64,000 bases of DNA, from the NCBI RefSeq assembly GCF_016065055.1, contig NZ_CP065856.1, forward strand, positions 1,425,836 through 1,489,835. The letters run 5' to 3'. Position 1 is the first letter of the stretch; the number at the start of each line of letters is the position of its first letter. Below, piece after piece: positions 1 to 64,000 of the stretch. The position numbers and the translations under genes were made by a program. Source of the stretch: Halosimplex litoreum. Lineage in GTDB: Archaea > Halobacteriota > Halobacteria > Halobacteriales > Haloarculaceae. The notes below the pieces were generated by a model. It did no database searches and was not told where the DNA came from. It was given only the letters and a program-made list of their open reading frames with translations.

Positions 1-36
1 GTCTCGGTCACCAGCCAGAGAGAAGCAAGGACAGTA

Positions 37-912
37 ATGAGCTCTGAGACAAGCTACGAGTCACGGACGGTCGATTCCGATCGGGATACGAAACGGGAGG
101 TACCACAGACACATCACGAACGAGACCGTGCCAGGGCCGGTAGCGCGAGTCTGCTGACGGTCGGCTATCGGGGCGGAGCGGTGCTACTGTTCGTGATAGC
201 GGTCGTTTCCGGAGGGGCCGCGTCGTTCTATCCCTCCGCTTCGGATGTGCTCGCTGCGCTCGCGGGAGTCGGGGTGGTCGGGGCGGTCCTCTGTATGGTG
301 CTTTCGAGCGGTGTTCGCCACCCCGTCGAAGTGAGCCAGAGCCTCTACGAGGCGACCGCCGACAACAGGGCCGCGATCGTGGATCACTTCGCCGTGACCG
401 GTCATCGGACGTACGTTCCGACGGGCGAGCGTCCGGTCGACGCGCGGTTCTACGTCGGCGGGGCGATGGACCAGCCCGTCCCGCCCGCCGAGAACCTCGA
501 CTCGGTGGTCGTCGACTCCGACCGCCGCCAGGCGCTGTCGCTCGTTCCGACCGGTCGCGGCCTGGTTCGCGACTTCGAACCGTCGGTCGCGGATCTCCCC
601 GAGGAAGACAGAGCGGTCGTACAGGCGCTGCTCGAAGGCGTCACGGATTACTACGAGCTCGCGGAATCGACGGGGCTCGAACGGATCGCCGACCTTGACG
701 TCGCGGAACGGAGGCGAGTCACGGTCCGGGTTCGGGGAGCGACGGTCGGCGACCTCGGTAGACTCGATCACCCTATCCAGTCGTTCATCGGAGTCGGCCT
801 GGCGGTCGCGACGGGGGGGCCGGTCGAATCCGAATCGACCGTGAAGGAGGGGACGGCCTACCTGTCCTTCGAGTGGAACACGAACGGCGACGCGTCGAGA
901 GCGACAGAATGA
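37..912 (+). CDS. Membrane protein of unknown function, coupled to the lasso cyclase
   Basis: 291 residues. After a charged N-terminal stretch of about 40 residues there are two hydrophobic segments (roughly 45-65 and 69-90), then an acidic soluble domain of about 200 residues. I do not recognise a family. The stop codon overlaps the start of the lasso cyclase in an ATGA arrangement at 909-912, so the two are probably translated together. This suggests a role with the cyclase, for example as a membrane anchor, scaffold or immunity protein; that role is inference only. The gene starts 37 nt into the window, so any further upstream cluster genes are not visible. Confidence 0.75.
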   Translation: MSSETSYESRTVDSDRDTKREVPQTHHERDRARAGSASLLTVGYRGGAVLLFVIAVVSGGAASFYPSASDVLAALAGVGVVGAVLCMVLSSGVRHPVEVSQSLYEATADNRAAIVDHFAVTGHRTYVPTGERPVDARFYVGGAMDQPVPPAENLDSVVVDSDRRQALSLVPTGRGLVRDFEPSVADLPEEDRAVVQALLEGVTDYYELAESTGLERIADLDVAERRRVTVRVRGATVGDLGRLDHPIQSFIGVGLAVATGGPVESESTVKEGTAYLSFEWNTNGDASRATE

Positions 913-2786
913 GCGGGATCGTCGCGCTCTTGGATCGCGGCCGTGGCGGTGTCGATCCCGACCTGAAGGCGATGCACGAACGCATCGACCATCGGGGCCC
1001 CGACGGGGAGGGAATCTGGTGTGATGGTCCCGTCGGGCTAGGCCACCAGCAGCTCCGTTCGACGCCGGAGGCCGAACACGACGACCAGCCGTGTCGTGAC
1101 GGCGCGGTCGTCGTCACCGGCGATATCCGTCTCGACAACAGAGCGACCTTGCTGGACGCGCTCGACGTCGCGAACGGCGGGAAACCGATTCCCGATAGCC
1201 GGCTGGTGCTCGCGGCGTATCGGCGGTGGGGCGAGGCGTGTCCGGACCATCTCGTCGGGTCGTTCGCGTTCGCCCTGTGGGACTCGGCGGCCGGGCGCCT
1301 GTTGTGCGCCAGGGACTGCTTCGGCGTCAAGCCGCTGTACTATCACTCCAGCCCCGATACCTTCGCGGTCGGCTCGGAGGCGAAGGCACTCCTCGCACTC
1401 CCCGACGTCGACCGAACCCTCGACGAGCGGAAGGTCGGCGACCTCCTCACTGGAACGTTCGAGGACAAAGAGCGGACGTACTACCGCGATATCCGCCGAC
1501 TTCCGCCGGCTCACGCGATCAGTGTTCGCAGCGACGGTAGCCGGCTGTGGCAGTACTGGGACCTCGACCCGACCGACAGCGTCACTCTCGGGTCGGACGC
1601 CGCCTACGAACGGCGGTTCCGGGAGCTGTTCGAGCAGGCCGTCCGCTGTCGACTCCGAACCGACGGAACCGTTGGAACCGCGCTGAGTGGGGGGCTCGAT
1701 TCGTCGTCGATCACGGTCGTAGCCCGTGACCTGCTGTCGTCGGCGGATCCGCTTCTGACCTTCTCGAACGTGTACGACGACGCTCCGACGAGCGACGAGC
1801 GGGAGTTCGTCGAACGGGTGACCGAGCGCGCTGGGATCGACTCACGGTACGTGTTCATGGACGAGGTCGGGATGCTCGACGACCGTGAGTCGATGGGTTG
1901 GCACTACGACCAGCCCCCCCACGATACGATGCACCACGCGATCTGGGAGCGGATGAAGCGTGCGGACGAAGCGGGCGTGAACGTCGTCCTGGAAGGCGCC
2001 CTCGGAGACAGTGCTACCGGGTACGGGCTGGGACTGATCCCGGAGCTGCTGCGGACGGGGCGATGGGGACGACTCGCGGCGGAGATCCAGGCGATCTCGG
2101 AGCGTGGCGGGGCGCCGAGACATCGGGTCTTCCTGCACCACGCCGTCCTTCCGCTCGTTCCGCCCGCAGTGCGCCGAACGTATCGACGGATCCGCGACGA
2201 GCCCGTGCTGGCCGAGCGGAAGAACCCGACGCTTCGCCCGGCGTTCGTCGACCGAGTCGGTCTCGACGAGAAACTTCGGGAGCGGTATGCGACCGGTTCG
2301 GTACTCAGGGAGACGGCTCGGCGCCGCCAGTGTCGGTCGCTCACGTTCGGAACGATCACCGCGAGCCTCGAAACGACCGATCTGGTCGCCGCTGCCTTCG
2401 GCGTCGAGCCTCGCTACCCGTTCACCGACAGGCGACTCGTCGAGTTCTCGCTGGCGATGCCGCCGACCCAACAGCTCTCTGAGGGGTGGACCAGGTCGAT
2501 CATCCGACGGTCGCTCGCCGACCGCCTCCCCGAGGAGATCGGGACGCGCGTGTGGAAGACCGATATGAGCCAGGGGTTCTGGAACTCGCTCGCTCGAGAA
2601 GACGACCGACTCGAGCGCCTCGTCGCCGACCCCGGCCCGCTCGAGGACTTCGTCGACCAGGACGCGCTGCGAGCGGCCCACGAACGGTTCGCCGAAACCC
2701 AGAGCACCCGTGATGCGCGAGCACTCTGGCGCGCACTCTCGCTCTCGACGTGGATGAAGACGTGGGCCCACACGAGCGGTCAGTGA
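909..2786 (+). CDS. Lasso peptide cyclase (asparagine synthetase-like, C protein)
   Basis: 625 residues. The N-terminal half resembles the class II glutamine amidotransferase domain of asparagine synthetase, but the mature start is MSGI instead of MCGI. The catalytic Cys2 is therefore replaced by Ser and glutaminase activity should be absent, as is usual in lasso cyclases. RGPDGEG lies near residue 29. The synthetase half has the PP-loop SGGLDSS at about 260-266, which binds ATP. In lasso pathways this enzyme adenylates an Asp or Glu side chain of the core and joins it to the new N-terminal amine. The start at 909 is chosen over an upstream in-frame ATG because of the ATGA overlap and the family N-terminus. 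The assignment as cyclase rather than an ordinary AsnB rests on the lost Cys2 and the neighbouring B1, B2, exporter and precursors. Confidence 0.88.
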   Translation: MSGIVALLDRGRGGVDPDLKAMHERIDHRGPDGEGIWCDGPVGLGHQQLRSTPEAEHDDQPCRDGAVVVTGDIRLDNRATLLDALDVANGGKPIPDSRLVLAAYRRWGEACPDHLVGSFAFALWDSAAGRLLCARDCFGVKPLYYHSSPDTFAVGSEAKALLALPDVDRTLDERKVGDLLTGTFEDKERTYYRDIRRLPPAHAISVRSDGSRLWQYWDLDPTDSVTLGSDAAYERRFRELFEQAVRCRLRTDGTVGTALSGGLDSSSITVVARDLLSSADPLLTFSNVYDDAPTSDEREFVERVTERAGIDSRYVFMDEVGMLDDRESMGWHYDQPPHDTMHHAIWERMKRADEAGVNVVLEGALGDSATGYGLGLIPELLRTGRWGRLAAEIQAISERGGAPRHRVFLHHAVLPLVPPAVRRTYRRIRDEPVLAERKNPTLRPAFVDRVGLDEKLRERYATGSVLRETARRRQCRSLTFGTITASLETTDLVAAAFGVEPRYPFTDRRLVEFSLAMPPTQQLSEGWTRSIIRRSLADRLPEEIGTRVWKTDMSQGFWNSLAREDDRLERLVADPGPLEDFVDQDALRAAHERFAETQSTRDARALWRALSLSTWMKTWAHTSGQ

Positions 2787-4135
2787 CCCACGACTGACGT
2801 CGTGGGCTTGTCAGTGGACTCCCCTTCTGCCGCCGAATCGACGGAGGCGTGGAACTCGCCGTTCAGGCTCAGCGTCCCTGACGTCAGCGCACACTGACAG
2901 AGTGCGCCTCCACTCGAAGACGTCTGCCCCGAGTGGAGTCGCTCGAGCAGTTTGCGAGCGATGTTCTTGCTCGCGTTGTAGTCCGCATTCAGTTCGTACT
3001 CGCACTGCTGGCAGACGAGCTGGTGTTTCGACCGCCTGTTTATTTCGTGGGTGAACCCGCACTTCGAACACCGTTGACTCGTGTACGATGGACTTACCTG
3101 CGCGACCTCGAGACCGCACATCTCGGCTTTGTACTCGACGTACTCGAACAGGCGTCGGAACGCCCAGGCGTGGAATCGCTTTGCACCAGCCATCCGGTCA
3201 CGAATATCGGTCAGGTCCTCGAAGGCGATATGCGTACAATCGTGGTCGCGAGCCTCGTCGAGAATCCGATTCGACGCGCGGTGTAATTCGTCCTGCATCC
3301 AGCGGTGTTCGCGGTCTTCCATCGACTGGATCGATAAGTGCGCCGACCGCGTGCCCGACCGTTGCATCGACCCGCGCGTCTTTTCGAACTCTCGGCGTCG
3401 GTGGGTCATCTCGTCGGCCTTCCCGACGAACGCGCCCGTCGAAGTCACGGCGAGCGAGCCATCCACGTTCAGGTCGACACCGAGGACTGTTCTGTGCTTG
3501 GCGTCCTCAGAACGCGAAGCGTTCTGATGGGCTGCATCAGACCGTGTCTGATGAACGTCTTCAGAAGGAGTCGTTGACGGCTCTTGGTCGTCTCCCGTTC
3601 GGCGCATCCGTGTGTGGAGATAGAACGACTCCGTGGAGCGGTCGTACTGGAGCGTCGAGGTGCGGAACTCGTAATCCTCGTTCAGTAGGTACTCGCCAAT
3701 CGGCGTCCCCTCGGCGTCGTCGGGCAGCACGTAGTCACACTCGAGGCGACCGTTCACGGTCGAGAGCGAGACGTGGTCGCGGTAGAACGTCGCGGCACGT
3801 TTGTCGTAGACGACGCTCCACGCGTCGAAGTGCCGTTGGCTCGTGGTCTCGCCCTTCTCGCGTCGGGCGACCCCGCTTTTGGTCGCCTCGATAGCGCGTC
3901 GGATCCCTTTCTGGACGAGGTTCGCGGTTAACTCCGTCTCGTCGCGAAGTTGCTCGTAGAGGGCGTTCTCGGCCGTTCGCTTTGAACTCACGCAGTAGGC
4001 GTTCGGGTGTCTCCACGCCCACGCTGCGGTAGTGTTCGCACAGTGGAGGAACTGGTCGTTGGTCCGATGGAGGTCCTCGCACCGCCCGTCGGGTACGTCG
4101 AGTTCGACTTTGACAGTGCGGATCACATCCTCCAT
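2780..4135 (-). CDS. tnpB: RNA-guided endonuclease TnpB
   Basis: 451 residues. The N-terminal part resembles the TnpB helical and wedge region. The RuvC-like domain has all three acidic residues: Asp221 (VLGVDLNVDG), Glu306 (IAFEDLTD) and Asp385 (ELNADYNASKN). A zinc ribbon is formed by Cys356/Cys359 and Cys375/Cys378. A low-complexity insertion sits at about 183-214. The protein therefore looks catalytically intact. TnpB proteins bind an omega RNA derived from the 3' end of their own gene and cut matching DNA next to a short flanking motif, which helps retain the element. The ORF ends inside the last codons of the convergent cyclase gene (7-nt overlap). No TnpA is present, so movement would need a transposase elsewhere. 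Confidence 0.93.
   Translation of the reverse strand: MEDVIRTVKVELDVPDGRCEDLHRTNDQFLHCANTTAAWAWRHPNAYCVSSKRTAENALYEQLRDETELTANLVQKGIRRAIEATKSGVARREKGETTSQRHFDAWSVVYDKRAATFYRDHVSLSTVNGRLECDYVLPDDAEGTPIGEYLLNEDYEFRTSTLQYDRSTESFYLHTRMRRTGDDQEPSTTPSEDVHQTRSDAAHQNASRSEDAKHRTVLGVDLNVDGSLAVTSTGAFVGKADEMTHRRREFEKTRGSMQRSGTRSAHLSIQSMEDREHRWMQDELHRASNRILDEARDHDCTHIAFEDLTDIRDRMAGAKRFHAWAFRRLFEYVEYKAEMCGLEVAQVSPSYTSQRCSKCGFTHEINRRSKHQLVCQQCEYELNADYNASKNIARKLLERLHSGQTSSSGGALCQCALTSGTLSLNGEFHASVDSAAEGESTDKPTTSVVGH
2787..2806 (-). other. Terminal hairpin of the tnpB element (candidate omega RNA end)
   Basis: A perfect 8-bp stem (cccacgac/gtcgtggg) with a 4-nt loop lies just past the tnpB stop. In IS200/IS605 elements the omega RNA covers the 3' part of tnpB and runs to the right end, with the guide taken from the flanking DNA. 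If that holds here, the guide would match the 3' end of the cyclase gene. No RNA evidence is available from sequence alone. Confidence 0.45.
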
Positions 4136-4307
4136 CTGTAGGAGACACTGCCGCGTATTTGGGTATAAAGTCTCGGCGTGGTAGGGGAGTCAGTCTCCTC
4201 TCGCTCGTGGATTGAACCGAACGGTATCGGATTCCTCCCACGGCTTGAGCCGTGGGCTTCCTCCTCGCATCTCTGTGAACTGACTTCACGCCCGTATCGG
4301 AGCAACC

Positions 4308-4337
4308 TTAATTATAGAAAGCCAACAATTCGGTGAT
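4308..4337 (+). promoter_or_regulatory. Promoter and ribosome binding site of precursor 1
   Basis: An AT-rich TATA-like box (ttaattata, 4308-4316) lies about 30 nt before the ATG at 4343. GGTGAT at 4332-4337 matches the haloarchaeal anti-Shine-Dalgarno sequence and lies 5 nt before the start. Together these decide the start of the precursor and show it has its own promoter, independent of the cyclase and of the inserted element. Confidence 0.6.
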
Positions 4338-4342
4338 GGGTC

Positions 4343-4504
4343 ATGACAAGAGACACGGGTGACTACGGTGTACCTGAACTGACCGAATACGGGTCCGTTG
4401 AGGCAATCACGGAACAGCAATACAACAAAGACGGCACGTCGACCGACCAGTACACCGACGACACGAACGGTGAGATCGTGGGCTCGACCAGCCCGTATCC
4501 CTGA
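4343..4504 (+). CDS. Lasso peptide precursor 1
   Basis: 53 residues, not a long ORF. The leader has the lasso recognition pattern Tyr8-x2-Pro11-x-Leu13-x3-Gly17-x5-Thr23 that B1 proteins bind. The second half has N-K-D-G, then T-D-Q-Y-T-D-D-T, and ends VGSTSPYP. The core start is not obvious because the usual Thr at position -2 would leave no Asp or Glu at core position 7-9. Two registers give a 9-residue ring: Tyr27 to Asp35, or Gly31 to Asp39. The gene sits between the tnpB element and precursor 2, on the cyclase strand. It shares most of its leader and the T-D-Q-Y block with precursor 2, so the two are paralogues. Confidence 0.85.
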   Translation: MTRDTGDYGVPELTEYGSVEAITEQQYNKDGTSTDQYTDDTNGEIVGSTSPYP

Positions 4505-4641
4505 CTCGTCGTCGGGTCGAAGCCGAGACCGTGCTGTCGTGACAGTCTGGTTTCCACGACAGCGCTGTGGGCCCTGCCGGGCCCCGTTCGGATGCCACTA
4601 TCGTCGCTTGTGGACGCTTCCGATTAGATGTCACTGTCGAG

Positions 4642-4700
4642 GCGCATTCGAGATCCGAACGATGGGCGGATCCGATCCCGTCGTTTACTCTCGAATGCGC
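4642..4700 (+). repeat. Inverted repeat between the two precursor genes
   Basis: A perfect 12-bp inverted repeat (gcgcattcgaga at 4642-4653, tctcgaatgcgc at 4689-4700) with an inner 5-bp pair (aacga/tcgtt) would fold into a long hairpin. It lies in the 308-nt gap between precursor 1 and precursor 2 (4505-4812), which holds no other convincing gene. A GC-rich short inverted repeat (gggcc/ggccc) lies nearer precursor 1 at about 4568-4585. Either could end the precursor 1 transcript or act on precursor 2 expression. Confidence 0.55.
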
Positions 4701-4778
4701 GGCAGATCACCGTTCACCAGTCGTTGGTCGTCGGTCACATATTCGTTCCCTCGGGTCACGATCCAGTTCCTACGCTAG

Positions 4779-4787
4779 TTTTATATT
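4779..4787 (+). promoter_or_regulatory. TATA box of precursor 2
   Basis: ttttatatt lies with its centre about 30 nt before the ATG at 4813. This spacing fits a transcript starting at or very close to the start codon, as is common in haloarchaea. It indicates that precursor 2 is transcribed separately from precursor 1. Confidence 0.6.
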
Positions 4788-4812
4788 GATCGACAGGAAC
4801 GATCCAGTTAGG

Positions 4813-4971
4813 ATGACGCGTCAGCAATCCAACAGCGAGTACACGTCGCCCCAGATGACCGAATACGGACCCGTCGAATCGATCACCGAGCAGTCGAACA
4901 AGGAGGGAGGGGCGACCGACCAGTACAGTGACAACACTCCGCTCGTCGGTTCGATCTCGCCCGCGTCGTAA
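4813..4971 (+). CDS. Lasso peptide precursor 2
   Basis: 52 residues. The leader pattern is Tyr10-x2-Pro13-x-Met15-x3-Gly19-x5-Thr25, nearly the same as in precursor 1 (both share TEYG and an ITEQ segment). The core half has N-K-E-G, then T-D-Q-Y-S-D-N-T, and ends VGSISPAS. Ring candidates are Ser28 to Asp36 or Gly32 to Asp40, each giving nine residues. The C-terminal residue is Ser52, which matters because a lasso-kinase-like gene lies 58 nt downstream on the opposite strand, and known lasso kinases modify a C-terminal Ser. The start is set by the leaderless-type promoter; a longer in-frame ORF upstream is not supported. Confidence 0.85.
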   Translation: MTRQQSNSEYTSPQMTEYGPVESITEQSNKEGGATDQYSDNTPLVGSISPAS

Positions 4972-5029
4972 CGTACCATCGCTTCTCGTCGGTCGATTCG
5001 ATCCACCCGAAGAGACGTATCGGTCGGCG

Positions 5030-5944
5030 TCACCCCTCTACGAGTCGACCACACCGCGCGTCTTCGACCACTTTTTCGACCAGTTCCGGGAGTCGGTCGT
5101 GATCCCGAGGGCGCTTCAACACCCGGAACACAGCGGTATCGACCACGCGCGAACAGTGCTCGAAGTGAGTCTGGGACTGGGCCGTGTCCGAGAGCAATCC
5201 GCGCGCGTGCGTGCGAGAAACGAGTCCGAGCAGCTTCTCGTGACCGTCCAACGCCCCGAAGCCGAGGTGGTCACCGCGCTGGAGTTTGAAGCAGCGAGTG
5301 AGGGGGACGGGCTCGGGGATCTCGGACACCGACAGATACTGTTTTTCGTACCACGACTCCTCCGACGGGGTGGACCGGTCCGTGACGTTCAGTGCCACCG
5401 CGGCGTCCTCCCGCAAGCGTAGCTGCGGGACGCCGGGGAGGACCATCGGGGTCCCCGAGTCGAAACGGATCCCGACTACGTCGTCCTCCAGCATCGGGTA
5501 CCCCTCGAGTTGCATCGCCGTCGCAGTGGTCGACTTCCCCGCTCCACGGGGTCCGAGGAACACGACCCCGTTTCCGTCGACGGCCACCGCGCTCGCGTGC
5601 AAGACGAGGTTGCCGCGCTGGTGGAGCAAGAGCCCGATCATCTCGTTTTCCAGCAACCGCCGAAACAGATCCCGTTCCACGAGGTCCTCGGAATCCGGAT
5701 CACAGACGACGCGTTCACCCCCTTCGACCAGAAACGACCCGATCGTGTCGTACGAGAGCCGGCAGGTGCCGGGAGCCGCTGCGATCCGACGACCGTCGAA
5801 CGCTTCGACCGTCTCGGCGACGGCTGTAACCTCCCCGAGACGGAATTCGACGTCGACGCTCGCGGGCTCGTCCGGGAGCGACGGGAGTTCGGGGAGCGTG
5901 AACTCGGACCGGATCGTGAGGTCGTACGCGGAGTAATAGTGCAT
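5030..5944 (-). CDS. HPr kinase-like lasso peptide kinase
   Basis: 304 residues. The C-terminal half is an HPr-kinase/PEP-carboxykinase-like fold with LHAS at about 115-118, the P-loop GPRGAGKST at 131-139 and an acidic LEDD at 152-155. The N-terminal part is a divergent beta-rich domain. HPr kinases proper act in bacterial sugar control; here there is no HPr and the gene lies between the precursors and the exporter. In bacterial clusters such as that of paeninodin, a homologous kinase phosphorylates the C-terminal Ser of the precursor. Precursor 2 ends in Ser. The substrate is inference. Its own TATA-like box lies at 5984-5993. Confidence 0.8.
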   Translation of the reverse strand: MHYYSAYDLTIRSEFTLPELPSLPDEPASVDVEFRLGEVTAVAETVEAFDGRRIAAAPGTCRLSYDTIGSFLVEGGERVVCDPDSEDLVERDLFRRLLENEMIGLLLHQRGNLVLHASAVAVDGNGVVFLGPRGAGKSTTATAMQLEGYPMLEDDVVGIRFDSGTPMVLPGVPQLRLREDAAVALNVTDRSTPSEESWYEKQYLSVSEIPEPVPLTRCFKLQRGDHLGFGALDGHEKLLGLVSRTHARGLLSDTAQSQTHFEHCSRVVDTAVFRVLKRPRDHDRLPELVEKVVEDARCGRLVEG

Positions 5945-5983
5945 TGGCGCCCTCTGTTGTCGACTCAGAACACCGTTGCGCGC

Positions 5984-5993
5984 AATTTAAAAC
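5984..5993 (-). promoter_or_regulatory. TATA-like box upstream of the kinase
   Basis: The minus strand reads ttttaaatt about 40-50 nt before the kinase ATG at 5944. This suggests the kinase has a promoter of its own, although it also lies downstream of the exporter on the same strand, so read-through is possible. Confidence 0.35.
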
Positions 5994-6068
5994 TGCCTGC
6001 CCCGACCCCGTGACGGCGGTCGTAGCACCCCATAGCTGGTATCGGATCCGTGCCCCACGAACGATAGT

Positions 6069-7856
6069 TCACGATTGTGTGACGTAGAGTTCGGCGTAGG
6101 TTCCGTCTCTCTCGAGCAGTTGGTCGTGTGTTCCGGTTTCGGTGACCGATCCGTCCACCAGGGTGTAGATACGGTCGGCGCCGTCGACCGTCGAGAGTCG
6201 GTGTGCGATGCTGATCGTCGCGTACTCCGACTCGAGCGAGCGGATCCCCTCGTAGACGGTCTGTTCGATGTTCGAATCGAGTTCGCTCGTCGCCTCGTCC
6301 AGCACCAACACGTCGGCGTCCTTCAACAGGGCTCGGGCGATGGCGACCCGTTGTTTCTGGCCACCGGACAGGCGTACCCCGTCCTCACCGAGTTCCGTCT
6401 CGTACCCATCGGGTAGCTCCGGGAGAAATTCGGTGACCTGCGCGGTTTCGCACGCTCGTTCGATCGCTCGGTCGGACGCGTTTCGGTTCCCGATCGAGAC
6501 GTTTTCCCGCAGACTCCCGTCGAACAGGAACGGGTCTTGACGGACGATAGCGAGGCGCTCGCGCCACTCGCGGACGTCGAGGTCCTCGATCGGTGTCCCA
6601 TCGGCGCGGATATCGCCCGAATCCGGCACCTGTAGGCGGCCGAGCAGCGCGATAACGGTCGACTTTCCGGCGCCCGACGGCCCGACCAGTGCGACCGTTT
6701 CGCCGCGTTCGACCGAGAACGAGACGTCGTCGAGAACCCGTTCACTGCCCCCATAGGAGAACGAAACGTCGTCGAAGTCGACGCGCTGTACCGTCCGGAT
6801 CGACCGGTCACCCCCGGTAGCCGGTGTCTCCCGTTCGGCGAGTGACTCCAGTCGGTCTCGAACCCGGAGGAGGTGCGGGAGTTGCCCGTCTAGCGTGTAC
6901 AGGCGGTTGTTGATCTGATTCACCACGGGCGACAGTCGAAATATCGCGAAGAGGAACACGCCCAATCGTGCGATCGAGAGTGAGGTCAGTCGGAACCCGG
7001 CGTAGACGAGTCCGAACACGACGATTACGTTCGCGAACTGGTTGAGATTCTGCAGCGCAGCCTGATTTCGGCGGAGTCTGACGTTGCTGGCGACGTATCC
7101 GTCGAGCGACTCGTGCATCCTGTCGACGAACTCCTCGCGCATGTTGAACAGCCGAACGTCGCGTGCGCCCTGGAAGCTAGCCTGCGAGAGCGTCTGGAGT
7201 TCGTCGTTGATGTTCGCGACCTCGTCGCCGACCGCGTACGCCGGTTCGAGGACGTACCGGACGAGCAGAGTGCTCACGGTGAGACTGGCGACGGCGACAG
7301 CAGTCAGCGCCGGTGACAACAGCGTGGCCAGGATCAGGTAGACCCCACCCCGCAGCACGACTTCGGTAATGTTGAACGTGGCCATGACGATGCCGGCGGC
7401 CCTGTTCGTCTCCGTGATGAAGCTGTTCAGGAGATCGTCCGACCCGACTTCGTCGATGTAGTCGACTGGCCCGTACATCAGCGAATCGAACAGCCGTTCT
7501 CGGAGCTCACGCTGGTAACTCACGCCGAGGATAGCCCGGAGCCAGCCGCTGACGAAACTGAGTGCGAACCGGAGAAACATGACACCACCGAGACTCACGA
7601 TCAGCGATTCGAGGGTGAGGGGGATCCCGAACCACCCGTAGACTCGAACGAACAGGCCCAACGGCCCGTCGGCGTCGTGCGGGGACGGCGACTGCGTGAT
7701 CTCGATGATGGGCAACAAGAGACCGAGCCCGACCCCCTCGAGGAGCGCCGCCGAGAAACTCACGACGACGACCCCTGCCCCGAGCCACGGTCTGAACTGG
7801 GCCGCCTGGTACACCGCGGACACTTTGTCTCGGAGTGTCGGATCGGCTCGTGTCAT
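6069..7856 (-). CDS. ABC exporter, probable lasso peptide exporter (D protein)
   Basis: 595 residues from MTRADP. About six membrane segments fill residues 25-310. The nucleotide-binding domain has Walker A GPSGAGKST (392-400), signature LSGGQ (496-500), Walker B VLVLDE (516-521) and a switch His in IAHRLS. It is a half-transporter of the MsbA/lasso D type that would work as a homodimer and export the mature peptide. The start at 7856 is preferred over an in-frame start at 7934 because GGTGAG precedes it at a normal distance. It is followed by the kinase and preceded by the B2 peptidase. Substrate assignment rests on context; it is also the likely self-resistance function. Confidence 0.85.
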   Translation of the reverse strand: MTRADPTLRDKVSAVYQAAQFRPWLGAGVVVVSFSAALLEGVGLGLLLPIIEITQSPSPHDADGPLGLFVRVYGWFGIPLTLESLIVSLGGVMFLRFALSFVSGWLRAILGVSYQRELRERLFDSLMYGPVDYIDEVGSDDLLNSFITETNRAAGIVMATFNITEVVLRGGVYLILATLLSPALTAVAVASLTVSTLLVRYVLEPAYAVGDEVANINDELQTLSQASFQGARDVRLFNMREEFVDRMHESLDGYVASNVRLRRNQAALQNLNQFANVIVVFGLVYAGFRLTSLSIARLGVFLFAIFRLSPVVNQINNRLYTLDGQLPHLLRVRDRLESLAERETPATGGDRSIRTVQRVDFDDVSFSYGGSERVLDDVSFSVERGETVALVGPSGAGKSTVIALLGRLQVPDSGDIRADGTPIEDLDVREWRERLAIVRQDPFLFDGSLRENVSIGNRNASDRAIERACETAQVTEFLPELPDGYETELGEDGVRLSGGQKQRVAIARALLKDADVLVLDEATSELDSNIEQTVYEGIRSLESEYATISIAHRLSTVDGADRIYTLVDGSVTETGTHDQLLERDGTYAELYVTQS

Positions 7857-8034
7857 TCCGAACTCACCGTCACGGCGCAACTGTTCCGGAACCCTCGCTT
7901 CGACTCCGGCGGGTGGACCCGCGTTCGCGCACACCGCCTGCGCCCGATCGAGTCCGACACCGACGTCTTCAGCCGTCGAAGGCCCGATGATCGACCGTCC
8001 GTCGTGATGCTACTCATCTCTCGAGGATATCCAA

Positions 8035-8481
8035 TTAGCGTTCATTTCCGGTGCTTATCGGTGGGAGCGGTTCGTACTCCTCCAGATTGTCTACGTCTCC
8101 GATCAGCACTTCACCTTCGAACTCGATCCAACTGTGGGCTCTGACACTGTCGGACGAGTCTCTGTCGACGCCGATCCGGTGTTCGAACGAGTGGCCGTAC
8201 GTGCGAAGCAGTACCTCCGCGGTCAGCGAGCGGACCAGACAGGTTCTGGTCCCCGGCACCCACGAATCCGCGACGTCCACCGCCGCGACCACCTGACCCG
8301 CGGTCGGTGTTCCCGGAACGACCAGGGAACCGACGTCACCGGTTCCGGCCAGTACCGATCTGAGCCGATCGAAAGAGACGACGACCAACCCTCCCCAGAT
8401 GGCGACCAACAGCCCACTCGCGACCGCGAGTCGAAGCTTGTCGCCAGGTGGGGCCGAGACGAATCGTTTCACCCGGTCCAT
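8035..8481 (-). CDS. Lasso leader peptidase (B2, transglutaminase-like)
   Basis: 148 residues from the ATG at 8481; a GTG at 8487 would add two. The transglutaminase-like Cys-His-Asp triad is visible: Cys in TCLVRSLTAEVLL, His in AHSWIEFEG and Asp in LIGDVDNLEEYEPL, which is the normal spacing for lasso B2 proteins. Its role is to cut the leader from the precursor, exposing the amine used in ring closure. A hydrophobic segment near residues 16-36 suggests membrane attachment, which may bring processing close to the exporter. It directly follows B1 with almost no gap, so the two are one operon. A gap of about 180 nt separates it from the exporter. Confidence 0.88.
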   Translation of the reverse strand: MDRVKRFVSAPPGDKLRLAVASGLLVAIWGGLVVVSFDRLRSVLAGTGDVGSLVVPGTPTAGQVVAAVDVADSWVPGTRTCLVRSLTAEVLLRTYGHSFEHRIGVDRDSSDSVRAHSWIEFEGEVLIGDVDNLEEYEPLPPISTGNER

Positions 8482-8490
8482 CGGCACACG

Positions 8491-8781
8491 TTACGGGTCG
8501 TCGACGACCCGAGCGAGGTCCTGTTCGACTAGTTCGTCGACCAGAGATTCGATATCCGACCGACATCGCTCCCGTTCGACGTCGTACTCGTTTTCGATCT
8601 GCTGTGTGATCTCGACCATCGACCGGGGTTCCTGCATCGCCTCCCAGATCCTGGTCCCGACTTCGTTGAACCCGAAGTACTCTCCCGATCCCGTATGCAG
8701 GATCACGGACTCTCCATCGAGTGTCGTCGAAAGCGCGTCTTCGACCGCGACGACGGTCGTCGAGTCCGTATAGTCGCCCAT
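8491..8781 (-). CDS. PqqD-like lasso leader recognition protein (B1)
   Basis: 96 residues, the usual size for a stand-alone PqqD/RRE protein. It shows the PqqD pattern: an N-terminal strand region, ILHTGSGEYFGFNEVGTRIWE, then a helical part with VEITQQIENEYD and a C-terminal helix rich in Leu and Val. RiPP recognition elements bind the precursor leader and present it to B2. It is the first gene of the leftward B1-B2 unit and has an upstream TATA box. No catalytic residues are expected. Confidence 0.87.
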   Translation of the reverse strand: MGDYTDSTTVVAVEDALSTTLDGESVILHTGSGEYFGFNEVGTRIWEAMQEPRSMVEITQQIENEYDVERERCRSDIESLVDELVEQDLARVVDDP

Positions 8782-8816
8782 TGTTCGTAATCAGTTACAC
8801 GAACGTCTTTCCAGCA

Positions 8817-8828
8817 GAATATAAATCC
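8817..8828 (-). promoter_or_regulatory. TATA box for the B1-B2 operon
   Basis: The minus strand reads ggatttatattc, centred about 40 nt before the B1 ATG at 8781, so the transcript should have a short leader of about 10-15 nt. It is the most likely promoter for B1 and B2 and possibly for the exporter behind them. Confidence 0.55.
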
Positions 8829-9233
8829 TGACCTTCACGTTGCGTTCACGCGACCGACCGACTGGAGTACGCCGCCGTATCACCCGTCCGAAAGATTTTA
8901 TTACGAATAGTTCGTCCCTTGGCAGCAAGACCCTCGCTTGTCCGGTACCGTTATGACGAACACCGTTCTCCGGCTTTCGGCCGATCGTGTCCCGAGAGAG
9001 TCGATACCGGTACTCCGGGTGCGTGCCTCGTGGTCCGGCTTTCGGAACAGCGATATCACGCAGGCGACACACAGTGTGAACGAGACAGCGGCCGTGGGAT
9101 CGGAGAGAGACGGACGTTCAACGGCGGTTTCTGCTGCACGTTCGGGTTCGGATGCGATCGCGGCTGAAGGCCACGGGCGAGATCACGGGGGCTGCTCGTC
9201 GAGAGTGCCCGAATCACAGGGGTGAGATCAGTC
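8829..9233 (+). other. Non-coding gap between B1 and the Tat protein
   Basis: About 400 nt between divergent genes. Short ORFs exist on both strands but have basic, erratic composition unlike neighbouring proteins and are not called. A T-rich patch (gattttattacg) near 8895-8906 could be a rightward promoter. GGTGA just before 9234 is the ribosome site of the next gene. Confidence 0.4.
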
Positions 9234-9974
9234 ATGAACGAAGACACGGCGACGAACGCAGAGCAGCGTGACTCCGACGAACGACTGTGGCGGCGCAGCT
9301 TCCTGAAGGTCGGGGCCGTCGTCTCCGCGGTCGCGACGTCCGGGTTCGGGATGAGCGGGGTCCTCTCGAGAGACGACACCGGGTCCAGGTCGGGGACCGA
9401 CACCGACGCTCGCTTCGGCTACGGCGGGACCCCCGTCACGACGACCGTGGCAGGGAAGAGGCCGGACGTCGGCGGAACGACGGCGGCCGACGGTACCGTC
9501 CCTACACAGGCCGATAGCACTGCGACCGCCGAGACGGTCGGTGATACGGCGATCCCGTCGGTATCGACGACAGCGATGCCGACCGCAGTCGGGGCCAGGA
9601 GCGAACCCCCGACGCCGACCGCGACCGGAACGACCGAGGCGACGTCGACGGCGACCGAGGAGGGGGAGAGCGGCTCCGGCAACGTCGGTGGTACAGACGG
9701 TTCGGAACAGGCGTCCACCGGAACCGCCCCGTCGACCCCCGCTCCGACCACCGCGGAGTCGTCCCCACAGACGTCCAACGAATCCGAGACCCCGGTGGAA
9801 ACGGCGACCGATACGTCTGCGGCGATGGAAACGTCGACAGCTGCCCCCGGTGAGTCCGGGACGTCGACCGGGACCCCGACTCGGGCCGCCGAACCGACGG
9901 CGGCTCGGAAACTCGCCGACGAGTACGGTGAGCAGGGGTACGGCGAGTACGGGTACGGCGGTGTCCCGCCGTAG
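9234..9974 (+). CDS. Tat-exported Ser/Thr-rich protein with Tyr-Gly C-terminus
   Basis: 246 residues. Arg20-Arg21 in WRRSFLKVGA followed by a hydrophobic stretch is a twin-arginine signal. The body, about 60-220, is low-complexity Thr/Ser/Ala/Pro/Glu, typical of a glycosylated cell-surface linker. FGYGGTP follows the signal region, and the C-terminus is rich in Tyr-Gly (EQGYGEYGYGG) and ends VPP. I see no catalytic domain. GGTGAG at about 9221-9226 supports the ATG at 9234 over a GTG at 9222. It faces away from the lasso B1-B2 operon. Whether it belongs to the lasso system is unknown; it may be a surface protein with a sorting or assembly motif at its end. Confidence 0.75.
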   Translation: MNEDTATNAEQRDSDERLWRRSFLKVGAVVSAVATSGFGMSGVLSRDDTGSRSGTDTDARFGYGGTPVTTTVAGKRPDVGGTTAADGTVPTQADSTATAETVGDTAIPSVSTTAMPTAVGARSEPPTPTATGTTEATSTATEEGESGSGNVGGTDGSEQASTGTAPSTPAPTTAESSPQTSNESETPVETATDTSAAMETSTAAPGESGTSTGTPTRAAEPTAARKLADEYGEQGYGEYGYGGVPP

Positions 9975-10087
9975 ACGAGCGGTTCGACACACGGTCCGAC
10001 CTGTATGCCCGAGCCGGTCCGCTGTGATCCGCAGTCGTGTGGTTCCCGCTCGTGTTTTTACGTGCGTTACCTGATAAGAGTGCGATA

Positions 10088-10603
10088 ATGTTAGATCGAA
10101 TAAACCGAGTTCGAACCACTCTCGTCCTGTCGGTCGGTCTGGCGGCCCTCGTCGTGCTGTGGGCGATCAGAACCCGCCTATCGAGCGACCCCGTCCAGGA
10201 GTACGACTGGACGACGGTGATCTTCTCCGACGACGATGGTGCCGACCTCGGTACTGCCCGCGTCAGGGTCGCCGACACCGACGCGAAACGCTACGTCGGC
10301 CTCAGTCGCACGGAGTCGCTCGAGGACGGCGAAGGGATGCTGTTCGTCCACCCCCGTGAGCAGTCGGTCTCGTACGTGATGCGAGAGATGTCGATGCCGC
10401 TGGATATCGTCTTCGTCGGCGGCGGCCGAACCGTGAGGGGCATCTATCACGCGGAGTTGCCGGCCGACGGCGTCGACGAATCGGACCTCGAACGGTACGA
10501 CGGGCGCGCGAAGTACGTCCTGGAGCTCCCGTATCGGTACACGGTAGAACGTGGGATCGAAGTGGGCGACCGGATCCAGACGGCGTCGGATCCTGGCCGT
10601 TGA
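10088..10603 (+). CDS. DUF192 family protein, membrane-anchored
   Basis: 171 residues. One hydrophobic segment (about 12-28) is followed by a DUF192 domain. That domain has ARVRVADTDAKRYVGLS, then EGMLFVHP and MREMSMPLDIVFV, which are the recognisable family blocks. The family is small, secreted or membrane-tethered, and without a settled function. The start at 10088 is chosen because the longer frame adds a stretch unlike the family and a TATA-like TTTTTAC lies upstream. No link to the lasso cluster is evident. Confidence 0.8.
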   Translation: MLDRINRVRTTLVLSVGLAALVVLWAIRTRLSSDPVQEYDWTTVIFSDDDGADLGTARVRVADTDAKRYVGLSRTESLEDGEGMLFVHPREQSVSYVMREMSMPLDIVFVGGGRTVRGIYHAELPADGVDESDLERYDGRAKYVLELPYRYTVERGIEVGDRIQTASDPGR

Positions 10604-10641
10604 ATCGCGGTGACTCGACTCGTTTCGTCCGTCTCTGTGAC

Positions 10642-10833
10642 TTACCGAGCGGAGCGAGTGCGGAGTCGGATTCGGTCGAGGGCGGCTTTCCCCGTCTCGG
10701 CGGCCGAACCGATCCGCTCCCACGCGCGCACCGCCACGGTCCCGGCCGCGAGCACCGTTACGTACACCACACCGAGGGCGAAGATCACGACGACATCTTT
10801 CAGGTGTCCCACTATCGACGAACTCGAACCCAT
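10642..10833 (-). CDS. Small single-pass membrane protein
   Basis: 63 residues. Residues 12-35 are strongly hydrophobic; the rest is charged with a basic C-terminus. No family recognised. It is supported by a clear leaderless promoter: the minus strand reads gttatttatatg at 10855-10866, centred about 27 nt before the ATG. Composition fits a real haloarchaeal gene. It converges with the DUF192 gene. Confidence 0.65.
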   Translation of the reverse strand: MGSSSSIVGHLKDVVVIFALGVVYVTVLAAGTVAVRAWERIGSAAETGKAALDRIRLRTRSAR

Positions 10834-10854
10834 ACGTCGTGTTACGACAATTCA

Positions 10855-10866
10855 CATATAAATAAC
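10855..10866 (-). promoter_or_regulatory. TATA box of the small membrane protein
   Basis: gttatttatatg on the minus strand, about 27 nt upstream of the ATG at 10833. The spacing implies a leaderless transcript and decides the start. Confidence 0.65.
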
Positions 10867-11849
10867 TGATCCTGCAGGTGTCGAACACGATACCCAGACG
10901 TGACGTCGAGCGGCTGCTCCTCACTTCGGGAGGCGCTTCCCGGGGACGTCGTGGCGCGGGACAGCTGTCCGGCCCCCACCCCGAGCAGCGGTCTCGGGCA
11001 GTCGAAACGGTCGCCTCGCAGTCCCTGCACCCGACGGCAGCGAGTCCGCTGTCGAGAAGCAGATCTGTGAACTGGTTCCGAATCTCCCCCGCACCAGCGG
11101 TCGCTTCGCCGCGACGACTCCAGCTGTGCAGTGCCTCAAGTATATACTATCAAGTATATATCGAACTTGGACAGTATCTCGACGTAGCAACCGCTCGGCG
11201 TGGGGGACGAACTGCACTGTCCACGCCTCGCTCCTCGGTGTGGTAGCACGTTTCGGAGGGGCGAGCACGACCGACACCGACGTCGGAACTGGTCGACGGC
11301 GGAACCGGCCGTCGGCTCGCACGAATTATTGCAAGCGTTTACCGTGCCGACCGCACCACTGCGTGTGGTCGTTTCCGGAACGTCCTGTAATCAGTCGTCG
11401 ACGCCCTCGGTGATCGCTCCGACGGCCACCTCGTGGCCGGTCGGGTCACCCGCGACGGCCTCGAAGCAGTCGGGCAACCTTGCGCGGTGACACTTCGAGA
11501 AGCCGTCGACTGCGGCCACGTCGTTGCCGACCAGCCGCTCGGAGAGATGCGAGCCGGCGGGGATGGCTGTTCCGACGACATCGATCGCTGGATCCCCATC
11601 CACACGCACGCCGGAGAGACGCGACGATCCACGAGCGTCTACGGCTCGGGAGAAACGTCGAAACCGCACGGATCGGGGATTCCAGATCGAAGTCGAAGCC
11701 GCGGTAGCGGCTCCGAGTTCGATCCAGCGGTGAGCGAAGCATCGTCTCTCTCCGCGATTCACGACGTGTTCGAGCGTCGACCGTGTATTCACGCACGTCG
11801 TAACCGAGCGTTCGGGGGCCACTAGATTGAAATCAGTGTGCCTGAAATC
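10867..11849. other. Gene-poor region of about 980 nt with a TATA-rich direct repeat
   Basis: No convincing gene. Overlapping ORFs on both strands have mixed, often basic composition. One leftward frame (11391-11822) has an acidic C-terminal half and could be a decayed gene, but I cannot assign it. The clearest structure is caagtatata at 11137-11146 repeated at 11151-11160, an AT island in GC-rich DNA that offers TATA boxes on both strands. The region may be a remnant left by a past insertion or deletion. Confidence 0.4.
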
Positions 11850-12296
11850 ATGATTTCGATGACGGAAACTCCGCTTCGAGCGACGGTCTCACTACGCGGC
11901 ATCATATTCGGTCCCGAGGGCAGTGTGCTCGTCGTCGAGCGGACGAGCGACGGTGGGTGGGAGCTTCCCGGTGGGAGACTCGACGCCCACGAGGACTGTA
12001 TCGATGGTCTCAAACGCGAGATCCGCGAGGAGACGGGTCTCGATCCCGTAGTCAGCGAGCCCGTACACTCGCTGTCGTGGCGGAACGATAGCGACAACGG
12101 TCGGTTCGCGGTGTACTATCGCTGTCACAGCACCGATCGCACGGTCTCGCTCTCCGACGAACACACGGACTGCGAGTGGGTCACGACGCAGACCGCCCGC
12201 GATCGACTCAGCGAGCCCCAGGAGACGGGCGTGGATCGAGCGGCCGAGCAGACCGCATCGTCGCTCGAAGCCACCCGCTCCGTGGCCCCGGAGTGA
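11850..12296 (+). CDS. Nudix hydrolase
   Basis: 148 residues from the ATG at 11850 (another ATG at 11859, GTG at 11838). The complete Nudix box G-x5-E-x7-R-E-U-x-E-E-x-G-U is present, starting GGRLDAHE and ending REIREETGL, so metal binding and hydrolysis of a nucleoside diphosphate linked to another group should be intact. The short N-terminal strand RATVSLRGIIFG is normal for the family. The substrate cannot be told. It stands alone, with gene-poor DNA on both sides. Confidence 0.85.
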   Translation: MISMTETPLRATVSLRGIIFGPEGSVLVVERTSDGGWELPGGRLDAHEDCIDGLKREIREETGLDPVVSEPVHSLSWRNDSDNGRFAVYYRCHSTDRTVSLSDEHTDCEWVTTQTARDRLSEPQETGVDRAAEQTASSLEATRSVAPE

Positions 12297-12732
12297 CTGG
12301 GAGTCGATAACCGAGGTCCGAGACGACGATTCGCGTCCTCCGAGTGTCAACCGCCGAGACCCGCTGGCGAGATAGGGATGGTCTGTAGCGTCTTCGCGCC
12401 GTCGGTCGCTGCGGGCACCGTCCTACAATCGGATTCGATACCGGACCAGCCACCGGCCGAAACGCCGGACGCGTCGATAGATCCGAGGAGCGCTCCCGCG
12501 ACGGCCGTCTCCAGGCTGACGGCAATCGCCGGCGCCGCAGGTACGTTCGCATGTGAGCAGCGCCGAGACGTGTTCTCGGGGAGTACGCTCTGGAACTGAC
12601 CTGTCTCCGTCTCCAGGTACCCCGTCCGCCCTCGTCGTCTCACCCAAAGAGAAGGTATGAGTTTGTAGGTGCAGTTTCACGACGAGAGAACGCTGACGGG
12701 ACGTTATACTGTAGCGGACTACCCTTTAGCCG
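12297..12732. other. Intergenic region, no gene assigned
   Basis: About 436 nt. A leftward frame at 12347-12643 and a rightward frame at 12378-12599 overlap each other and neither has a recognisable domain. The right end contains gacgttatactg, a TATA-like element about 30 nt before the next gene. Confidence 0.35.
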
Positions 12733-13515
12733 ATGGCATACTCTCCCGAGTCAGCAGAGCAGGACACGGCACGAGTCCCTGAGAGTGACGGTGACGGGGT
12801 GGTGGCTTACAGGGACGTGCTCGACGTCGCCAGAGAACGTCCGGACGCGTCGCCCGAAGCTGTCGCCGACGAAGTCGACGACGTTTCGGCTCCGTTCGTA
12901 GAGCGCGTCTTCGAGGAGTTCGGAGACCCCGCGGGCGGCGACCGTCGATCCGAGGGCTCCGACGAGCGGACCGCCGAGTGGAGCGCGGGAGGCGCGTCCG
13001 CAGATACCGGTCGTGACCCGACGGCGGAAGGCGACGAGAGCGACCGAGGCACGGACGTGAGCGACGACCACTCGCCAGGAGCGCTGGACGTGACTTCCGA
13101 GCAGCGAGCGGTGCTCCGGGCGGTCTACGAGCGGCCGACCGCGACGCAGGCGGAGGTCGCCGAACGGGTCGGAACGAGCAGGGAGACCGTCTCGAAGTGG
13201 CTCGACGAGATCGCCGGATTCGACTGGGCGTCCCGACGGGCGTTCGTCGAGACGGTGTTCGGCGACGGCGACGGTCGGTCGCCGAGCGCACGCGACCCCG
13301 CCGAAACAGAGTCGGAGCGTGACCGGTTGGCAGCGCTCGAGGAGCGGGTCGAGCGGCTGGAGTCGACGGTCGCCGACCGGTCGGCGCCGACCGCGACTGG
13401 CGACGCCGAGACGGTTCGACAGCGGCTCCACGCCTGTCTCGACGCGGACCACATCTCGCGGGACGCGGAGTTGCGGATCGTCCGGAGAGTGGTAGACGAG
13501 ACAGACGGGGTGTGA
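12733..13515 (+). CDS. Helix-turn-helix protein with coiled coil
   Basis: 260 residues, very acidic. Two HTH-like segments can be seen: one in the first 60 residues (YRDVLDVARERPDASPEAVADEV) and a clear one at about 125-160 (ATQAEVAERVGTSRETVSKWL). A charged, unstructured linker of about 60 residues lies between them. Near 195-215 is a predicted coiled coil (LAALEERVERLESTV). It is likely a DNA-binding regulator that dimerises through the coil. It has a leaderless-type TATA about 30 nt before the ATG. The downstream neighbour is a histidine kinase, so a shared signalling role is possible but not shown. Confidence 0.75.
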   Translation: MAYSPESAEQDTARVPESDGDGVVAYRDVLDVARERPDASPEAVADEVDDVSAPFVERVFEEFGDPAGGDRRSEGSDERTAEWSAGGASADTGRDPTAEGDESDRGTDVSDDHSPGALDVTSEQRAVLRAVYERPTATQAEVAERVGTSRETVSKWLDEIAGFDWASRRAFVETVFGDGDGRSPSARDPAETESERDRLAALEERVERLESTVADRSAPTATGDAETVRQRLHACLDADHISRDAELRIVRRVVDETDGV

Positions 13516-13779
13516 GGAGCGTCCGTGTCGGCGCCGCCGGTGTGGTAGCGGTGCGGGTGGCGGTCCACGTAGACCGGCGCCGGTCTGGTGGGCCGACCGA
13601 CGACGCGCCGTCGGACGGCAGTGGTCGCCACACGTCCGGGCCGGCCCGAACGATCCGTAGACGATGGGGGGGGGTCGCGTCTGCTGGGAGAGAGTGCGCG
13701 CGGGAGTGACAGCACCCATCGCAGTGGGACGACCGACCACGACACGGGGATTTTTCAGGATCGATTCCTATCCGCGAGT

Positions 13780-15900
13780 GTGGTTCAGACCGACTCGAGA
13801 GTGCTCTGTGTCGGCGTGGACTGCGAGAGCCGTCTCGTAACTCGGCTCGGCGCCGAACTGGACCACTCGCCCGTCCAGGCGGTACCGTCACTGACGGCCG
13901 CGACCGAGGATGCCCTGGCCACTGCCGGCTGTCTCGTCGCCGTCGTCGACGAGGACGGGCTGGATATCGAGGCGGTCGAACAGCTGTCGGGGCACGAGAC
14001 CCCCGTCGTCGCCTTCCCCTCGCCGTCGGCCGGGCGAACCGACGCGGCGCTGGCGGCGGGCGCGACCGACGTCGTCACCGCGACCGGCCCCGACCGGTTC
14101 GCGGTGCTGGCTCACCGCGTCGGGATGGTTCGCGACGAGACGCCGGTCGGCCGGTTCGATCCGACACTCACGCCCCAGTCCGAGGCGTCGGCGACCGACG
14201 CGTCGTTCGCGGTCGTCGCGGTCGGGTCGGCGGGCCGTATCCAGTCGGCCAGTCCGTCCGTCGAGCAGCTGTTCGGCTATCCGCCGGACGAACTCGAAGG
14301 CACGCCGGTGACGCGGCTCGTCCCCGACCGGCTCTACGATACCGCTGGGCCCGAGGTCGTCGCGTCGCTCGTCGGCGACGGGCGGTCGCCGGACCGGTCG
14401 TGGATCGAGCTCCCGGGGCGCCACCGCGACGGGTCGGAGATCCCGTTGGGTGTCTCCGTCGTCGAGTCCGCCAGAGACGACGGGCACCGCGTTAGCGTGA
14501 TTATCAGGGATCTGCGCGACGAGTACGACCGCGAGTCCCGTCTCGATCAACTGGCGACGGCCGTCGAGGCCTCGATGGACGGCGTGGCGTTGCTGGACGA
14601 CGACGGGCGGTACGACTACGTCAACGCGGCCCACGCGGCCGTCTACGGCTACGACGACCCGGCAGCGCTGGAGGGGGAACACTGGCGAAACCTGTACGAC
14701 GACGCCGAACTGGAGCGTCTGGAGTCGGAGGTGTTCCCGGTCGTCACCGGCGAGGGGCGGTGGCGCGGCGAGTTGACCGGTCGGCGCGCGGACGGGTCGA
14801 CGTTCCCTCAGGAGGTCACGCTGACTCACCTCGACGACGGCGGGCTGGTGTGTGTCGTCCGAGATATCTCCGACCGAGTACGCCGACGCGAGGACCTCCG
14901 GACGGAGCGGCGCTTCGTCGAGAGCGTCATCGACGCGCTCCCGGACGCGTTCTACGTCCTCGGGCTCGACGGGAGCTTCCAGCGGTGGAACGACGAGATG
15001 CGGGCGGTGACCGGCTACAGCGACGCCGAGCTCGACGGGATGGACGCACTGACGGTGATCCCCGAGTCGGACCACGACAGGGTGGGCGCCGCGATCGCGG
15101 CCGTCGTTCACGAACACGAGACCCAGACCGTCGAGTCGGCGTTCCTGACGAAACAGGGCGAGGAGATCCCCCACGAGTTCAGCGGGCGGCCGCTCCGTGA
15201 CGGCGACGGAGCGGTGGTCGGGCTCGTCGGGATCGGCCGTGATATCTCGGGCAAGCGGCTCCGCGAGCAGCGGTTGTCCGTGCTGTCGCGAGTGCTTCGC
15301 CACAACGTCCGCAACCGGACGACGGTCATCCGCGGGCGGGCACAGCAGGTCGCCGACGCGGTGACCGACTCCGAGCTGTCGGCCGCGCTCGCGGCCGTCG
15401 ACCGGTCGGCGGCGGCACTGGAGTCGGCCAGCGAGCGCGCCCGGTTGGCCGAGCGGCTCCTCCGCGATCGGGACACCGAGCGACGGCCGGTCGACCTCTG
15501 TCGCATCGTCGACGAGGCGCTCGACTCGGTCGAGACGAGCGGGATCGATCTGGTGACCGAGGTCCCGGAGTCGACGACGGCGGCGGCCACGGCCCACGTC
15601 ACGCACGCGGTCGCCGAACTCGTGGACAACGCTCGCACTCACTGCGATAGCCCGACGGTCCGGGTCGCGGTGACCGCGGGCGGCGACCGCGTCCGGATCC
15701 GGGTCGCCGACGACGGTCCCGGGATCCCCGCCCACGAACGCGAGGCCGTCCAGTCCGACGAGGAGACGCCGCTCGAACACGGGACCGGTATCGGTCTCTG
15801 GCTCGTCGCGTGGATCACCAGTTCGGTCGGCGGGACGCTCACGTTCGAGGCGAGTTCGCTCGGTGGAACCGCGGTCGTGCTGTCGTTCCCGGCGGCGTAG
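13780..15900 (+). CDS. Multi-PAS sensor histidine kinase
   Basis: 706 residues from a GTG; the frame runs open further upstream but that part is low-complexity and unsupported. The order is a receiver-like domain (about 1-120), three PAS domains (about 145-260, 265-370, 380-490), an H-box RVLRHNVRNRTTVI and a HATPase domain with N-box ELVDNARTH, G1 VADDGPGIP and G2 GTGIGLWLVAW. There is no membrane segment, so it is a cytoplasmic sensor. PAS domains in haloarchaeal kinases sense redox, light or small molecules; the signal here is unknown. No partner regulator lies beside it except the HTH protein upstream. Confidence 0.88.
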   Translation: MVQTDSRVLCVGVDCESRLVTRLGAELDHSPVQAVPSLTAATEDALATAGCLVAVVDEDGLDIEAVEQLSGHETPVVAFPSPSAGRTDAALAAGATDVVTATGPDRFAVLAHRVGMVRDETPVGRFDPTLTPQSEASATDASFAVVAVGSAGRIQSASPSVEQLFGYPPDELEGTPVTRLVPDRLYDTAGPEVVASLVGDGRSPDRSWIELPGRHRDGSEIPLGVSVVESARDDGHRVSVIIRDLRDEYDRESRLDQLATAVEASMDGVALLDDDGRYDYVNAAHAAVYGYDDPAALEGEHWRNLYDDAELERLESEVFPVVTGEGRWRGELTGRRADGSTFPQEVTLTHLDDGGLVCVVRDISDRVRRREDLRTERRFVESVIDALPDAFYVLGLDGSFQRWNDEMRAVTGYSDAELDGMDALTVIPESDHDRVGAAIAAVVHEHETQTVESAFLTKQGEEIPHEFSGRPLRDGDGAVVGLVGIGRDISGKRLREQRLSVLSRVLRHNVRNRTTVIRGRAQQVADAVTDSELSAALAAVDRSAAALESASERARLAERLLRDRDTERRPVDLCRIVDEALDSVETSGIDLVTEVPESTTAAATAHVTHAVAELVDNARTHCDSPTVRVAVTAGGDRVRIRVADDGPGIPAHEREAVQSDEETPLEHGTGIGLWLVAWITSSVGGTLTFEASSLGGTAVVLSFPAA

Positions 15901-16735
15901 CCGGCGGTGAACACACCCGTTGCAGGATGGCGCCCCCCGACCGTAGCGCGGGACCGTTCGAACCGCTTCGCACTCGCCCTGGTGGCGGGTTTCGCGCCAC
16001 CGCCCCGATCGCGTCGGTGACGATATCGGTTCGACCACCCCGGAAGAGGACCCCATCCTCGCGACGGTGTCTGCGTACCCCCGAGCGCACGTTCCCTTCG
16101 GCGCCCCGTCGTTCGTGGGACCCGGCGCTCCCGACTGGACACGAGCCACCGCCGATACTGTATATTTTGCGTACAAGACAAGATTCTCACATAATAGAGT
16201 CGTCCGCGGTCGGTGAGACGGTGGTCCGCCCGCACCGTCGAGAACGCATGCCGGACGGTACTCTCGGTCTCGATACGACCGAAATTCGTCGGTTGAGGCG
16301 GTCTCGCTCGACTTCGAAACAGGCGCTCCAGTGGCCTCTCGACGGGTTGGCTCGCCGGTATCGATCCGGCGACGTGCTGTCTCTCGTGGGTGATGCGGAG
16401 TGTCCTGGGGTCGGTCCTCGCTGGAGACGGCCACCGGCCCCGGACGGACCCACAGGGATCGAACCGCCGACGAACGTATACTTTTGTGGTACGGAAGTGG
16501 GAAACGACGTATTTCGTATGTGTTTGCCGTCCAGCGTTCGAGAGCGCTCAGTCGCGGGTCGAAGTCCCCACCGTCGGCCGCGATGCGGACCGGACGTGGC
16601 GCGACGTATCGACCGCGAGTACCGGCGCCCCGGCGACGGCCGCGAGCACCGGCGCCCCGGCGACGACCGTGAGGGTGCACGCTACGTCCGCCACACTTCG
16701 ACGGAGGTAAACCGCGACCACACCTCCGTCCGTCC
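15901..16735. other. Long intergenic region with a 27-bp tandem repeat
   Basis: About 835 nt with no convincing gene; frames on both strands are basic and shifting. Near the right end a 27-bp unit is repeated twice in tandem (16613-16639 and 16640-16666, two mismatches). Then an 8-bp inverted repeat (acggaggt at 16701-16708, acctccgt at 16722-16729) stands 6 nt before the trmY start. A short AT-rich stretch near 16160-16195 may be a promoter remnant. Confidence 0.45.
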
Positions 16736-17332
16736 ATGCGCCAGTTCGTCGTCCTCGGCCACGACGCGCCGACGACTCCCGACTTCTCGCTCGACGACAT
16801 CGCCGGCGGCGCCGGCCGCCTCGACGTGCTCTGTCGCTGCGTCACCTCCGCCTTCTTCCTCTCGCACGATATCCGCGACGACGTGCGCGTCCACCTCGTC
16901 CTCGCCGACGAGTTCACCGTCAGTTTCGACGGCCGCGAGCTGCGCCGGCTCAACCCCGACGAGCGCTCGACTGCTGCCCTGGTCCGCGGCGCACTGGACG
17001 AGCGCGCGGAGGCCATCGGCCACCAGCCAGTCGAGACGTCCCCCGGCGTCTCGCTCACCCGCAGAGGCTTCGAACCGACCCTCGACGCTGCCGCCCGCGA
17101 CGGCACCGTCGTCGAGTTGCACGAAGACGGCGACCCCGTCGTCGCCGCCGAACCACCCGAGGACCCCGTGTTCGTGCTCTCCGATCACTCCGATTTCACC
17201 GACCGGGAGGCCGGCCTGCTGGCCGACGCCGCCGACCGACGCGTACGGCTGGGACCCGAGGCGCTGCACGCCGACCACGCGGTCACGGTGGCGCACAACT
17301 ACCTCGACACCGACGGTTTCACCGAATATTGA
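16736..17332 (+). CDS. trmY: tRNA pseudouridine-54 N1-methyltransferase TrmY
   Basis: 198 residues, the family length. The N-terminus [20 protein letters not shown] and the block [20 protein letters not shown] are characteristic of TrmY, a SPOUT methyltransferase. The C-terminal part has [10 protein letters not shown] and the HNYLD end that complete the knotted AdoMet site. It turns pseudouridine 54 of tRNA into 1-methylpseudouridine, the archaeal replacement for ribothymidine. A tRNA-Pro gene follows 107 nt later on the same strand. The start is preceded by an inverted repeat that would hide a GGAGGT sequence in a hairpin. Confidence 0.93.
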
Positions 17333-17398
17333 CCTCGCTCGTCGGCGCTGGCGGACCGCGAGCCGCCCGTCGTCGGGCGATAGTCGCGGTTCGGAAGC

Positions 17399-17408
17399 GT
17401 TAAAAACG
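17399..17408 (+). promoter_or_regulatory. TATA-like box of tRNA-Pro
   Basis: gttaaaaacg about 35-40 nt before the tRNA 5' end. The placement would give a short 5' leader removed by RNase P. Confidence 0.45.
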
Positions 17409-17439
17409 GCCGGTGTCTCTCTACAGGTGCTACCAGCAC

Positions 17440-17512
17440 GGGCCGGTGGGGTAGCTTGGTATCCTTCGGCCTTCGGGTGGCCGTAACCGCGATTCGAATT
17501 CGCGCCGGCCCA
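17440..17512 (+). tRNA. tRNA-Pro (anticodon CGG)
   Basis: A full cloverleaf can be drawn by hand. The acceptor stem is GGGCCGG/CCGGCCC with discriminator A, and the D arm contains AGCTTGGTA. The anticodon stem is CGGCC/GGCCG with loop TTCGGGT, giving anticodon CGG. The T arm is CGCGA-TTCGAAT-TCGCG. G37 follows the anticodon, as expected for tRNA-Pro. No intron and no encoded CCA. A partial copy lies directly downstream. Confidence 0.95.
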
Positions 17513-17552
17513 TCTCTTTCCTGATCCACCTCGGATAGGCTGAGAGCTTTCA

Positions 17553-17680
17553 GCCTTCGGGTGGCCGTAACCGCGTTCCCGCGAGCGAAGCGAGCGGGGA
17601 ACAACGAGTCGCACGCCCGGGAAGCGACCGACGGGAGCGACCCGGAACGTCTCGTCCGTATTCGAATTCGCGCCGGCCCA
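17553..17680 (+). repeat. Split partial copy of tRNA-Pro 3' half
   Basis: gccttcgggtggccgtaacc and three more bases at 17553-17575 repeat the anticodon and variable region of the tRNA-Pro gene. The segment at 17660-17680 repeats the T loop and acceptor 3' strand through the discriminator base. Between them lie 84 nt of unrelated GC-rich DNA. The 5' half of the tRNA is missing, so no functional tRNA is possible. A tRNA 3' fragment repeated beside the intact gene is the usual scar of site-specific integration. Confidence 0.75.
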
Positions 17681-17723
17681 CCTCCTTTCGGCTGACGACT
17701 CGTCTAGCGTCGCCTTCCGGTGA

Positions 17724-19709
17724 TCAGTCGTTCTCGTCGACCGGCTGGCCCAGCGGCGGCGCTCCGAGCTGGTGGAGCAGCCGTACCGTGTCCTCGACCA
17801 TCCCGATCTCGACGACGTACCCGTCTTCGACGTGGTAGATGGCCATGCGGGAGACGGCTACGGATTCGCCGGTCGGCTCGAGACCCAGGAACGGGCCGTC
17901 GTGGGTCCCGCGGAGCGTCGTCCGGAGGACGACCTTGTCGCCCTCCGAGACCGTGTCTTCGACGGTCACCGACAGGTCGGGGAACGCCTCGCGGTAGCGG
18001 TCCACGAACGCCCAGTACGCCTCCGGCCCGTGCAGGTCGGTCTCGTCGTCGAGGTGCACCACGCAGTCGGGTGCGAGGACGCGGTCGAGCGCCTCGCGGC
18101 GGCCGTCGGTCCAGACCTCGGCCAGCAGACGGACGAGGTCTCTATTCTCGGCCGGGGCCGAGAGCTGCGTGACGACGGGCGTCGCGGTTACCCTGTCCGT
18201 CGTCGACAGCGCGGCCGGCGGGTCGATAGCGTCGATCTGTCGGAGCAGGCTCCAGTGTTCGGTCAGGACCCAGGACTCGGTGATCCGGCCGTCGTCGAGG
18301 TGATGGATGCTCGTCCCCGAGAGCGCCACGTCGCGACCGGTCGGCTCGATACCGGCCAGGGACCCGCTGTGGGTGCCCTCGCCGTGCCACCGGAGCGCGA
18401 CGGAACCGGGCTCGGTGACGGCCTCCTCGACGTCGACACGTAGGTCGGGGATCGCTTCGCGCATCGCCGCGACGAACTGGCGATAGCCCTCGCGGTCGAA
18501 CACCGTCTCCGTCCGCTCGGACTCGCCGCGGAGGGCGGCGCGGAGTTCGACGAGGCTCGTCGGGAGCGTCACCGCCGCGTCCGGCGACAGTCCGTCTTCG
18601 TCGTCGCTGGCGGGCTCGCCGCCGTCGTCTCGATTCCACGCGGCCGTCGCCGTCGCGCGGGCCCGACGCCGGCCGCGTTCGGTGGCGAGGAAGCGGTCGG
18701 CTCGGTCGCGTCCGTGTTCCCACAGTCGGTCGAGAAACCGCGGGGAGCGGTCGACTTTCGACGCGTAGTCGAAGGGGCGACCGGGTGAGACGGCCGACTC
18801 GTCGAGTTCGATCGTCTTCACCTCGACGGGGCTGTACACGTCGCCGAGACTCCCGACGGCACTCCAGTGGTTCAGCCGTCTGACGTGGGCGAGCTCCTGG
18901 TTCACCGAGAGGTTCCCGCCGAGTTCGTTGCGTCTGTCGGCGATGCCGTCGAGCGACTTCGGGATCGACGCCTCGCGCTGGGGGTTGATCTGGACGACCC
19001 AGATCTCGTCGGGGTGACCGCGGCGACCCGGAGCGGGCTCGAAGAGGTCCGCCAGCGGCGGGTTCTGGGAGAACAGGCCGTCCCAGTACCACCGATTTCG
19101 ACCGTAGGGCCCCGTCACGGGAGCGGCGCGAAAGAGGGTCGGCACCGCGGCCGAGGCGAGCACCGCGTCGTGGCTCACGTCCCGTTCGGTGAACGTCCGG
19201 AAGGTCCCGCGCTGGACGTCGACGGCACCGATCTCCAGCCGCGGCGGGACCCGGTCGGTCCGGTCGACCGTCGCGGCGAGCGCCTCGGGGTCGACAGCGG
19301 TTTCGAGCGTTCGACGCAGCGTCTCGCGGCTCAGGTCGGACAGCGGAGTGTCGTACGGGCTGAGCGTCGGGAGCGGGACGCCCGCGTTCTGGGCGCGGAC
19401 CGTGGCGACACCGAGGCTGTTGGCGACGGCGTCGCTCGGACCCTCGGCCGCGATGTCGTCCCAGATATCGGCGAGCAACTGGCGCGCTCGGGCGCGGCCG
19501 TCGGTCCCCTCGCCTTCGCTCGCGAGGCCGAACCAGGTCGCGAACGCGCAGATCGCACCGCCCGACGTCCCGCTGAGCCCCGCGACATCGAACGGTAGAT
19601 CCGTCTCACCGAGCAGGCGGTCGAGGACGCCCGCGGTGAACGCCGTGTGGCTCCCACCACCCTGACACGCGATCGCGACGCTCGGGCCGTCCGTCTCTTC
19701 CTCGGTCAT
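17724..19709 (-). CDS. Patatin-like phospholipase fused to two SnoaL-like domains
   Basis: 661 residues. Residues about 8-350 form a patatin domain: oxyanion loop QGGGSHTAF, nucleophile elbow GTSGG (Ser49) and the DG dyad in YWDGLFSQNPP, so the Ser-Asp pair is complete. It should be an acyl hydrolase on lipids. Two SnoaL-like ester-cyclase domains follow (about 390-510 and 530-650), similar to each other, each with a WHGEGTHSG or TLRGTHDGP strand, a GxEPTG segment and a DDGRI/EDGYV end. Whether the SnoaL parts catalyse or bind ligand is unknown. It has no signal peptide, so it is cytoplasmic. Confidence 0.85.
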   Translation of the reverse strand: MTEEETDGPSVAIACQGGGSHTAFTAGVLDRLLGETDLPFDVAGLSGTSGGAICAFATWFGLASEGEGTDGRARARQLLADIWDDIAAEGPSDAVANSLGVATVRAQNAGVPLPTLSPYDTPLSDLSRETLRRTLETAVDPEALAATVDRTDRVPPRLEIGAVDVQRGTFRTFTERDVSHDAVLASAAVPTLFRAAPVTGPYGRNRWYWDGLFSQNPPLADLFEPAPGRRGHPDEIWVVQINPQREASIPKSLDGIADRRNELGGNLSVNQELAHVRRLNHWSAVGSLGDVYSPVEVKTIELDESAVSPGRPFDYASKVDRSPRFLDRLWEHGRDRADRFLATERGRRRARATATAAWNRDDGGEPASDDEDGLSPDAAVTLPTSLVELRAALRGESERTETVFDREGYRQFVAAMREAIPDLRVDVEEAVTEPGSVALRWHGEGTHSGSLAGIEPTGRDVALSGTSIHHLDDGRITESWVLTEHWSLLRQIDAIDPPAALSTTDRVTATPVVTQLSAPAENRDLVRLLAEVWTDGRREALDRVLAPDCVVHLDDETDLHGPEAYWAFVDRYREAFPDLSVTVEDTVSEGDKVVLRTTLRGTHDGPFLGLEPTGESVAVSRMAIYHVEDGYVVEIGMVEDTVRLLHQLGAPPLGQPVDEND

Positions 19710-19876
19710 ACACTCGTTCGACGGCTACGGCCGTCGCGATCAAGTGCGTTCTTGCCAACAAGTGGTCGATTGCTCGGGGCCGCCGACCCTCGGCCCGACG
19801 CCTGGGCCCCCGTGGCGGCGACTACACGACCAGTTGGGCGGGAACGTTTAGTGGGATGGCCTCGACTAACCCTGAC

Positions 19877-20779
19877 ATGAACGTACTCGTCGTCGGCGGG
19901 AGCGGATTCGTCGGAACGCATCTGAGCGAAGAGCTGGTCGAGCGGGGCCACGACGTGACGGTTCTCTCGCGGAGCCCCGACGGCGAGGGACTGCCCGCGG
20001 CCGTGAGCACGTACGCGGGCGACGTGACCGACTACGACAGCATCGAGGGCGCCTTCGAGGGCACGGACGCGGTCGTCTACCTCGTGGCGCTGTCGCCGCT
20101 GTTCAAGCCCGACGGGGGCGACGAGATGCACGACCGCGTCCACCGCGGCGGGGCCGAGAACTGCCTGCGGGCCGCCGAGGAACACGGCGTCGAACGGTTC
20201 GTCCAGATGAGCGCGCTGGGTGCCGATTCCGACGGGCCGACCCACTACCTGCGGGCGAAGGGCCGCGCGGAGGAGCTCGTCCGCGACTCCGACCGCGACT
20301 GGGTGATCTTCCGGCCGTCGATCGTCTTCGGCGAGGGCGGCGAGTTCGTCGAGTTCACGAAGAAGCTGAAGTCCTGGTTCGCGCCGGGCGTGCCGGTGTA
20401 TCCGCTGCCCGGCGGCGGGACGGAGACGCGCTTCCAGCCCATCTGGGTCGGGGAGTTCGTCCCGATGATAGCCGAGGCGGTCGAGGACGACGATCACGTC
20501 GGCGAGACCTACGAGATCGGGGGCCCGGACGTGCTGACGCTCCGGGAAGTGACCGAGCTCGTCTACGACTCCGAGGGCAAGTCCGTCTCGATCGTCCCGC
20601 TGCCGATGGCGATGGCGAACGTCGGACTGTCCGTGCTCGGCAGCGTCGGGTTCCCGATGGGCAAAGACCAGGTCCGGTCGTTGCGGCTGGACAACACGAC
20701 CGACCGCAACGACGTGGGGAGCTTCGGCGCCGACGCGTCCGAACTGACGACGTTCCGGTCGTACCTCGGCGTCGCCTGA
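19877..20779 (+). CDS. NAD(P)-binding epimerase/NDUFA9-like protein
   Basis: 300 residues. The N-terminal Rossmann motif is VLVVGGSGFVGTHLSEEL. Later blocks include VVYLVALSPLF, RFVQMSALGAD and YLRAKGRAEELV, where the usual YxxxK is partly kept as Tyr-x-x-x-Lys, then FRPSIVFGEGGEF. This is an extended (atypical) short-chain dehydrogenase of the complex-I NDUFA9/NmrA-like group. The substrate is unknown. The start at 19877 begins directly at the Rossmann strand; an in-frame ATG at 19856 would add seven residues. It is divergent from the patatin gene. Confidence 0.83.
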   Translation: MNVLVVGGSGFVGTHLSEELVERGHDVTVLSRSPDGEGLPAAVSTYAGDVTDYDSIEGAFEGTDAVVYLVALSPLFKPDGGDEMHDRVHRGGAENCLRAAEEHGVERFVQMSALGADSDGPTHYLRAKGRAEELVRDSDRDWVIFRPSIVFGEGGEFVEFTKKLKSWFAPGVPVYPLPGGGTETRFQPIWVGEFVPMIAEAVEDDDHVGETYEIGGPDVLTLREVTELVYDSEGKSVSIVPLPMAMANVGLSVLGSVGFPMGKDQVRSLRLDNTTDRNDVGSFGADASELTTFRSYLGVA

Positions 20780-20997
20780 GTGACCGATTCGCTCGGTAAC
20801 GACGATCTACCGGGCGGTATCGACGGCTTTCCTGCCGGTTGACTGCGGGACGTGTGCGGGTCGGCCGCGGAGGTGCAGCCGGCTATCGCTCGCTTCCCGC
20901 CGTGCTGCAGTACGATCCGCTTATCGGGCCGCGGTATCGCGGTTTCGACTGAACTAGTTACTGTGGTGACTTTTTCAGGTTCGATACCCGGACAAAA

Positions 20998-21027
20998 AGC
21001 TTATATCCGCGTTGGGATTGTTTATTT
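20998..21027 (+). promoter_or_regulatory. Promoter region of cetZ
   Basis: Two TATA-like elements lie before the ATG at 21047: gcttatat near 20998-21005 and tttattt near 21020-21027. The second is at leaderless distance; the first would give a leader of about 15 nt. The start is fixed by the conserved MKLAMIGFGQAGGK N-terminus. Confidence 0.5.
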
Positions 21028-21046
21028 CTCAACGGTAACGGCAGCT

Positions 21047-22231
21047 ATGAAATTGGCGATGATCGGCTTCGGGCAGGCCGGCGGGAAGATCGTCGACAAG
21101 TTCCTCGAATACGACGAGGCAACGCAGAGCGGGATCGTCCGCTCTGCAGTCGCGGTCAACACAGCGAAAGCGGACCTGCTCGGGCTAGAACGAATTCCGG
21201 AGGAGAATCGAGTACTGATCGGTCAGGCGCGCGTGAAAGGTCACGGCGTCGGGGCCGACAACGAGCTCGGCGCGGAGATCGCCGAGGAAGACATCGACGA
21301 GGTGCAGGGGGCCATCGACAACATCCCCGTCCACGAGATCGACGCGTTCATGATCGTGGCCGGGCTCGGTGGCGGGACCGGATCGGGCGGTTCGCCGGTC
21401 CTCGCGAAGCACCTCAAGCGGATCTACACCGAACCGGTGTACGGTCTGGGTGTGCTGCCCGGCGGCGACGAAGGGGGCATCTACACGCTCAACGCGGCGC
21501 GGTCGTTCCAGACGTTCGTCCGCGAGGTCGACAACCTGCTCGTGTTCGACAACGACGCCTGGCGCAAGTCAGGCGAGTCGATGGAGGGCGGCTACGAGCA
21601 GATCAACGACGAGATCGTCCGACGGTTCGGCGTCCTCTTCGGCGCCGGCGAGGTCGGCGCGGGCGACGAGGTCGCCGAGTCGGTCGTCGACTCCTCGGAG
21701 ATCATCAACACGCTCTCGGGCGGAGGCGTCTCCACGGTGGGGTACGCCGCCGAGACCGTCGAGGAGCAGGATTCGGGCGGGCTGCTCTCGCGGTTCAAGG
21801 GCGACGACGACGGCCTCGACGACAGCGGGATGGACACTGCAAACACCACCAACCGGATCACGTCGCTGGTCCGGAAGGCGGCGCTGGGACGGCTGACGCT
21901 GCCCTGTGAGATCGACGGTGCCGAGCGGGCGCTGCTCGTGATGAGCGGTCCGTCGAACCACCTCAACAGAAAAGGCATCGAGCGCGGTCGCAAGTGGCTC
22001 GAGGAGCAGACCGGTTCGATGGAGGTCCGCGGCGGGGACTACCCCGTTCGCGAGAACAACGTCGCCGCGTCGATCCTGCTGTCGGGCGTCCACAACGTTC
22101 CGCGGATCAAGGAGCTCCAGCAGGTGGCGATCGAGGCACAGGACAACATCGACGACATCCGCCAGCAAAGCGAAGAGAACTTAGAGGACTTGGTTGAAGA
22201 TGACGAAGATGAGCTGGATCCGCTCTTCTAA
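21047..22231 (+). CDS. cetZ: CetZ tubulin-like cell-shape protein
   Basis: 394 residues. The N-terminal GFGQAGGKIVD replaces the FtsZ loop 1, and the tubulin/FtsZ signature GGGTGSGG lies at 108-115. VLPGGDEGGIYTLNAARS is typical of CetZ. The C-terminus is an acidic tail rich in Glu and Asp. CetZ polymers bind GTP and control cell shape in haloarchaea, in contrast to FtsZ, which drives division. The longer in-frame ORF upstream (from 20852) is rejected because the promoter lies inside it. The gene overlaps the next one by 32 nt and so starts a probable operon with the membrane protein, cofC and cofG. Confidence 0.94.
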   Translation: MKLAMIGFGQAGGKIVDKFLEYDEATQSGIVRSAVAVNTAKADLLGLERIPEENRVLIGQARVKGHGVGADNELGAEIAEEDIDEVQGAIDNIPVHEIDAFMIVAGLGGGTGSGGSPVLAKHLKRIYTEPVYGLGVLPGGDEGGIYTLNAARSFQTFVREVDNLLVFDNDAWRKSGESMEGGYEQINDEIVRRFGVLFGAGEVGAGDEVAESVVDSSEIINTLSGGGVSTVGYAAETVEEQDSGGLLSRFKGDDDGLDDSGMDTANTTNRITSLVRKAALGRLTLPCEIDGAERALLVMSGPSNHLNRKGIERGRKWLEEQTGSMEVRGGDYPVRENNVAASILLSGVHNVPRIKELQQVAIEAQDNIDDIRQQSEENLEDLVEDDEDELDPLF

Positions 22232-22982
22232 GAGCGCCGCTCTGGTCGCATTGCTCGCCCTCTCGCTCGCCGCGGTCGGGACAGCCGGGGCTATCTCGGT
22301 TTCCCCGGGAGAGGTCCCGAACGAGACGCAGGTCGGCGAGACGGTGACGACGACGGTGACCGTCGACGACCCGTTCGTCGACATGAACGACCAGTGGACG
22401 CTCCAGGGGAGCACCGAACTCACCAACGTCAGCTGGACGGTGACCGTCCTCCAGCAGGGCGAGGAGGTCGACCAGGCGAGCTACGGCGAACAGTCGTTCG
22501 AACAGGCGCTCAACGCCAGCAACGGCGGTGACACCGTCGAGATCGCACTCACCGGTGACACGCCGGCCGTCGAGAACTACACGTACGAGCCCCGGGAGAC
22601 CTACACGCTCTACGACTTCGCCTCGGTTCAGGGCAGCTCGACGAGCGACCTGAACGCCACCTCGGTCCACCACTACACGAACGCGAGCGACAGCGCGCGG
22701 CTGGCGATCGACGACGCCAGCGAGGCCATCAACGCCTCCAGCGGTAACAGCGACGCCGAGAATCTGCTGAACAACGCCATCTCCGCCTACGAGAACGGTA
22801 ACTTCGGCAACGCCGAGGACCTGGCCGGTCAGGCCCAGAACCAGGCCGAGCAGGCCCAGCAGTCCGCCCAGCGCAACCAGACCATCCTGATGGGTGTCGG
22901 TGCGCTCGTGGTCCTCGCGATCGTCGTCGGGGGCGTCTACTACTGGCGGTCCAACCAGAACGAACCGACGAAACTGCAGTAG
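22200..22982 (+). CDS. Secreted, C-terminally anchored protein downstream of cetZ
   Basis: 260 residues from the ATG at 22200; a second ATG at 22209 is also possible. It has a Sec-type signal peptide ending near VGTAGA, a beta-rich extracellular domain with many N-x-S/T sites, and a helical low-complexity stretch (NAEDLAGQAQNQAEQAQQS). One membrane segment follows at about 232-252, with a short cytoplasmic end. No known family. Its start lies inside the cetZ 3' end, so translation is probably coupled. A membrane link for CetZ is an attractive idea but the predicted bulk of the protein is outside the cell. Confidence 0.8.
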   Translation: MTKMSWIRSSKSAALVALLALSLAAVGTAGAISVSPGEVPNETQVGETVTTTVTVDDPFVDMNDQWTLQGSTELTNVSWTVTVLQQGEEVDQASYGEQSFEQALNASNGGDTVEIALTGDTPAVENYTYEPRETYTLYDFASVQGSSTSDLNATSVHHYTNASDSARLAIDDASEAINASSGNSDAENLLNNAISAYENGNFGNAEDLAGQAQNQAEQAQQSAQRNQTILMGVGALVVLAIVVGGVYYWRSNQNEPTKLQ

Positions 22983-23624
22983 ATGCGCGTCGTCGTCCCG
23001 TTCGCCCCCGAGCGGCCCAAGACCCGCCTCGCACCGGTCCTCGACGAGGCCGAGCGGGTCGCGTTCGCGCGGGCGATGCTGGACGACACTCTCTCCGCTC
23101 TCTCGACGCTCGACCGCGAGCGGGGCGTCTCGGTCGACCCGCTCGTGCTCTCGACGGCACCGCTCGACTGCGACGCGCCGGTCGTCGTCGACGACCGCTC
23201 GCTGACCGAGGCCGTGAACGACCACGTGCCCGCGGACGACGGTGACGCCCCGGTCGCGGTAGTCATGGCCGACTTGGCGCTCGCCACCCCCGACGCGCTC
23301 GGGCGGTTGTTCGAGCCCGAGGCGGACGTGGTGATCGCGCCCGGCCGCGGCGGCGGGACGAACGCAGTGGTCGTCCGCGCCCCCGAGTTCCGCGTCGACT
23401 ACCACGGCGCGTCGGTCCGCGACCACCGCGAGATCGCCCGCGAGGCCGGCCTCTCGGTCGCACACGTCGACTCGTTTCGGCTCGCGACGGACGTAGACGA
23501 ACCGGCCGACCTCGTCGAGGTGGTGCTCCACGGGACGGGCGCGGCTGCGGCGTGGCTCCACGATGCGGGCTTTTCGGTCGTCACGGCCGACGGACGGGTC
23601 GATATCGAACGGAATTCGGGCTGA
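22983..23624 (+). CDS. cofC: 2-phospho-L-lactate guanylyltransferase CofC
   Basis: 213 residues. The N-terminus [20 protein letters not shown] is the nucleotidyltransferase loop of Cof[15 protein letters not shown] and [15 protein letters not shown] are further conserved blocks, and the [13 protein letters not shown] segment holds binding residues. The enzyme activates 2-phospholactate (or phosphoenolpyruvate) with GTP for F420 side-chain assembly. The ATG directly follows the stop of the membrane protein gene with no gap, so they share a transcript. cofG follows after about 320 nt. Confidence 0.92.
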
Positions 23625-23944
23625 TCCCGAACGAAATTCGGACAACGGTTTTCATGTGTCGAGCCAACGTTTCACACGCACGGGCCGACCCCGTGCAGGC
23701 GGGTCGCGCCTCGTAGCGCACCTGGACCGCGTCGTCGGTGCCGCTCCCAGACGCCCCCGACGCTCGGACGCGGCTGTTCGTTCAGCGGCCGGCGGTCCGT
23801 CGGGTCCGCCGCCGGCCATCCATTGTTCATCGCAGTCCGACGGAGTCCGTCCCTCGGCGGACCCGCTCCTCCGTTGGCTCCCCGCGTCGACCACGCACCT
23901 CCGGGAGCGTCAACGCTTTGGCGGTCGAACGCAGACGAGGGAAC
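23625..23944 (+). other. Structured intergenic region between cofC and cofG
   Basis: About 320 nt without a credible gene. Two strong hairpins can be drawn: gcacggg/cccgtgc at 23678-23684/23690-23696 and ggccggcgg/ccgccggcc at 23787-23795/23809-23817. Either could end the cofC transcript, or both could belong to a cofG leader. I see no match to a riboswitch I know. Confidence 0.4.
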
Positions 23945-25093
23945 GTGATCCCCGGCGCCGACGAGTACGACGTGACCGTCGAGCCCGATACCGAGGAGAT
24001 CGAGCGCCTGCTCGCGGTCACGCCCGGCGACGTGACGGCCGCCGCCGAGCTCACCTTCGCCCGTAACGTGTTCGTCCCACTGACGACAGCCTGCCGGTAC
24101 ACCTGTACCTACTGCACCTACTACGACCCACCGGGTCAGGCCGAGCTCATGTCCCCCGAGGACGTGCGCGAAGTCGTCCAGCGGGGCGCCGACGCCGGCT
24201 GTACCGAGGCGCTCTTTACCTTCGGCGACGACCCCGACGACCGCTACACCGCCGTCCACGAGCAACTGGCCGAGTGGGGCCACGACTCCATCCACACCTA
24301 CCTCCGGGAGGTCTGCGAGATCGCCTTAGAGGAGGGGCTGCTCCCCCACGCCAATCCCGGCGACCAGACGCGCGAACAGATGGCGACGGTCGCCGACGTG
24401 AACGCCAGCATGGGCGTGATGCTCGAGACCACCGCCGACGTGCAGGCCCACGGTGGTCCCCGCGCCAAAAACCCGGGCCAGCGCCTGCACACCATCCGCA
24501 CCGCGGGCGAACTCGGCGTCCCGTTCACGACGGGTATCCTCGTCGGCATCGGCGAGGACTGGGAGGATCGGGCCGAGAGCCTGCTGGCCATCCGCGAGTT
24601 GCACGACCGCTACGACCACGTCCAGGAGGTCATCGTCCAGCCGGTCCGGGAGAACGAGCGCTGGACGGGCGGCTCGCCGGGCGTCGAGACGCTCCGGCGC
24701 ACGGTCGCGATGGCCCGCGCGGCGCTGCCCGAGGAGGTGTCCGTGCAGGTCCCCCCGAACCTCGCGCCCGTTCGCGAGGTGATAGCGTGCGGCGTCGACG
24801 ACCTCGGTGGGGTTTCCCCGGTCACCGACGACCACATCAACCCCGACTACGAGTGGCCCGCGCTCCGGGAACTCGAAGCTATCGCCGAGTACGCGGGCGT
24901 CCCGCTCTCGGAACGCCTGCCGGTGTACGAGCGGTTCCTCCCCGCTCGGCTCCGGTCGGCGGGCGTGGACCCGGCGGACCCGCCCGCCGAGGCCGACCGC
25001 TGGATCTCCGCGCGGGTCGCCGACGCCATCGACGCGAGCGACGACGCCGGACGGCGGTATCGGGCGGTGCTGTCGGACGAAGCCGCCGACTGA
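23945..25093 (+). CDS. cofG: FO synthase subunit 1, CofG
   Basis: 382 residues from a GTG. The radical SAM cluster motif is CRYTCTYCTYY (Cys-x3-Cys-x2-Cys). LFTFGDDPDDRY, NPGDQTREQM, GQRLHTIRTAGELG and GILVGIGE are CofG blocks, and GVDDLGGVSPVTDDHINPDYEWP is the conserved C-terminal part. With CofH it makes 7,8-didemethyl-8-hydroxy-5-deazariboflavin, the F420 chromophore, from 5-amino-ribitylaminouracil and tyrosine. CofH is encoded about 30 kb away. The start is set at the family N-terminus; the open frame upstream is GC-driven. Confidence 0.94.
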   Translation: MIPGADEYDVTVEPDTEEIERLLAVTPGDVTAAAELTFARNVFVPLTTACRYTCTYCTYYDPPGQAELMSPEDVREVVQRGADAGCTEALFTFGDDPDDRYTAVHEQLAEWGHDSIHTYLREVCEIALEEGLLPHANPGDQTREQMATVADVNASMGVMLETTADVQAHGGPRAKNPGQRLHTIRTAGELGVPFTTGILVGIGEDWEDRAESLLAIRELHDRYDHVQEVIVQPVRENERWTGGSPGVETLRRTVAMARAALPEEVSVQVPPNLAPVREVIACGVDDLGGVSPVTDDHINPDYEWPALRELEAIAEYAGVPLSERLPVYERFLPARLRSAGVDPADPPAEADRWISARVADAIDASDDAGRRYRAVLSDEAAD

Positions 25094-25143
25094 GTCGCTT
25101 CGATCCGGGGCGGCTCTGTCCGCGTCGAAACGGATATCTGCCT

Positions 25144-25158
25144 CCCACAGGTAGTGGG
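25144..25158 (+). promoter_or_regulatory. Short palindrome before the AbrB gene
   Basis: cccac-aggta-gtggg, a 5-bp inverted repeat ending 4 nt before the ATG at 25162. AbrB antitoxins commonly repress their own operon by binding such palindromes. It could also be a weak RNA hairpin near the ribosome site. Confidence 0.35.
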
Positions 25159-25161
25159 AAC

Positions 25162-25440
25162 ATGGTCACCGTGGACTCGAAAGGGCGGATCGTGCTCCCT
25201 CAGGAGGTGCGCGAGCGCCTGGGTCTCACGCCCGGCACGGAGGTCGACGTTCGCGAGCGAGACGGGAAAGCGGTCGTCGACCCCGAAGACGACCCCGAAG
25301 CGATCCTCGAACGGATGGAGCGGCTGGTCGCGGAGACGGCGGCGAGCGGCGGGGACACAACGCCGCTCGACGAGGGCGCTCCTCCGGTCGCCAGGAAGCA
25401 CAGAGACGCCGTCCGTCGGGGCGCGGACAGCGACGAGTGA
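25162..25440 (+). CDS. AbrB/MazE-family antitoxin-like protein
   Basis: 92 residues. The N-terminal SpoVT/AbrB swapped-hairpin pattern is clear: VTVDSKGRIVLPQEVRERLG, then TPGTEVDVRERDGKAVV. The C-terminal part is charged and would wrap the toxin. The stop overlaps the region where the PIN toxin gene should begin (GTGA), as in the intact pair at 31.5-32.2 kb. It probably represses its own transcription. Confidence 0.85.
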   Translation: MVTVDSKGRIVLPQEVRERLGLTPGTEVDVRERDGKAVVDPEDDPEAILERMERLVAETAASGGDTTPLDEGAPPVARKHRDAVRRGADSDE

Positions 25441-25441
25441 C

Positions 25442-25900
25442 CGTCGCGGTCCGTATCTGCTCGACGTCGGGGTGATCGCGCTCGCACACACGGACGCTCC
25501 GGTTCGCGACACCGCGCTCTCGTACGTCCGCGACGCCGTCACCGGCGATATCGACGCGGTCGTGCCCTACCCGGCACTGTTCGGAGCGCACACGGTCCTG
25601 ACGACGTACTACGGGCGCTCGAACGCGGACGCGTCCCGGTTGCTGGAGAACTTCGCAGCGGCGAAACGCATCCGCTGGTGCGGCGATCTCTCCAGGGACA
25701 CGGTTCGAGCGGCGCTCTCGCGGGCGAGCGAGGCGAACATCGGTGGCTGGGACGGCTACTACGCGCAGATGGCGGTCGAGGAGGGGGTCGAGACGGTCCT
25801 GACCATCGACGACGATTTCGAGCGGTTCGACGCCTTCGAGACCGACGTGATCCTCTCGGCCGACGAGTTCGAGGAACTGAACCGATTCCTCGCCGACTGA
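25442..25900 (+). pseudogene. PIN-domain (VapC-like) toxin lacking an in-frame start
   Basis: The frame encodes a recognisable PIN protein: YLLDVGVIALAHTD at the N-terminus, GGWDGYYAQMAVEEGVETVLTIDDDFERF in the middle, and a normal C-terminus. The frame has no ATG, GTG or TTG between the antitoxin region and the first catalytic Asp. The GTG at 25437, which overlaps the antitoxin stop in the usual way, is in another frame and soon stops. One missing base near 25440-25450 would explain this. The next GTG (25472) would remove the first catalytic Asp. I take it as a 5'-disrupted toxin gene; an unusual start codon is the alternative. Confidence 0.6.
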
Positions 25901-25909
25901 GCCGCCGCG

Positions 25910-26153
25910 ATAGCCCGATTCTCGGCCCCAGCAGCCACCGACCCGTCCCCGTGTCGTTCGCGGTCGGACGGTCCAGCGAGAGCGGACAACCGCCCTCGCC
26001 CCCGCCGACGAACTCGACGGTCATCGCGACACCGCTCGGGATCGCCCGGACGATGTCACGGAGGTAGTCGACCGAGTACAGCGACTCGACGGCCGCCTCG
26101 CCCGTCGCTCCTGCCGTCCCCGCGTCGAGCGTGAGTCGAATCGGGTCGCTCAC
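25910..26153 (-). pseudogene. C-terminal fragment resembling the PCNA sliding clamp
   Basis: The leftward frame reads ESLYSVDYLRDIVRAIPS, then MTVEF, a Gly-rich stretch and WLLGPRI. This resembles the end of archaeal PCNA (SLFSLDYLKDMNKAIP ... LAPRI). The rest of PCNA is absent upstream and a stop interrupts the frame just before. It therefore looks like a decayed duplicate or the edge of a lost mobile segment. Match is by eye only. Confidence 0.45.
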
Positions 26154-26323
26154 GCTCTCGGAGCTTGCCTACCTCCGCGAGGCCGAAGACGTGAGTCTCG
26201 ACCGCTTGCTCGACCGCTACGCGACCGACGTCGAGACCGACGCGGACGACGACTGGGTACAGGCGAAGATGACCAGCTTCTGATTGGCACTCGGGGTCCG
26301 GGAACGGGACAGTCGACCCGTCG
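26154..26323. other. Remnant DNA between the PCNA-like fragment and UPF0146 gene
   Basis: A rightward frame ending at 26283 reads SELAYLREAEDVSLDRLLDR and continues acidic to its stop. It has haloarchaeal composition but no start or recognisable family, so it is probably the tail of a lost gene. Together with the PCNA-like piece, this 423-nt gap appears to be a graveyard of fragments. Confidence 0.35.
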
Positions 26324-26713
26324 TCACCCTCGGGCGACGAACAGCGTCTCGGCGGGGAGCATCTCCCGCTCGACGGGGACGAGCGGCTGGTCGGTGCCGA
26401 GTGTCGTGAACATGAACGTCGCGCCGGTCTGACGGGCGGCACCCAGGGTCGGCCGGTGGAGCTCGGGCGGGAGGTTCAGCGCGTACACCAGGTCGGCGTC
26501 GGCGTACACGGCGGGGTCGGGGTCGGTCACGTCGTCGACGACGAAGCGTACGGAGTCGGGGACCGACCGCACCCGGCGGTCGGTTGCGACTACGTCGGTG
26601 TCGGTCTCGGCGAGCGCGTCGGCGACGACGGACCGGCGGCCGATCCCGACCTCGACGGCGGCGTCGAACTCGGCGAAGCGGGCGACGAGTGCGTCCAGCG
26701 TCTCGGGGATCAC
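26324..26713 (-). CDS. UPF0146 family protein
   Basis: 129 residues from a GTG. It has a methyltransferase-like Rossmann pattern: AAVEVGIGRRSVVADAL, DVVATDRRV, VDDVTDPDPAVYADADLVYAL, and then NLPPELHRPTLGAARQTGATFMFTTLG. UPF0146 is an archaeal family without a settled function. The start at 26713 is supported by a leaderless promoter on the minus strand (gtttatgc at 26739-26746). It is divergent from archaemetzincin with only 40 nt between. Confidence 0.83.
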   Translation of the reverse strand: MIPETLDALVARFAEFDAAVEVGIGRRSVVADALAETDTDVVATDRRVRSVPDSVRFVVDDVTDPDPAVYADADLVYALNLPPELHRPTLGAARQTGATFMFTTLGTDQPLVPVEREMLPAETLFVARG

Positions 26714-26722
26714 GTCGGGGAG

Positions 26723-26746
26723 TTTATACCGGCGGCACGCATAAAC
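26723..26746. promoter_or_regulatory. Divergent leaderless promoters
   Basis: Rightward TATA tttata at 26723-26728 lies 26-31 nt before the archaemetzincin ATG at 26754. Leftward TATA gtttatgc (minus strand, 26739-26746) lies about 26-33 nt before the UPF0146 GTG at 26713. The two boxes are about 15 nt apart, so polymerase could hardly occupy both at once. Confidence 0.65.
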
Positions 26747-26753
26747 GTCCCGT

Positions 26754-27275
26754 ATGCACGTCGACATCGTGCCGGTGGGCGACGTCCGCGCCGAGGTCAA
26801 GCGCGAAGCCTCGGCGAGCCTCCGGGCCGTCTACGAGAGCGACGTGACGATGCACGACACGCAGTCGATCCCCTCCGGCGCGTACGACCGCAATCGCGAC
26901 CAGTACAGCGCGGAATCGTTCATCAAACTCGCCACTCGCGTGGGCGACGGCGACAAGAACATCGCCATCACCCCCAAGGACCTGTTCTACCACCGCCGAA
27001 ACTACGTCTTCGGCCTGGCCTACCTCGACGGCAAGGGGTCGGTCATCTCCACCTACCGGCTCAACACCTCCTCCGACGGCGGCATCTCCCGTCGCTCGGA
27101 CGAGGACGTGTTCTCCGACCGCGTCCGCAAGGAGGTCATCCACGAGATCGGCCACACCATGGGGCTGGAACACTGCGACAACAAGCGCTGCGTCATGAGT
27201 TTCTCTCCCACCGTCCGCGAAGTCGACATCAAAGACGAGGCGCTCTGCGGGACCTGCCAGCGCCAAGTCATGTAA
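26754..27275 (+). CDS. amzA: Archaemetzincin zinc metalloprotease
   Basis: 173 residues, family size. The zinc site HEIGHTMGLEHC is followed by DNKRCVMSFS and CGTCQ. This gives the archaemetzincin signature HExxHxxGxxH-x-C with four Cys that bind a second zinc. The N-terminus MHVDIVPVGDV matches the family. It is a cytoplasmic aminopeptidase-like enzyme of unknown natural substrate. The leaderless promoter fixes the ATG. Confidence 0.94.
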   Translation: MHVDIVPVGDVRAEVKREASASLRAVYESDVTMHDTQSIPSGAYDRNRDQYSAESFIKLATRVGDGDKNIAITPKDLFYHRRNYVFGLAYLDGKGSVISTYRLNTSSDGGISRRSDEDVFSDRVRKEVIHEIGHTMGLEHCDNKRCVMSFSPTVREVDIKDEALCGTCQRQVM

Positions 27276-27392
27276 CCCGCGTTCGGCGTATCCACCGCAC
27301 AGCCCCTCTACCAATAGTTTTCGCCAGTTTGCAGCACCATGCCAACGTGGTTAGGCACCAGCGCTATTCCAAGGCCCCGCGAAGCAGAGGTG

Positions 27393-27590
27393 ATGAGTGA
27401 ATCCCAGAATCGCGATCGAACGCGTGAACTCGGCGAACTGTTCGTCTCGGTCACCGGCGACGACACCGTGACGGAGTCCCAAGAAGAAGACGGCGAGAAG
27501 GTCTCCGAGTCGGAAGACGACGAGTACGCGGTGGGCGACGACGGCCTCGACGGCGCTATCGACGCGGATCTGGACGGCGCGTCGAACTGA
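27393..27590 (+). CDS. Small acidic protein of unknown function
   Basis: 65 residues, very rich in Asp and Glu. The start has RTRELGELFVSVTGDD, which could form a short helix and strand; the rest is likely disordered. No family recognised. A GAGGTGA sequence overlaps the start codon. The composition fits haloarchaeal coding DNA. Confidence 0.55.
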   Translation: MSESQNRDRTRELGELFVSVTGDDTVTESQEEDGEKVSESEDDEYAVGDDGLDGAIDADLDGASN

Positions 27591-27755
27591 CCGAGCGAGT
27601 GCGGTCGCGTCGACCCGGTGGTCGGTTTCGGCCGCTCGGCCCGGCGCTGCTCGTTCCCCCGCCGCTCGCGAGCGGTTCGAACTGTGCAGACACCTCCGCA
27701 GCGGCGAGATTTCGGGCAGTAAGGCATCCGATTGAAAACGGAGTAGACGCAATCG

Positions 27756-28892
27756 ATGGACATGAACACGAACCGTCGGTGGGAGGTGGGCCCGCTGGCG
27801 ATCGGAGTCGTGGGACTCGTACTCGCGGCGACGGCGTTCGTCTACCACGGGGCGGAAGCGGCGGCGCTCGACGCGTTGCGGGGGCCGCTACTCGCGTTGC
27901 TGATCGACGGAGCGCCGGCTGTCGGGCTGGTCTACGCGGGCTATCGCCTGTCCGACACCGACCTCGCCGCCGAGCATCAGTGGGTGGTCGCCGTCTGGTG
28001 TCTCGGCGGCGTCGGCGTCTTCACCAGCGCGGTCGGGTTGACCATCGTCGTGCGGTTACTGGAGGACAGGGTCGTCTCGGAGCCGGCGTTCACGCTGCTG
28101 GTCGCCGCGTCGTTCGGCGGGTTGGCGGGCGCGCTCGCGGGCTACTACCGGGCACGGGCTGTCGCCGACGCGACTCGAGCCGAGCGGGCGAGCGACGCGC
28201 TGGCGTTCGTCAACGGCCTCATCAGGCACGACCTGCGCAACGACATGCAGGTGATCCGCGCCTACGCCGAGGAGATCGAGGAGGGCGGAACGGACGGCGA
28301 CGAGGCCGTGGCCGCCCACGCGGCGGTCGTCCGCGAGAAGACCGACGAGGCGTTCGAGCGCATCCGCACCGCGGGCTCGCTGGCGAAGACGGTCGCCGGC
28401 GAGGCCGACTACGAGGCCGTCGACCTGGCGGCCGTCGCCGACGACGCGGCCACGAGCACCGAGTCGACCACGACGGCGACCGTCACCACCGACCTCCCCG
28501 AGCGGGCGCCGGTCGTCGCCAACGCCGGGGTCCGCTCGGTCGTCGACAACCTCGTCGAGAACGCGGTCGAACACGACGACGAACCCGACCCCCGCGTCGC
28601 GCTGGCCGTCGACCGCCGCGAGGAGACGGTCCGCCTGACCGTCAGCGACGACGGCCCCGGGATGCCGCCCGAAGAGCGCCCCTCCGCCGATCGACCGGGA
28701 GACGAGTCCGACGGCGGCGGGCTCCGCATCGCCGCGACGCTCGTCGAGCGCTACGGCGGCGACCTCCGGATCGCCGACGACGGGGGTATCGGCCCGGGCG
28801 ACGGCACGACCGTCGTCGTCGAACTGCTCGCCGCCGACGGCGATAGCGAAGAGCCTGAACGCCGTAGCGACCGGGGAGCGACCGACGGGTAG
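27756..28892 (+). CDS. Membrane-bound sensor histidine kinase
   Basis: 378 residues. Four membrane segments fill about residues 10-135. Then come the H-box LIRHDLRNDMQVI, N-box SVVDNLVENAVEHDD, G1 VSDDGPGMPP and G2 GGGLRIAATLVERYGG. The C-terminal tail is acidic and probably disordered. No separate sensor domain is visible, so the membrane part probably senses. This layout (four TM plus HisKA/HATPase) is common in haloarchaea. No receiver gene is adjacent. Confidence 0.87.
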   Translation: MDMNTNRRWEVGPLAIGVVGLVLAATAFVYHGAEAAALDALRGPLLALLIDGAPAVGLVYAGYRLSDTDLAAEHQWVVAVWCLGGVGVFTSAVGLTIVVRLLEDRVVSEPAFTLLVAASFGGLAGALAGYYRARAVADATRAERASDALAFVNGLIRHDLRNDMQVIRAYAEEIEEGGTDGDEAVAAHAAVVREKTDEAFERIRTAGSLAKTVAGEADYEAVDLAAVADDAATSTESTTTATVTTDLPERAPVVANAGVRSVVDNLVENAVEHDDEPDPRVALAVDRREETVRLTVSDDGPGMPPEERPSADRPGDESDGGGLRIAATLVERYGGDLRIADDGGIGPGDGTTVVVELLAADGDSEEPERRSDRGATDG

Positions 28893-28956
28893 CGCCCGGC
28901 TCGACCCGACTCCCGAGCCCCGACGGTCCGAGCGTCGGTGTGCCCCTCGTCACTCT

Positions 28957-29267
28957 CAGATGCGAGTCCCGCCGTCGACCCACAGCGTCTCGCCGGTGAC
29001 GTAGTCGGCACCCTCGCTGGCGAGGTAGCGGTAGGCGTCCGTCAGGTCCTCGAGGTGACCGGCTGGGGGGGTCGCGCCCGTCGTCGACCACGTCTGCGGC
29101 GCGCTCGGACCAGCCCTCGGTGATCTCCGTGGCCACGAGACCCGGCGCGACGGCGTCGACCCGGATCCCGTGTTCGGCGAGTGCCAGTGGCGCGCTCCGA
29201 ACGCCCGCGACGCGCCTCGGTCACCCGGCGCCTCCCGATGTTCCTCCCGGAGGCGATAGCCCAACAC
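28957..29267 (-). pseudogene. Decayed short-chain dehydrogenase
   Basis: Two frames together give the end of an SDR enzyme. One carries LALAEHGIRVDAVAPGLVATEI and continues to VVDDGRDPP. After a shift in a run of seven G (29065-29071) the other carries EDLTDAYRYLASEGADY and VTGETLWVDGGTRI. The Rossmann and catalytic parts are missing. It is a frameshifted and truncated remnant. Confidence 0.75.
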
Positions 29268-29297
29268 TCATGGCGGTCCCGTCGGATCGTCGAACGG

Positions 29298-30248
29298 ATG
29301 AGCCACGTCGCCGTCTTCGGGATCGGGAGCACGAACTTTCGCTCGGCGGTCGCCGCGACGGACGGCGAACTCCTGACCGACCCCACCGTGGAGCCGACGC
29401 GGCCCGACGCGCTGGCCGACCAGCTCGTCGCGGCCGTCGCCGACCTGCGAGAGACGGTCGACCGCGACCTCGACGGCGTCGCCGTCTCGACGACCGGGCT
29501 CGTCGACGACGAGGGAGCGATCCGCGCGTTCGACACCCGCGCCGGGGAGACCGTCGACCGGATCGACGTGGCGACGCCGGTCGACCGGGCTCACGGACTC
29601 CCCGTCACGCTGGTCAACGACTGCAACGCGGCCGCGCTCGGGGAGTGGCACTACGGCGCCCGGGACGGCGAGGACTGTCTCGTCCACGTCACGTTCGGGA
29701 CCGGCATCGGCGGCGGCGTCGTCGAGCGCGGTCGACTCCTCCGGGGCGAGACCGGAGGGGCCGGCGAGTTCGGCCTCCTGCCGGTCGCGCCCCACGACCA
29801 CGAGAGCACGGGGGTCGTTGGCGCCTGGGAAGCCGTCGCCTCGGGCCGCGGGATCCCCGAGTACGTCGCCCGCCGCGTCGAAGCAGCCGATTTCGCCGAC
29901 GCGAAACGGTTCGAGGCCGACGACCGCACGGCCGAAGCGGTATTCGCCGCGGCCGACGCGGGCGAGGCGTGGGCTGAGGAGAGTCTCGACGAGATCGCCC
30001 GCTACAACGCCGCCGGGATCGGAGCGGTCTGCAACGCCGTCGAGCCGGGACTGGTCACGCTCGGCGGCGGCGTCGCCCTCAACAACCCCGACCGAGTCCT
30101 CTCCGGGATCGAGCGGCATCTCGACCGCTTCCTGTTCGTCGACCGACCGAGGCTCCGGATCACGCCGCTTGGCGGCGACATCGGGCTCTACGGGGCGCTG
30201 GCCGCGGCGCGTCCCGACGGCGATCGAGAGACCGGAACGGACGAGTAG
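29298..30248 (+). CDS. ROK-family sugar kinase-like protein
   Basis: 316 residues. ROK blocks are VNDCNAAALGEWHYG (catalytic Asp), HVTFGTGIGGGVV and GLVTLGGGVALNN. The usual first phosphate motif D-x-G-x-T is GIGST, so the first Asp is replaced by Gly. The ROK zinc motif (CxCGxxGC) is absent; that region reads FGLLPVAPHDHES. It may be a sugar kinase with altered metal or ATP binding. The start at 29298 fits the family N-terminus (MSHVAVFGIG). Confidence 0.8.
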   Translation: MSHVAVFGIGSTNFRSAVAATDGELLTDPTVEPTRPDALADQLVAAVADLRETVDRDLDGVAVSTTGLVDDEGAIRAFDTRAGETVDRIDVATPVDRAHGLPVTLVNDCNAAALGEWHYGARDGEDCLVHVTFGTGIGGGVVERGRLLRGETGGAGEFGLLPVAPHDHESTGVVGAWEAVASGRGIPEYVARRVEAADFADAKRFEADDRTAEAVFAAADAGEAWAEESLDEIARYNAAGIGAVCNAVEPGLVTLGGGVALNNPDRVLSGIERHLDRFLFVDRPRLRITPLGGDIGLYGALAAARPDGDRETGTDE

Positions 30249-30282
30249 GGCGGGCGATGCCGTGCGTCCCGTTCGACGCCGC

Positions 30283-31242
30283 TCACTGGATCGCGTCCAA
30301 CCGTCGCTCCATCTCCGCATCCATCCACTCGGCGACTTCGCGCGGGGGTTCGTCGGCCGACTCGGCCTTCTCCTCGAAGAACGCCGACGCGCCGAGGAGT
30401 CTGACGGCCTCGTATATCGGGACGCGGTCTCGATACCCGTCCGGAAGGTCACCGGCGCGCTCCCGATACCCCTCGCGGAGCGCGTCGAGTTGGTGGTCGG
30501 GTTCGTCGGGGCGGAAGAGCCCGAACTCCTGTTCGCGCACTCGGTGGAGCCCTCGCGCCGGGTCGCCGACACGGGCGAACTCCCAGTCGAGCAGGCCGAC
30601 ACCGGCCTCGCTCCGATAGGCGTTCGCGCTGTGGGGGTCGTTGTGGACCAGCGTCGCCGGTGCGGCGTCCAGCGTCTCGCGGTTGGCCTCGACCGCCGCG
30701 ACCACGTCGTCGACGTACCGCTCGAACCGCTCCGAGTGAGCCATCTCGCGGATCGTCTCGATCCCGCCGAGGAACACGTCGATCCAAGGCTTCTCGTCGA
30801 CGGCGAGGCCGTCGGTGCCGCCGCCCGTGATCTCACCGTGGGCGTCGAACCGCCGGTCGTGGAGTTCGGCGAGCGAGCGACCGAGCGCTCGCATCGCCGC
30901 CGCCTCGCCCGCGCGGTCCGCCTCGTACTTGACGTTCGCCAGCGGACGCCCGTCCATCGGCGCGGTGACGAGGTACGGCACCTCGGCGTCGGGGTCGCAG
31001 GCCAGCACCGTCGGAACCGGCACGTCGCAGTCGGCGTCGACGTACTCGATCACCGCGCGTTCGGCGTCGAGCCGTCCGCCGTCCCCGTCGACGGCAATCT
31101 TACAGAAGACGCGCTCGCCGTCGGCGAACTCGACCGGGACGGTCCCGTTGCGCTCGTTCAGCTGCGGGTCGTCGTCGGCGAAACCCGCGATCTCCCGGTC
31201 GGGAAACGCGTCGCCCAGCGCCGTCGCGAACCGCTCGTCCAT
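30283..31242 (-). CDS. Aminoglycoside phosphotransferase-like kinase
   Basis: 319 residues. The APH/choline kinase catalytic motif is HNDPHSANAY and the metal-binding Asp is in LLDWEFARVGDP. The N-lobe Lys is probably in VFCKIAVDG. The family phosphorylates small molecules or proteins; a resistance role should not be assumed, as haloarchaea have many such genes. The start at 31242 (MDERFATALG) is the family N-terminus. The open frame extends further upstream but is unlike coding sequence. It converges with the ROK gene. Confidence 0.82.
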   Translation of the reverse strand: MDERFATALGDAFPDREIAGFADDDPQLNERNGTVPVEFADGERVFCKIAVDGDGGRLDAERAVIEYVDADCDVPVPTVLACDPDAEVPYLVTAPMDGRPLANVKYEADRAGEAAAMRALGRSLAELHDRRFDAHGEITGGGTDGLAVDEKPWIDVFLGGIETIREMAHSERFERYVDDVVAAVEANRETLDAAPATLVHNDPHSANAYRSEAGVGLLDWEFARVGDPARGLHRVREQEFGLFRPDEPDHQLDALREGYRERAGDLPDGYRDRVPIYEAVRLLGASAFFEEKAESADEPPREVAEWMDAEMERRLDAIQ

Positions 31243-31454
31243 GATCGGCTGTCGCGAGCGGGCGGTTTGGGCGTTGCGGAGCGGTGAGAGCGAGTCACAC
31301 GGCGGCCCCAGACGAGAGCGGCGGTCGTCGGCCTCCGAGCACCGGGAAACGGTGTCCTGCGCGCTCGCGGTGACCCAACGGGACATCGTCCCGATCAGAG
31401 GGATACCGACCGAGCAATCAGGGGAAAATGGCCGATCAAAAGGAGGGTCATGCA

Positions 31455-31473
31455 ACCTCACATGAGGTTTATC
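31455..31473 (+). promoter_or_regulatory. Operator-like palindrome overlapping the TATA box of an AbrB/PIN pair
   Basis: acctca-ca-tgaggt (31455-31468) is a perfect 6-bp inverted repeat with a 2-nt centre. Its right arm runs into a TATA element (gtttatc, 31467-31473) about 27 nt before the ATG at 31498. It covers the BRE region, so a bound protein would block TFB/TBP. This fits autorepression by the AbrB protein. Confidence 0.6.
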
Positions 31474-31497
31474 CGTGTCTGGTGCGTGGGCCGACAT

Positions 31498-31731
31498 ATG
31501 GGAGCGACGGACGAGACGACAGTCAGCGAACGTGGTGGGGTCACGATTCCGTCAGAGGTTCGAGAGCGACTCGACATCGAGCCGGGCGACAAAATCCGGT
31601 GGACCGTCGAAGACGGAGACGTACGGGTCGAAATCGTCCACCAGCGAGAAGGGGTCTTCGACGATTTCGAGCCGGCGCCGATGGGTGGTGACGGAGCGAC
31701 CGGACACAATACGACCGGTGCGGAACGGTGA
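31498..31731 (+). CDS. AbrB-family antitoxin (VapB-like)
   Basis: 77 residues. The swapped-hairpin pattern is TVSERGGVTIPSEVRERLDI followed by EPGDKIRWTVEDGDVRVEIV. The C-terminal part is less structured and would bind the toxin. Its stop overlaps the toxin GTG start in a GTGA arrangement. The operator-like palindrome upstream suggests negative autoregulation. Confidence 0.87.
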   Translation: MGATDETTVSERGGVTIPSEVRERLDIEPGDKIRWTVEDGDVRVEIVHQREGVFDDFEPAPMGGDGATGHNTTGAER

Positions 31732-32156
31732 CACGCGCGCTTCTGGATGCGACGGTACTCATCGCAGCGGTGGATACCGACGACGAGGACCACGAAGTCG
31801 GACTGGAAATCCTCGGCGGGATCGACCACGGAAAACTCCCCACAGGTGTGATCACGAACGAAGCGTTACTGGAGACGCTCAACTACGTCGAAGAGCGCTT
31901 GAGCCACGAACGGGCCGTCGACCTGCTCGACCGGTTCGTTCGCGGTGCTCACTTCGAACTCCCGTACAACCCGAAGAAGAACTACGGCGTCGGGCGCTCC
32001 CTGTTTCGAGATACTCCTGGCCTGAATTTCGGCGATTGCATGCAGACTGCGTTCATGCGGTCGGACGAGGTCGAGTACGTCTACAGTTTCGACGACGATT
32101 TCGACGAGGTCGACGGGGTCACTCGATTGAACAGTGCTGTGAACCCGTATCGGTGA
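31728..32156 (+). CDS. PIN-domain toxin (VapC-like)
   Basis: 142 residues from a GTG. PIN acidic residues can be placed: Asp7 (ALLDATVLIAAVD), Glu in NEALLETLNY, Asp in NFGDCMQTAF and Asp in SFDDDFDEV. It should be an RNase, active against tRNA or other RNA in VapC families. The 4-nt overlap with the antitoxin couples translation. It differs from the disrupted PIN gene at 25.4 kb, which has a different middle region. Confidence 0.87.
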   Translation: MTRALLDATVLIAAVDTDDEDHEVGLEILGGIDHGKLPTGVITNEALLETLNYVEERLSHERAVDLLDRFVRGAHFELPYNPKKNYGVGRSLFRDTPGLNFGDCMQTAFMRSDEVEYVYSFDDDFDEVDGVTRLNSAVNPYR

Positions 32157-32187
32157 CGAACGCCACAGACAGAGCGTAGCGCCGTCG

Positions 32188-34020
32188 TCAATCCGAGTAG
32201 TAGTACTCGCCGGCGTTCTTCTGCTCGCGGTCGAGCTGTGAGCCGGGCTTGTTGATCCGCGGGCGGCCGGTGCGCTCGTCGCGGCGGAAGGTGATGTCGA
32301 GATTCGCGAGGAACTCGTTCATGCCGTCGCGCATGCCCACGGGCGGCGAGGCGTGACCGTGTGCGGCCGGTTCGCCGTCGAAGACCAGCAGGCGGTCGGC
32401 CAGCAGGTCGATCATGTAGATGTCGTGGTCGATGACCAGCGCGGTCGCGTCGTGGTTCTCGGCGTAGCGGCGGATGGCGCTCGTCGCGCGAACACGCTGT
32501 TCCACGTCGAGGTGCGCGGAGGGCTCGTCGAGCAGGTACAGATCGGCATCCTCCGAGAGGCAGGCCGCGATGGCGACGCGCTGGCGCTCCCCGCCGGACA
32601 GGTCGGTGAGGTCCTGCTCCATGATGCGGTCGAGCTGGAGCGGGTCTGCGATCTCCGTGTTCCAGTAGGAGGTGCCGAAGTCGTCGGTGATCGAGGAGAG
32701 GAACGCGTCGACGCGCATCGGCTGGTCGATCTCGACGTACTGCGGCTTGTAGGCGATATCGAGCCGCGCGTCGACCTCACCCTCGTCGGGGTCGAGGCGG
32801 CCGGTCAGCAGCTGGGCGAACGTCGACTTCCCGATGCCGTTCGGGCCGACGACGCCCAGGACCTCGTTCTCCTGGATCTCGCCGCCCTCGACCTCCAGCG
32901 AGAACTCCCCGTCGCCGTAGGATTTGGTGAGGGAGGGATACTCGACGACCACGTCGCCCTCGGCGGTCGAACGGGGGGCGTGTTCCTCGAACTGGATGGA
33001 CTCCTGGCGGACCCGCATGTTCTCGTTCTCCAGGTAGCCACCGAGGTACTCGTTGATCCCGTTCTTGGTCGATTTCGGGCTCGTGATGACACCGAACGCG
33101 CCCGAGGACCCGTAGGCGACGTGGATGGTGTCGGCGAGCAGGTCCAAAATCGCGAGGTCGTGTTCGACGACGAGCATCGAGCGGCCGCCCTCGTCGGCGA
33201 GTTCCCGCACCAGTCGCGCGGCGGTCATCCGCTGGCCGATGTCGAGGTACGGCGTCAGCTCGTCGAGGAAGTAGAAGTCGGCGTCGCGGGCGAGACAGGC
33301 CACGAGCGCGACGCGCTGGAGTTCCCCGCCCGAGAGCGTGTCGATGTCCTGGTCGACGACCGGGCGGATGCCGACGCGGTCGATCAGGTCGTCGAGGGCG
33401 CCGCGCTCGTCGGTCCGTTCGAGCAGTTCGCGCGTGGTGCCGTCGAACTGGTCGGGGATCTGGTCGACGTACTGCGGCTTGCGCGCGACGGTCACGTCGC
33501 CCTCGCGGAGTTCTTCGAGGTAGGTCTGCAGCTCGGTCCCGCGGTACTCGTCCATGATGGCCTCCCAGGCGGGCGGGTCGCCCGACACCTGGCCGAGGTT
33601 GGGCGCCATCTCGTCGGCGAGGATGCGCACGGCGGTGGTCTTCCCGATCCCGTTCGGGCCGAGGATGCCGGTGACCTGGCCTTCCTGGGGGGCGGGCAAG
33701 CCGTAGAGGGCGAAGGCGTTCTCGCCGTAGCGGTGGACGGGCTCGTCGTCGAGTTCCTGCGGGAGGTTGATGATCTCGATGGCGTCGAACGGGCACTTGT
33801 TGACGCAGATCCCGCAGGTTTCGCCGAGGCAGATCTCCTCGGAGATGTGGATCTGGTCGGGGCCGCCCTCGAAGGGCTCGCCCTCCTCGAACCGTTCCTC
33901 GCGCGTGACGATGCACTCCTTGCCCGAGCGGTTGGGCGGGCAGAAGTTCGCGCACTCGTAGTTACAGCGGTCGGGCTGGCACCTGTCGAGGTCGACGACC
34001 GCGATCGAATCGTCCGCCAT
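32188..34020 (-). CDS. ABCE1/Rli1 ribosome-recycling ATPase
   Basis: 610 residues. The N-terminal two-cluster iron-sulfur domain has CQPDRCNYECANFC and CLGETCGICVNKC. Two ABC domains follow, each with Walker A (GPNGIGKTT and GPNGIGKST) and signatures LSGGELQRVAL and LSGGERQRVAI. A hinge lies at the C-terminal end. ABCE1 splits ribosomes after termination with aRF1 and Pelota. The start at 34020 (MADDSIAVVDLDRCQP) is the family start; the upstream open frame belongs to other DNA. It follows the small membrane protein with a 2-nt gap, so they form an operon. Confidence 0.95.
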   Translation of the reverse strand: MADDSIAVVDLDRCQPDRCNYECANFCPPNRSGKECIVTREERFEEGEPFEGGPDQIHISEEICLGETCGICVNKCPFDAIEIINLPQELDDEPVHRYGENAFALYGLPAPQEGQVTGILGPNGIGKTTAVRILADEMAPNLGQVSGDPPAWEAIMDEYRGTELQTYLEELREGDVTVARKPQYVDQIPDQFDGTTRELLERTDERGALDDLIDRVGIRPVVDQDIDTLSGGELQRVALVACLARDADFYFLDELTPYLDIGQRMTAARLVRELADEGGRSMLVVEHDLAILDLLADTIHVAYGSSGAFGVITSPKSTKNGINEYLGGYLENENMRVRQESIQFEEHAPRSTAEGDVVVEYPSLTKSYGDGEFSLEVEGGEIQENEVLGVVGPNGIGKSTFAQLLTGRLDPDEGEVDARLDIAYKPQYVEIDQPMRVDAFLSSITDDFGTSYWNTEIADPLQLDRIMEQDLTDLSGGERQRVAIAACLSEDADLYLLDEPSAHLDVEQRVRATSAIRRYAENHDATALVIDHDIYMIDLLADRLLVFDGEPAAHGHASPPVGMRDGMNEFLANLDITFRRDERTGRPRINKPGSQLDREQKNAGEYYYSD

Positions 34021-34022
34021 CG

Positions 34023-34325
34023 TTACAGCGAGGTCTCCGCGGTCAGCAGGATGCCCCAGGAGACGAACCACAGCGAGAAGGTGATGAAGGCGATGTAGAG
34101 GTACTCCTTCACGCCGAAGTCGTCGACGTCGATGCCGATCGCCATGTAGACGGGGAGCTGGACGAGCACCGCCGCACCGAGCAGGTACAGGCCCAGCCGG
34201 TCGTTCGGGCCGGCGGCCAGCGCCTGGGCGGCCACGCCGGCGCCGATCCCCAGCACGGAGGCGAGCGTCGTCACCGTCAGCCCCCGCAGGTGGTCGTCCC
34301 ACCCATCGGCGGTTTCGGTAGCCAT
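34023..34325 (-). CDS. Small three-segment membrane protein, EMC6-like
   Basis: 100 residues with three membrane segments (about 16-37, 44-62, 78-96) after a short acidic N-terminus. The segments VLGIGAGVAAQALAAG and FGVKEYLYIAFITFSLWFVSWG resemble the archaeal EMC6-like family, which is related to the Oxa/GET insertase partners. The family call is tentative. It is the first gene of an operon with ABCE1, which is consistent with a role around translation or membrane insertion, although that is inference. Confidence 0.7.
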   Translation of the reverse strand: MATETADGWDDHLRGLTVTTLASVLGIGAGVAAQALAAGPNDRLGLYLLGAAVLVQLPVYMAIGIDVDDFGVKEYLYIAFITFSLWFVSWGILLTAETSL

Positions 34326-34541
34326 ACGTTCGTCTCGGCCACGCGGCCCCAAAAGCCGTTCGTTCCGTCCCCCCGGTGGCCGACCCGAAGTGGCCGCGCG
34401 CGCCGAGACCACGCGGCGACCGATCCACGGTCGCACCGCGAGCACGACCCTGCCGTATTCGACCGCGTTCCGGCGATACTGTGGCGTCTTGGCTGTCGCC
34501 AGTGTCAATCTTTATTGTAGACGCGCCCTACCCACCTACCG

Positions 34542-34814
34542 ATGCCCGAGACAGACGGGGACGACCTCAGCGACTTGCCGCCGAGCGCGAAACTCGTCTT
34601 CAAGGTACTGGAGTACGACGGTCCGCTCACGCAGAAGGGGATCGTCGAGGAGTCGATGCTTTCGGCGCGAACCGTCCGCTACGCCCTCGAGCGCCTCGAA
34701 GGCGTCGGCGTCGTCGAGGAAGACGTCTACTTCGCCGACGCCCGCCAGAACCTCTACGAGATCGATCTGACCGACTGCGACGGCGACTGCGAGACCGCCG
34801 CCTCCGCCGACTGA
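34542..34814 (+). CDS. Winged-helix transcription regulator
   Basis: 90 residues. A single MarR/TrmB-like winged helix is present: PPSAKLVFKVLEYDGPLTQKG, recognition helix SARTVRYALERLEGVGVV, and the wing EEDVYFADARQNLYEI. The C-terminus ends DCDGDCETAASAD with two Cys. It is divergent from the EMC6-like/ABCE1 operon. A TATA-like tttattg about 27-33 nt before the ATG implies a leaderless transcript. Confidence 0.85.
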   Translation: MPETDGDDLSDLPPSAKLVFKVLEYDGPLTQKGIVEESMLSARTVRYALERLEGVGVVEEDVYFADARQNLYEIDLTDCDGDCETAASAD

Positions 34815-34855
34815 GTCCGTTTTCGCGTCTCCGACGCGCTCTCGTGCCGTTCTCG

Positions 34856-36166
34856 CTACCCCGCTTTGCGCGGGTCGACCCGCGACAGCGCGCGCCGGAC
34901 GTGACCGGTCGCGACCACCGCGACGAATCCCACGAGACCACCGACGGCGCCGAACGTCACGGGGTACACCAGCCCCGTCCGCTGGACCGCGTCGAGCAAC
35001 GACACCGCGAGCACCAGGTCCGGCGCGGCGGGCGGCGTCCACGCCGACAGGAGCGCCGTCGCCGCCGCCAGCGGGAGGTAGCCGACCGCGACCGCCCCAC
35101 CGCGGAGCGCCGCAGTCGTGCCGTCCGCCTCACCGGTCGAGTAGACCAGCGCCGCGCCTGCGAGGAGGAGGACCGCCGGGACGACCGGTACGATCCCCGC
35201 CAGATCGAACACCCTGACGGCGTCGACGCCGTCGGTGACCGCCCGCCGGTACCGCACCGCCATCGACCCGCCGTGGACTCGGTGGAACTGCCAGGTCGCG
35301 AGCGTGTGCAGCCCGGGGTCGACCGCTCCGGGTGCGATCCCCGTGTACTCGCCGTCGGCGGCGGCGCCGACCGCCTGGACCGGACCGGGGCCCTCGGTCG
35401 CGAGACGGCGCTCGGTCGCTCGTCGAACCGCCGCCCACCCGACCGCGAACGCTGCCACACCGGCGACCGCGCCGCGAGCGACCAGCGACCGAGGCCACTC
35501 CCCGCCACGCCACGCGAACGCGAGATACCCGCCGAGCGCGCCGAAGGCGACCGGGACGACGAGACCGGTCAGGGCGACGGCCGGTCCGAGTGGAACCTCG
35601 ACGGTGCCGAGCGGATGGGTCGTCGCACCGAGTCCCGATATCACGATCCGGACGGTCTCGGGCGCCGCCCACGCCGACAGCCGGGCGGACCCCACCGCCA
35701 GCGGGGCGTACCCGGCCGCGACGAGTCCGCCGCGGCTGGCCGCCACCCACGGGTCGTCCGCCCGCGTTCGAGCGACCAGCAGGAATCCCGCGGCGGCCAG
35801 CACCAGCGCGGGCACGATCACGAGCGGGCGAGACGGCGGGGCGACGTTCCCACCGGCCCCGAACCACGGGTCGAGCCGGACGCCGTGGAGCTGGTGGTAC
35901 TGCCAGGCCGCGAACCGCCAGGCGCTCGGGAGCGCGCCGTCGGGGCCGACGGTTATCTCCTGGCCCGCATCGACCCCGTAGCCGAACCGCGAGAGGACCG
36001 GCCGCGTCGGGTCACGGATCCGGTGGCGTTCCGACAGGAACGTCGCCGCGTACCCGACGAGAAAGGCGCAAAAGCCCACGAGACTCCCGAACACCACGGT
36101 TTCCCGTCCGGGCGCTGCCGCGGTGAGTCTCGCCCGCAGTCGCGCTTCGCGGTCGGCCAGTGACAC
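34856..36166 (-). CDS. Internally duplicated membrane protein
   Basis: 436 residues with about ten membrane segments in two similar halves. The first half has WRFAAWQYHQLHGVRL after a membrane segment; the second has HTLATWQFHRVHGGSM at the matching place. LSAWAAPE and LSAWTPPA, and VPVAFGALGG and YPVTFGAVGG, are further matching pairs. The WQ(F/Y)H(Q/R)xHG loop is therefore duplicated and probably functional. No family known to me. A sensor or transport role cannot be told. Confidence 0.78.
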   Translation of the reverse strand: MSLADREARLRARLTAAAPGRETVVFGSLVGFCAFLVGYAATFLSERHRIRDPTRPVLSRFGYGVDAGQEITVGPDGALPSAWRFAAWQYHQLHGVRLDPWFGAGGNVAPPSRPLVIVPALVLAAAGFLLVARTRADDPWVAASRGGLVAAGYAPLAVGSARLSAWAAPETVRIVISGLGATTHPLGTVEVPLGPAVALTGLVVPVAFGALGGYLAFAWRGGEWPRSLVARGAVAGVAAFAVGWAAVRRATERRLATEGPGPVQAVGAAADGEYTGIAPGAVDPGLHTLATWQFHRVHGGSMAVRYRRAVTDGVDAVRVFDLAGIVPVVPAVLLLAGAALVYSTGEADGTTAALRGGAVAVGYLPLAAATALLSAWTPPAAPDLVLAVSLLDAVQRTGLVYPVTFGAVGGLVGFVAVVATGHVRRALSRVDPRKAG

Positions 36167-36280
36167 AGCGAACGCTCGCCCAGCCGACCGGTAAGTCTTG
36201 TGTCACCATCGACCCCCGGACGATCCCGCTCGCGGGACTCCCGTCGCCATCCATTTCTCCCGACGGGTCCAAGGGCGGCT

Positions 36281-36586
36281 ATGACCGACCCGCCGGGCAA
36301 CCCCGCGGCGCGCGAGCGGGGCTACTGTCCGTGCTGTGGCTACCGGACGCTCCCGCCCGGACGGCCGGGTTCCTACGAGCGGTGCCCGGTCTGTGACTGG
36401 CTCGACGACCCCATCCAGTTCGCCGACCCCGAGTTCGTCAGCGACACCAACCACGTCAGCCTCGCCGAGGCCCGCGAAAACGTCCGGGAGTACGGCGCCT
36501 GCGTCGCGGACGCCGCGCCGAGCACGCGCGAACCCGAATCCGACGAACCCCGAGACCCCAACTGGCCCTACGAGCGCGAGGGGTGA
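36281..36586 (+). CDS. CPCC cysteine-rich protein
   Basis: 101 residues. YCPCCGYRTLPPGRPGSYE then RCPVCDWLDDPIQFADPEF is the CPCC domain, four Cys forming a zinc ribbon, followed by NHVSLAEARENVREYGAC. The family has no known function. The ATG at 36281 is chosen as the N-terminus normal for the family. It is a short gene between two unrelated membrane/secreted protein genes. Confidence 0.85.
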   Translation: MTDPPGNPAARERGYCPCCGYRTLPPGRPGSYERCPVCDWLDDPIQFADPEFVSDTNHVSLAEARENVREYGACVADAAPSTREPESDEPRDPNWPYEREG

Positions 36587-36685
36587 GCGGGGCGGGACGC
36601 GACCGGAGTGGAGCGGGACCGTGCCACGTCGACTCGTCACGGACCCGAAGGCTTATTCGCGAACGCGGCGGAGCAACGTGCCACG

Positions 36686-38167
36686 ATGGACGTCTCGCGC
36701 GGCAGCGCCCTGGCCTTGCTCGGCGTCGGCCTCTTCGTCGTGACGATGGTCGTCGGCGCCGCGACCGCCCCCTCCGGGTCCGCCGGCGGCGTCGACGCGC
36801 CGGCGACGCCCTCACCGGACGACACCGATGCGCCCTCCGATCCCGGCGCCACGCCCGCCCCCAGCGAGCCACAGACGCTCGTCGGCAACCAGGGCGGCTG
36901 GGTGACCCACGGCAGCGTCGTCGCCTTCGACGGCCGCTCGGTCGCCTGGCGCAACACCCAGGCCGACGGCTACTTCGAGGTGAGCAGGCTCGAGGACGGA
37001 CGCGTCCTCGCCGCCTTCGCCAACGAGAGCGCCGACGACTGCGGCGAGCTTTCGGCGCCCTGCGCCCGGACCGGCTACCGGGTCGTCGAGCCCGGCAGCG
37101 GGGAGATCGTCTCGGAGTACAGCTTCCCCGTCGGGAGCATCACCAACAGCGAGGTCCACGCCGCGGACGCGACCGGCGACGGCGGCATCGTCTACGTCGA
37201 CATGGACGCCGAACGGGTCGTCCTCGTCGAGAACGACACCGAGGTCTGGGAGTGGCACGCCAGCGACTTCTACGAGGCGCCGCCGGATCCGGCGAGCCGC
37301 GACTGGCTGCACATCAACGACGTCGACACCATCGGCGACGGCCGGTTCCTCGTCTCGGTGCGCAACGCCAACCAGCTGGTCGTCGTCGAGCGCGGCGAGG
37401 GCGTCGTCGAGGTCGTCAACGAGGACGACGGGACGAGCGACGCCAACTGCCTCAAGAGCGGTCGGCTCTACGACGCCGACGGTGACGGCGACGTGCGCTG
37501 TGGCGACCCGAGCGTCATCAAGGAACAGCACAACCCGCAGTGGCTCGGCGACGGGGCGGTGCTGGTGGCCGACAGCGAGAACGACCGCGTGGTCGAACTC
37601 CACCGGACCGAGAACGGCAGCTGGGAGCCCGTCTGGGCGGTCGACCGGGCCGGCGGTATCGCGCTCACCTGGCCCCGCGACGCCGACCGCCTGCCCGACG
37701 GCGACACGCTGATCGCCGACTCGCGCAACCGGCGCGTGATCGAAGTCAACCCCCAGGGCGAGATGGTCTGGAACGTCTCCGTCGGCGCCGCCGCCAAGCA
37801 CGGCCCCGGTATCGTCTACGAGGCCGACCGCCTCCCGTACGGCGAGTACGCGGGCAGCTACGACGGCGGCTCGACGGGCGCCGACGGAAACGGAACGGTC
37901 GCGGGAGGCGCGAGCGCGACGCCGACGAAAACGCCCCTGCCGCGGATGACAGCCGCGAACGGCTCCGGGGCCCTGACCGCGCCCGACGACGGGATCCCCC
38001 TGCTCTCGGAAGGGGTCGCCGGCCTCCAGGGCACGTTCGCCTGGGTCCCCATCTGGTTCGGGGAACTCCACCTCGCTGCGACGGCGCTCGGGCTCCTGTT
38101 CGTCCTCGTCGGCGGCGTCGACCACCTGCTGGCGGCCCGCGGCGTCTCCTTGCCCGGGCGAGAGTAG
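36686..38167 (+). CDS. Arylsulfotransferase (ASST)-like secreted protein
   Basis: 493 residues. The N-terminal membrane segment or signal (about 6-28) is followed by a Pro/Thr/Asp linker. A beta-propeller domain runs from about 65 to 395. Repeats include WHINDVDTIGDGRFLVS-type blades, LWPRDADRLPDGDTLIADSRNRRVIEV and an HNPQWLGDGAVLVADSENDRVVE blade, as in ASST proteins. A membrane segment near the C-terminus (about 455-480) anchors it. The blade His and the presence of a sulfate-transfer function are not confirmed; many haloarchaeal members lack known substrates. The protein is probably on the outer face. Confidence 0.78.
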   Translation: MDVSRGSALALLGVGLFVVTMVVGAATAPSGSAGGVDAPATPSPDDTDAPSDPGATPAPSEPQTLVGNQGGWVTHGSVVAFDGRSVAWRNTQADGYFEVSRLEDGRVLAAFANESADDCGELSAPCARTGYRVVEPGSGEIVSEYSFPVGSITNSEVHAADATGDGGIVYVDMDAERVVLVENDTEVWEWHASDFYEAPPDPASRDWLHINDVDTIGDGRFLVSVRNANQLVVVERGEGVVEVVNEDDGTSDANCLKSGRLYDADGDGDVRCGDPSVIKEQHNPQWLGDGAVLVADSENDRVVELHRTENGSWEPVWAVDRAGGIALTWPRDADRLPDGDTLIADSRNRRVIEVNPQGEMVWNVSVGAAAKHGPGIVYEADRLPYGEYAGSYDGGSTGADGNGTVAGGASATPTKTPLPRMTAANGSGALTAPDDGIPLLSEGVAGLQGTFAWVPIWFGELHLAATALGLLFVLVGGVDHLLAARGVSLPGRE

Positions 38168-38216
38168 GCGAGTCGCCCCACCGTCCGCCCGCGGGGTCAC
38201 TCCCTCTTCGTCGACG

Positions 38217-39356
38217 CTACTCCCCGACCGTCATCGACAGCTCGTCGAACGACATGAAGGCGGTCTCGTAGCCCTCGTGGCGGGCGATCTGCGGGACGGC
38301 GTCGACCGACAGCGTCAGGTCGTCACCCGACTGGACGTCGGCGACGGCGCCGTAGTGATAGCCCAGGTCGGGGTCGACGGTGGGGGCGAGCGAGCCGTCG
38401 TACAGCGTCGTCCCGTCGCGGACGACCGTCGCCGACAGCGACGCCTGCGGGATCGGATTGCCGTTGTACGGCGTCCGCATCGAGACGCCGAGATACGAGC
38501 GGTCGCCGCTCGGGCCGGAGTCGGTCGCCGTCACGGTGCCGTCACCGCTCGCGTCGGTCGCCGTCGCTTCACTCTCCTCGGCGGCGACGCCGGCCGGCGG
38601 CGAGTCGAGGCGCGAGACGACGAACCGGGCGTCGCCGCTGGTCCCCTCGCCGACGAGGGTTCCCGGGAGGTCCCCGGGCGCGGGCGTCGACGAGACCGGC
38701 ATCATCTCCATCTCCATGGGGTCGAGGGCGTCGCGCTCGCCCTGTCGGTCGGGTAGCGTCTCGTAGGATATCTCCTCCAGCGCCGACTGGGAGAACTCCA
38801 GGGAGAACGAAGCGCTGCCCAGCTCGCCGAAGCGGCCGTCGAACGCGCCCGCGCGACGGGTCGGAAGCGGTGGGACCGTCACTTCGACGTCGTAGGTGCC
38901 GTCGCCGTCGAGCGCGAGATTGTCGCCCGCGTGGACGCCCATGTTCTGGGAGATCATCGGCCAGAGCGACTTGCCGCTGGTGAGCGTCTCGCCGTCGCGA
39001 GTGATCGTCGTCGTGACCGACCCGTGCGGGAGGACGGTCCCCGTCTCGGGGTCCCAGACGGTCGTCATGAGGTGCAGCGAGTCCGACCCCTCGATTTCGA
39101 CCATGTTCGGGCTGTCACCGCTGACGAGCCAGAACCGATGGGGGTAGCTGTAGGTGAGCGCGACTTGGAAGTCCCCGGCCGAGGCCATCCCGACCATCGA
39201 CATCCCCTCGACGTGGCTGGGGACGTAGACTGCGTCGGGACGGTCGGAGACGAGCGGCGGCGACCGCGCCGACCGCGTCTGAAAGAGCGACCGACACCCG
39301 GCCAGCCCGACCGACGCCGCGGCCGCGCCCGCGGCGAGGAAGCGTCGTCTGTGCAT
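38217..39356 (-). CDS. Tat lipoprotein, possible P19-like iron-binding protein
   Basis: 379 residues. MHRRRFLAAGAAAASVGLAGC is a twin-arginine signal with a lipobox Cys, so it is lipid-anchored outside the cell. VPSHVEGMSMVGMASAGDFQVALTYSYPHRFWLV and later PMISQNMGVHAGDNL recall the P19/Tp34 type of iron or copper-binding proteins. Several Met and His in the first block could be ligands. The second half (about 250-379) is another domain without assignment. It lies directly downstream of a DyP-like gene on the same strand, so a joint role in iron uptake is likely. Confidence 0.7.
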   Translation of the reverse strand: MHRRRFLAAGAAAASVGLAGCRSLFQTRSARSPPLVSDRPDAVYVPSHVEGMSMVGMASAGDFQVALTYSYPHRFWLVSGDSPNMVEIEGSDSLHLMTTVWDPETGTVLPHGSVTTTITRDGETLTSGKSLWPMISQNMGVHAGDNLALDGDGTYDVEVTVPPLPTRRAGAFDGRFGELGSASFSLEFSQSALEEISYETLPDRQGERDALDPMEMEMMPVSSTPAPGDLPGTLVGEGTSGDARFVVSRLDSPPAGVAAEESEATATDASGDGTVTATDSGPSGDRSYLGVSMRTPYNGNPIPQASLSATVVRDGTTLYDGSLAPTVDPDLGYHYGAVADVQSGDDLTLSVDAVPQIARHEGYETAFMSFDELSMTVGE

Positions 39357-39498
39357 ACCCGGCCCTAACCGCTGTACCCAAAAGCGGCTTCTGGTTGGGT
39401 TCTCGAAAGCTGCCGGTGGTAGCTCGGGAGTCGTCGGTCGAGTTCGGTGGCCGACGACGCCTGCGCCGTCGGGCGCTCGCCGCGAGTCCTCGGACCAG

Positions 39499-40809
39499 TC
39501 ACTCACCGGGGTTCGGCGTCGGGAGTGCCCGCGACTCGCGAGGGGGGAGGAGGTAGTTGCCCCGGCGGCGGACGTTGATGTACTGGAGGATGCCGTTGTT
39601 GGCGCGCTGGCCGACGGCGCCCTCGGCGGCGGCGTCGGTGCCGTTCATCGCCTCGCGGGTCTTCACGAAGTCGGCGATCGACTCCTGGAGCGCGAGGAAG
39701 TGCAGGCCGGCGCGGTCGCCGTCCGTCGAGTCGAAGTCGCGGCGGAGCATCACCGGCCGACCGTCATCGCGAGCACGGGCGTTCTTCTGGGCGTGGCCGA
39801 CGACGCCGTCGCGAGCGTCCTGCTCGACGGTCTCGGCGCAGCCGCCGACGCCGTTGGAGTTGCCCAGGTTCTCGCCGGTCCCCTCTATCACGTCGTCGTC
39901 GGCGTGAGCCGGGCAGAACATCGACGCCTCGCGGTGCTCGCGGCTGTCCTGTTCGTACCACTGGGTGAGATTCAGGTCCATCGAGGAGACGTGCTGGGTG
40001 GTGCCGCCGGCGAACGGTCCCTCGGCGATGGTGACGTAGTCCTCGGTGGCCTGGTTCTTCTCGAAGCCGGACTCGAAGCCCATGTACAGCGGCGCGTCGT
40101 CGGGCACGGGCTCGGAGTCGGGGATCCCCGCCACGTCCTGGTTGTCGGCGGGGAGTCCCTCGCCGATGAAGCCGGTCCGGCGTGCGCGGCCGCCCTCGGC
40201 GAGGCTGGCCCGTTCGAAGACGCCGTCGAAGGTGGCCTCGACCTCGCGACCGTTCACCTCCTCGCGTTCGCCGAGCAGGCCTTCCTCGGCGGCCAGCAGG
40301 ACCGACCCGTAGTCGCTCGCGAGGTGGACGACCGCGTCGGGCTCGTCCGGAACGGGGTCCTCGAACGGAGCGAGCGCCTCCGGTGTCGGGAGATCGACGC
40401 TCTCTGGCAGAGTCCCCTCGAACCGGTCGAAGTAGGCGGGGGCGTAACCGACGGTAAAGAGGAGGCCGATATCGCCGTCGTCGGTGCTGGGTGGGTAGGC
40501 GCGTTCGAGCGACCGGAGGGCGGTCTCGGCGGTCTCGCGGTCGGTGTCGGTGGGCGTCCCGTCGCCGGCGTAGTCGAGATAGAGGAGCAAGTGGTGGCGC
40601 GGCGGGACGTGGTTGCCGTGGTCGTCGGTGCGGAGGGCGTCGTTCCAGGCGTGCTGGCGGCGGGACAGCCCCGAGAGGTCGTCGGGCCCCTGCGGGAGGT
40701 CGGGGTTCTCCCGACCCAGGCAGGCCGACAGCGCCGCGGACCCGCCGATTGCGACGGCGGCCTTGACGAACTCCCGACGCGAGACCCCGCGCTGGCGACT
40801 GGGTGGCAT
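39499..40809 (-). CDS. DyP-like (EfeB-related) Tat-exported protein
   Basis: 436 residues. SRREFVKAAVAIGGSAALSAC is a twin-arginine signal with a Cys. The mature part is DyP-like: a first ferredoxin-like half (HLLLYLDYAGDGTPTDTD) and a second with GFIGEGLPADNQD, LYMGFESGFEKNQA and FFALQESIADFVKTRE-like helix. The catalytic GxxDG Asp is not obvious, so peroxidase activity is uncertain. In EFE systems a DyP protein (EfeB) works with a periplasmic iron protein. Here the P19-like lipoprotein gene follows it. Confidence 0.75.
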   Translation of the reverse strand: MPPSRQRGVSRREFVKAAVAIGGSAALSACLGRENPDLPQGPDDLSGLSRRQHAWNDALRTDDHGNHVPPRHHLLLYLDYAGDGTPTDTDRETAETALRSLERAYPPSTDDGDIGLLFTVGYAPAYFDRFEGTLPESVDLPTPEALAPFEDPVPDEPDAVVHLASDYGSVLLAAEEGLLGEREEVNGREVEATFDGVFERASLAEGGRARRTGFIGEGLPADNQDVAGIPDSEPVPDDAPLYMGFESGFEKNQATEDYVTIAEGPFAGGTTQHVSSMDLNLTQWYEQDSREHREASMFCPAHADDDVIEGTGENLGNSNGVGGCAETVEQDARDGVVGHAQKNARARDDGRPVMLRRDFDSTDGDRAGLHFLALQESIADFVKTREAMNGTDAAAEGAVGQRANNGILQYINVRRRGNYLLPPRESRALPTPNPGE

Positions 40810-40913
40810 CGACGGGTCTAGCGGCTGGTCCGACAAGGGGGTTCTGGTCGGCCACTCGAAAGCGGTCGGGACAGACGAGCGCGGGTCCGATCCCCGGCCG
40901 AGTGCCTCGCCGC

Positions 40914-41426
40914 CTACTCGGCGAGCAGGCGGTCGACCAGACGGGTGAACCGGTCGACCAGTCGCTCGGGCAGCGACGGCTCGACGGTTCGAAGCAGGCG
41001 GGCGGTCTCCTCGGGCGCTTCGAGGGCGAGCGTCACGCGACCGCGCTCGTCGCGGCGCTTGGCGACGAGGTCGAGTTCGACGAGCCGGTCGAGGTGCCAC
41101 TCCAGGGTGCTTCGGGCGACGCCGACGCTCTCGGCGGTCTCGGCGGCGGGCGTCGGCCCGTTCCGGAGGAGGAAGACGACGATGTCGGCGGCGGTCTCGC
41201 GGTGGAGGACCGCGAGCGCGCGCCGCTCGAAGGCGTCGCAGTCGGGTGGGTAGTAGTGGGTGCGGCCGTAGAGGTCGTCGCTGACGACGCGGTCGTCGAG
41301 CTTCCGCAGGTGGTACTGGACCTGCCCCGGGGCCAGGTCGAGCTGACGGACGAGTTCGCTGAAGTAGACGCCCGGGTTGTCGGCGACGTGCGCGGCGACG
41401 CGGGCGCGGGTGTCGGTGTCGGTCAT
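40914..41426 (-). CDS. Two-domain winged-helix regulator
   Basis: 170 residues. Two winged-helix units: residues about 5-60 (GVYFSELVRQLDLAPGQVQYHLRKLDDRV) and about 85-145 (TPAAETAESVGVARSTLEWHLDRLVELDLV). The GRTHYYPPDCDAFERRAL linker joins them. This is the arrangement of many haloarchaeal transcription regulators. It is in tandem with the small membrane protein upstream (41446-41784), possibly as an operon. Confidence 0.85.
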   Translation of the reverse strand: MTDTDTRARVAAHVADNPGVYFSELVRQLDLAPGQVQYHLRKLDDRVVSDDLYGRTHYYPPDCDAFERRALAVLHRETAADIVVFLLRNGPTPAAETAESVGVARSTLEWHLDRLVELDLVAKRRDERGRVTLALEAPEETARLLRTVEPSLPERLVDRFTRLVDRLLAE

Positions 41427-41445
41427 TGTCGGGTAGCCGTCGTCG

Positions 41446-41784
41446 TCATAGCGGTTTCTCGGGCGCGCTCGGAGCGGCCGACCGGGCGTAGTAGATAGCC
41501 CCGAGCAGGAAGGTCGCGAGCATCGCGTCGAGGGCGTGCTCGGCGAAGTGGTGGGCGCCGGCGTCGAGCGGGCCGAACATCGCCAGCCCGGAGACGACGG
41601 TCCGGGCGAGCAACGCGCCGAGCGCGAGGACGACCAGCAGGTACGAGCGCGAGCCGCGCTGGCCGAGCGCCGCGACCGCCAGCGCGAGCAGGAGTCCGGA
41701 GCCGACGCCCGCGAACAGGTGGACCCCGAGCAGACCGGGGTCCGGCGACGGCGCGGCGTGGGCGACCGGACACAGCGGTGTCAC
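41446..41784 (-). CDS. Small membrane protein with a histidine-rich loop
   Basis: 112 residues from a GTG at 41784 (another GTG at 41790). Three to four membrane segments lie after a short start. The loop FGPLDAGAHHFAEHALDAML has three His that could bind metal or heme. No family recognised. The gene ends 20 nt before the winged-helix gene, so the two are probably one unit and the regulator may respond to what this protein handles. That is inference. Confidence 0.6.
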   Translation of the reverse strand: MTPLCPVAHAAPSPDPGLLGVHLFAGVGSGLLLALAVAALGQRGSRSYLLVVLALGALLARTVVSGLAMFGPLDAGAHHFAEHALDAMLATFLLGAIYYARSAAPSAPEKPL

Positions 41785-41862
41785 ACGCACAGTAGTCGCC
41801 CCGCGCACCTAAGTCGGTCGCTTCGGGGTCGCGCGCGGCCCGGGGACCCAGCGCTCGGCGGA

Positions 41863-43308
41863 TCAGGCCGCGAGCGGTCGCGAGACGATCCACAGCGACA
41901 GCACGGTGTACCCGACCATGACGAGGACGAACGGGGCGTGCCCGCGGCGGGCCGCCCCGCCCTCGCCGTACCGCCGGGTCGCGACCCGATGAGCCGCCAC
42001 GACGGCGACGAGGTGACCGGCGACGACCAGCGCCACCTGCGACAGCCAGAACAGTTCGACCGAGAGGGCGGCGAGGGGTCGGATCGGGTCGCCAGCGACC
42101 CCGAGCGCGAGGTCGCGGGCGACGGCGACGGTCGCGCCGAGGTTCGTCGCCACGAACGGGTAGTTGTGCGCGACCTCGTAGGCGGCCGCGATCGGGAGGA
42201 CGGTCGCACCGAACGCCGTCGCGGCCGCCCGACGGTCGACGCCGGCCACGGACCCACCGGCGCCGAGCCGTTCGGCCACGGCGGCCGCGAGCGCGAACGA
42301 CACCAGAAAGACGAGCAGTCCCGACACGTAGAGCGCGACGCTCGCGACGCCGACGCCGAGCGTCTCGCGAGCGAAGTCGAGGAGCGAGCGGTAGGTCCCG
42401 GTAGCGGTGAACCCGTCGAAACTGACGGTGTAGACCGCGGCGACGACGAACGCGACCAGCGAGCGACCGCCGAGCGTCCGGGTGACGCCGCGCCACGGCG
42501 GGCGGACGGCGACGGCGAGGGACCCGTCGGCCGTCCGGCGAGCCGACAGCGGCGCGACCCGTCCCAGCAGGTCGAACAGGACGGTCAGGGCGTCGGCGCG
42601 GGCGAACCACTCGCGACCGAACGCGACGCTCCCAGCGAGCATCGCGACCGCGTAGGCCGCAGCGACGGCGACCGTGAGCGACGGCGAGCGCGTCGCGACG
42701 GTCAGGTTCTCCAGCACGCCGACGCCGAGGACGAACCCGACGACCGCCGGCCAGGCGCCCAGGCGCTCGGGGTACGAGCCGGCGAGTGCGATCTCCCGGC
42801 CCTCCAGCGCGACGAGGCCGTCGTAGAGCGTCTCCCAGGGGGAGAGGACTCGCCACGGCGAGCCGACGAGGACGGCGAGCAGGCCGCTCCCCTTGAGCAC
42901 GAGCGGCCAGACGACGAGCGTCGCGAGGTTCTCGGCGGCGACCTGGCGACCGAGGAGGCCGTGAGCGAGCGCCCCGACGAACAGCGCGAGGAAGGCGATC
43001 CGGGCGGCCGCCGCCAGCGGACCGACCAGCGACGCAGGAACGGTCACGACCCGACGCCCCGTCGCGTCGGCGGCGCGGGCCGACGCGGTGCGGTCGGCGA
43101 CGCCGAGCCACAGCGCCGTCAGGCCGACCGTCGCGCCGGACCCGACGAACAGCAGCTCCAGCGGGACGGGCGCGGTGAACTCCCGCGCGACGAGCTCGTG
43201 GGCGCTCGCGACGCCCGCAGCGGCCGCGAGCGCGACCGTCGCGAGGACCGCCGCGAGCGCCGGCCGCACGAGGACGGGGCCGAGCCGGGCGTCGCCGCGG
43301 GGTGACAT
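41863..43308 (-). CDS. Large polytopic membrane protein
   Basis: 481 residues with about twelve hydrophobic segments and a possible cleavable start (AGVASAHELVAREFTAPVP). Charged loops carry WPLVLKGSGLLA, SPWRVLSPWETLYDG and ELFWLSQVALVVAGHLVAV. No family known to me. The many segments and the His/Trp-containing loops could suit a transporter or an electron-transfer membrane subunit, but this is a guess. The start at 43308 is set by the signal-like N-terminus. It is divergent from the FG-GAP protein (104 nt apart). Confidence 0.75.
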   Translation of the reverse strand: MSPRGDARLGPVLVRPALAAVLATVALAAAAGVASAHELVAREFTAPVPLELLFVGSGATVGLTALWLGVADRTASARAADATGRRVVTVPASLVGPLAAAARIAFLALFVGALAHGLLGRQVAAENLATLVVWPLVLKGSGLLAVLVGSPWRVLSPWETLYDGLVALEGREIALAGSYPERLGAWPAVVGFVLGVGVLENLTVATRSPSLTVAVAAAYAVAMLAGSVAFGREWFARADALTVLFDLLGRVAPLSARRTADGSLAVAVRPPWRGVTRTLGGRSLVAFVVAAVYTVSFDGFTATGTYRSLLDFARETLGVGVASVALYVSGLLVFLVSFALAAAVAERLGAGGSVAGVDRRAAATAFGATVLPIAAAYEVAHNYPFVATNLGATVAVARDLALGVAGDPIRPLAALSVELFWLSQVALVVAGHLVAVVAAHRVATRRYGEGGAARRGHAPFVLVMVGYTVLSLWIVSRPLAA

Positions 43309-43411
43309 ACAGGGCACTCGGCCGAGCGCGGGCAAATGGCCTGTGGTACGTCGCTCGAATCCCGAGCGCTCGTCGGAAGGGCTTTCACCGTCGGATCCCG
43401 AGACGCCGACG

Positions 43412-44653
43412 ATGCGGACTCGCACGGTCGCCGCGCTGGCGCTCCTGGTCGTCACCCTGTCGGGCGTCGGCGCCGCCGCGCTCTGGACGCTCCCGGGCGG
43501 GGGCGGCGGGCTGACCGAGGTGTGGATCAGCGACACCGCGCGGGACAACGAGTTCAACCACCACGGCGTCGGCGCCGCCGACGGCGTCGTCGTCGCGCCG
43601 GTCACCGGCCTGCAGAGCCAGGACGACCTCACTCGCCGGTCGTGTTCGCTGAACCGCCTCGATAGCGCGAACGGGAGCGTCCGCTGGTGGGTCGGCGTCC
43701 CGCCCGAGCGGTGTTTCAGCCACGCGCTGACGAAACCGGCCGTCGCCGACCTGGACGGCGACGGCGCCCTCGAAGTCGTCGCGGGAACGACCGAGAACGC
43801 CACCGTCGCCGTCGCGGCGAGCGACGGGCGGGAACTGTTCCGGGTCCCGACGACGGCCTACGGGTACGCCCAGCCGACCGTCGCCGACGTGGCCGGCGAC
43901 GCTGACCCGGAGGTCGTCGCCAGCGACATCTCGGGCGACGTGTTCGTCGCGAGCGGCGACGGGACGGTCCGCTGGCGCGGCAACGTCTCCGGGATCGTCT
44001 ACGCCTCGCCGGTCGTCGCCGATATCGACGGCGACGAGGGTCGCGAAGTCGTCGTCGCCGGCCGGAGCGAGACGGTCGCCTTCGAGGCCGACGGAACCGT
44101 GCGCTGGCGGCGTGACGTGGGAGCGAACGACGCCGCGGCGGCGACCGTCGACGGCGAGTCGGTCGTGGTCGTCGCCGGTAACGACGGCGTGGTCGCACTC
44201 GACGGCGCGACCGGCGACCGCCGCTGGAATCGCTCGACCGAGGGGTCGCCCGCGATGGGCGCGCTCGCCGACGGCGACGGCGACGGCGACCCAGAGACCT
44301 ACGTGAGCGAGGCGGGGAACGTCCTCCGGGCGCTCGACGCCGCCGACGGGAGCGAGGAGTGGCGGACGCGACTGGCGACGAGCGAGGGGTCGGTCACGCC
44401 GCCGGCGGTGCTCGGGGATCCGGACGGCGACGGCTCGCCGGAGGTCGTCGCCGTGACCAACGGCGGGACGGTGGCCGTCCTCGACCCGGCGACGGGTGCC
44501 GAACGGGCCGCCTACGAGCGCGACGTGTCGGTCTGGACCGGCGTGACCCCCGCGAACCTCACCGCCGCGCCCGGTGACGAGTTGCTGGTCCGCTACGGCG
44601 ACGGTCGCGTCGTCGCGCTCGAACACGGGAGTCGAGTCGCGGAGGGGGCGTGA
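43412..44653 (+). CDS. Secreted FG-GAP/PQQ-like beta-propeller protein
   Basis: 413 residues. A signal or anchor segment spans about 5-25. Then come repeated propeller blades with calcium-type loops: VADLDGDGALEVVAG, VADVAGDADPEVVASD, VADIDGDEGREVVVAG, LADGDGDGDPETYVS and LGDPDGDGSPEVVAV. These are FG-GAP/VCBS repeats. It is a surface adhesion or binding protein, without a recognisable catalytic site. The ATG at 43412 is chosen because it begins the hydrophobic segment. Confidence 0.83.
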   Translation: MRTRTVAALALLVVTLSGVGAAALWTLPGGGGGLTEVWISDTARDNEFNHHGVGAADGVVVAPVTGLQSQDDLTRRSCSLNRLDSANGSVRWWVGVPPERCFSHALTKPAVADLDGDGALEVVAGTTENATVAVAASDGRELFRVPTTAYGYAQPTVADVAGDADPEVVASDISGDVFVASGDGTVRWRGNVSGIVYASPVVADIDGDEGREVVVAGRSETVAFEADGTVRWRRDVGANDAAAATVDGESVVVVAGNDGVVALDGATGDRRWNRSTEGSPAMGALADGDGDGDPETYVSEAGNVLRALDAADGSEEWRTRLATSEGSVTPPAVLGDPDGDGSPEVVAVTNGGTVAVLDPATGAERAAYERDVSVWTGVTPANLTAAPGDELLVRYGDGRVVALEHGSRVAEGA

Positions 44654-44662
44654 CGGATCCGA

Positions 44663-45535
44663 CTACCCAAGCGAGATATCGAGATACAGCATGACGACGA
44701 CACCGACGATGGTCCCGAGCGTCGCGACCCGCTCGTTGCCGCGGACGTGCGTCTCGGGGACGATCTCGTCGCTGATGACGAACAGCATCGCGCCGGCGGC
44801 GAAGCCCATCGCGTAGGGCAGGATCGGCGCGGCCAGCGTGACAGCCAGTGCCCCGAACAGCACGAGCGGGATCTCGACGAGCCCGGATCGGATCCCGGTT
44901 ATCACGGCGTACGAGCGGCGGTCGAGCCCCGCGTTGACGGCGGCGACCGAGACGGCCAGCCCCTCGGGGACGTTCTGGATGCCGATGGCGAGCATGAGCG
45001 CCACGGCGTCGCCGACGGTCGGTGCGGTGTCGGCGCCCGGGAGCGCCGGCGCCGCCGCGGAGCCGAATCCGACCCCGACGGCGAGTCCCTCGGGCATGTT
45101 GTGCAGGGTGATCGCGAGGATGAACAGCACGACTGGGGCGAGCCGGTCGCTGTCGACCGGCAGCTCCTGCCCGGGGCCTGCCGCGTCGTCGCGGCGCTTG
45201 CCCGTCAGCAGGTAGTGAGCGTGCGGGACGAGCACGTCTGCCCTGTCGAGCGCGAGCGCGCCCAGGAGGACGCCGCCGAGCACCGGCAGGGGGCTGCCGC
45301 CGGGCGTCGCGTCGATCCCCGGGAGGATCAGGCTGGTGAAACTCGCGGCGAGCATGACGCCGGCGGCGAAGCCCAGCGCCCCGTCCAGCGCCCGCTCCGA
45401 GGGGTCGCGCCAGACGAACACGAGCGACGCGCCCAGGAGGTTGAGGCCGGCGATGAACAGTCCGCCGACCAGCGCCTGGACCACGAGTCGCTGGGACCCG
45501 AGCGCCTCTACGAGCAGCTCGACCGGTCCGACCAT
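44663..45535 (-). CDS. ZIP-family metal transporter
   Basis: 290 residues, about eight membrane segments. The two metal-site signatures of ZIP proteins are present: TLHNMPEGLAVGVGFG and IGIQNVPEGLAVSV. A His-containing loop VLVPHAHYLLTGKRRDD lies between segments 3 and 4, where ZIP variable loops sit. It should import zinc or iron. It converges with the FG-GAP gene. The start at 45535 (MVGPVELLVEALG) precedes the first segment. Confidence 0.9.
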   Translation of the reverse strand: MVGPVELLVEALGSQRLVVQALVGGLFIAGLNLLGASLVFVWRDPSERALDGALGFAAGVMLAASFTSLILPGIDATPGGSPLPVLGGVLLGALALDRADVLVPHAHYLLTGKRRDDAAGPGQELPVDSDRLAPVVLFILAITLHNMPEGLAVGVGFGSAAAPALPGADTAPTVGDAVALMLAIGIQNVPEGLAVSVAAVNAGLDRRSYAVITGIRSGLVEIPLVLFGALAVTLAAPILPYAMGFAAGAMLFVISDEIVPETHVRGNERVATLGTIVGVVVMLYLDISLG

Positions 45536-45654
45536 TGCGTGGCGGGACGACGCGGGCCGCCGATATAAAGGTCGCCGACGCGTCGACCCGCCGGTGGTCG
45601 CCTTCGACCGCACCGACCGGGGGTATACACGTCCGGCGACCCAACGGAGGAGAT

Positions 45655-46311
45655 ATGAACGGTCAGGAACTCCTCGAGACGGTCCGGGAGGCACAGGCGA
45701 CGGAACTCGATCGGCTCGGGTCGGACAAGTACCTCATCGCCGCGACCGACGCCGACCTCGAACGGGTGCCGGTGTTACGGTCGGTCGCGGAATCGGCCGC
45801 CAGCGGCCGGGAGACCCTCTCGCGGTGGGCCGAAGCGGAGACGGGCGACGCGGCGTCGGCCTTCGAGACGGCGGCCGAGGCCGAAGCCGCACAGTTCGGC
45901 CGCGTGGTCGACTCGCTGGCCGAACTGTCGGACGACGCCACCGACGCCGCGGCGACTGTCGACGGGACCGACGCGCCGCTACACGCCACGCTGGTCGACG
46001 TCGACGGGACGGTCGAGCGTATCGCGGCCGCGTTCGTCGGCCGACCGCTAGTCGCCGACCGGACGCTGTTGCAGGCGGTCAACTTCTTCGTCAACGAGGC
46101 CGACGGGGGTCGGGCGGACCTGGCACGCGCGCTTCGGACCGACGCACAGGACCGGCTCGACGAAGGGGTCGAGCTGCTCGATTCGGTCTGTGAGACCGAC
46201 GCCGACTGGGAGCGCGCCCAGCGAGCGGCCGAGCGCGTGGTCGAGGCGGCCTACGAGGCGTACGCGAACGCGCTCGAGTCGATGGGTATCGACCCGAAGC
46301 CGGTCTGTTGA
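45655..46311 (+). CDS. All-helical protein of unknown function
   Basis: 218 residues, acidic, almost entirely helical by composition (Ala/Glu/Asp/Leu). MNGQELLETVREAQATELDRLGSDKYLIAAT begins it; repeated AExE and FETAAEAEAAQFG patterns suggest a four-helix bundle. It has no signal or membrane segment. I do not recognise a family; a ferritin/rubrerythrin-like fold is possible but the metal ligands are not evident. GGAGGA just before the ATG supports this start. It is followed by a palindrome and raSEA. Confidence 0.65.
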   Translation: MNGQELLETVREAQATELDRLGSDKYLIAATDADLERVPVLRSVAESAASGRETLSRWAEAETGDAASAFETAAEAEAAQFGRVVDSLAELSDDATDAAATVDGTDAPLHATLVDVDGTVERIAAAFVGRPLVADRTLLQAVNFFVNEADGGRADLARALRTDAQDRLDEGVELLDSVCETDADWERAQRAAERVVEAAYEAYANALESMGIDPKPVC

Positions 46312-46383
46312 ACCGGCCGTTCGAGCGGCGCGTCGGCGTGAACGGAAGGCCGTGACCGTCGGAAGTCCGTCGGCGTTCGTGCT

Positions 46384-46410
46384 CACAGATTTCAAACCGC
46401 AAAATCTGTG
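46384..46410. repeat. Palindrome upstream of raSEA
   Basis: cacagattt (46384-46392) and aaatctgtg (46402-46410) form a perfect 9-bp inverted repeat with a 9-nt loop (caaaccgca). AT-rich in GC-rich DNA. It lies after the helical protein gene and 41 nt before the raSEA ATG, so it could be a terminator, an operator or a dispersed intergenic repeat. Confidence 0.6.
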
Positions 46411-46450
46411 ACCGCCGACGTTTTATCGCCCGACCGGATAGGACGGGGCA

Positions 46451-47542
46451 ATGAGCCAGCCGAGCCCCGACGTCTACGAGCAGGGCAAGGGGATGGACGC
46501 CCACAACAAGGTGATGCGCGAGGTGCGCTCGCGCAACGACGCCAGCTACGACCCGCGCGAGCCCACGCGGGTCTGGCTCGACGAGGACAACACCCCCGAC
46601 GGCTTCGTCGACTCGCTCACCATCATCCTCAACACCGGCGGCTGTCGCTGGGCCCGCGCCGGCGGCTGCACGATGTGTGGCTACGTCGCCGAATCCGTCG
46701 ACGGTGGCTCCGTCGCCCACGAGGACCTGATGGCACAGATCGACGCCTGCCTCGAACACGAGCGCGAGCACGCCGAGGACCTCCGCGGCGACGGCGCCGA
46801 CCTGATCAAGATCTACACCTCCGGCTCGTTCCTCGACGAGCGGGAGGTGCCCGCGGAGACCCGCCAGGCCATCGCCGACACCTTCGGCGACCGGGATCGG
46901 ATGGTCGTCGAATCGCTGCCGGACTTCGTCGACCGCGAGAAGATCCGCGAGTTCACCGAGCAGGGTCTGGACTGCGACGTGGCCATCGGGCTGGAGACCG
47001 CCACCGACCGCGTCCGACGCGACTGCGTCAACAAGTACTTCGACTTTGCCGACTTCGAGGACGCCTGCGCGGAAGCCGGCGCCGTCGACGGCGGCGGGGT
47101 CAAGGCCTACCTCCTGATGAAGCCGCCCTTCCTCTCGGAGGGCGAAGCCGTCGAAGACATGAAGCGGTCGGTGCGGCGCTGTCTCGACGTCGAGGGATGT
47201 CACACCGTCTCGATGAACCCCTGCAACGTCCAGCGCTACACGATGGTCGAGGACCTGTACCACGAGGGCGGCTATCGGCCGCCGTGGCTCTGGTCGGTAG
47301 CCGACGTGCTCGAATCGACCGCCGACGTCGACGGCATCGTCGTCTCCGACCCCGTCGGCCACGGCTCCGAGCGCGGCCCGCACAACTGCGGCGACTGCGA
47401 CGACCGCGTCCAGCGCGCGATCAAGGACTTCGACCAGCGCCAGGACCCGAGCGTCTTCGACCAGGTCTCCTGCGACTGCGAGCGCACGTGGGACGCGGTC
47501 GTCGAGCGCGAACGCAGTTACTCCCTGCCGCTGGCCCGATAG
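46451..47542 (+). CDS. Archaeosine biosynthesis radical SAM protein RaSEA
   Basis: 363 residues. The radical SAM cluster region is ILNTGGCRWARAGGCTMCGY. KIYTSGSFLDEREVP, CDVAIGLETATDRVRRDCVNKYFDF and KAYLLMKPPFLSEGEAVED are the conserved blocks, and HNCGDCDDR lies near the C-terminus. With ArcS it turns preQ0-lysine-tRNA into archaeosine at position 15 of tRNA. arcS is not in this window. A TATA-like ttttatcg lies about 25 nt upstream, so the transcript is nearly leaderless. Confidence 0.92.
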   Translation: MSQPSPDVYEQGKGMDAHNKVMREVRSRNDASYDPREPTRVWLDEDNTPDGFVDSLTIILNTGGCRWARAGGCTMCGYVAESVDGGSVAHEDLMAQIDACLEHEREHAEDLRGDGADLIKIYTSGSFLDEREVPAETRQAIADTFGDRDRMVVESLPDFVDREKIREFTEQGLDCDVAIGLETATDRVRRDCVNKYFDFADFEDACAEAGAVDGGGVKAYLLMKPPFLSEGEAVEDMKRSVRRCLDVEGCHTVSMNPCNVQRYTMVEDLYHEGGYRPPWLWSVADVLESTADVDGIVVSDPVGHGSERGPHNCGDCDDRVQRAIKDFDQRQDPSVFDQVSCDCERTWDAVVERERSYSLPLAR

Positions 47543-47669
47543 CGCCGACCGGTTTCCCCGACCCGTTCGACCCGAAACACTCCCCCCGTATCACGACCGC
47601 AAGCGGGTCGTTGACACGGTTCGACGCCGCAAGGTCATGCGATTACACTTTCACTCCGGTTGCCGTGGG

Positions 47670-47677
47670 TTTTTATG
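47670..47677 (+). promoter_or_regulatory. TATA box of a candidate small RNA
   Basis: tttttatg after a G-rich run (BRE-like cgtgggt). It is about 26 nt before the first base of a strong hairpin at 47697, the normal archaeal distance to a transcription start. Confidence 0.5.
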
Positions 47678-47696
47678 CGTCTACGATCAACGTCGT

Positions 47697-47743
47697 CGTA
47701 GGGGCCCTGGAGACCCCGACTGTCACACGCTCCAGCCCCTACG
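47697..47743 (+). ncRNA. Candidate structured small RNA (hairpin)
   Basis: The sequence folds into a two-part stem. CGTAGGGG pairs with CCCCTACG (47697-47704/47736-47743) and CTGGAG pairs with CTCCAG (47707-47712/47730-47735), leaving a 17-nt loop. The promoter-like box sits at the right distance upstream, and there is no ORF. The 3' end is unknown; a C-rich tract follows and includes ACA near 47762. A small H/ACA-type or regulatory RNA is possible, and so is a leader for the Nudix gene 120 nt downstream. Confidence 0.42.
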
Positions 47744-47863
47744 TTCCCCCATCCTTTCCGACACTCCCCCAGTGGCGACGACGGTCGGAGGGTCCCGACC
47801 GACGACCGTACGGGCGTCCCGCGTCCGACGGGATTATCGGCCGTGACGAGCAACTGGCGGCGC

Positions 47864-48439
47864 ATGGACCGGACCGACCCGCGCGAGCGGTACGACGACC
47901 TGGTGGTCCGCCGCGAACGGCACGAGGTCGACGCCGAGCGGTTCGACGACTTGCGCGACGCGGAGGTGTTTGGGTCGGGATGGGGCGTCGCAGGCGTCGT
48001 CCTCGACGGCGAGGCGCGGAGCACCTCGGGCAGTCGAACGCAGTCCGACGACGGCGAGCGGCTGCTCGCCATCCGCAACGAGGCGTATCCGACGGAGTGG
48101 ACGCTCCCCGGCGGCGCCGTCGAGGACGGCGAGAGGCTGGACGACGCGGTCGTCCGGGAGGTGCGTGAGGAGACCGGGGTCGCCGTCGAGCCCGTGCGAC
48201 CCGTCGGCGTCGACGAGAGCGTCGTGGTGTGCGAGGACGGCGTCGACCGTCGCGTCGAGATGGCGTTCGTCCACTTCCTGTGTCGCGCCACCGACTCCGC
48301 GGTGGCCGACGGCGACCTGGGCGACCCCGACGAGACGATCACCGAGGCGGCGTGGCTCGAATCGCTGCCAGACGACGTGTTCAACCCCGACCACACCGAC
48401 GCGGTGTACGAACGCGCCCGGGAACTCCGTGGCCGGTAG
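47864..48439 (+). CDS. Nudix hydrolase
   Basis: 191 residues from the ATG at 47864 (GTG at 47843 would add seven). The full Nudix box is GGAVEDGERLDDAVVREVREETGV, so the hydrolase site is intact. The N-terminal part has MDRTDPRERYDDLVVRR and a longer strand region GSGWGVAGVVLDGEARS. It is not close to the Nudix protein at 11.9 kb. Substrate unknown. Confidence 0.85.
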   Translation: MDRTDPRERYDDLVVRRERHEVDAERFDDLRDAEVFGSGWGVAGVVLDGEARSTSGSRTQSDDGERLLAIRNEAYPTEWTLPGGAVEDGERLDDAVVREVREETGVAVEPVRPVGVDESVVVCEDGVDRRVEMAFVHFLCRATDSAVADGDLGDPDETITEAAWLESLPDDVFNPDHTDAVYERARELRGR

Positions 48440-48496
48440 CCGATCTGTCTGTGTCATTCCAAAGACACAAATCCTCCGGCGAACAGATAGTCGGGT

Positions 48497-48682
48497 ATGG
48501 TCCCCCTCCTGATCCCCGGACTCACGGAACTGTTCATCATCGCGCTGAATTTCGCCATCCTCGCGGGCGTCGTCGGCGGGGTCGTCTACCTCGTCCGCCG
48601 AGTCACCGACTCCGGGACCGACGAACGGGTGGAGGAACTGGAAGCGGAGGTCGAGCGACTGCGGGAGGAGCGGGACTCCTGA
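48497..48682 (+). CDS. Small membrane protein with coiled coil
   Basis: 61 residues. A hydrophobic segment (about 9-33) is followed by VRRVTDSGTDERVEELEAEVERLREERDS, a short coiled coil of heptad form. This is the layout of small membrane-anchored, self-associating proteins, superficially like TatA, but the TatA motif (FG hinge and amphipathic helix) is absent. Function unknown. Confidence 0.65.
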   Translation: MVPLLIPGLTELFIIALNFAILAGVVGGVVYLVRRVTDSGTDERVEELEAEVERLREERDS

Positions 48683-48718
48683 CGGAGCCGGGAGCCGAGC
48701 GGGCCCGGATGCGCGTCG

Positions 48719-49396
48719 CTAGTCGCCGAACGCGCGGAGGACGCCCTGACCGTCGGTGTGGCCGATATCGGGCAGCGAGACCCGCTCGGGGTGGGGCATC
48801 AGGACGGCGACGGAGTCCCGGTCGCCGAGGACGCCCGCGACGCTGTGTTTCGAGCCGTTGGGATTCGCCTCGGGAGTCGCCTCGCCGTCTTCGTCACAGT
48901 AGCGAAACAGGACCCGATCGTCGGCTTCGAGTTCGTCGAGGCGGTCGTCGTCGATCTCGTAGCGGCCCTCGCCGTGGGCGATGGGGAACTCGACGACTTC
49001 GCCCTCGTCGAAGCCCTCGGTCCACGGCGTGTCGGCGTTCTCGACGCGGAGGGCGACGCGCTCGCACTGGAAGCGGGCGCTCTCGTTGGTGGTGAACGCG
49101 CCGGGCGTGAGCGACGACTCGCAGCCGATCTGGGCACCGTTGCAGATGCCGAGGACGGGCGTGCCAGAGTCGGCGGCGTCGCGTACCTCGTTCACGATCG
49201 GCGAGCGGGCGGCCATGGCGCCGGCTCGCAGGTAGTCGCCGTAGGAGAAGCCGCCGGGCAGGACGACGCCGGTGGTGTCCGCCGGCAGGCCGTCCTCGTG
49301 CCAGACGAGTTCGGCGTCGATGTCCAGATGAGCGAGGGCCTGGACGGTGTCCCGGTCGCAGTTGGACCCGCCGAACTGCACGACTGCGACGGTCAT
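48719..49396 (-). CDS. purQ: Phosphoribosylformylglycinamidine synthase glutaminase subunit PurQ
   Basis: 225 residues. A class I glutamine amidotransferase: nucleophile elbow LGICNGAQIG (Cys), the start VVQFGGSNCDRD and a C-terminal LMPHPER with the catalytic His. PurQ supplies ammonia to PurL for conversion of FGAR to FGAM, and needs PurS. It overlaps purS by 4 nt (ATGA), so the two are co-translated. PurL itself is not in the window. Confidence 0.95.
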   Translation of the reverse strand: MTVAVVQFGGSNCDRDTVQALAHLDIDAELVWHEDGLPADTTGVVLPGGFSYGDYLRAGAMAARSPIVNEVRDAADSGTPVLGICNGAQIGCESSLTPGAFTTNESARFQCERVALRVENADTPWTEGFDEGEVVEFPIAHGEGRYEIDDDRLDELEADDRVLFRYCDEDGEATPEANPNGSKHSVAGVLGDRDSVAVLMPHPERVSLPDIGHTDGQGVLRAFGD

Positions 49397-49644
49397 CGTT
49401 CCTCGACGGTAACCTCGTAGTCGTGGATGGTCGGGTTGGCGAGGAGCCGCTCGGCCATCTCGCCGGCGCGCTCGGCGGCGTCGTCCGCCGACTCGGCGTC
49501 CAGATCGAGCTCGAACAGGTCGGCGGCCCGCAGGTCCTCGAGTTCGAACCCGAGCCGTTCGAGCGCGCGCCCGGTCGTCTCCGCCTCGGGGTCGAGCACG
49601 CCGTGTTTCAGGCGGACCTCGACCGTCGCGGTGTAGGGGGTCAT
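49393..49644 (-). CDS. purS: FGAM synthase subunit PurS
   Basis: 83 residues. TATVEVRLKHGVLDPEAETTGRALERLGFE is the PurS start, and DVDAES-like DLDAESADDAAERAGEMAERLLANPTIHDYEV completes it. PurS bridges PurL and PurQ. It is the first gene of the purS-purQ pair. Confidence 0.94.
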   Translation of the reverse strand: MTPYTATVEVRLKHGVLDPEAETTGRALERLGFELEDLRAADLFELDLDAESADDAAERAGEMAERLLANPTIHDYEVTVEER

Positions 49645-49776
49645 ACCTGAGTGGCGGCGGCGCCGGGAGAAAACGGTTTTGACTCGCCTCGGTCGGGACC
49701 GCGCGCCCGACGGGTCGCCCGGACCGCGCGGCCGGTCGACGGTCTCGAAGCCCGCGGCCGGGTCCGGTCGCGCGAG

Positions 49777-50439
49777 TCAGGCGGTTTCGAATTCGACGGG
49801 CTGCCAGTCGTCGGGCTGGTCGGGGAGCCCGCGGACCCGGATGGCGCGCTGGCCGTCGACCTCGCGGAGTTCGACCTTGCCGTCGAACGCCTGGGCGATC
49901 GACGAGAGCGTCTGATCGTCGACGGCGCTGGGATCGATCGCGCAGACGCCGAGGCCGTCGGCGGTTCGGATGCGACCCGTCAGCGTGTGGACGAAGCGGA
50001 ACACGGACTTGGCGGGCGCGTAGACGACGAACGGCGAGAGCGTGTACACGCCGGTCCGGACCTGGCTGGCGCCGTTGGCGTGGATCCGCTCGTACAGCGA
50101 GGAGAACTCGATGCCGGTGCCGGTCAGGTCGGCGGGGCTCCCGACCGCGTGGACGTTGTGCTCGTCGTCGTCCACGCCGTTTTCCGTGCAGTCGACGGCG
50201 CCGACTCGCGCGAAGTCCAGGTCGCCGCCCAGGGCCTCGTAGTCCGTCAGCGTCTCGCGACCGTCGACGTCGGCCGCGATGAACAGCGCGCCCTCCCGGG
50301 AGTGGCGCCGCAGGAGCATCCGCATCGTCAGCTCGCGGATACCCCCCAGCGCCGGGCCGGTGACGAGGATGTTCGTCCCGCGCCCGACGCCCTCGAGCGG
50401 GAGGCCCTCGAACGTGTAGGTCGGCTCCTGCAGGCTCAC
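49777..50439 (-). CDS. RecA-superfamily ATPase-like protein
   Basis: 220 residues. It begins like a KaiC/RecA-type protein (TNILVTGPALGGIRELTMRML), but the P-loop Lys-Thr is replaced (GPALGGIRE), so ATP hydrolysis is doubtful. ALFIAADVDGRETL, the YTLSPFVVYAPAKSVFRFVHTLTGRIRT block and the end RVRGLPDQPDDWQPVEFE are family blocks shared by haloarchaeal DUF7504-type proteins. The gene overlaps the receiver-GAF gene by 4 nt (ATGA), so they act together. It is probably a signalling partner. Confidence 0.75.
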   Translation of the reverse strand: MSLQEPTYTFEGLPLEGVGRGTNILVTGPALGGIRELTMRMLLRRHSREGALFIAADVDGRETLTDYEALGGDLDFARVGAVDCTENGVDDDEHNVHAVGSPADLTGTGIEFSSLYERIHANGASQVRTGVYTLSPFVVYAPAKSVFRFVHTLTGRIRTADGLGVCAIDPSAVDDQTLSSIAQAFDGKVELREVDGQRAIRVRGLPDQPDDWQPVEFETA

Positions 50440-51401
50440 GCGTCATCACCGCCGGTCTCGCCGGCGTCTGCCCCCACGTGTTCGGTCACGCCGCGACCGT
50501 CACCATCGGCGTCGCGTTCGTCCTGGCACTCGTTGAGCTGGCGGCGCAGTTCGAGCAGGTCCATCGCCTCGTCGGCGAATCGCCGCAGGTCGGCCAGTTC
50601 CGCCTCGGCGAACGCCCGCGGCTCGTCGTGGGTCAGACAGAACGCGCCGATCGTCGCACCCCGAGGGGTCTCCAAGGGCACGCCGGCGTAGGCGCGGATG
50701 TCGAGTTCGTCGAGGCGGTCGTTATCGGCGAAGCGATCGTCGGCGTGGGTGTCCTCGACGACCATCAGGTCGTCCCGGAGGATCGTGTGGGTACACATCG
50801 AGTCCTCGCGGGCCAGCGTCTCCCAGGAGGCGCCGGCACAGGCGAGAAAGCGCTCCTCGTGGGCGTCGATCACGCCGACGAACGCCACGTCGACGCCGAA
50901 GTGCGTCCGCGCGAGCGTCGTCAGCCGGTCGAACGCGTCGGCGGCCTCCATGCCGGGTCGGTCGTACTGTTCGAGCGCGGCGAGACGCTCGTCCTCCCGC
51001 GTCGGGAGCGGGTAGCCCACCTGCGTCCGCCCCTGGACGAGGTTGCCGACCATCCGTGCCAGCGCCTCGCGGGCGTTGGGCATGTCCCGCGGGAGGTACT
51101 CGACGACGACGTCCTCGCGGTCGACGGTATCGATACGGTCGGGGGACGCGTCGGTGAAGAGAATACAGGGCGTGTCGGGCGTCGTCTCCCGAACCCGCGC
51201 CGCCACGTCGAGTCCGGTCCCGTCCGGGAGGTCGTAGGCCGTGACGACGCAGTCGGCGCCCTCGGCCCTGAGGGCGTCGCTCGCCGCGGCGACCGACCCC
51301 ACCGGGGTCACCGCGACTTCGCCGTCGTCGACGAGCGCCACCCGCGTGGCTTCGAGTTCGGCCTCGTCGGCGTCGGCGCACAACACAGTCAGTTCACGCA
51401 T
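50436..51401 (-). CDS. Receiver-like plus GAF protein
   Basis: 321 residues. The N-terminal receiver fold has LTVLCADADEAELEATRVAL and CVVTAYDLPDGTGLDV. The residue where the phosphorylated Asp should be is Ala55, so phosphotransfer is not expected. A GAF domain follows (about 150-290): DVAFVGVIDAHEERFLACAG, THTILRDDLMVVEDTHAD and IRAYAGVPLETPRGATIGAFCL. This is a sensor of unknown ligand. It is coupled to the ATPase-like gene. The start at 51401 (MRELTVLCADA) begins the receiver fold. Confidence 0.8.
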   Translation of the reverse strand: MRELTVLCADADEAELEATRVALVDDGEVAVTPVGSVAAASDALRAEGADCVVTAYDLPDGTGLDVAARVRETTPDTPCILFTDASPDRIDTVDREDVVVEYLPRDMPNAREALARMVGNLVQGRTQVGYPLPTREDERLAALEQYDRPGMEAADAFDRLTTLARTHFGVDVAFVGVIDAHEERFLACAGASWETLAREDSMCTHTILRDDLMVVEDTHADDRFADNDRLDELDIRAYAGVPLETPRGATIGAFCLTHDEPRAFAEAELADLRRFADEAMDLLELRRQLNECQDERDADGDGRGVTEHVGADAGETGGDDA

Positions 51402-51608
51402 TCCGTCTCTGTACTTCCTTTCGACTCCACCGTAATAATTCTCTGCGTACGTGATCCTGCGTTGATAGCGAGTGATCGGGGTAGACCGGACCGACCCGTG
51501 GGAACTGGCCGCGCGGGACGAGAACGCTTTAGGCACAGACGCCCGTCAGCGCTATCCGATGACTGTCCGTTCGCACACCCGATCGCCGGCGTCCCGACGG
51601 TGGTCGCC

Positions 51609-52592
51609 GTGACCAGCGACCTGACCGAAATCGTCGTCGTCGGCGACGACGACACGGGGCTCATCGCGGAGATCACCTCGACGCTCTTCGAGCGAAACAT
51701 CAACATCGAAGACCTCGACCAGGCGGTCCGAGAGGGCGTCTTCCGCATGACCATGCGGGTCGACACCTCTGAGATGATCGTCAAGGAGGAGACCCTGCGG
51801 GAGAACCTCCACGACCTCGGCGACGACCTGGGCGTCGACGTGCAAGTTCGGTTCCCCGCCGACCGCGAGACCCAGCAGATCGCCGTCCTCGTCACCAAGG
51901 AATCCCACTGCCTGGAGGCGATCTTCGAGGCGTGGGCCAGCGGCAACCTCGGCGCCGACGTGGAGGTCGTCATCGGCAACCACTCCGATCTGGAACCGCT
52001 CGCCGAGAAGTACGACGTGCCCTTCCACGACATCGGCGACGAGAAGGGCACGCCCGACGAGGGCGAACTGCTCGAGTTGCTCGCGGAGTACGACACCGAC
52101 CTGGTCGTGCTGGCGCGGTACATGCGCATCCTCAGTCCGGACGTCGTCTTCCGCTACGAGGACCGCATCATCAACGTCCACCCGTCGCTGTTGCCCGCGT
52201 TCCCCGGCGCGTCGGCGTACATGCAAGCCATCGAGGAGGGCGTCCGCATCGCGGGCGTCACCGCCCACTACGTGACCACGGACCTCGATCAGGGCCCGGT
52301 CATCACCCAACGGGCGTTCAACGTCCCCGACGACGCGACCGAAGAGGAGCTCCAGGAGATCGGCCAGCCGCTGGAGGCCGAAGCGCTGCTGGAGGCCATC
52401 GACCTGCACCTCACCGACGAGGTGACCGTCCACCGCGGACGGACGAAGCTACGTGACCCCGAGGACACCGACGCGCAACTGGGCGCGCCCCGGGATCTGG
52501 ACCAGGCTAACCCCGACCGGCCGATCGACGGCCTCGGTGAGTTCGTCGCTGGACAGGACGACGACGAGCCCGAGGCCGAAGCCGACGACTGA
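51609..52592 (+). CDS. purU: Formyltetrahydrofolate deformylase-like protein PurU
   Basis: 327 residues from a GTG. An N-terminal ACT domain (LTEIVVVGDDDTGLIAEITSTLF) is followed by a formyltransferase fold: VIGNHSDLEPLAEKYDVPF, MRILSPDVVFRYEDRIINVHPSLLPAFPG and a later VTAHYVTTDLDQGPVI. The catalytic Asn-His-Asp triad is in NHSD/HPSLLP/DQGP. It releases formate from 10-formyl-THF, feeding purine synthesis and C1 metabolism. The acidic C-terminal tail is extra to bacterial PurU. It is divergent from the GAF protein gene. Confidence 0.9.
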   Translation: MTSDLTEIVVVGDDDTGLIAEITSTLFERNINIEDLDQAVREGVFRMTMRVDTSEMIVKEETLRENLHDLGDDLGVDVQVRFPADRETQQIAVLVTKESHCLEAIFEAWASGNLGADVEVVIGNHSDLEPLAEKYDVPFHDIGDEKGTPDEGELLELLAEYDTDLVVLARYMRILSPDVVFRYEDRIINVHPSLLPAFPGASAYMQAIEEGVRIAGVTAHYVTTDLDQGPVITQRAFNVPDDATEEELQEIGQPLEAEALLEAIDLHLTDEVTVHRGRTKLRDPEDTDAQLGAPRDLDQANPDRPIDGLGEFVAGQDDDEPEAEADD

Positions 52593-52771
52593 CGGCACGG
52601 TCGACCGCTCGTGGCGAACAGGCGACACAACGGCTCGCGGGGCGGCGTGTCGCGCTCCCGCGGAACGCCCCGCGACGGCACTCAGGTCACGGGACCCGTT
52701 GGTCCCCTCACCGGACTTGAAGCTACGGAGTCGGGCGGCGTCCAGTCCTCGAATCCGAGAGCCGCCCGTAC

Positions 52772-53158
52772 TCACTCCCCGACCGCGAAGTAGCGGTCCC
52801 GGTGGCGACGGCAACCGGGGTTGAACGCCGCGTCGCAGGCCGGACAGGTGTCCTCGCAGTCGAGGTACGCTCGGACGGAGAGCGTCGCGCCGCAGACACC
52901 ACAGAGCACCGACGGCTCGTCGAACGCGTCGCGGGAGATCCGTTCGGCGTCGTGGTCGGTGACGGCGTCGTGACACCGGAAACAGGGGTAGTAGCAGTCA
53001 CAGCAGGAAAAACGGATAGCGACCACGTCGACCGCGTCGTCGTAGTGACCGCAACGCGTCTCCGCGTCGATGGCGGCCCCGCGGATCGGGGCGGCGAACC
53101 GGTCGTCGGTCTCGGGCGGACGTGTCGTCCGCCGCTTCGAGTCCGGGTCCGTCCTCAT
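52772..53158 (-). CDS. CHY-type zinc finger protein
   Basis: 128 residues. TRCGHYDDAVDVVAIRFSCC then DCYYPCFRCHDAVTDHDAERI is the CHY zinc finger, with further CGVCGATLSV and CEDTCPACDAAFNPGCRRH. The finger binds up to three zinc. Related proteins (Hot13-like) act in metal or redox handling. Function here unknown. Confidence 0.85.
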   Translation of the reverse strand: MRTDPDSKRRTTRPPETDDRFAAPIRGAAIDAETRCGHYDDAVDVVAIRFSCCDCYYPCFRCHDAVTDHDAERISRDAFDEPSVLCGVCGATLSVRAYLDCEDTCPACDAAFNPGCRRHRDRYFAVGE

Positions 53159-53206
53159 CGGTCGGTTCGTACGGATCTCGGCGTCATCGGTCGACCCGTC
53201 CGGTCC

Positions 53207-54259
53207 TCAGAGGTCCCCGACGGTCACGACGGCGGCCTCGAGCGACGGCGCGTCGAAGGCGTCGCGGCCGACGTAGGCGTTGGTACCGGCGCAGTAGAGG
53301 TCACGGGCGGCTTCGATCACGCGGTCGTCGAGCGGTTCGGGCCGGTGGTCACAGAGGGACTTCCAGTCGGCGACGCCGCGCTCGTCGGCCTCGGCCTTGG
53401 CCGCGGAGACCGCCTCGACCCACTCGGGCTGGGTGCGCTTGTGGTACTGTCGGACGACCTCCTTCGAGACCTGCTGGTCGCCGTAGGAGAACCGGTTCTC
53501 GTCGAAGGTGCCGACCACGTCGGCGACGCGGATCTCGCCCTCGTAGTACAGACACTCGATCTTGCCGTCCTCGTGGGTCAGACCGGCGTCTTCGGCGTGG
53601 TCGGTGACGACCCGGTCGACCTCGCGGGCGACCGATTCGAGGGCGTCGACGGCGGCGGTGCCGGCGATGCGGTCGGCCTCCGCGCGGGAGAGATAGCGGT
53701 CCTGCTCCTCGTACTTGGTGGAGAATTCGACGACGGGGTCCTCGAGGTCGACGGCCTCGTCGGGCCAGGCGTCGAGGTCGAGGCCGTGGTCGGCCGGGTC
53801 GGTGCGTTTGCGGAGCGAGGAGCCGACGGGCACGCGGTTGCGAAAGACGATCTCCAGGGGGACGAGATAGTTCTCGCCGGCCTCGGCGTGGTAGGCGTCG
53901 TAGTCGTAGCCGCTGGGGTCGTCGCTCTCGTCGCCCTCGAACGGCAGGTCGGGCACCTGCGTGAGCTCGATGACCATCTCGCGGGGCGCCGCGCCGGAAT
54001 CGAGGGCCTCGTCCAGCGAGACTGCCCCGTCGGTGGCGTCGGTAGCGACGCCCTCGTAGTGGGTGGGGACGCCCTCGGATTCGAGCAACTCGAAGTTGCA
54101 CGCGCCCATCGTGCACAGCGAGGCGCCCTTGTCGGGGATCTCGTCGGGCATCTTCCCCCAGTCGAACACCGAGTAGTCGTCGGTGAAGACGAACGCGCCG
54201 CGGCCCAGGTCGTCGGCAGTGGCGGGCTCGTCCACCCGGAACTCCTTGACAGAGGTCAT
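53207..54259 (-). CDS. purC: SAICAR synthetase PurC
   Basis: 350 residues. [43 protein letters not shown] begins the ATP-grasp fold. [18 protein letters not shown], the [18 protein letters not shown] block and [21 protein letters not shown] with the catalytic Asp complete it. It joins CAIR and aspartate in purine synthesis. The protein is longer than the bacterial enzyme, as is usual in haloarchaea. The ATG at 54259 is the family start. It is divergent from the antiporter. Confidence 0.93.
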
Positions 54260-54390
54260 TGGCGGAGTCTCTCGCGCCCGCGGCAAAGTCGTTTCTCACT
54301 CGGGGCCGACCGACCCTCGCGCCGCGGTTCGACGCGGCGGCCCGTCCGCGGTCCAAACGCCTATGCGCGTCGGGTCTGCAGTTGGGTTCG

Positions 54391-55422
54391 ATGGTCGAAT
54401 CCGTCGGGCTGGCTGTCGGGATCGTTCTCGTCACGACCGGAGCCGTCTGGATCGGCAGTTCCTGGCTGGAGTCGGCGAGCGAGCGGCTCTCGGCGTACTA
54501 CGGGTTGCCACAGGTCGTCCAGGGGTCGGTGGTCGCGGCGGTCGGGTCGAGTTTCCCCGAGCTGGCGACGGTCGTCGTCTCGGCGCTCGGTGGGGCGCTC
54601 GGACTCGGGACCGGTGCGATCGTCGGCTCGGCGATCTTCAACGTTCTCGTGATCCCCGCGGTGGCGGGTATCTCGACGGCCGAGGACATCGAGGCCAACC
54701 GAACGCTCGTCTACAAGGAAGCGCAGTTCTACATGCTCGCGGTATCGGCGCTGGTGATCACCTTCGCGATGGCGGTCATCTACCACCCCGTCGGGGGGAC
54801 GGAGTTCATCACCGGCGAGATGCGGCGCTACCTCGCGGTCATCCCGCTGGCGCTGTACGGGCTGTACATCTTCATCCAGGCCCAGGACACCGCCGACCAC
54901 GAGGCCGACCCCGACGACGCCGTGGGCATCGACGCCCGGCGACAGTGGGGGTACCTGCTCGCTGGGCTCGCCGTGATCCTCGTGGCCGTCCACGAGCTCG
55001 TCGCGGCGGTCGAGGCGATCGGGGCGGCCGTCGGTATCGGCGAGTTCATCATGGGCGCGACCGTCGCCGCCGCGGCGACGAGCCTGCCCGACGCGCTCGT
55101 CAGCATCCGCGCCGCCCGCGACGACCGCGGGGTGGCGTCGCTGGCGAACGTGCTCGGGTCGAACACCTTCGACCTGCTCGTGGCTATCCCGGTGGGGGTG
55201 CTCATCGTGGGCACGTGGTCGTTCAACTTCGAACTCGCCGTGCCGTTGTTCGCGGTGTTGACGCTGGCCACGGTCCTCCTCTTCACCTTCCTCCGGACGG
55301 ACCTCGCACTGTCGACCCCCGAGTCGGCCGCCCTGTTGCTCGCGTACGCGCTGTTCGTCGGCTGGGTCGTGCTGGAAGAGGTCTCGAGGGTCGTCACCTT
55401 CCTCCCTGGCGTCGTCGGGTGA
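54391..55422 (+). CDS. Sodium/calcium antiporter (CaCA family)
   Basis: 343 residues with ten or so membrane segments. The two alpha repeats are SSFPELATVVVSALGGALG followed by GAIVGSAIFNVLVIPA, and AAATSLPDALVSIRAARDD followed by NVLGSNTFDLLVAIP. They contain the acidic ion-binding residues (Glu and Asp in FPE and LPD). This is the core of CaCA exchangers and indicates Na+/Ca2+ exchange or a related ion. The start at 54391 (MVESVGLAVGIV) precedes the first segment. Confidence 0.9.
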   Translation: MVESVGLAVGIVLVTTGAVWIGSSWLESASERLSAYYGLPQVVQGSVVAAVGSSFPELATVVVSALGGALGLGTGAIVGSAIFNVLVIPAVAGISTAEDIEANRTLVYKEAQFYMLAVSALVITFAMAVIYHPVGGTEFITGEMRRYLAVIPLALYGLYIFIQAQDTADHEADPDDAVGIDARRQWGYLLAGLAVILVAVHELVAAVEAIGAAVGIGEFIMGATVAAAATSLPDALVSIRAARDDRGVASLANVLGSNTFDLLVAIPVGVLIVGTWSFNFELAVPLFAVLTLATVLLFTFLRTDLALSTPESAALLLAYALFVGWVVLEEVSRVVTFLPGVVG

Positions 55423-55530
55423 GCGACGACGGGGCGCCACCGAGTCGTCACGGTCGCCCGTCGTCACGGACGGCGGGCCCATGGGCCGGTTCCCGGCCGC
55501 TTATGCCGCTGGCAACAGTGAGAACGTGCA

Positions 55531-56934
55531 ATGGCAGACGACGCCGCGCCGCGGACCAACGTGCCGCGCGGGGAGTTCGACTTCGAGCACGTCCCCGAGA
55601 CCGACCTGTCGTTCGAGAACGCGCTGGCGAAGGCGCGGGCGGGCGACCGGCTTACCGTCGACGACGGCGTCGAGTTACTGACCACGGGCACCGAACGCGA
55701 CGGGATCGACCGTCGGCGCAAGGAACTCGTCCTCGAAGCCGCCGACCGTCGGCGCGCCGAGGTCGTCGGCGAGGAAGTCACCTTCGTCGCCAACCTCAAC
55801 AACAACGTCACCACCGCTTGCAACACCGGCTGCCTGTTCTGTAACTTCAAGGACCGCTCCGAGCAGTTCCGCTCGGCCACCGACGAGGCCCACGGCGGGT
55901 TCACCAAGCGGCCCGCAGAATCACGGGAGATCGTCCGCGAAGCCGTCGACCGCGGCATCTACGAGGTCACCTCCGTGTCGGGCCTCCATCCGGCGTTCGC
56001 GCTCGACGACGAACACCGGGCGATCCTGGAAGCGAGCGACCGCGGCGACCTGAACTACCGCCCGCCCGAGGAGTACGACGTTGACCCGGGCACCTACTGC
56101 GAGCAGATCGAAGCCATGAGCGTCGGCGGCGTCCACGTCCACTCGATGACGCCCGAGGAGGCCTACCACGGCCGTCGCGGCACCGACTGGTCCTACGAGG
56201 AAGTGTACGGCCGGCTGCAAGCGGCGGGGCTGGACTCGGTCCCCGGGACCGCGGCGGAGATCCTCGTCGACGAGGTGCGCGAGGTGATCTGTCCCGGGAA
56301 GATCGGGACCGACGAGTGGCTCGAGGCGATGGAGGCGGCGGCGTCGGTCGGCCTCGACGTGACCGCGACGATCATGTACGGTCACGTCGAAAACGAGATG
56401 CACCGCGCGCTTCATCTGCAGCGCATCCGCGAGCTACAGGAGCGGACGGGCGCGATCACCGAGTTCGTCCCCCTCTCCTTTGTCCACCGGGAGACCCCGC
56501 TGTACGAGGAGGGGATGGTCGATGCCGGGGCGACGACCGACGAGGACGAGCTGCTAGTCGCCGTCTCGCGACTGTTCCTCGACAACGTCGAGCACATCCA
56601 GTCCTCGTGGGTGAAATACGGTGACGAGGGAGGGCTGAAGATGCTCTCCTGTGGCGCCGACGACTTCATGGGCACCATCCTGAGCGAGGAGATCACCAAG
56701 CGAGCGGGCGGGGCCTACGGCGAGGTGCGCTCGTTCGAGGAGTACGTCGAGATGATCGACGCCATCGGCCGGGTCCCGGTAGAGCGCTCGACGGACTACC
56801 GCCAGCGCCGCCGGATCGACCCCGACGCCGGCCCGCACGGCCCCGAACTGGGACCGAAGGCCGACGGGACGCCGCTGGTCGACCCCGAGTGGCTAGGCGA
56901 GCCCGCGAGCGACCAGGCGGGCGCGGACGACTGA
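55531..56934 (+). CDS. cofH: FO synthase subunit 2, CofH
   Basis: 467 residues. The radical SAM motif is CNTGCLFCNF (Cys-x3-Cys-x2-Cys). VTSVSGLHPAFALDDE, GVHVHSMTPEEAYHG, and GTAAEILVDEVREVICPGKI are CofH blocks, then SFVHRETPLYEEGMV and SSWVKYGDEGGLKMLSCGADDFMGT. With CofG it makes the F420 deazaflavin ring. The C-terminal acidic tail is extra. It stands alone between the antiporter and an HTH membrane protein. Confidence 0.93.
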   Translation: MADDAAPRTNVPRGEFDFEHVPETDLSFENALAKARAGDRLTVDDGVELLTTGTERDGIDRRRKELVLEAADRRRAEVVGEEVTFVANLNNNVTTACNTGCLFCNFKDRSEQFRSATDEAHGGFTKRPAESREIVREAVDRGIYEVTSVSGLHPAFALDDEHRAILEASDRGDLNYRPPEEYDVDPGTYCEQIEAMSVGGVHVHSMTPEEAYHGRRGTDWSYEEVYGRLQAAGLDSVPGTAAEILVDEVREVICPGKIGTDEWLEAMEAAASVGLDVTATIMYGHVENEMHRALHLQRIRELQERTGAITEFVPLSFVHRETPLYEEGMVDAGATTDEDELLVAVSRLFLDNVEHIQSSWVKYGDEGGLKMLSCGADDFMGTILSEEITKRAGGAYGEVRSFEEYVEMIDAIGRVPVERSTDYRQRRRIDPDAGPHGPELGPKADGTPLVDPEWLGEPASDQAGADD

Positions 56935-57036
56935 CCGGGAGCGGGCGGCGCTACCGCACGAGCGATCGCCGGAGTCGAAAGCGGCGAGCCCGGCGCTCCG
57001 ACGGGACTATCCGTTCGGTGGGCGAACACGACCGCG

Positions 57037-57801
57037 ATGGCAGAGACCCTCCGCGAAGCGCTCCGGGAACAGGTGACGCTCCGGGCGGTCGCCCAGTGGC
57101 TCGTCGCCGGCGCCGTGCTCTATCATCTGCTCGACCCCGCCCCCGCGCAGTTCGTGACGACGACCGTCTCGATGGCGATATTCGGACTGACCGAACTCGT
57201 CACCGACGTGTACGACGTGCGCCGGTCGGTCAGAAACGCGGGGTTCGGCGTGTACGCGCTGATCGGCGGCGCCGCGATGGCCCTGTCGGATCCGAGCGTC
57301 GTCGCGTTCCCGGTCGCCTTCCTGCTGGTCGGCGCCTGGTTCGTCCTCGACGCCGTCCAGACGGTCCGCCACGAGGGTGCGACCGAGGACCAGCCCACCG
57401 GCCGCGAGGTGTATCACGACTACGTCGGCCGGCGGGTTCGGGAGGTACTCGAAGACGGCCCACGAACGCGCCGCGAGCTGTCCGAGGCGCTCGACGCCGA
57501 CGACGAGTCTATCGACGCCGCCGTCGCGAAACTCCAGTCCCGGGGCGTCGTCGTCCGCGAGGGCAGCGCGTTCCGCGCCGTCGATCTCGACGACGGCGGG
57601 ATGGCGGCCCAGGTCGCCGGGCTGGTCCGACGGATCGCCCGTCCGCTCACGCTCGAACTCGGCGGTGACGAGGCGGACGCCGACGCCATCGACCGGAACG
57701 ACAGTGTCGCCGACGGGAACGGTGGCCGGAGCGATCGCGACGACGCCGCGGCTGGCGAGCGGGGTCACGAGCGCGAGTACGAGACGGCCGACCGCGGGTG
57801 A
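57037..57801 (+). CDS. Membrane protein with winged-helix domain
   Basis: 254 residues. Three or four membrane segments lie in the first 115 residues, then REVLEDGPRTRRELSEALDADDESIDAAVAKLQSRGVVV is a winged helix. The acidic C-terminal 40 residues are disordered. A membrane-bound regulator is suggested. No family known. Confidence 0.75.
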   Translation: MAETLREALREQVTLRAVAQWLVAGAVLYHLLDPAPAQFVTTTVSMAIFGLTELVTDVYDVRRSVRNAGFGVYALIGGAAMALSDPSVVAFPVAFLLVGAWFVLDAVQTVRHEGATEDQPTGREVYHDYVGRRVREVLEDGPRTRRELSEALDADDESIDAAVAKLQSRGVVVREGSAFRAVDLDDGGMAAQVAGLVRRIARPLTLELGGDEADADAIDRNDSVADGNGGRSDRDDAAAGERGHEREYETADRG

Positions 57802-57999
57802 GCGGCGGCGTCAGCGAGGGAACGACGGCCCCGGGAGAGGGAAGGAGATTCAGGGCGACGTGGGACGAGCGCCCGGGGTCGCCGTGACCGTGCCCGTCCA
57901 GCACCAGTCGATACGGACGCGTCCGGCCTATTCCTGTTGCCAGTCATACGAGGTAGATTTATACGTAGGCGTTTTCCGTCGCGGCCCCCTGTGGTCGGT

Positions 58000-58656
58000 A
58001 TGCGCTACGTGACCGTTCGGGTGACCCACGCGGAGGGCGACGCGTTCCACCCGCTGGGCGCGGCGGTGGCCGACGAGCCGGCGGTCACCACCGGCCCGAT
58101 CCACCAGCTGGAGCTGATCGACGGCGACACCGGCGTCTCGCTGTCCGAGATCCGGTCGGGGCTCGACCGCTACAGCGAGGTCCTCGGCGAGTCGCCGTAC
58201 GTCATCGAGTACACGACGACGGGCGCCGACCGGGGGTTCGCCTACACCCACTTCGAGCTGGACGACCTGATACGGCGACTCATGCAGTACCGGCGTAGTT
58301 CGGAGCTGATCGTCGAGATGCCGATCGAGTCCGAACCGGACGGCGCGACCGTGGTCACGCTCGTCGGGGACGCCAGCGCGTTCGTCGGCGCGTTCGACGG
58401 CGTCCCCGAGGAGGTCAGCGTCGAAGTGGTCGAGACCGGCGCGTACGACCCGGGCGTCCGCCAGCTGTTCGGCCGCCTGACCGCCCGCCAACGCGAAGTG
58501 CTCTCGACCGCAGTGCGAGCCGGCTACTACGAGAACCCCCGCGAGGTGACCCACGACGACCTGGCCGCCGAACTCGGAGTGTCGCCCGCGACCGTCGGCG
58601 AACACCTCCGGAAGATCGAGTCGCGCGTCTTCTCCGGGTTCGTCGCCGGCGAGTAG
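58000..58656 (+). CDS. Bacterioopsin-activator-type HTH regulator
   Basis: 218 residues. The N-terminal sensor half (about 1-150) starts MRYVTVRVTHAEGDAFHPLG. The C-terminal HTH is LTARQREVLSTAVRAGYYENPREV and DLAAELGVSPATVGEHLRKIESRVF, the Bat/HTH_10 signature. It probably binds DNA on sensing a metabolite. A TATA-like atttata lies about 40 nt upstream. Confidence 0.87.
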   Translation: MRYVTVRVTHAEGDAFHPLGAAVADEPAVTTGPIHQLELIDGDTGVSLSEIRSGLDRYSEVLGESPYVIEYTTTGADRGFAYTHFELDDLIRRLMQYRRSSELIVEMPIESEPDGATVVTLVGDASAFVGAFDGVPEEVSVEVVETGAYDPGVRQLFGRLTARQREVLSTAVRAGYYENPREVTHDDLAAELGVSPATVGEHLRKIESRVFSGFVAGE

Positions 58657-58758
58657 CGGAAGCGCCGTCCGTGCGAACACATCGGACTCTCCACTCCGGT
58701 CGCGCGCTCTCTCGAGTCGGAACGGACTTTTGCCAGGAGCGCTTTCCCGGAGACACCG

Positions 58759-59631
58759 ATGAACGCGGACGCGGTCGTGCTCGACGTCGACGGCGTGCTC
58801 GTCGACGTGGCCGACTCCTACCGCCGGGCGATCGTCGAGTCGGTGTCCCGTGTCTACGGCGACACCATCGAAAAAGCCGATATCCAGCAGTTCAAGGACG
58901 CTGGCGGCTTCAACAACGACTGGGAGCTCACGTACGCCGCCGCGCTGTACGTGCTGGCGCGTGATGAGGGGCTCGCGCTCTCGCTCTCGTCGTTCACCGA
59001 CCGAGTGGCAGCCACGGGCGGAGGCGTCTCGGCGGCCGAGACGGTCGTCCTCGACGCGCTGGGTCCCGCGGCGCGCGAACGCGTCATGAACGAGTGGGAC
59101 CCCGACCGCCTCCGGCAGGTGTTCCAGCAGCTGTACCTCGGGAGCGACCGCTACCGCGAGTTCGAAGGCGCCGAGCCCGAACTGGACACGCCGGGGTACA
59201 TCCGAGACGAACCGGTCATCCTCGACGGCGAGACGACCGCGGCCCTCGACGCGCGCTACGACGTGGGCGTGCTGACGGGCCGCCCCGCGCCCGAAGCCGA
59301 CGTCGCCCTGGGCCGGGTCGGACTCGACGTGCCCGACGAGCACCGCTTCACGATGGACGACTGGGAGGAGGGCAAACCGCACCCGCGGGCGCTGGTGACC
59401 CTCGCCGAGCGCTTCGACGCCGATTCCGTGGTGTTCGTCGGCGACACGCTCGACGACATCGAGACGGCGGTCAACGCCGCCGACGAGGACCCAGACCGAA
59501 CGTATCGCGGCGTCGGCGTCCTCACCGGCGGGCTGACTGGCGAGGCGGGGCGTCGGAAGTACGAACGGGCCGGCGCGACCGCGGTGGTCGACTCCGTCAA
59601 CGACCTGCCCGCGTTGCTCGACGGCGACTGA
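58759..59631 (+). CDS. HAD-superfamily hydrolase
   Basis: 290 residues. The nucleophile motif is [11 protein letters not shown] (Asp9, Asp11) and the later motifs are [13 protein letters not shown] and [17 protein letters not shown]. The cap lies between them. It resembles the archaeal/cyanobacterial HAD group TIGR01548, whose substrate is not settled. All catalytic residues appear present. Confidence 0.87.
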
Positions 59632-59741
59632 CTCGGCGGCGGGGGCCGAACGCGACCGGTCTCGGCGGCCCGCGGTCGGTAGCACCCCGCCGCACTCGCC
59701 GAATCGCTAACCCTTATCCTGATCTCGGCCCAGAGTCCGCT

Positions 59742-60410
59742 ATGGACATCGCACTACTCGGCGGAACTGGCGACATCGGTGAGGGACTGGCGCTGCGCTG
59801 GGCGTACCACACGTCCCACACCGTGGTCGTCGGTTCACGGGACGCCGAACGGGCCGACGAGAAGGCCGAGGAGTACGCGACCGAACTCGACAGCCGCGGC
59901 GTCGAGAGCGATATCGACGGCGCCGAGAACGCCGCGGCCGCAGCCCGCGCCGACGTGGTCGTCGCCGCAGTCCCCGCGTACCACCTCACGGACACGATCG
60001 AGGCCGTCGCCGACGAACTCGACGCCGGCGACGTGCTCGTCTCGCCCGCCGTGGGCATGAAACGCGACGAGGAGGGGATGCACTACAACAGACCCGGTGC
60101 TGGCAGCGTCACCGCGCTGGCGGCCGGCGCCGCACCGGACGACGTGGCCGTCGTCGGCGCGTTCCACAACCTCGCCGCCGACCGCCTCGCGAACCTCGAC
60201 GCCGAGCTGGACGTGGACACGCTCGTCGTCGGCGACGACGAGGACGCCGTCGACACCGTCTCGGCGCTGGCCGAAGGCGTCGAGGGCCTGCGCGCGGTCT
60301 CCGCCGGCGGCATCGCCAACGCCGCCGAGATCGAGGGCCTGACGCCCCTGCTGATCAACATCGCGATGAACAACGAGGGGATGCACGACGTGGGCGTGAA
60401 GTTCCACTGA
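59742..60410 (+). CDS. npdG: F420H2:NADP oxidoreductase NpdG
   Basis: 222 residues. The Rossmann start MDIALLGGTGDIGEGLALRWAY and the following VVVGSRDAERADEKAEEY bind NADP, then VVVAAVPAYHLTDTIEAV, DVLVSPAVGMKRDEEGMHY and AVVGAFHNLAADRLANLDA. The C-terminal block has INIAMNNEGMHDVGVKFH. It exchanges hydride between F420H2 and NADP. A TATA-like ccttatcc lies about 30 nt upstream. Confidence 0.93.
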   Translation: MDIALLGGTGDIGEGLALRWAYHTSHTVVVGSRDAERADEKAEEYATELDSRGVESDIDGAENAAAAARADVVVAAVPAYHLTDTIEAVADELDAGDVLVSPAVGMKRDEEGMHYNRPGAGSVTALAAGAAPDDVAVVGAFHNLAADRLANLDAELDVDTLVVGDDEDAVDTVSALAEGVEGLRAVSAGGIANAAEIEGLTPLLINIAMNNEGMHDVGVKFH

Positions 60411-60425
60411 CGGCGGACCAGTTCG

Positions 60426-60842
60426 CTACTCGACCGTCTCGGGCAACGCCTCGACCAGATCGACGGCCGCGTCGACCGCTCGGGCGCCCTTCTCGATCCG
60501 AGCGCGAGCCTCCGCCGCGCTCATGTTCGGCCCCTGAACCCCGAACGTGACGGGGGTATCGCGGTCGACGCTCACGGCGCTCAACTGCCGTGCGGCCGTG
60601 TGCGTGACCACTCGGTCGTGGTCGGTATCGCCCGTGATCACGACGCCCAACACGACCACCGCGTCGATATCGTCCCGGCGGGCGAGCCGGTCGGCCGCCA
60701 GCGGCGCGTCGTAGACGCCGGGAACGGCCACCCGTTCGGCGACCTCGGCGTCGCGCCGGTCGGCGTTCGTCCGCGCCTGTGCCTCCATCGCCGCCGCGAG
60801 TTCCTCGTAGAACTCCGCGACGACGAGTCCGAGCGTGACCAT
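60426..60842 (-). CDS. ribH: 6,7-dimethyl-8-ribityllumazine synthase RibH
   Basis: 138 residues, the family length. VTLGLVVAEFYEELAAAMEAQA begins the fold, RVAVPGVYDAPLAADRLARRDDIDAVVVLGVVITGDTDHDRVV contains the substrate-binding region with the catalytic His, and VTFGVQGPNMSAAEARARI follows. It makes the riboflavin precursor. It converges with npdG. Confidence 0.92.
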   Translation of the reverse strand: MVTLGLVVAEFYEELAAAMEAQARTNADRRDAEVAERVAVPGVYDAPLAADRLARRDDIDAVVVLGVVITGDTDHDRVVTHTAARQLSAVSVDRDTPVTFGVQGPNMSAAEARARIEKGARAVDAAVDLVEALPETVE

Positions 60843-60965
60843 GGCCGTCGTCCGTCGTAGCGTTTGAAATTCGTTTTCGTTCTCGAAATTGAGACGGTGG
60901 GTGGCGGCCGCGTCGCTACCGCTGTCGCTCGGCGCGTTCGAGAAGCGGAGATCAGGAAGGGCAGA

Positions 60966-61232
60966 CTACGCGGAGGCCTGGTTGAGCGCGTCCTCGATGT
61001 CGTCGGCCTGGGTGACGCCGACGAATCGCTCGACGATACCGTCGTCGTTCTCAACGATGAGGGTCGGCAGCGAGCGGACGTGGTACTCGTTGGCGACGTC
61101 TTGCTCCTCGTCGACGTTGATCTTCTCGAAGTCCACCTCGCCGTACTCCTCTTCGAGGTCGTCCAGGATCGGGTCCTGGGTCTTGCAGGGGCCACACCAG
61201 TCGGCGTAGAAGTCCTTGAGCGTGACTGTCAT
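60966..61232 (-). CDS. Thioredoxin-like protein
   Basis: 88 residues. The active site is DWCGPCK (Cys13, Cys16); FEKINVDEEQDVANEYHVRSLPTLIVEN includes the cis-Pro loop. It is a short thioredoxin, without the usual N-terminal strand. Possible functions are disulfide reduction in the cytoplasm. The open frame upstream is not protein-like. Confidence 0.88.
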   Translation of the reverse strand: MTVTLKDFYADWCGPCKTQDPILDDLEEEYGEVDFEKINVDEEQDVANEYHVRSLPTLIVENDDGIVERFVGVTQADDIEDALNQASA

Positions 61233-61418
61233 AGGTTCACCGAAAATTGCGAATCCGGAGAGATAAGGGTTTCCACTACCGCCGATCGGCCGCCCCGACG
61301 GTCGCACGAGTGACAGCTTCGGCGGCGCCGATGGCGGTCCGTGTGCCGTCGACGCGAGCCGCCCGAGGTGCGGGGTCAGGACGAAAGGCTTACGCGGGCG
61401 GGAGTGGGAGAGAGAGGT

Positions 61419-61577
61419 ATGAGCAGCAACGACGGCGGCGGACTGATGTCCAGCGCGGGCCTGGTCCGGTATTTCGACGCCGAAGACCGCAACGCCATCC
61501 GTATCGACCCGAAGACGGTCATCGCCTTCGGCGCCATGTTCGGGTTCCTCGTGCTCGTCCTCCGGGCGACGCTCTGA
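61419..61577 (+). CDS. Preprotein translocase subunit Sec61-beta (SecG)
   Basis: 52 residues, the family length. [30 protein letters not shown] is the conserved archaeal Sec61-beta start and the single membrane segment follows. It is a small partner of SecYE in protein export. The GAGAGAGGT before the ATG contains a Shine-Dalgarno-like GAGGT. Confidence 0.93.
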
Positions 61578-61686
61578 GCGGGGCGCCGCGCCGAGTCGAC
61601 GGACGACTGCCACTGGTGACGGCTGCGAACCACCGTCGTCAGCCGTGACCGCGACGTTTTCAAGGCCCGCCCGTGAACCCGCGGGT

Positions 61687-62061
61687 ATGCACTTCGACCA
61701 GCGGACGCAGGCGGCGCTCCGCGAGGCCGGCCTCTCGACCGATGAGATCCGGGCCGCCTCCGAGCGCGTCGTCGAGGCGACCGGCGAGGCCGCCGCCGAC
61801 CTCGAAACGTTCTTCACCGACCGCGACACCGTCTACTCCGACATGGACCAGGCCCACTCGGCCGAACAGTTCCCCGAACACGCCGTCGAGTACCTCGATC
61901 TGTTCACCCACGCCGACGACATCCGCGGGTATCTGCGGTTCGACACCTGGGGCGTCCCCGTCGAAGGGGGTCGGGTCCTCTCCGACGACGTGGTCGAACT
62001 GTCGCTCGGACCGACCGTCGACGACCGGGTCCGCTTCGCGGCCGACCGAGACGCGCTATGA
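61687..62061 (+). CDS. Conserved-type small protein coupled to the FAU-1-like gene
   Basis: 124 residues, acidic, mixed helix and strand: RTQAALREAGLSTDEIRAASERVV, then DAFTH-like LDLFTHADDIRGYLRFDTWGVPVEG and VVELSLGPTVDDRVRF. I do not know the family. The stop overlaps the start of the next gene (ATGA, 62058-62061), so translation is coupled. A joint role with the RNA-binding protein is likely. Confidence 0.72.
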   Translation: MHFDQRTQAALREAGLSTDEIRAASERVVEATGEAAADLETFFTDRDTVYSDMDQAHSAEQFPEHAVEYLDLFTHADDIRGYLRFDTWGVPVEGGRVLSDDVVELSLGPTVDDRVRFAADRDAL

Positions 62062-63575
62062 GCGGCGACGACGGGGCCGACGTCGGCGGCGAGGCGAGCG
62101 CGAGCGGCGACGCCGCACCGACCGTCCGGGTCCGAGGCATCTACACGACGGCGCTGACGCGGCTGTTCGAGGACGAGGGACTGTCCGTCGTCCAGGCGTC
62201 GCCGCCGATCCGCGACCGCTTCGACGACGCGTTCGCGGTCGCGCCCGCCGGTGCCGCGGTCTCGACGACGGACGACCGGCAGGGGGTCGGGATCGTCGGC
62301 GACACGGCGGCGGTCGCGGCGGCGCTCGACGCGGGTCGCGGGGTCGGTACGGACGCGCTGGCCTGGCGCGATCCGACGCCGCGGGGCGCAGTCTACGCCG
62401 GCGAGGTGACCGAGACGCTCGGCAGCGGTGCGGTCGTCGAACTCGGCGGCGACGCCGTCGGCGAGGACCGGTCGGGATCCGACGGTGACTCGCTCCCGTC
62501 GGTCGCCGGCACCGACCCGGAGGGCTTTCTCCCCTATTCGAAGACGGCGGCCCACGTCGAGGCGGGCGACCGACTTCGCGTTCAGGTGAACGAACCCGCC
62601 GAGCCGTGGGGGTCGGGCCGGCCGGTGCTGGACACGACCGTCCGCGTCCAGGCCGGGCTGGCGACGCTCGTCCGCGGTTCCTCGCCCGGCGGCAACGGCC
62701 CGGAACTGGCCGACCTGCTCCCCGTCGACCCGCCCGAGGGCTGGGGGATCGACTGGGACCGGGCGGCCGACGACGCGGGGCTGGACGAACTCGGCGACGC
62801 TCTCGAAGCGGTCACCGAACGGGCGACGGGGCTCGACGCCGCGTTCGACGACGCACCGGACCCCGACGACGCCGCACCGCACTGCTACTGGCCCGGCGAG
62901 GCGACGGTCTGGCTCTGGTTCGGCCGCGAGTCGCGGTTCGGCCTCGACGACCGCCGGCGCGACGTAACGGGGACGATGCCCGGCCACCACCGCACGAAGG
63001 CCGCGACCAACGGCGCGAGCGCCGCCGTCGACTTCGTGGAAGCGGTCTGTCCCGGCGCCGGAACCGGCGGCGAGACGGAGTTCCCGTTCGACGCCGTGAC
63101 CAGACAGTTCGGCCCGATGGCGGGCGACAGCGTCCGCATCGACCACGGCAAGCCCGACGGCCGCATGTTCTCGCTGGGCAGTGGCGAGGTCACCCGTCGG
63201 GACGCCGACGGCACCGTCGTCGTCGAGCGTCAGATGTCCGGCCGCGGTACCTACGACGCCCTGGGCGTCGACCAGCAGGCCGGCGACGTGGCCGTCACGA
63301 AGCTCACCGAGGGCAAGTGGTGGTACCCCACCGTCTACCGCGGCGACGACGGCGAGAAGCGCGGCACGTACGTCAATATCTGCACCCCGGTCGAGGTGTT
63401 CCCATCGGTGGTCCGCTACGTCGACCTGCACGTCGACGTGGTCAAACACGCCGACGGGCGCGTCCAGCGGGTCGACGACGACGAACTCGACGCCGCCGTC
63501 GCGGCCGGCCACGTCCCCGAAGCCCTCGCGGAGAAGGCCCGAAGCGTCGCCGCCGCCGTCGAGAACGCGCTCTGA
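62058..63575 (+). CDS. FAU-1/AU-1-like RNA-binding protein (DUF402)
   Basis: 505 residues. An S1-like/RNase E-type N-terminal part (TVRVRGIYTTALTRLFED, VYAGEVTETLGSGAVVELGG) and the DUF402 C-terminal domain (MSGRGTYDALGVDQQAGDVAVT, KWWYPTVYRGDDGEKRGTYVNICTPVEVFP) are seen. The family is the archaeal FAU-1 ribonuclease-like group, related to RNase E/G in its RNA-binding part; it has been linked to 5S rRNA processing in one archaeon. An acidic, Ser/Gly-rich insert at about 130-150 is lineage-specific. Confidence 0.85.
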   Translation: MSGDDGADVGGEASASGDAAPTVRVRGIYTTALTRLFEDEGLSVVQASPPIRDRFDDAFAVAPAGAAVSTTDDRQGVGIVGDTAAVAAALDAGRGVGTDALAWRDPTPRGAVYAGEVTETLGSGAVVELGGDAVGEDRSGSDGDSLPSVAGTDPEGFLPYSKTAAHVEAGDRLRVQVNEPAEPWGSGRPVLDTTVRVQAGLATLVRGSSPGGNGPELADLLPVDPPEGWGIDWDRAADDAGLDELGDALEAVTERATGLDAAFDDAPDPDDAAPHCYWPGEATVWLWFGRESRFGLDDRRRDVTGTMPGHHRTKAATNGASAAVDFVEAVCPGAGTGGETEFPFDAVTRQFGPMAGDSVRIDHGKPDGRMFSLGSGEVTRRDADGTVVVERQMSGRGTYDALGVDQQAGDVAVTKLTEGKWWYPTVYRGDDGEKRGTYVNICTPVEVFPSVVRYVDLHVDVVKHADGRVQRVDDDELDAAVAAGHVPEALAEKARSVAAAVENAL

Positions 63576-63578
63576 GGG

Positions 63579-64000
63579 TCAACCACGCTCTTCCGCCGAA
63601 CCCTCGCCGCCGAGCAGCCGCCACGCGCCGATCCCGAGTCCGGCGAGCGCCGCGGCGGGGCCGAACCCCGGGCCGTCGCCGGCGGTCGCGTCACTCGCCT
63701 CGGTCGCGTCGGTCCCGATCCCGTCACCGCCGTCGTTCCCGCGACCGTCGCCGCCCCCATCACCGCTGGCCGTTTCCGTCGCCGGTCGACCGCCCGACCC
63801 GGTCGGGACGGTGGTCGCGTCGGTCGGCCGGGGAGTGGGTGTCGGCGTCGCCCGGGGCACGTCCGGGAACGTGTAGACCCTCGCGGGTGCGTCGAGGGCG
63901 GACGGGTCCTCGAAGCTGGTGGCGACGACCGCGCCGCCGGGCGCGGCGAGCCGAGCCGTCCAGAAGTTCGTCGCCGAGGACCGCCGAAAGTACCGCACTC
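63579..64000 (-). CDS. PGF-CTERM surface protein (3' end only)
   Basis: The frame continues past the right window edge, so only the C-terminal 140 residues are seen. They include a Thr/Pro/Asp/Gly-rich linker and the end GPGFGPAAALAGLGIGAWRLL followed by an acidic tail. PGF then a hydrophobic helix is the PGF-CTERM signal, recognised by archaeosortase A and replaced by a lipid anchor. The linker would be glycosylated. Function of the missing N-terminal part is unknown. Confidence 0.8.
   Translation of the reverse strand, partial: VRYFRRSSATNFWTARLAAPGGAVVATSFEDPSALDAPARVYTFPDVPRATPTPTPRPTDATTVPTGSGGRPATETASGDGGGDGRGNDGGDGIGTDATEASDATAGDGPGFGPAAALAGLGIGAWRLLGGEGSAEERG

Follow-up and report, generated by a model that had tools for sequence, protein, structure and literature searches.

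A probable paeninodin-like lasso peptide gene cluster in the haloarchaeon Halosimplex litoreum and its family of precursors

Gene content of the locus

The window, by which we mean the whole stretch of 64 kb of Halosimplex litoreum DNA analysed here, carries a compact set of genes and signals near its beginning:

37..912, + strand: membrane protein of 291 aa, function not assigned; open reading frame whose stop overlaps the cyclase start
909..2786, + strand: lasso peptide macrolactam cyclase (C); NF033535, tree, motifs, dN/dS 0.19
2780..4135, - strand: TnpB-family RNA-guided nuclease of an IS200/IS605-type element; NF040570, 164.8 bits
2787..2806, no strand: terminal hairpin of the TnpB element (CCCACGAC-TGAC-GTCGTGGG); sequence and fold
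4237..4256, no strand: terminal hairpin of the TnpB element (CCCACGGC-TTGA-GCCGTGGG); sequence and fold
4308..4317, + strand: putative TATA-like box before A1 (TTAATTATAG), found by eye
4343..4504, + strand: precursor A1; leader motif, dN/dS 0.21
4779..4786, + strand: putative TATA-like box before A2, found by eye
4813..4971, + strand: precursor A2; leader motif, dN/dS 0.11
5030..5944, - strand: HprK-like peptide kinase (K); TIGR04352, PF07475, motifs
6069..7934, - strand: ABC exporter (D), permease and ATPase fused; PF00664, PF00005
8035..8487, - strand: B2 leader peptidase, transglutaminase-like; NF033537, 84.0 bits (cut-off 33)
8491..8781, - strand: B1, or RiPP recognition element, PqqD-like; PF05402, 71.4 bits
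8818..8826, - strand: putative TATA-like box before B1, found by eye

An earlier note, made from the DNA letters, had described a complete archaeal lasso set here, and cyclase, B1, B2, exporter, kinase and two precursors are indeed all found between 909 and 8781. The archaeal host is likewise borne out, the closest named relative being Halosimplex carlsbadense, with 89-90% identity in the cyclase. The list of genes given by that note stands; it omitted the TnpB gene, the gene at 37-912, a nucleotidyltransferase 18 kb away and a polysaccharide locus.

B1, B2, exporter and kinase lie on the strand opposite to the cyclase and outside its operon. The usual order in other genera is B1-B2-C-A facing K-D, while in the window and in H. 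carlsbadense (locus L031) B1 and B2 are placed past the exporter; gene order in the two species is identical and both precursors are kept. All seven pathway genes have dN/dS values of 0.11-0.28 between these species, indicating purifying selection, as an average across their whole divergence that leaves room for a very recent loss in the strain. The end of the gene at 37-912 and the start of the cyclase share 4 nt (ATGA), and homologues of the protein encoded at 37-912 lie close to 9 of 17 other lasso loci as compared with 1 of 20 control regions. Searches of this protein against Pfam and NCBIfam profiles gave no match, and its AlphaFold model (pTM 0.36) was too weak for use. On the far side of the cluster, the gene at 9234-9971 encodes a protein with an RRSFLKVGA-like N-terminus, a long Thr/Ser/Pro-rich stretch and a Gly-Tyr-rich C-terminus (GYGEYGYGGVPP); it adjoins the lasso genes in H. 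carlsbadense too and is evolving faster (dN/dS 0.52).

The TnpB gene, intact, sits between cyclase and precursors and is not part of the lasso pathway. H. carlsbadense has no such element: homology between the two species ends at 2778 and picks up again at 4274. It is a lone TnpB element of about 1.5 kb (2779-4273) with hairpin ends. The insertion falls precisely on the 3′ end of the cyclase gene and has replaced the last residues of the enzyme, giving an altered C-terminal tail.

The cyclase and its distance from AsnB

The cyclase combines Asn_synthase and GATase domains and scores 601.8 bits against the curated NCBI lasso cyclase model NF033535 (cut-off 525). Its N-terminus, MSGIV, has Ser in place of the glutaminase Cys2, so that the nucleophile that is the hallmark of AsnB is absent, as the earlier note had observed, while the ATP motif SGGLDSS is intact. 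In a tree, a branch supported at 100/100 separates the window cyclase and 30 other sequences devoid of Cys2 from 18 Cys2-bearing AsnB-type enzymes, among them the AsnB of the same genome (C1:156612-158279); the 18 haloarchaeal cyclases, that of the window included, make a clade of their own, again at 100/100. Closer kinship with AsnB had been named in the earlier note as one of the findings that would overturn the claim; the comparison was run, and the claim survives, as the 100/100 clade excludes every AsnB tested. The lasso cyclase cut-off was not attained in any of 185 gammaproteobacterial genomes, 139 of which contain AsnB-like matches. The C-terminal end of the protein is variable among relatives. 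An AlphaFold model of the cyclase (pTM 0.40) was too weak for use.

Leader processing, tailoring and export

The best relative of B1 in the PDB by sequence is TbiB1 (5.9e-11), a lasso B1 of known structure, which together with the PF05402 match upholds the earlier assignment as PqqD-like. B1 is the predicted reader of the YxxPx[LVI] leader, as judged by its homology and by the YxxP present in both precursors. The Cys-His-Asp catalytic set proposed for B2 is in place (TC.., HSWIE and IGD), in line with an NF033537 score well above its cut-off; a sequence search of the PDB with B2 gave no meaningful relative. The ABC exporter is also confirmed by its two domains.

The kinase is more diverged. 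Its profile scores stand under the curated cut-offs (36.9 bits for TIGR04352, 21.9 bits for PF07475), and a PDB sequence search returned weak HprK matches only. Its motifs are nevertheless intact, with the LHASAV His, the Walker-A GPRGAGKS (GxxGxGKS) and EDD making a complete His-Lys-Asp-Asp set, and the lasso kinases characterised so far cannot work without their His, Walker-A and Asp-Asp residues (PMC9266682, PMC10368454). The kinase of the earlier note is a distant relative of HprK. It is found with 16 of 17 cyclase-bearing relatives and belongs to the usual tailoring equipment of paeninodin-type clusters.

Two precursors of a haloarchaeal family

Both A1 and A2 carry the YxxP leader, as expected of the two paralogous lasso precursors reported earlier, and the leader-plus-core motif has 2 matches in the 64 kb window and none in 60 shuffled windows. 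A1 scores 22.8 bits against the lasso peptide model NF033528, under the cut-off of 33. The TATA-like box before A1 lies outside the TnpB element and is similar in H. carlsbadense. In A1 the leader ends with T(23), followed by the linker EQQ and the predicted core YNKDGTSTD-QYTDDTNGEIVGSTSPYP, with a predicted ring from Tyr1 to Asp9; in A2 the conserved T is followed by the linker EQ and the predicted core SNKEGGATD-QYSDNTPLVGSISPAS, with a predicted ring from Ser1 to Asp9.

Using the leader motif alone, we collected 26 cyclase-linked haloarchaeal precursors, all of which have Y..P in the leader, T at Y+15, K3 and D9. The family core can be written X-[N/D/E]-K-x(5)-D, and A1 and A2 belong to it. 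This core motif was fitted after inspection of the precursors, and the independent check is a MAFFT alignment of 23 of the 26, made without motif input, in which Y, P, G, T, K, D and a tail G are invariant and the gaps fall between the leader T and the core. Position 1 of a lasso core is usually Gly; in A1 it is Tyr and in A2 Ser, and across the family it is Asn, Gln, Ser, Thr or another residue, rarely Gly.

Size of the ring and site of cleavage

We consider a ring of nine residues closed on Asp9 to be the better supported architecture, and a reasonably probable one. Placing residue 1 two positions before the conserved K puts Asp at position 9 in 26 of 26 precursors, a numbering that hinges on the predicted cleavage site. 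Other ring acceptors were rejected, as no acidic core position besides Asp9 is invariant. Given this ring, the leader Thr, a conserved recognition element of characterised systems (PMC10368454, PMC12670498), stands exactly at -2 in 11 of the 26 precursors, the others having 1-4 additional residues between Thr and ring start; A1 has two (Thr at -4) and A2 one (Thr at -3). Because the spacing from K3 to D9 is invariant (26/26) while that from T to K varies, the family suggests a fixed ring preceded by a flexible linker. This arrangement is further favoured because cleavage always at Thr+1 would need rings of 10-13 residues, beyond the 7-9 of known lasso peptides (PMC10368454, PMC6784204).

The competing model keeps a real lasso cluster and has B2 cutting one residue past the leader Thr, with larger rings (11 residues in A1, 10 in A2) or an N-terminus trimmed before cyclisation. 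Recognition of this Thr in known systems and the constant Y-to-T spacing observed here speak for it; the K3-to-D9 distance, fixed while T-to-K differs, and the known range of ring sizes make it, in our judgement, unlikely. The two models differ in mass: the calculated [M+2H]2+ values are 1454.1256 (A1) and 1239.0750 (A2) for products with a nine-residue ring, against 1582.1842 (A1) and 1303.1042 (A2) after the Thr+1 cut; in this charge state each phosphate would add 39.983 and each hexose 81.026.

Phosphorylation and the polysaccharide neighbourhood

That the kinase phosphorylates A1 and A2 is likely. The known sites are the C-terminal Ser for PadeK and PsmK (PMC9266682) and Ser3 for BsfK (PMC10368454). 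Neither is available in A1, since it ends in Pro and has Lys as residue 3. A2 ends in Ser, and most relatives end in a residue other than Ser. In 22 of 23 aligned precursors a G-S pair is kept inside the chain, close to the C-terminus, and we tentatively put forward its Ser as the kinase site.

A gene for a protein of the NTP_transf_5 family, single copy in the genome, lies outside the window, 18 kb upstream of the cyclase. Of 17 other loci with a cyclase, 13 have a gene of this kind nearby, as against none of 20 control regions. The Fisher values of such comparisons are indicative only, because the controls are arbitrary regions taken in part from genomes that also supplied lasso loci, and because these loci are interrelated. 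In bacterial clusters the nucleotidyltransferase PsmN has been linked to hexose addition (PMC9266682). The gene adjoins DUF1616 and a polysaccharide flippase, and glycosyltransferases and sulfatases occupy the gap to the cyclase; sulfatases are near 7, and glycosyltransferases near 4, of the 17 other cyclase-bearing loci. The region directly upstream of the window (L111, C1:1405900-1425899), with DUF1616, NTP_transf_5, flippase, two GT4 glycosyltransferases and sulfatases, has the makeup of a surface-polysaccharide locus. In Bacilli, too, clusters of the kinase type have been reported to lie inside capsular polysaccharide loci (PMC13381572).

Comparison with known systems

With its kinase, and with a nucleotidyltransferase gene 18 kb away, the cluster resembles those of paeninodin and pseudomycoidin (PadeK, PsmK, PsmN; PMC9266682). 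They have in common with it A, B1, B2, C, D and an HprK-type kinase with the His-Lys-Asp-Asp set; a nucleotidyltransferase gene lies near the cyclase in most relatives, and here at the distance just given. The haloarchaeal clusters differ by their archaeal host, by a conserved Ser that is internal (G-S), by an A1 that ends in Pro, and by a core X-[ND]-K-x-G-x3-D whose first residue is neither Gly nor Ala. The cluster would therefore work as those of the paeninodin type do, without being a strict member, because A1 and most relatives lack the C-terminal Ser. The bsf system of Bradymonas (PMC10368454) likewise has the kinase, B1, B2, C and D, together with a nucleotidyltransferase; there too, the leader end departs from the usual, and phosphorylation of Ser3 by BsfK tells us that the kinase site need not be C-terminal. 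There, however, Ile takes the -2 position with normal spacing and a Gly1-Asp8 ring, whereas here Thr is kept at an altered spacing and Lys takes position 3. Metanodin (PMC12670498) has a nine-residue ring and a non-classical first residue, Asn1, thus providing a precedent for Asn1, but it comes from a bacterial soil metagenome, has Thr at -2 and is unlike our peptides in the rest of its core.

The cluster is not a new kind of system, because genome mining had brought lasso clusters of archaea to light before: the earlier note, seeing in it a strong candidate for an undescribed system, went too far. Archaeal lasso genes were mentioned in 2019 (PMC6784204) and lassopeptide clusters in 2025 (PMC12144867), an antiSMASH lasso cluster of Halopiger xanaduensis was cited in 2023 (PMC10093198), and NCBIfam already has models for the lasso cyclase, for B2 and for the lasso leader. 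In the literature searched, which left out most subscription papers, we found no lasso product from an archaeon that has been characterised. The locus of H. xanaduensis SH-6 is on plasmid pHALXA01 (L061/L081), the only match when plasmids were searched with B2. It has the same gene set, a cyclase with 62% identity, NTP_transf_5, sulfatase and flippase nearby, and a precursor (L061 12342-12503) with the same core motif; it differs by having B1-B2-C in a single run, the exporter on the other side and one precursor. The search for conserved archaeal clusters that the earlier note had advised found a B2 match in 33 of 391 sampled Halobacteria genomes (20 of 86 genera), about 15 of them with a full cyclase cluster.

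Proposed pathway and its alternatives

Taken together, these observations make it very probable that the locus is a functional, paeninodin-like lasso peptide cluster. What the sequences themselves establish is which genes are present, that their catalytic residues are in place, where the cyclase falls in the tree, that leader and core are conserved, and that selection is purifying. Counted against this reading are the offset Thr of A1 and A2, a position 1 that is not Gly, a kinase under its cut-offs, an A1 that does not end in Ser and the presence of TnpB between C and A. By analogy with characterised lasso pathways, from which we infer every step, B1 would bind the YxxP leader of A1 and A2; the kinase would phosphorylate a core Ser of the linear precursor, the near-invariant G-S Ser near the C-terminus being the best candidate; the NTP_transf_5 enzyme encoded 18 kb upstream could possibly extend this group with a hexose; B2 would remove the leader; the cyclase would adenylate the Asp9 side chain and join it to the new N-terminus, the tail being trapped in the nine-residue ring; and the ABC exporter would release the product.

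Three other explanations have to be weighed against a functional lasso cluster. The cyclase just passes the AsnB model TIGR01536 (273.6 bits for a cut-off of 267.1), and a polysaccharide locus adjoins it, so that it might be taken for an AsnB-type amidotransferase of that locus, the small open reading frames being unrelated; with Cys2 lost, a lasso clade separated at 100/100 from all AsnB tested, and with B1, B2 and two precursors carrying the leader as conserved neighbours, this identity was rejected and is hardly credible. It is also improbable, though somewhat less so, that the cyclase does not act on A1 and A2 and that the pathway yields a linear phosphopeptide of the Bacillota kind. The linear polyphosphorylated peptides (LPPs; PMC13381572) share with the window the YxxP leader, B1, HprK kinase, NTP transferase, MsbA-like exporter and the link to polysaccharide loci, and sister haloarchaeal clusters have an identical set without the cyclase. 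LPPs, however, are made with an SpI-type peptidase and without a cyclase, whereas the window has B2 and an intact cyclase, conserved beside A1 and A2, with an invariant acceptor Asp.

There remains the prospect of a cluster decaying in this strain, the TnpB element having broken the cyclase-precursor unit so that the peptides are no longer made. The position of the element and the swapped final residues of the cyclase would fit; but every frame is intact, dN/dS is 0.11-0.28, the TATA-like box of A1 is kept downstream of the insertion, and the C-terminal end of the cyclase differs among relatives anyway, and we see decay as a slight chance.

Returning to the functional cluster, one may venture a broader proposal, speculative and as a whole rather unlikely. 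In it, the haloarchaeal lasso peptides would form a family in which the junction of leader and core is flexible and the ring begins with Asn, Gln, Ser, Thr or Tyr; an internal Ser would be phosphorylated, and perhaps glycosylated, and the peptides would serve a conserved function connected with the surface-polysaccharide locus around them rather than act as rapidly diversifying antimicrobials. The conserved cores, the purifying selection and the link with the polysaccharide locus mildly argue against a fast-evolving toxin. What is added here is a family of 26 haloarchaeal precursors with a conserved core that makes the ring predictable. With explicit cores, masses and a competing cleavage model, a single expression experiment could yield an archaeal lasso peptide, and the same experiment could test how far lasso enzymes tolerate a variable distance between leader and core. 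The polysaccharide link, which has been reported for the kinase-type clusters of Bacilli as well, is a lead on the role of such phosphopeptides.

Related loci

About 15 haloarchaeal genomes (L044, L045, L048, L055, L058, L064-L074) have B1, B2 and HprK kinase around lasso-leader precursors, with NTP_transf_5 at 16 of 16 loci and the exporter at nearly all, and no cyclase above the lasso cut-off was found genome-wide. These loci are possibly the archaeal counterpart of the Bacillota linear phosphopeptides, B2 replacing the signal peptidase. In ten species of one genus they encode the peptide MKEYETPSVETYGTVEEKTNWWDHDDGYGKWS, differing at most in the last residue. Three leader-bearing small open reading frames are found in L069 (10333-11778) and six in L055 (14926-18629), with near-identical leaders and short cores that differ. 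Finally, L033 (15206-17185) and L063 (4480-6567) contain a second cyclase, which is diverged and is accompanied by a B1, a kinase and a precursor of its own, the core of the latter being Gly/Asn-rich (YTTPEVQKLGAVAEITEGRHFSRVDGNSGTTGNRG...); this unit has a lasso unit of the main type on either side.

Follow-up and report, generated by a model that had tools for sequence, protein, structure and literature searches.

The characterised lasso peptides, as described in PMC13352647, have macrolactam rings of 7, 8 or 9 residues that are closed by the N-terminus of the peptide. In microcin J25, as presented in PMC11420955, a precursor whose leader has a Thr at position -2 is processed by B and C enzymes, and the N-terminal amine closes a 26-atom ring between Gly1 and Glu8. 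According to the same source, this Thr fits a pocket of B1/B2 in a model that positions the thiol at the bond between leader and core; the T-2M and T-2F substitutions lower production to about 1% or nothing. Asn has been described at ring position 1 in metanodin (PMC12670498). BsfA of Bradymonas, which is of the paeninodin type, has Ile at -2 and its ring still starts two residues further on (Gly1-Asp8); its cluster, as presented in PMC10368454, has split B1 and B2 proteins and a kinase-like gene beside the precursor. Lariocidin B (class V) carries a Lys side-chain amide, but in the description given in PMC11451635 this bond between Lys2 and the C-terminus is a second one beside a Ser1-Asp8 ring. 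The open-licence literature yielded neither a report of a lasso ring closed by a Lys nor one of an experimentally proven lasso peptide from haloarchaea.

The locus analysed here lies in a stretch of 64,000 nucleotides (hereafter the window), which is part of a haloarchaeal chromosome of 4.16 Mb recovered as one contig. It resembles cyanobacterial-type lasso clusters (NF033535, NF033528) by its cyclase (above the cut-off), the spacing of its leaders and its split B1 and B2. However, its host is archaeal and its two precursors, P1 and P2, are under the cut-off (22.8 and 18.6 bits for a cut-off of 33 with NCBIfam NF033528, lasso_cyano), lack an acid at core positions 7-9 and have a Lys six residues before an Asp. 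The nearest canonical relatives of its cyclase (support 93) are also haloarchaeal and accompany precursors of the G-x-H-F-S-x-V-D type (L041, L047 and L164), which differ by a Gly1-Asp8 ring following the Thr(-2) rule and by the lack of the Lys-Asp pair. Precursors of this type, with the motif G-x-H-F-S-x-V-D-G-N and their own cyclase, were found at L041:14992-15138, at L047:6412-6546 and in L164 (end 4959). The clusters of BsfA and of the window both have separate B1 and B2 proteins and a kinase-like gene next to the precursor genes; compared to BsfA, the Thr is kept, the distance to the predicted ring is variable and the kinase is putative.

The lasso-type cluster consists of cyclase C, the two precursors, an HprK-like protein, an ABC exporter, B2 and B1 (Table 1). 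B2 is the single NF033537 match in the whole genome, and its Cys83 and His118 are invariant among 14 aligned B2 proteins. B1 falls under the lasso-specific NF033536 cut-off (69.5 of 80 bits). A search with 22 aligned precursors identified just P1 and P2 as precursors of this type in the genome. Each of them has a single Lys, and each ATG is preceded by one TATA-like box, which would fit separate transcription of the two genes. The HPr-kinase-like protein, whose relatives are also found beside the haloarchaeal loci with Lys-bearing precursors (K-type, see below), does not reach the curated cut-offs of the HprK-related kinase models TIGR04352 and PF07475. Among solved structures, the best match was the hydroxyamidotransferase 7ylz and no lasso cyclase was present. 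Plasmid records gave one close match, Halopiger xanaduensis NC_015658.1.

Table 1. Features of the lasso-type cluster, with positions counted from the first nucleotide of the window
Feature	Position	Strand	Remarks
Lasso cyclase C, asparagine-synthetase-like, 625 aa	909..2786	+	NF033535 601.8 bits (cut-off 525), PF00733, PF13537
TATA-like box TTAATTATA	4308..4316	+	about 30-35 bases upstream of the P1 ATG; putative role
Precursor P1, 53 aa	4343..4504	+	Thr23 4409-4411, Lys29 4427-4429, Asp35 4445-4447
TATA-like box TTTTATATTG	4779..4788	+	about 30-34 bases upstream of the P2 ATG; putative role
Precursor P2, 52 aa	4813..4971	+	Thr25 4885-4887, Lys30 4900-4902, Asp36 4918-4920
HPr-kinase-like protein, possible precursor kinase	5030..5944	-	sub-threshold: TIGR04352 36.9 of 200, PF07475 21.9 of 33.3
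ABC exporter, fused membrane and ATPase domains	6069..7934	-	PF00005, PF00664 above cut-off
B2 leader peptidase, transglutaminase-like	8035..8487	-	NF033537 84 bits (cut-off 33), PF13471
B1, PqqD-like leader-binding domain (RRE)	8491..8781	-	PF05402 71.4 bits (cut-off 23.4)

Two other genes lie close to the cluster. A candidate TnpB-like transposase gene, read from its translation, occupies positions 2780-4135 between the cyclase and the precursors; it overlaps the last codons of the cyclase gene, and inverted G+C-rich stretches are found at both sides, near 2790 and 4230. In the nearest relative (L043), cyclase and precursor genes adjoin. Positions 37-912 contain a membrane-protein-like ORF without notable family match, weak relatives of which are located several kb off the cluster in L045, L053, L062, L064 and L066-L069.

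Both leaders are normal, as the sequence-only reading had noticed: P1 shows Y8-P11-L13-G17-T23 (that is, Y-17, P-14, L-12 and T-2), and P2 has the same spacing with a Met instead of the Leu at -12 and T25 as the Thr at -2. The same reading had stated that Thr at -2 leaves no Asp or Glu at core positions 7-9, and this is indeed the case for both peptides. Counted from this Thr, the core of P1 begins with QQYNKDGTSTD and has its acids at positions 6 and 11, whereas that of P2 begins with QSNKEGGATD and has them at positions 5 and 10; the distance from Thr to the ring thus differs by one residue between them. Relatives were gathered by several searches. B2 (NF033537) was detected at E <= 0.001 in 33 of 391 Halobacteria genomes (31 above the cut-off), and two further family-level searches, partly overlapping, found it in 13/125 and 7/170 genomes. 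A scan of genome contigs for the cyclase, of which the best 80 of 585 relatives were kept, was complemented by searches per phylum draw (20/386 for the Nostoc locus, 8/297 for the Acidobacteria locus and 6/251 for the Chloroflexi locus). Requiring a Thr at -2 plus G, D or N at -8 reduced the 319 matches of the leader pattern to 169, and 146 distinct cores were located at most 4.5 kb from a cyclase. An acid is present at core positions 7-9 in 109 of these 146 precursors and missing in 37. Since most obey the rule and the type of exception found in the window recurs in relatives, the departure of P1 and P2 from the rule is confirmed to be beyond chance.

A Lys stands exactly six residues before an Asp in 26 of these 37 rule-breaking precursors, whereas shuffling the cores 5000 times gave 3.1 such cases on average and at most 11. 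The 11 others are the second precursor of L046 and those of L061, L082, L095, L101, L167, L172, L175, L188, L193 and L203, the rule-breaking one of L175 being probably spurious. When rule-obeying members are included, the Lys-bearing type (K-type) amounts to 44 precursors (26 haloarchaeal and 18 bacterial), a set that is defined by the Lys and the Asp themselves. A count by cyclase clade, which does not depend on this definition, found the pair in 26/27 precursors of the haloarchaeal clade, which includes the cyclase of the window, in 13/14 of the main bacterial clade and in 5/102 elsewhere (L091, three in L119, and L185). The named bacterial hosts are Cyanobacteriota, Acidobacteriota, Chloroflexota, Candidatus Rokuibacteriota and Thermodesulfobacteriota.

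Some precursors were not counted among the 44. That of L188 with K2-D8 was excluded, and L090, L207, L209, L211 and L212 also remain outside. L211 carries a K3-D9 precursor, and those of L207 and L209, also K3-D9, otherwise look canonical. L090 (end 10397) and L212 (ends 8176 and 8441) form a subfamily in which Leu occupies -2 and a long spacer, with a conserved SIETTxPAKRC, precedes a KxxGxxD motif whose Lys is at core position 13 or 14. Since the wider listing admitted precursors without Thr at -2 solely when a K or R was six residues before an Asp, the criterion that brought up L090 and L212 was less strict than that used for the counts.

In haloarchaea, the K-type motif is x-[N/D]-K-x-G-x-x-x-D, with N or D before the Lys in 25/26 and the Gly in 25/26; in bacteria it is K-x-x-G-x-x-D, with the Gly in 18/18 and various residues before the Lys, including Pro. 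The recurrence of these residues and of the Asp in haloarchaeal relatives bears out the earlier proposal that the N-K-D/E-G and T-D-Q-Y blocks matter. Alignment of 22 precursors, the check that had been suggested, showed seven invariant columns (Y8, P11, G17, T23, K29, D35 and G47 in P1 numbering): the Asp is thus invariant, and so is the Lys, whereas the proposed start residue of the ring varies. Gaps occur between Thr and Lys but not between Lys and Asp. Likewise, the Lys-Asp distance is constant in the 26 haloarchaeal K-types, while the stretch from Thr to Lys has five lengths. The spacing can even vary among the precursors that accompany one cyclase, as seen in three loci (Thr-Lys spacings of 4 and 5 in the window, 5 and 4 in L040, and 5, 5 and 7 in L119). 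Among the relatives, L064 has no spacer and L073 a long one. As candidate kinase targets, we noted the Ser or Thr that 24 of the 26 haloarchaeal K-types have three residues past the ring Asp, and the G47 column with the Ser that follows it in most of the 22 aligned precursors.

These comparisons identify with good confidence the ring Asp as D35 in P1 and D36 in P2, as judged from conservation. The sequence-only reading had listed two registers giving 9-residue rings, and both are indeed present in P1 and P2. The one that starts at the Gly of NKxG and ends at the next Asp leaves no acid at 7-9 in 8 of the 26 haloarchaeal K-types and was rejected as a rule for the family. The other, from the residue before N-K (Tyr or Ser) to the Asp of T-D-Q-Y, designates the right Asp, half of these precursors (13/26) obeying the Thr(-2) rule with a 9-residue ring ending at this very Asp. 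It gives a 9-residue ring in 26/26; its start residue, however, is among the least conserved. Besides these 13, the first precursor of L041 is a fourteenth one with an acid at 9, its Lys being at position 4. The remaining haloarchaeal K-types have one to four extra residues after the Thr. Overall, the earlier interpretation is partly supported.

Taken literally, this register means that in some members the cut made by B2 and B1 lies one to four residues farther from the Thr, before the residue that precedes N/D-K, and that an ordinary 9-residue ring is then closed by the alpha-amine (Y27-D35 in P1, S28-D36 in P2). We consider such flexible cutting rather unlikely, even though it coincides with the Thr rule in the 13 precursors mentioned above and a characterised system described in PMC10885120 tolerates many first residues. 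The leader Thr is displaced in none of the 22 aligned precursors although the cut would shift by up to four residues, P1 and P2 would need cuts at unequal distances from the Thr by the same B2, and the invariant Lys is left without explanation. The supposed first residue is N in 9, Q in 6, T in 3, S in 2, D in 1 and L in 1 of the 26 haloarchaeal K-types, with others in the remainder. This last argument is weakened by the Lys-free relatives, whose residue 1 is variable too (G in 36 and A in 19 of 90, the rest including I, V, Q and F). The new cleavage specificity of B2 that had been proposed is thus possible, but the fixed Thr (22/22) and the 13/26 precursors that fit an ordinary cut do not favour it.

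A ring closed by the Lys side chain accounts for the data no less well than farther cutting, because the distance from Thr to Lys varies whereas that from Lys to Asp is constant. The usual cut would place the new N-terminus at unequal distances from the Asp in P1 and P2, which have one B2 and one cyclase between them. What seems to be wanted is an amine at a constant distance from the Asp, and the Lys side chain appears to be the only conserved candidate. We therefore propose tentatively, at somewhat less than even probability, that P1 and P2 are precursors of lasso-type macrolactams in which the cyclase joins the side-chain amine of the Lys to the Asp after the usual B2 cut. With similar caution, the K-types of haloarchaea and of the five bacterial phyla may form one class characterised by a 26-atom Lys-Asp ring and a free, variable N-terminal tail.

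In this proposal, B1/B2 would cut at the usual Thr(-2) site, before Q25 in P1 and before Q27 in P2, which is the simplest reading since the Thr keeps its leader position. Cyclase C would then activate the invariant Asp (D35 or D36), which would be joined to the side-chain amine of K29 (P1) or K30 (P2) instead of the new N-terminus. The resulting side-chain-to-side-chain ring would contain 26 atoms; by calculation, a Gly1-Asp8 ring contains 25, a Gly1-Glu8 ring 26 and a Gly1-Asp9 ring 28. The proposed size is therefore that of the microcin J25 ring, which differs by its nucleophile, the N-terminal amine (PMC11420955). The residues before the Lys would form a free tail whose length would be little constrained, since they lie outside the proposed ring. 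This tail would often start with Gln, and an N-terminal Gln can close to pyroglutamate, so that it may be capped in this way. The putative kinase-like protein may phosphorylate the peptides, and the ABC transporter may export them. After a cut following the Thr rule, residue 1 is Gly or Ala in 3/44 K-types compared to 55/91 other precursors, and Gln in 19/44 compared to 4/91; the scarcity of small residues and the frequency of Gln may both fit a Lys ring. Compared to lariocidin B, in which the Lys amide is the second bond in the description of PMC11451635, the Lys-Asp bond would here close the sole ring, and the window proteins that were scanned included none resembling clostripain.

The Lys could also be the first residue of the core. 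A cut directly before it would give a 7-residue alpha-amine ring (K29-D35 in P1, K30-D36 in P2), a size found among the rings described in PMC13352647, and would account for both the invariant Lys and its fixed distance from the Asp. We nevertheless hold this to be very unlikely, as the cut would be at least five residues from the Thr pocket, yet the Thr is kept, and the residue preceding the cut is N/D in haloarchaea and variable, even Pro, in bacteria. A cut after the Lys was discarded, the Asp then falling at position 6, outside the ring sizes of 7, 8 and 9 described in PMC13352647.

Alternatively, the Thr-rule cut could be followed by the closure of larger rings of 9-14 residues between the new N-terminus and the conserved Asp (11 in P1 and 10 in P2). 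This would require neither a new cut nor a new nucleophile, and Lys-free rule-breaking precursors with Asp10 or Asp11 do exist. The characterised rings nonetheless have 7, 8 or 9 residues (PMC13352647), and larger ones leave unexplained the Lys six residues before the Asp and the frequent Gln at position 1; we regard them as quite unlikely. A separate aminopeptidase might also remove the extra residues after a Thr-rule cut by B2, before the closure of a 9-residue alpha-amine ring. Such trimming would be compatible with the conserved position of the Thr, and two successive proteolytic steps are known from other RiPPs (PMC10885120), but cutting and cyclisation appear to be coupled in lasso peptides according to the same source, and the scan of eight or ten window proteins revealed no peptidase besides B2. 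It appears highly improbable.

Several observations speak against the Lys ring. Every characterised lasso ring met in PMC13352647 closes on the N-terminal amine, and 13 of the 26 haloarchaeal K-types also fit an ordinary 9-residue alpha-amine ring. Arg takes the place of Lys, with a rule-breaking spacing, in L188 (RTPGAGD) and L227 (RSGGGTD), where it would not be expected to act as ring nucleophile. The precursor of L082 and the second one of L046 lie inside the K clades and lack the Lys-Asp pair. Furthermore, in a Lys-free cyanobacterial set (L193, L217, L218, L220, L221, L223, L224 and L226), the first acid of the ring region is Asp10 by the Thr rule. The distance from cut to Asp can thus shift by one without any Lys, which helps the flexible-cutting alternative: a cut one residue farther would give 9-residue rings with a mostly small residue 1. 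These precursors, with leaders like YGDIRELT, may have either such a cut or a 10-residue ring.

In the tree of 145 cyclases (duplicate loci left out), haloarchaeal and bacterial K-type cyclases are separate, but a constraint placing them in one clade was not rejected (AU p 0.389). Two independent origins of the Lys type were thus not retained. As both main K clades may share one origin, it is L091, L119 and L185 that speak for repeated occurrence of the type in distinct lineages. Kinship-corrected pairs, on average 2.2 for and 0.0 against (median p 0.5), were too few for a test of the association. Among the cyclase residues common to the K clades, columns 594, 528, 553 and 557 are the best candidates.

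The survey also revealed loci that may produce no ring at all. Among the 31 haloarchaeal B2 loci (L039-L069), 17 (L039, L042, L048-L060, L063 and L065) had no cyclase match within the roughly 20 kb retrieved for each. Most of these 17 encode B1, B2, a kinase-like protein and an ABC transporter together with lasso-type leaders followed by short cores, such as WWDHDDGYGKWS in L048 or the six paralogues of L039, and they possibly specify leader-processed peptides without ring. Lasso-type leaders also precede Gly-rich or Gly/Lys/Arg-repeat cores, one with a long Gly run, in L053 (ends 10349, 10657 and 11678) and L061 (end 8320).

As residues are usually counted from the leader Thr to locate a lasso ring, precursors similar to P1 and P2 would be assigned a wrong register or dismissed. 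The question of their ring is directly testable, because two short peptides share one locus, one B2 and one cyclase. If B2 does cut at several distances, a long-accepted cleavage rule would fall. If the Lys ring is true, a known class of enzymes would use a changed nucleophile and the ring would be uncoupled from the leader cut, allowing these peptides to tolerate N-terminal extensions that are impossible for ordinary lasso peptides.
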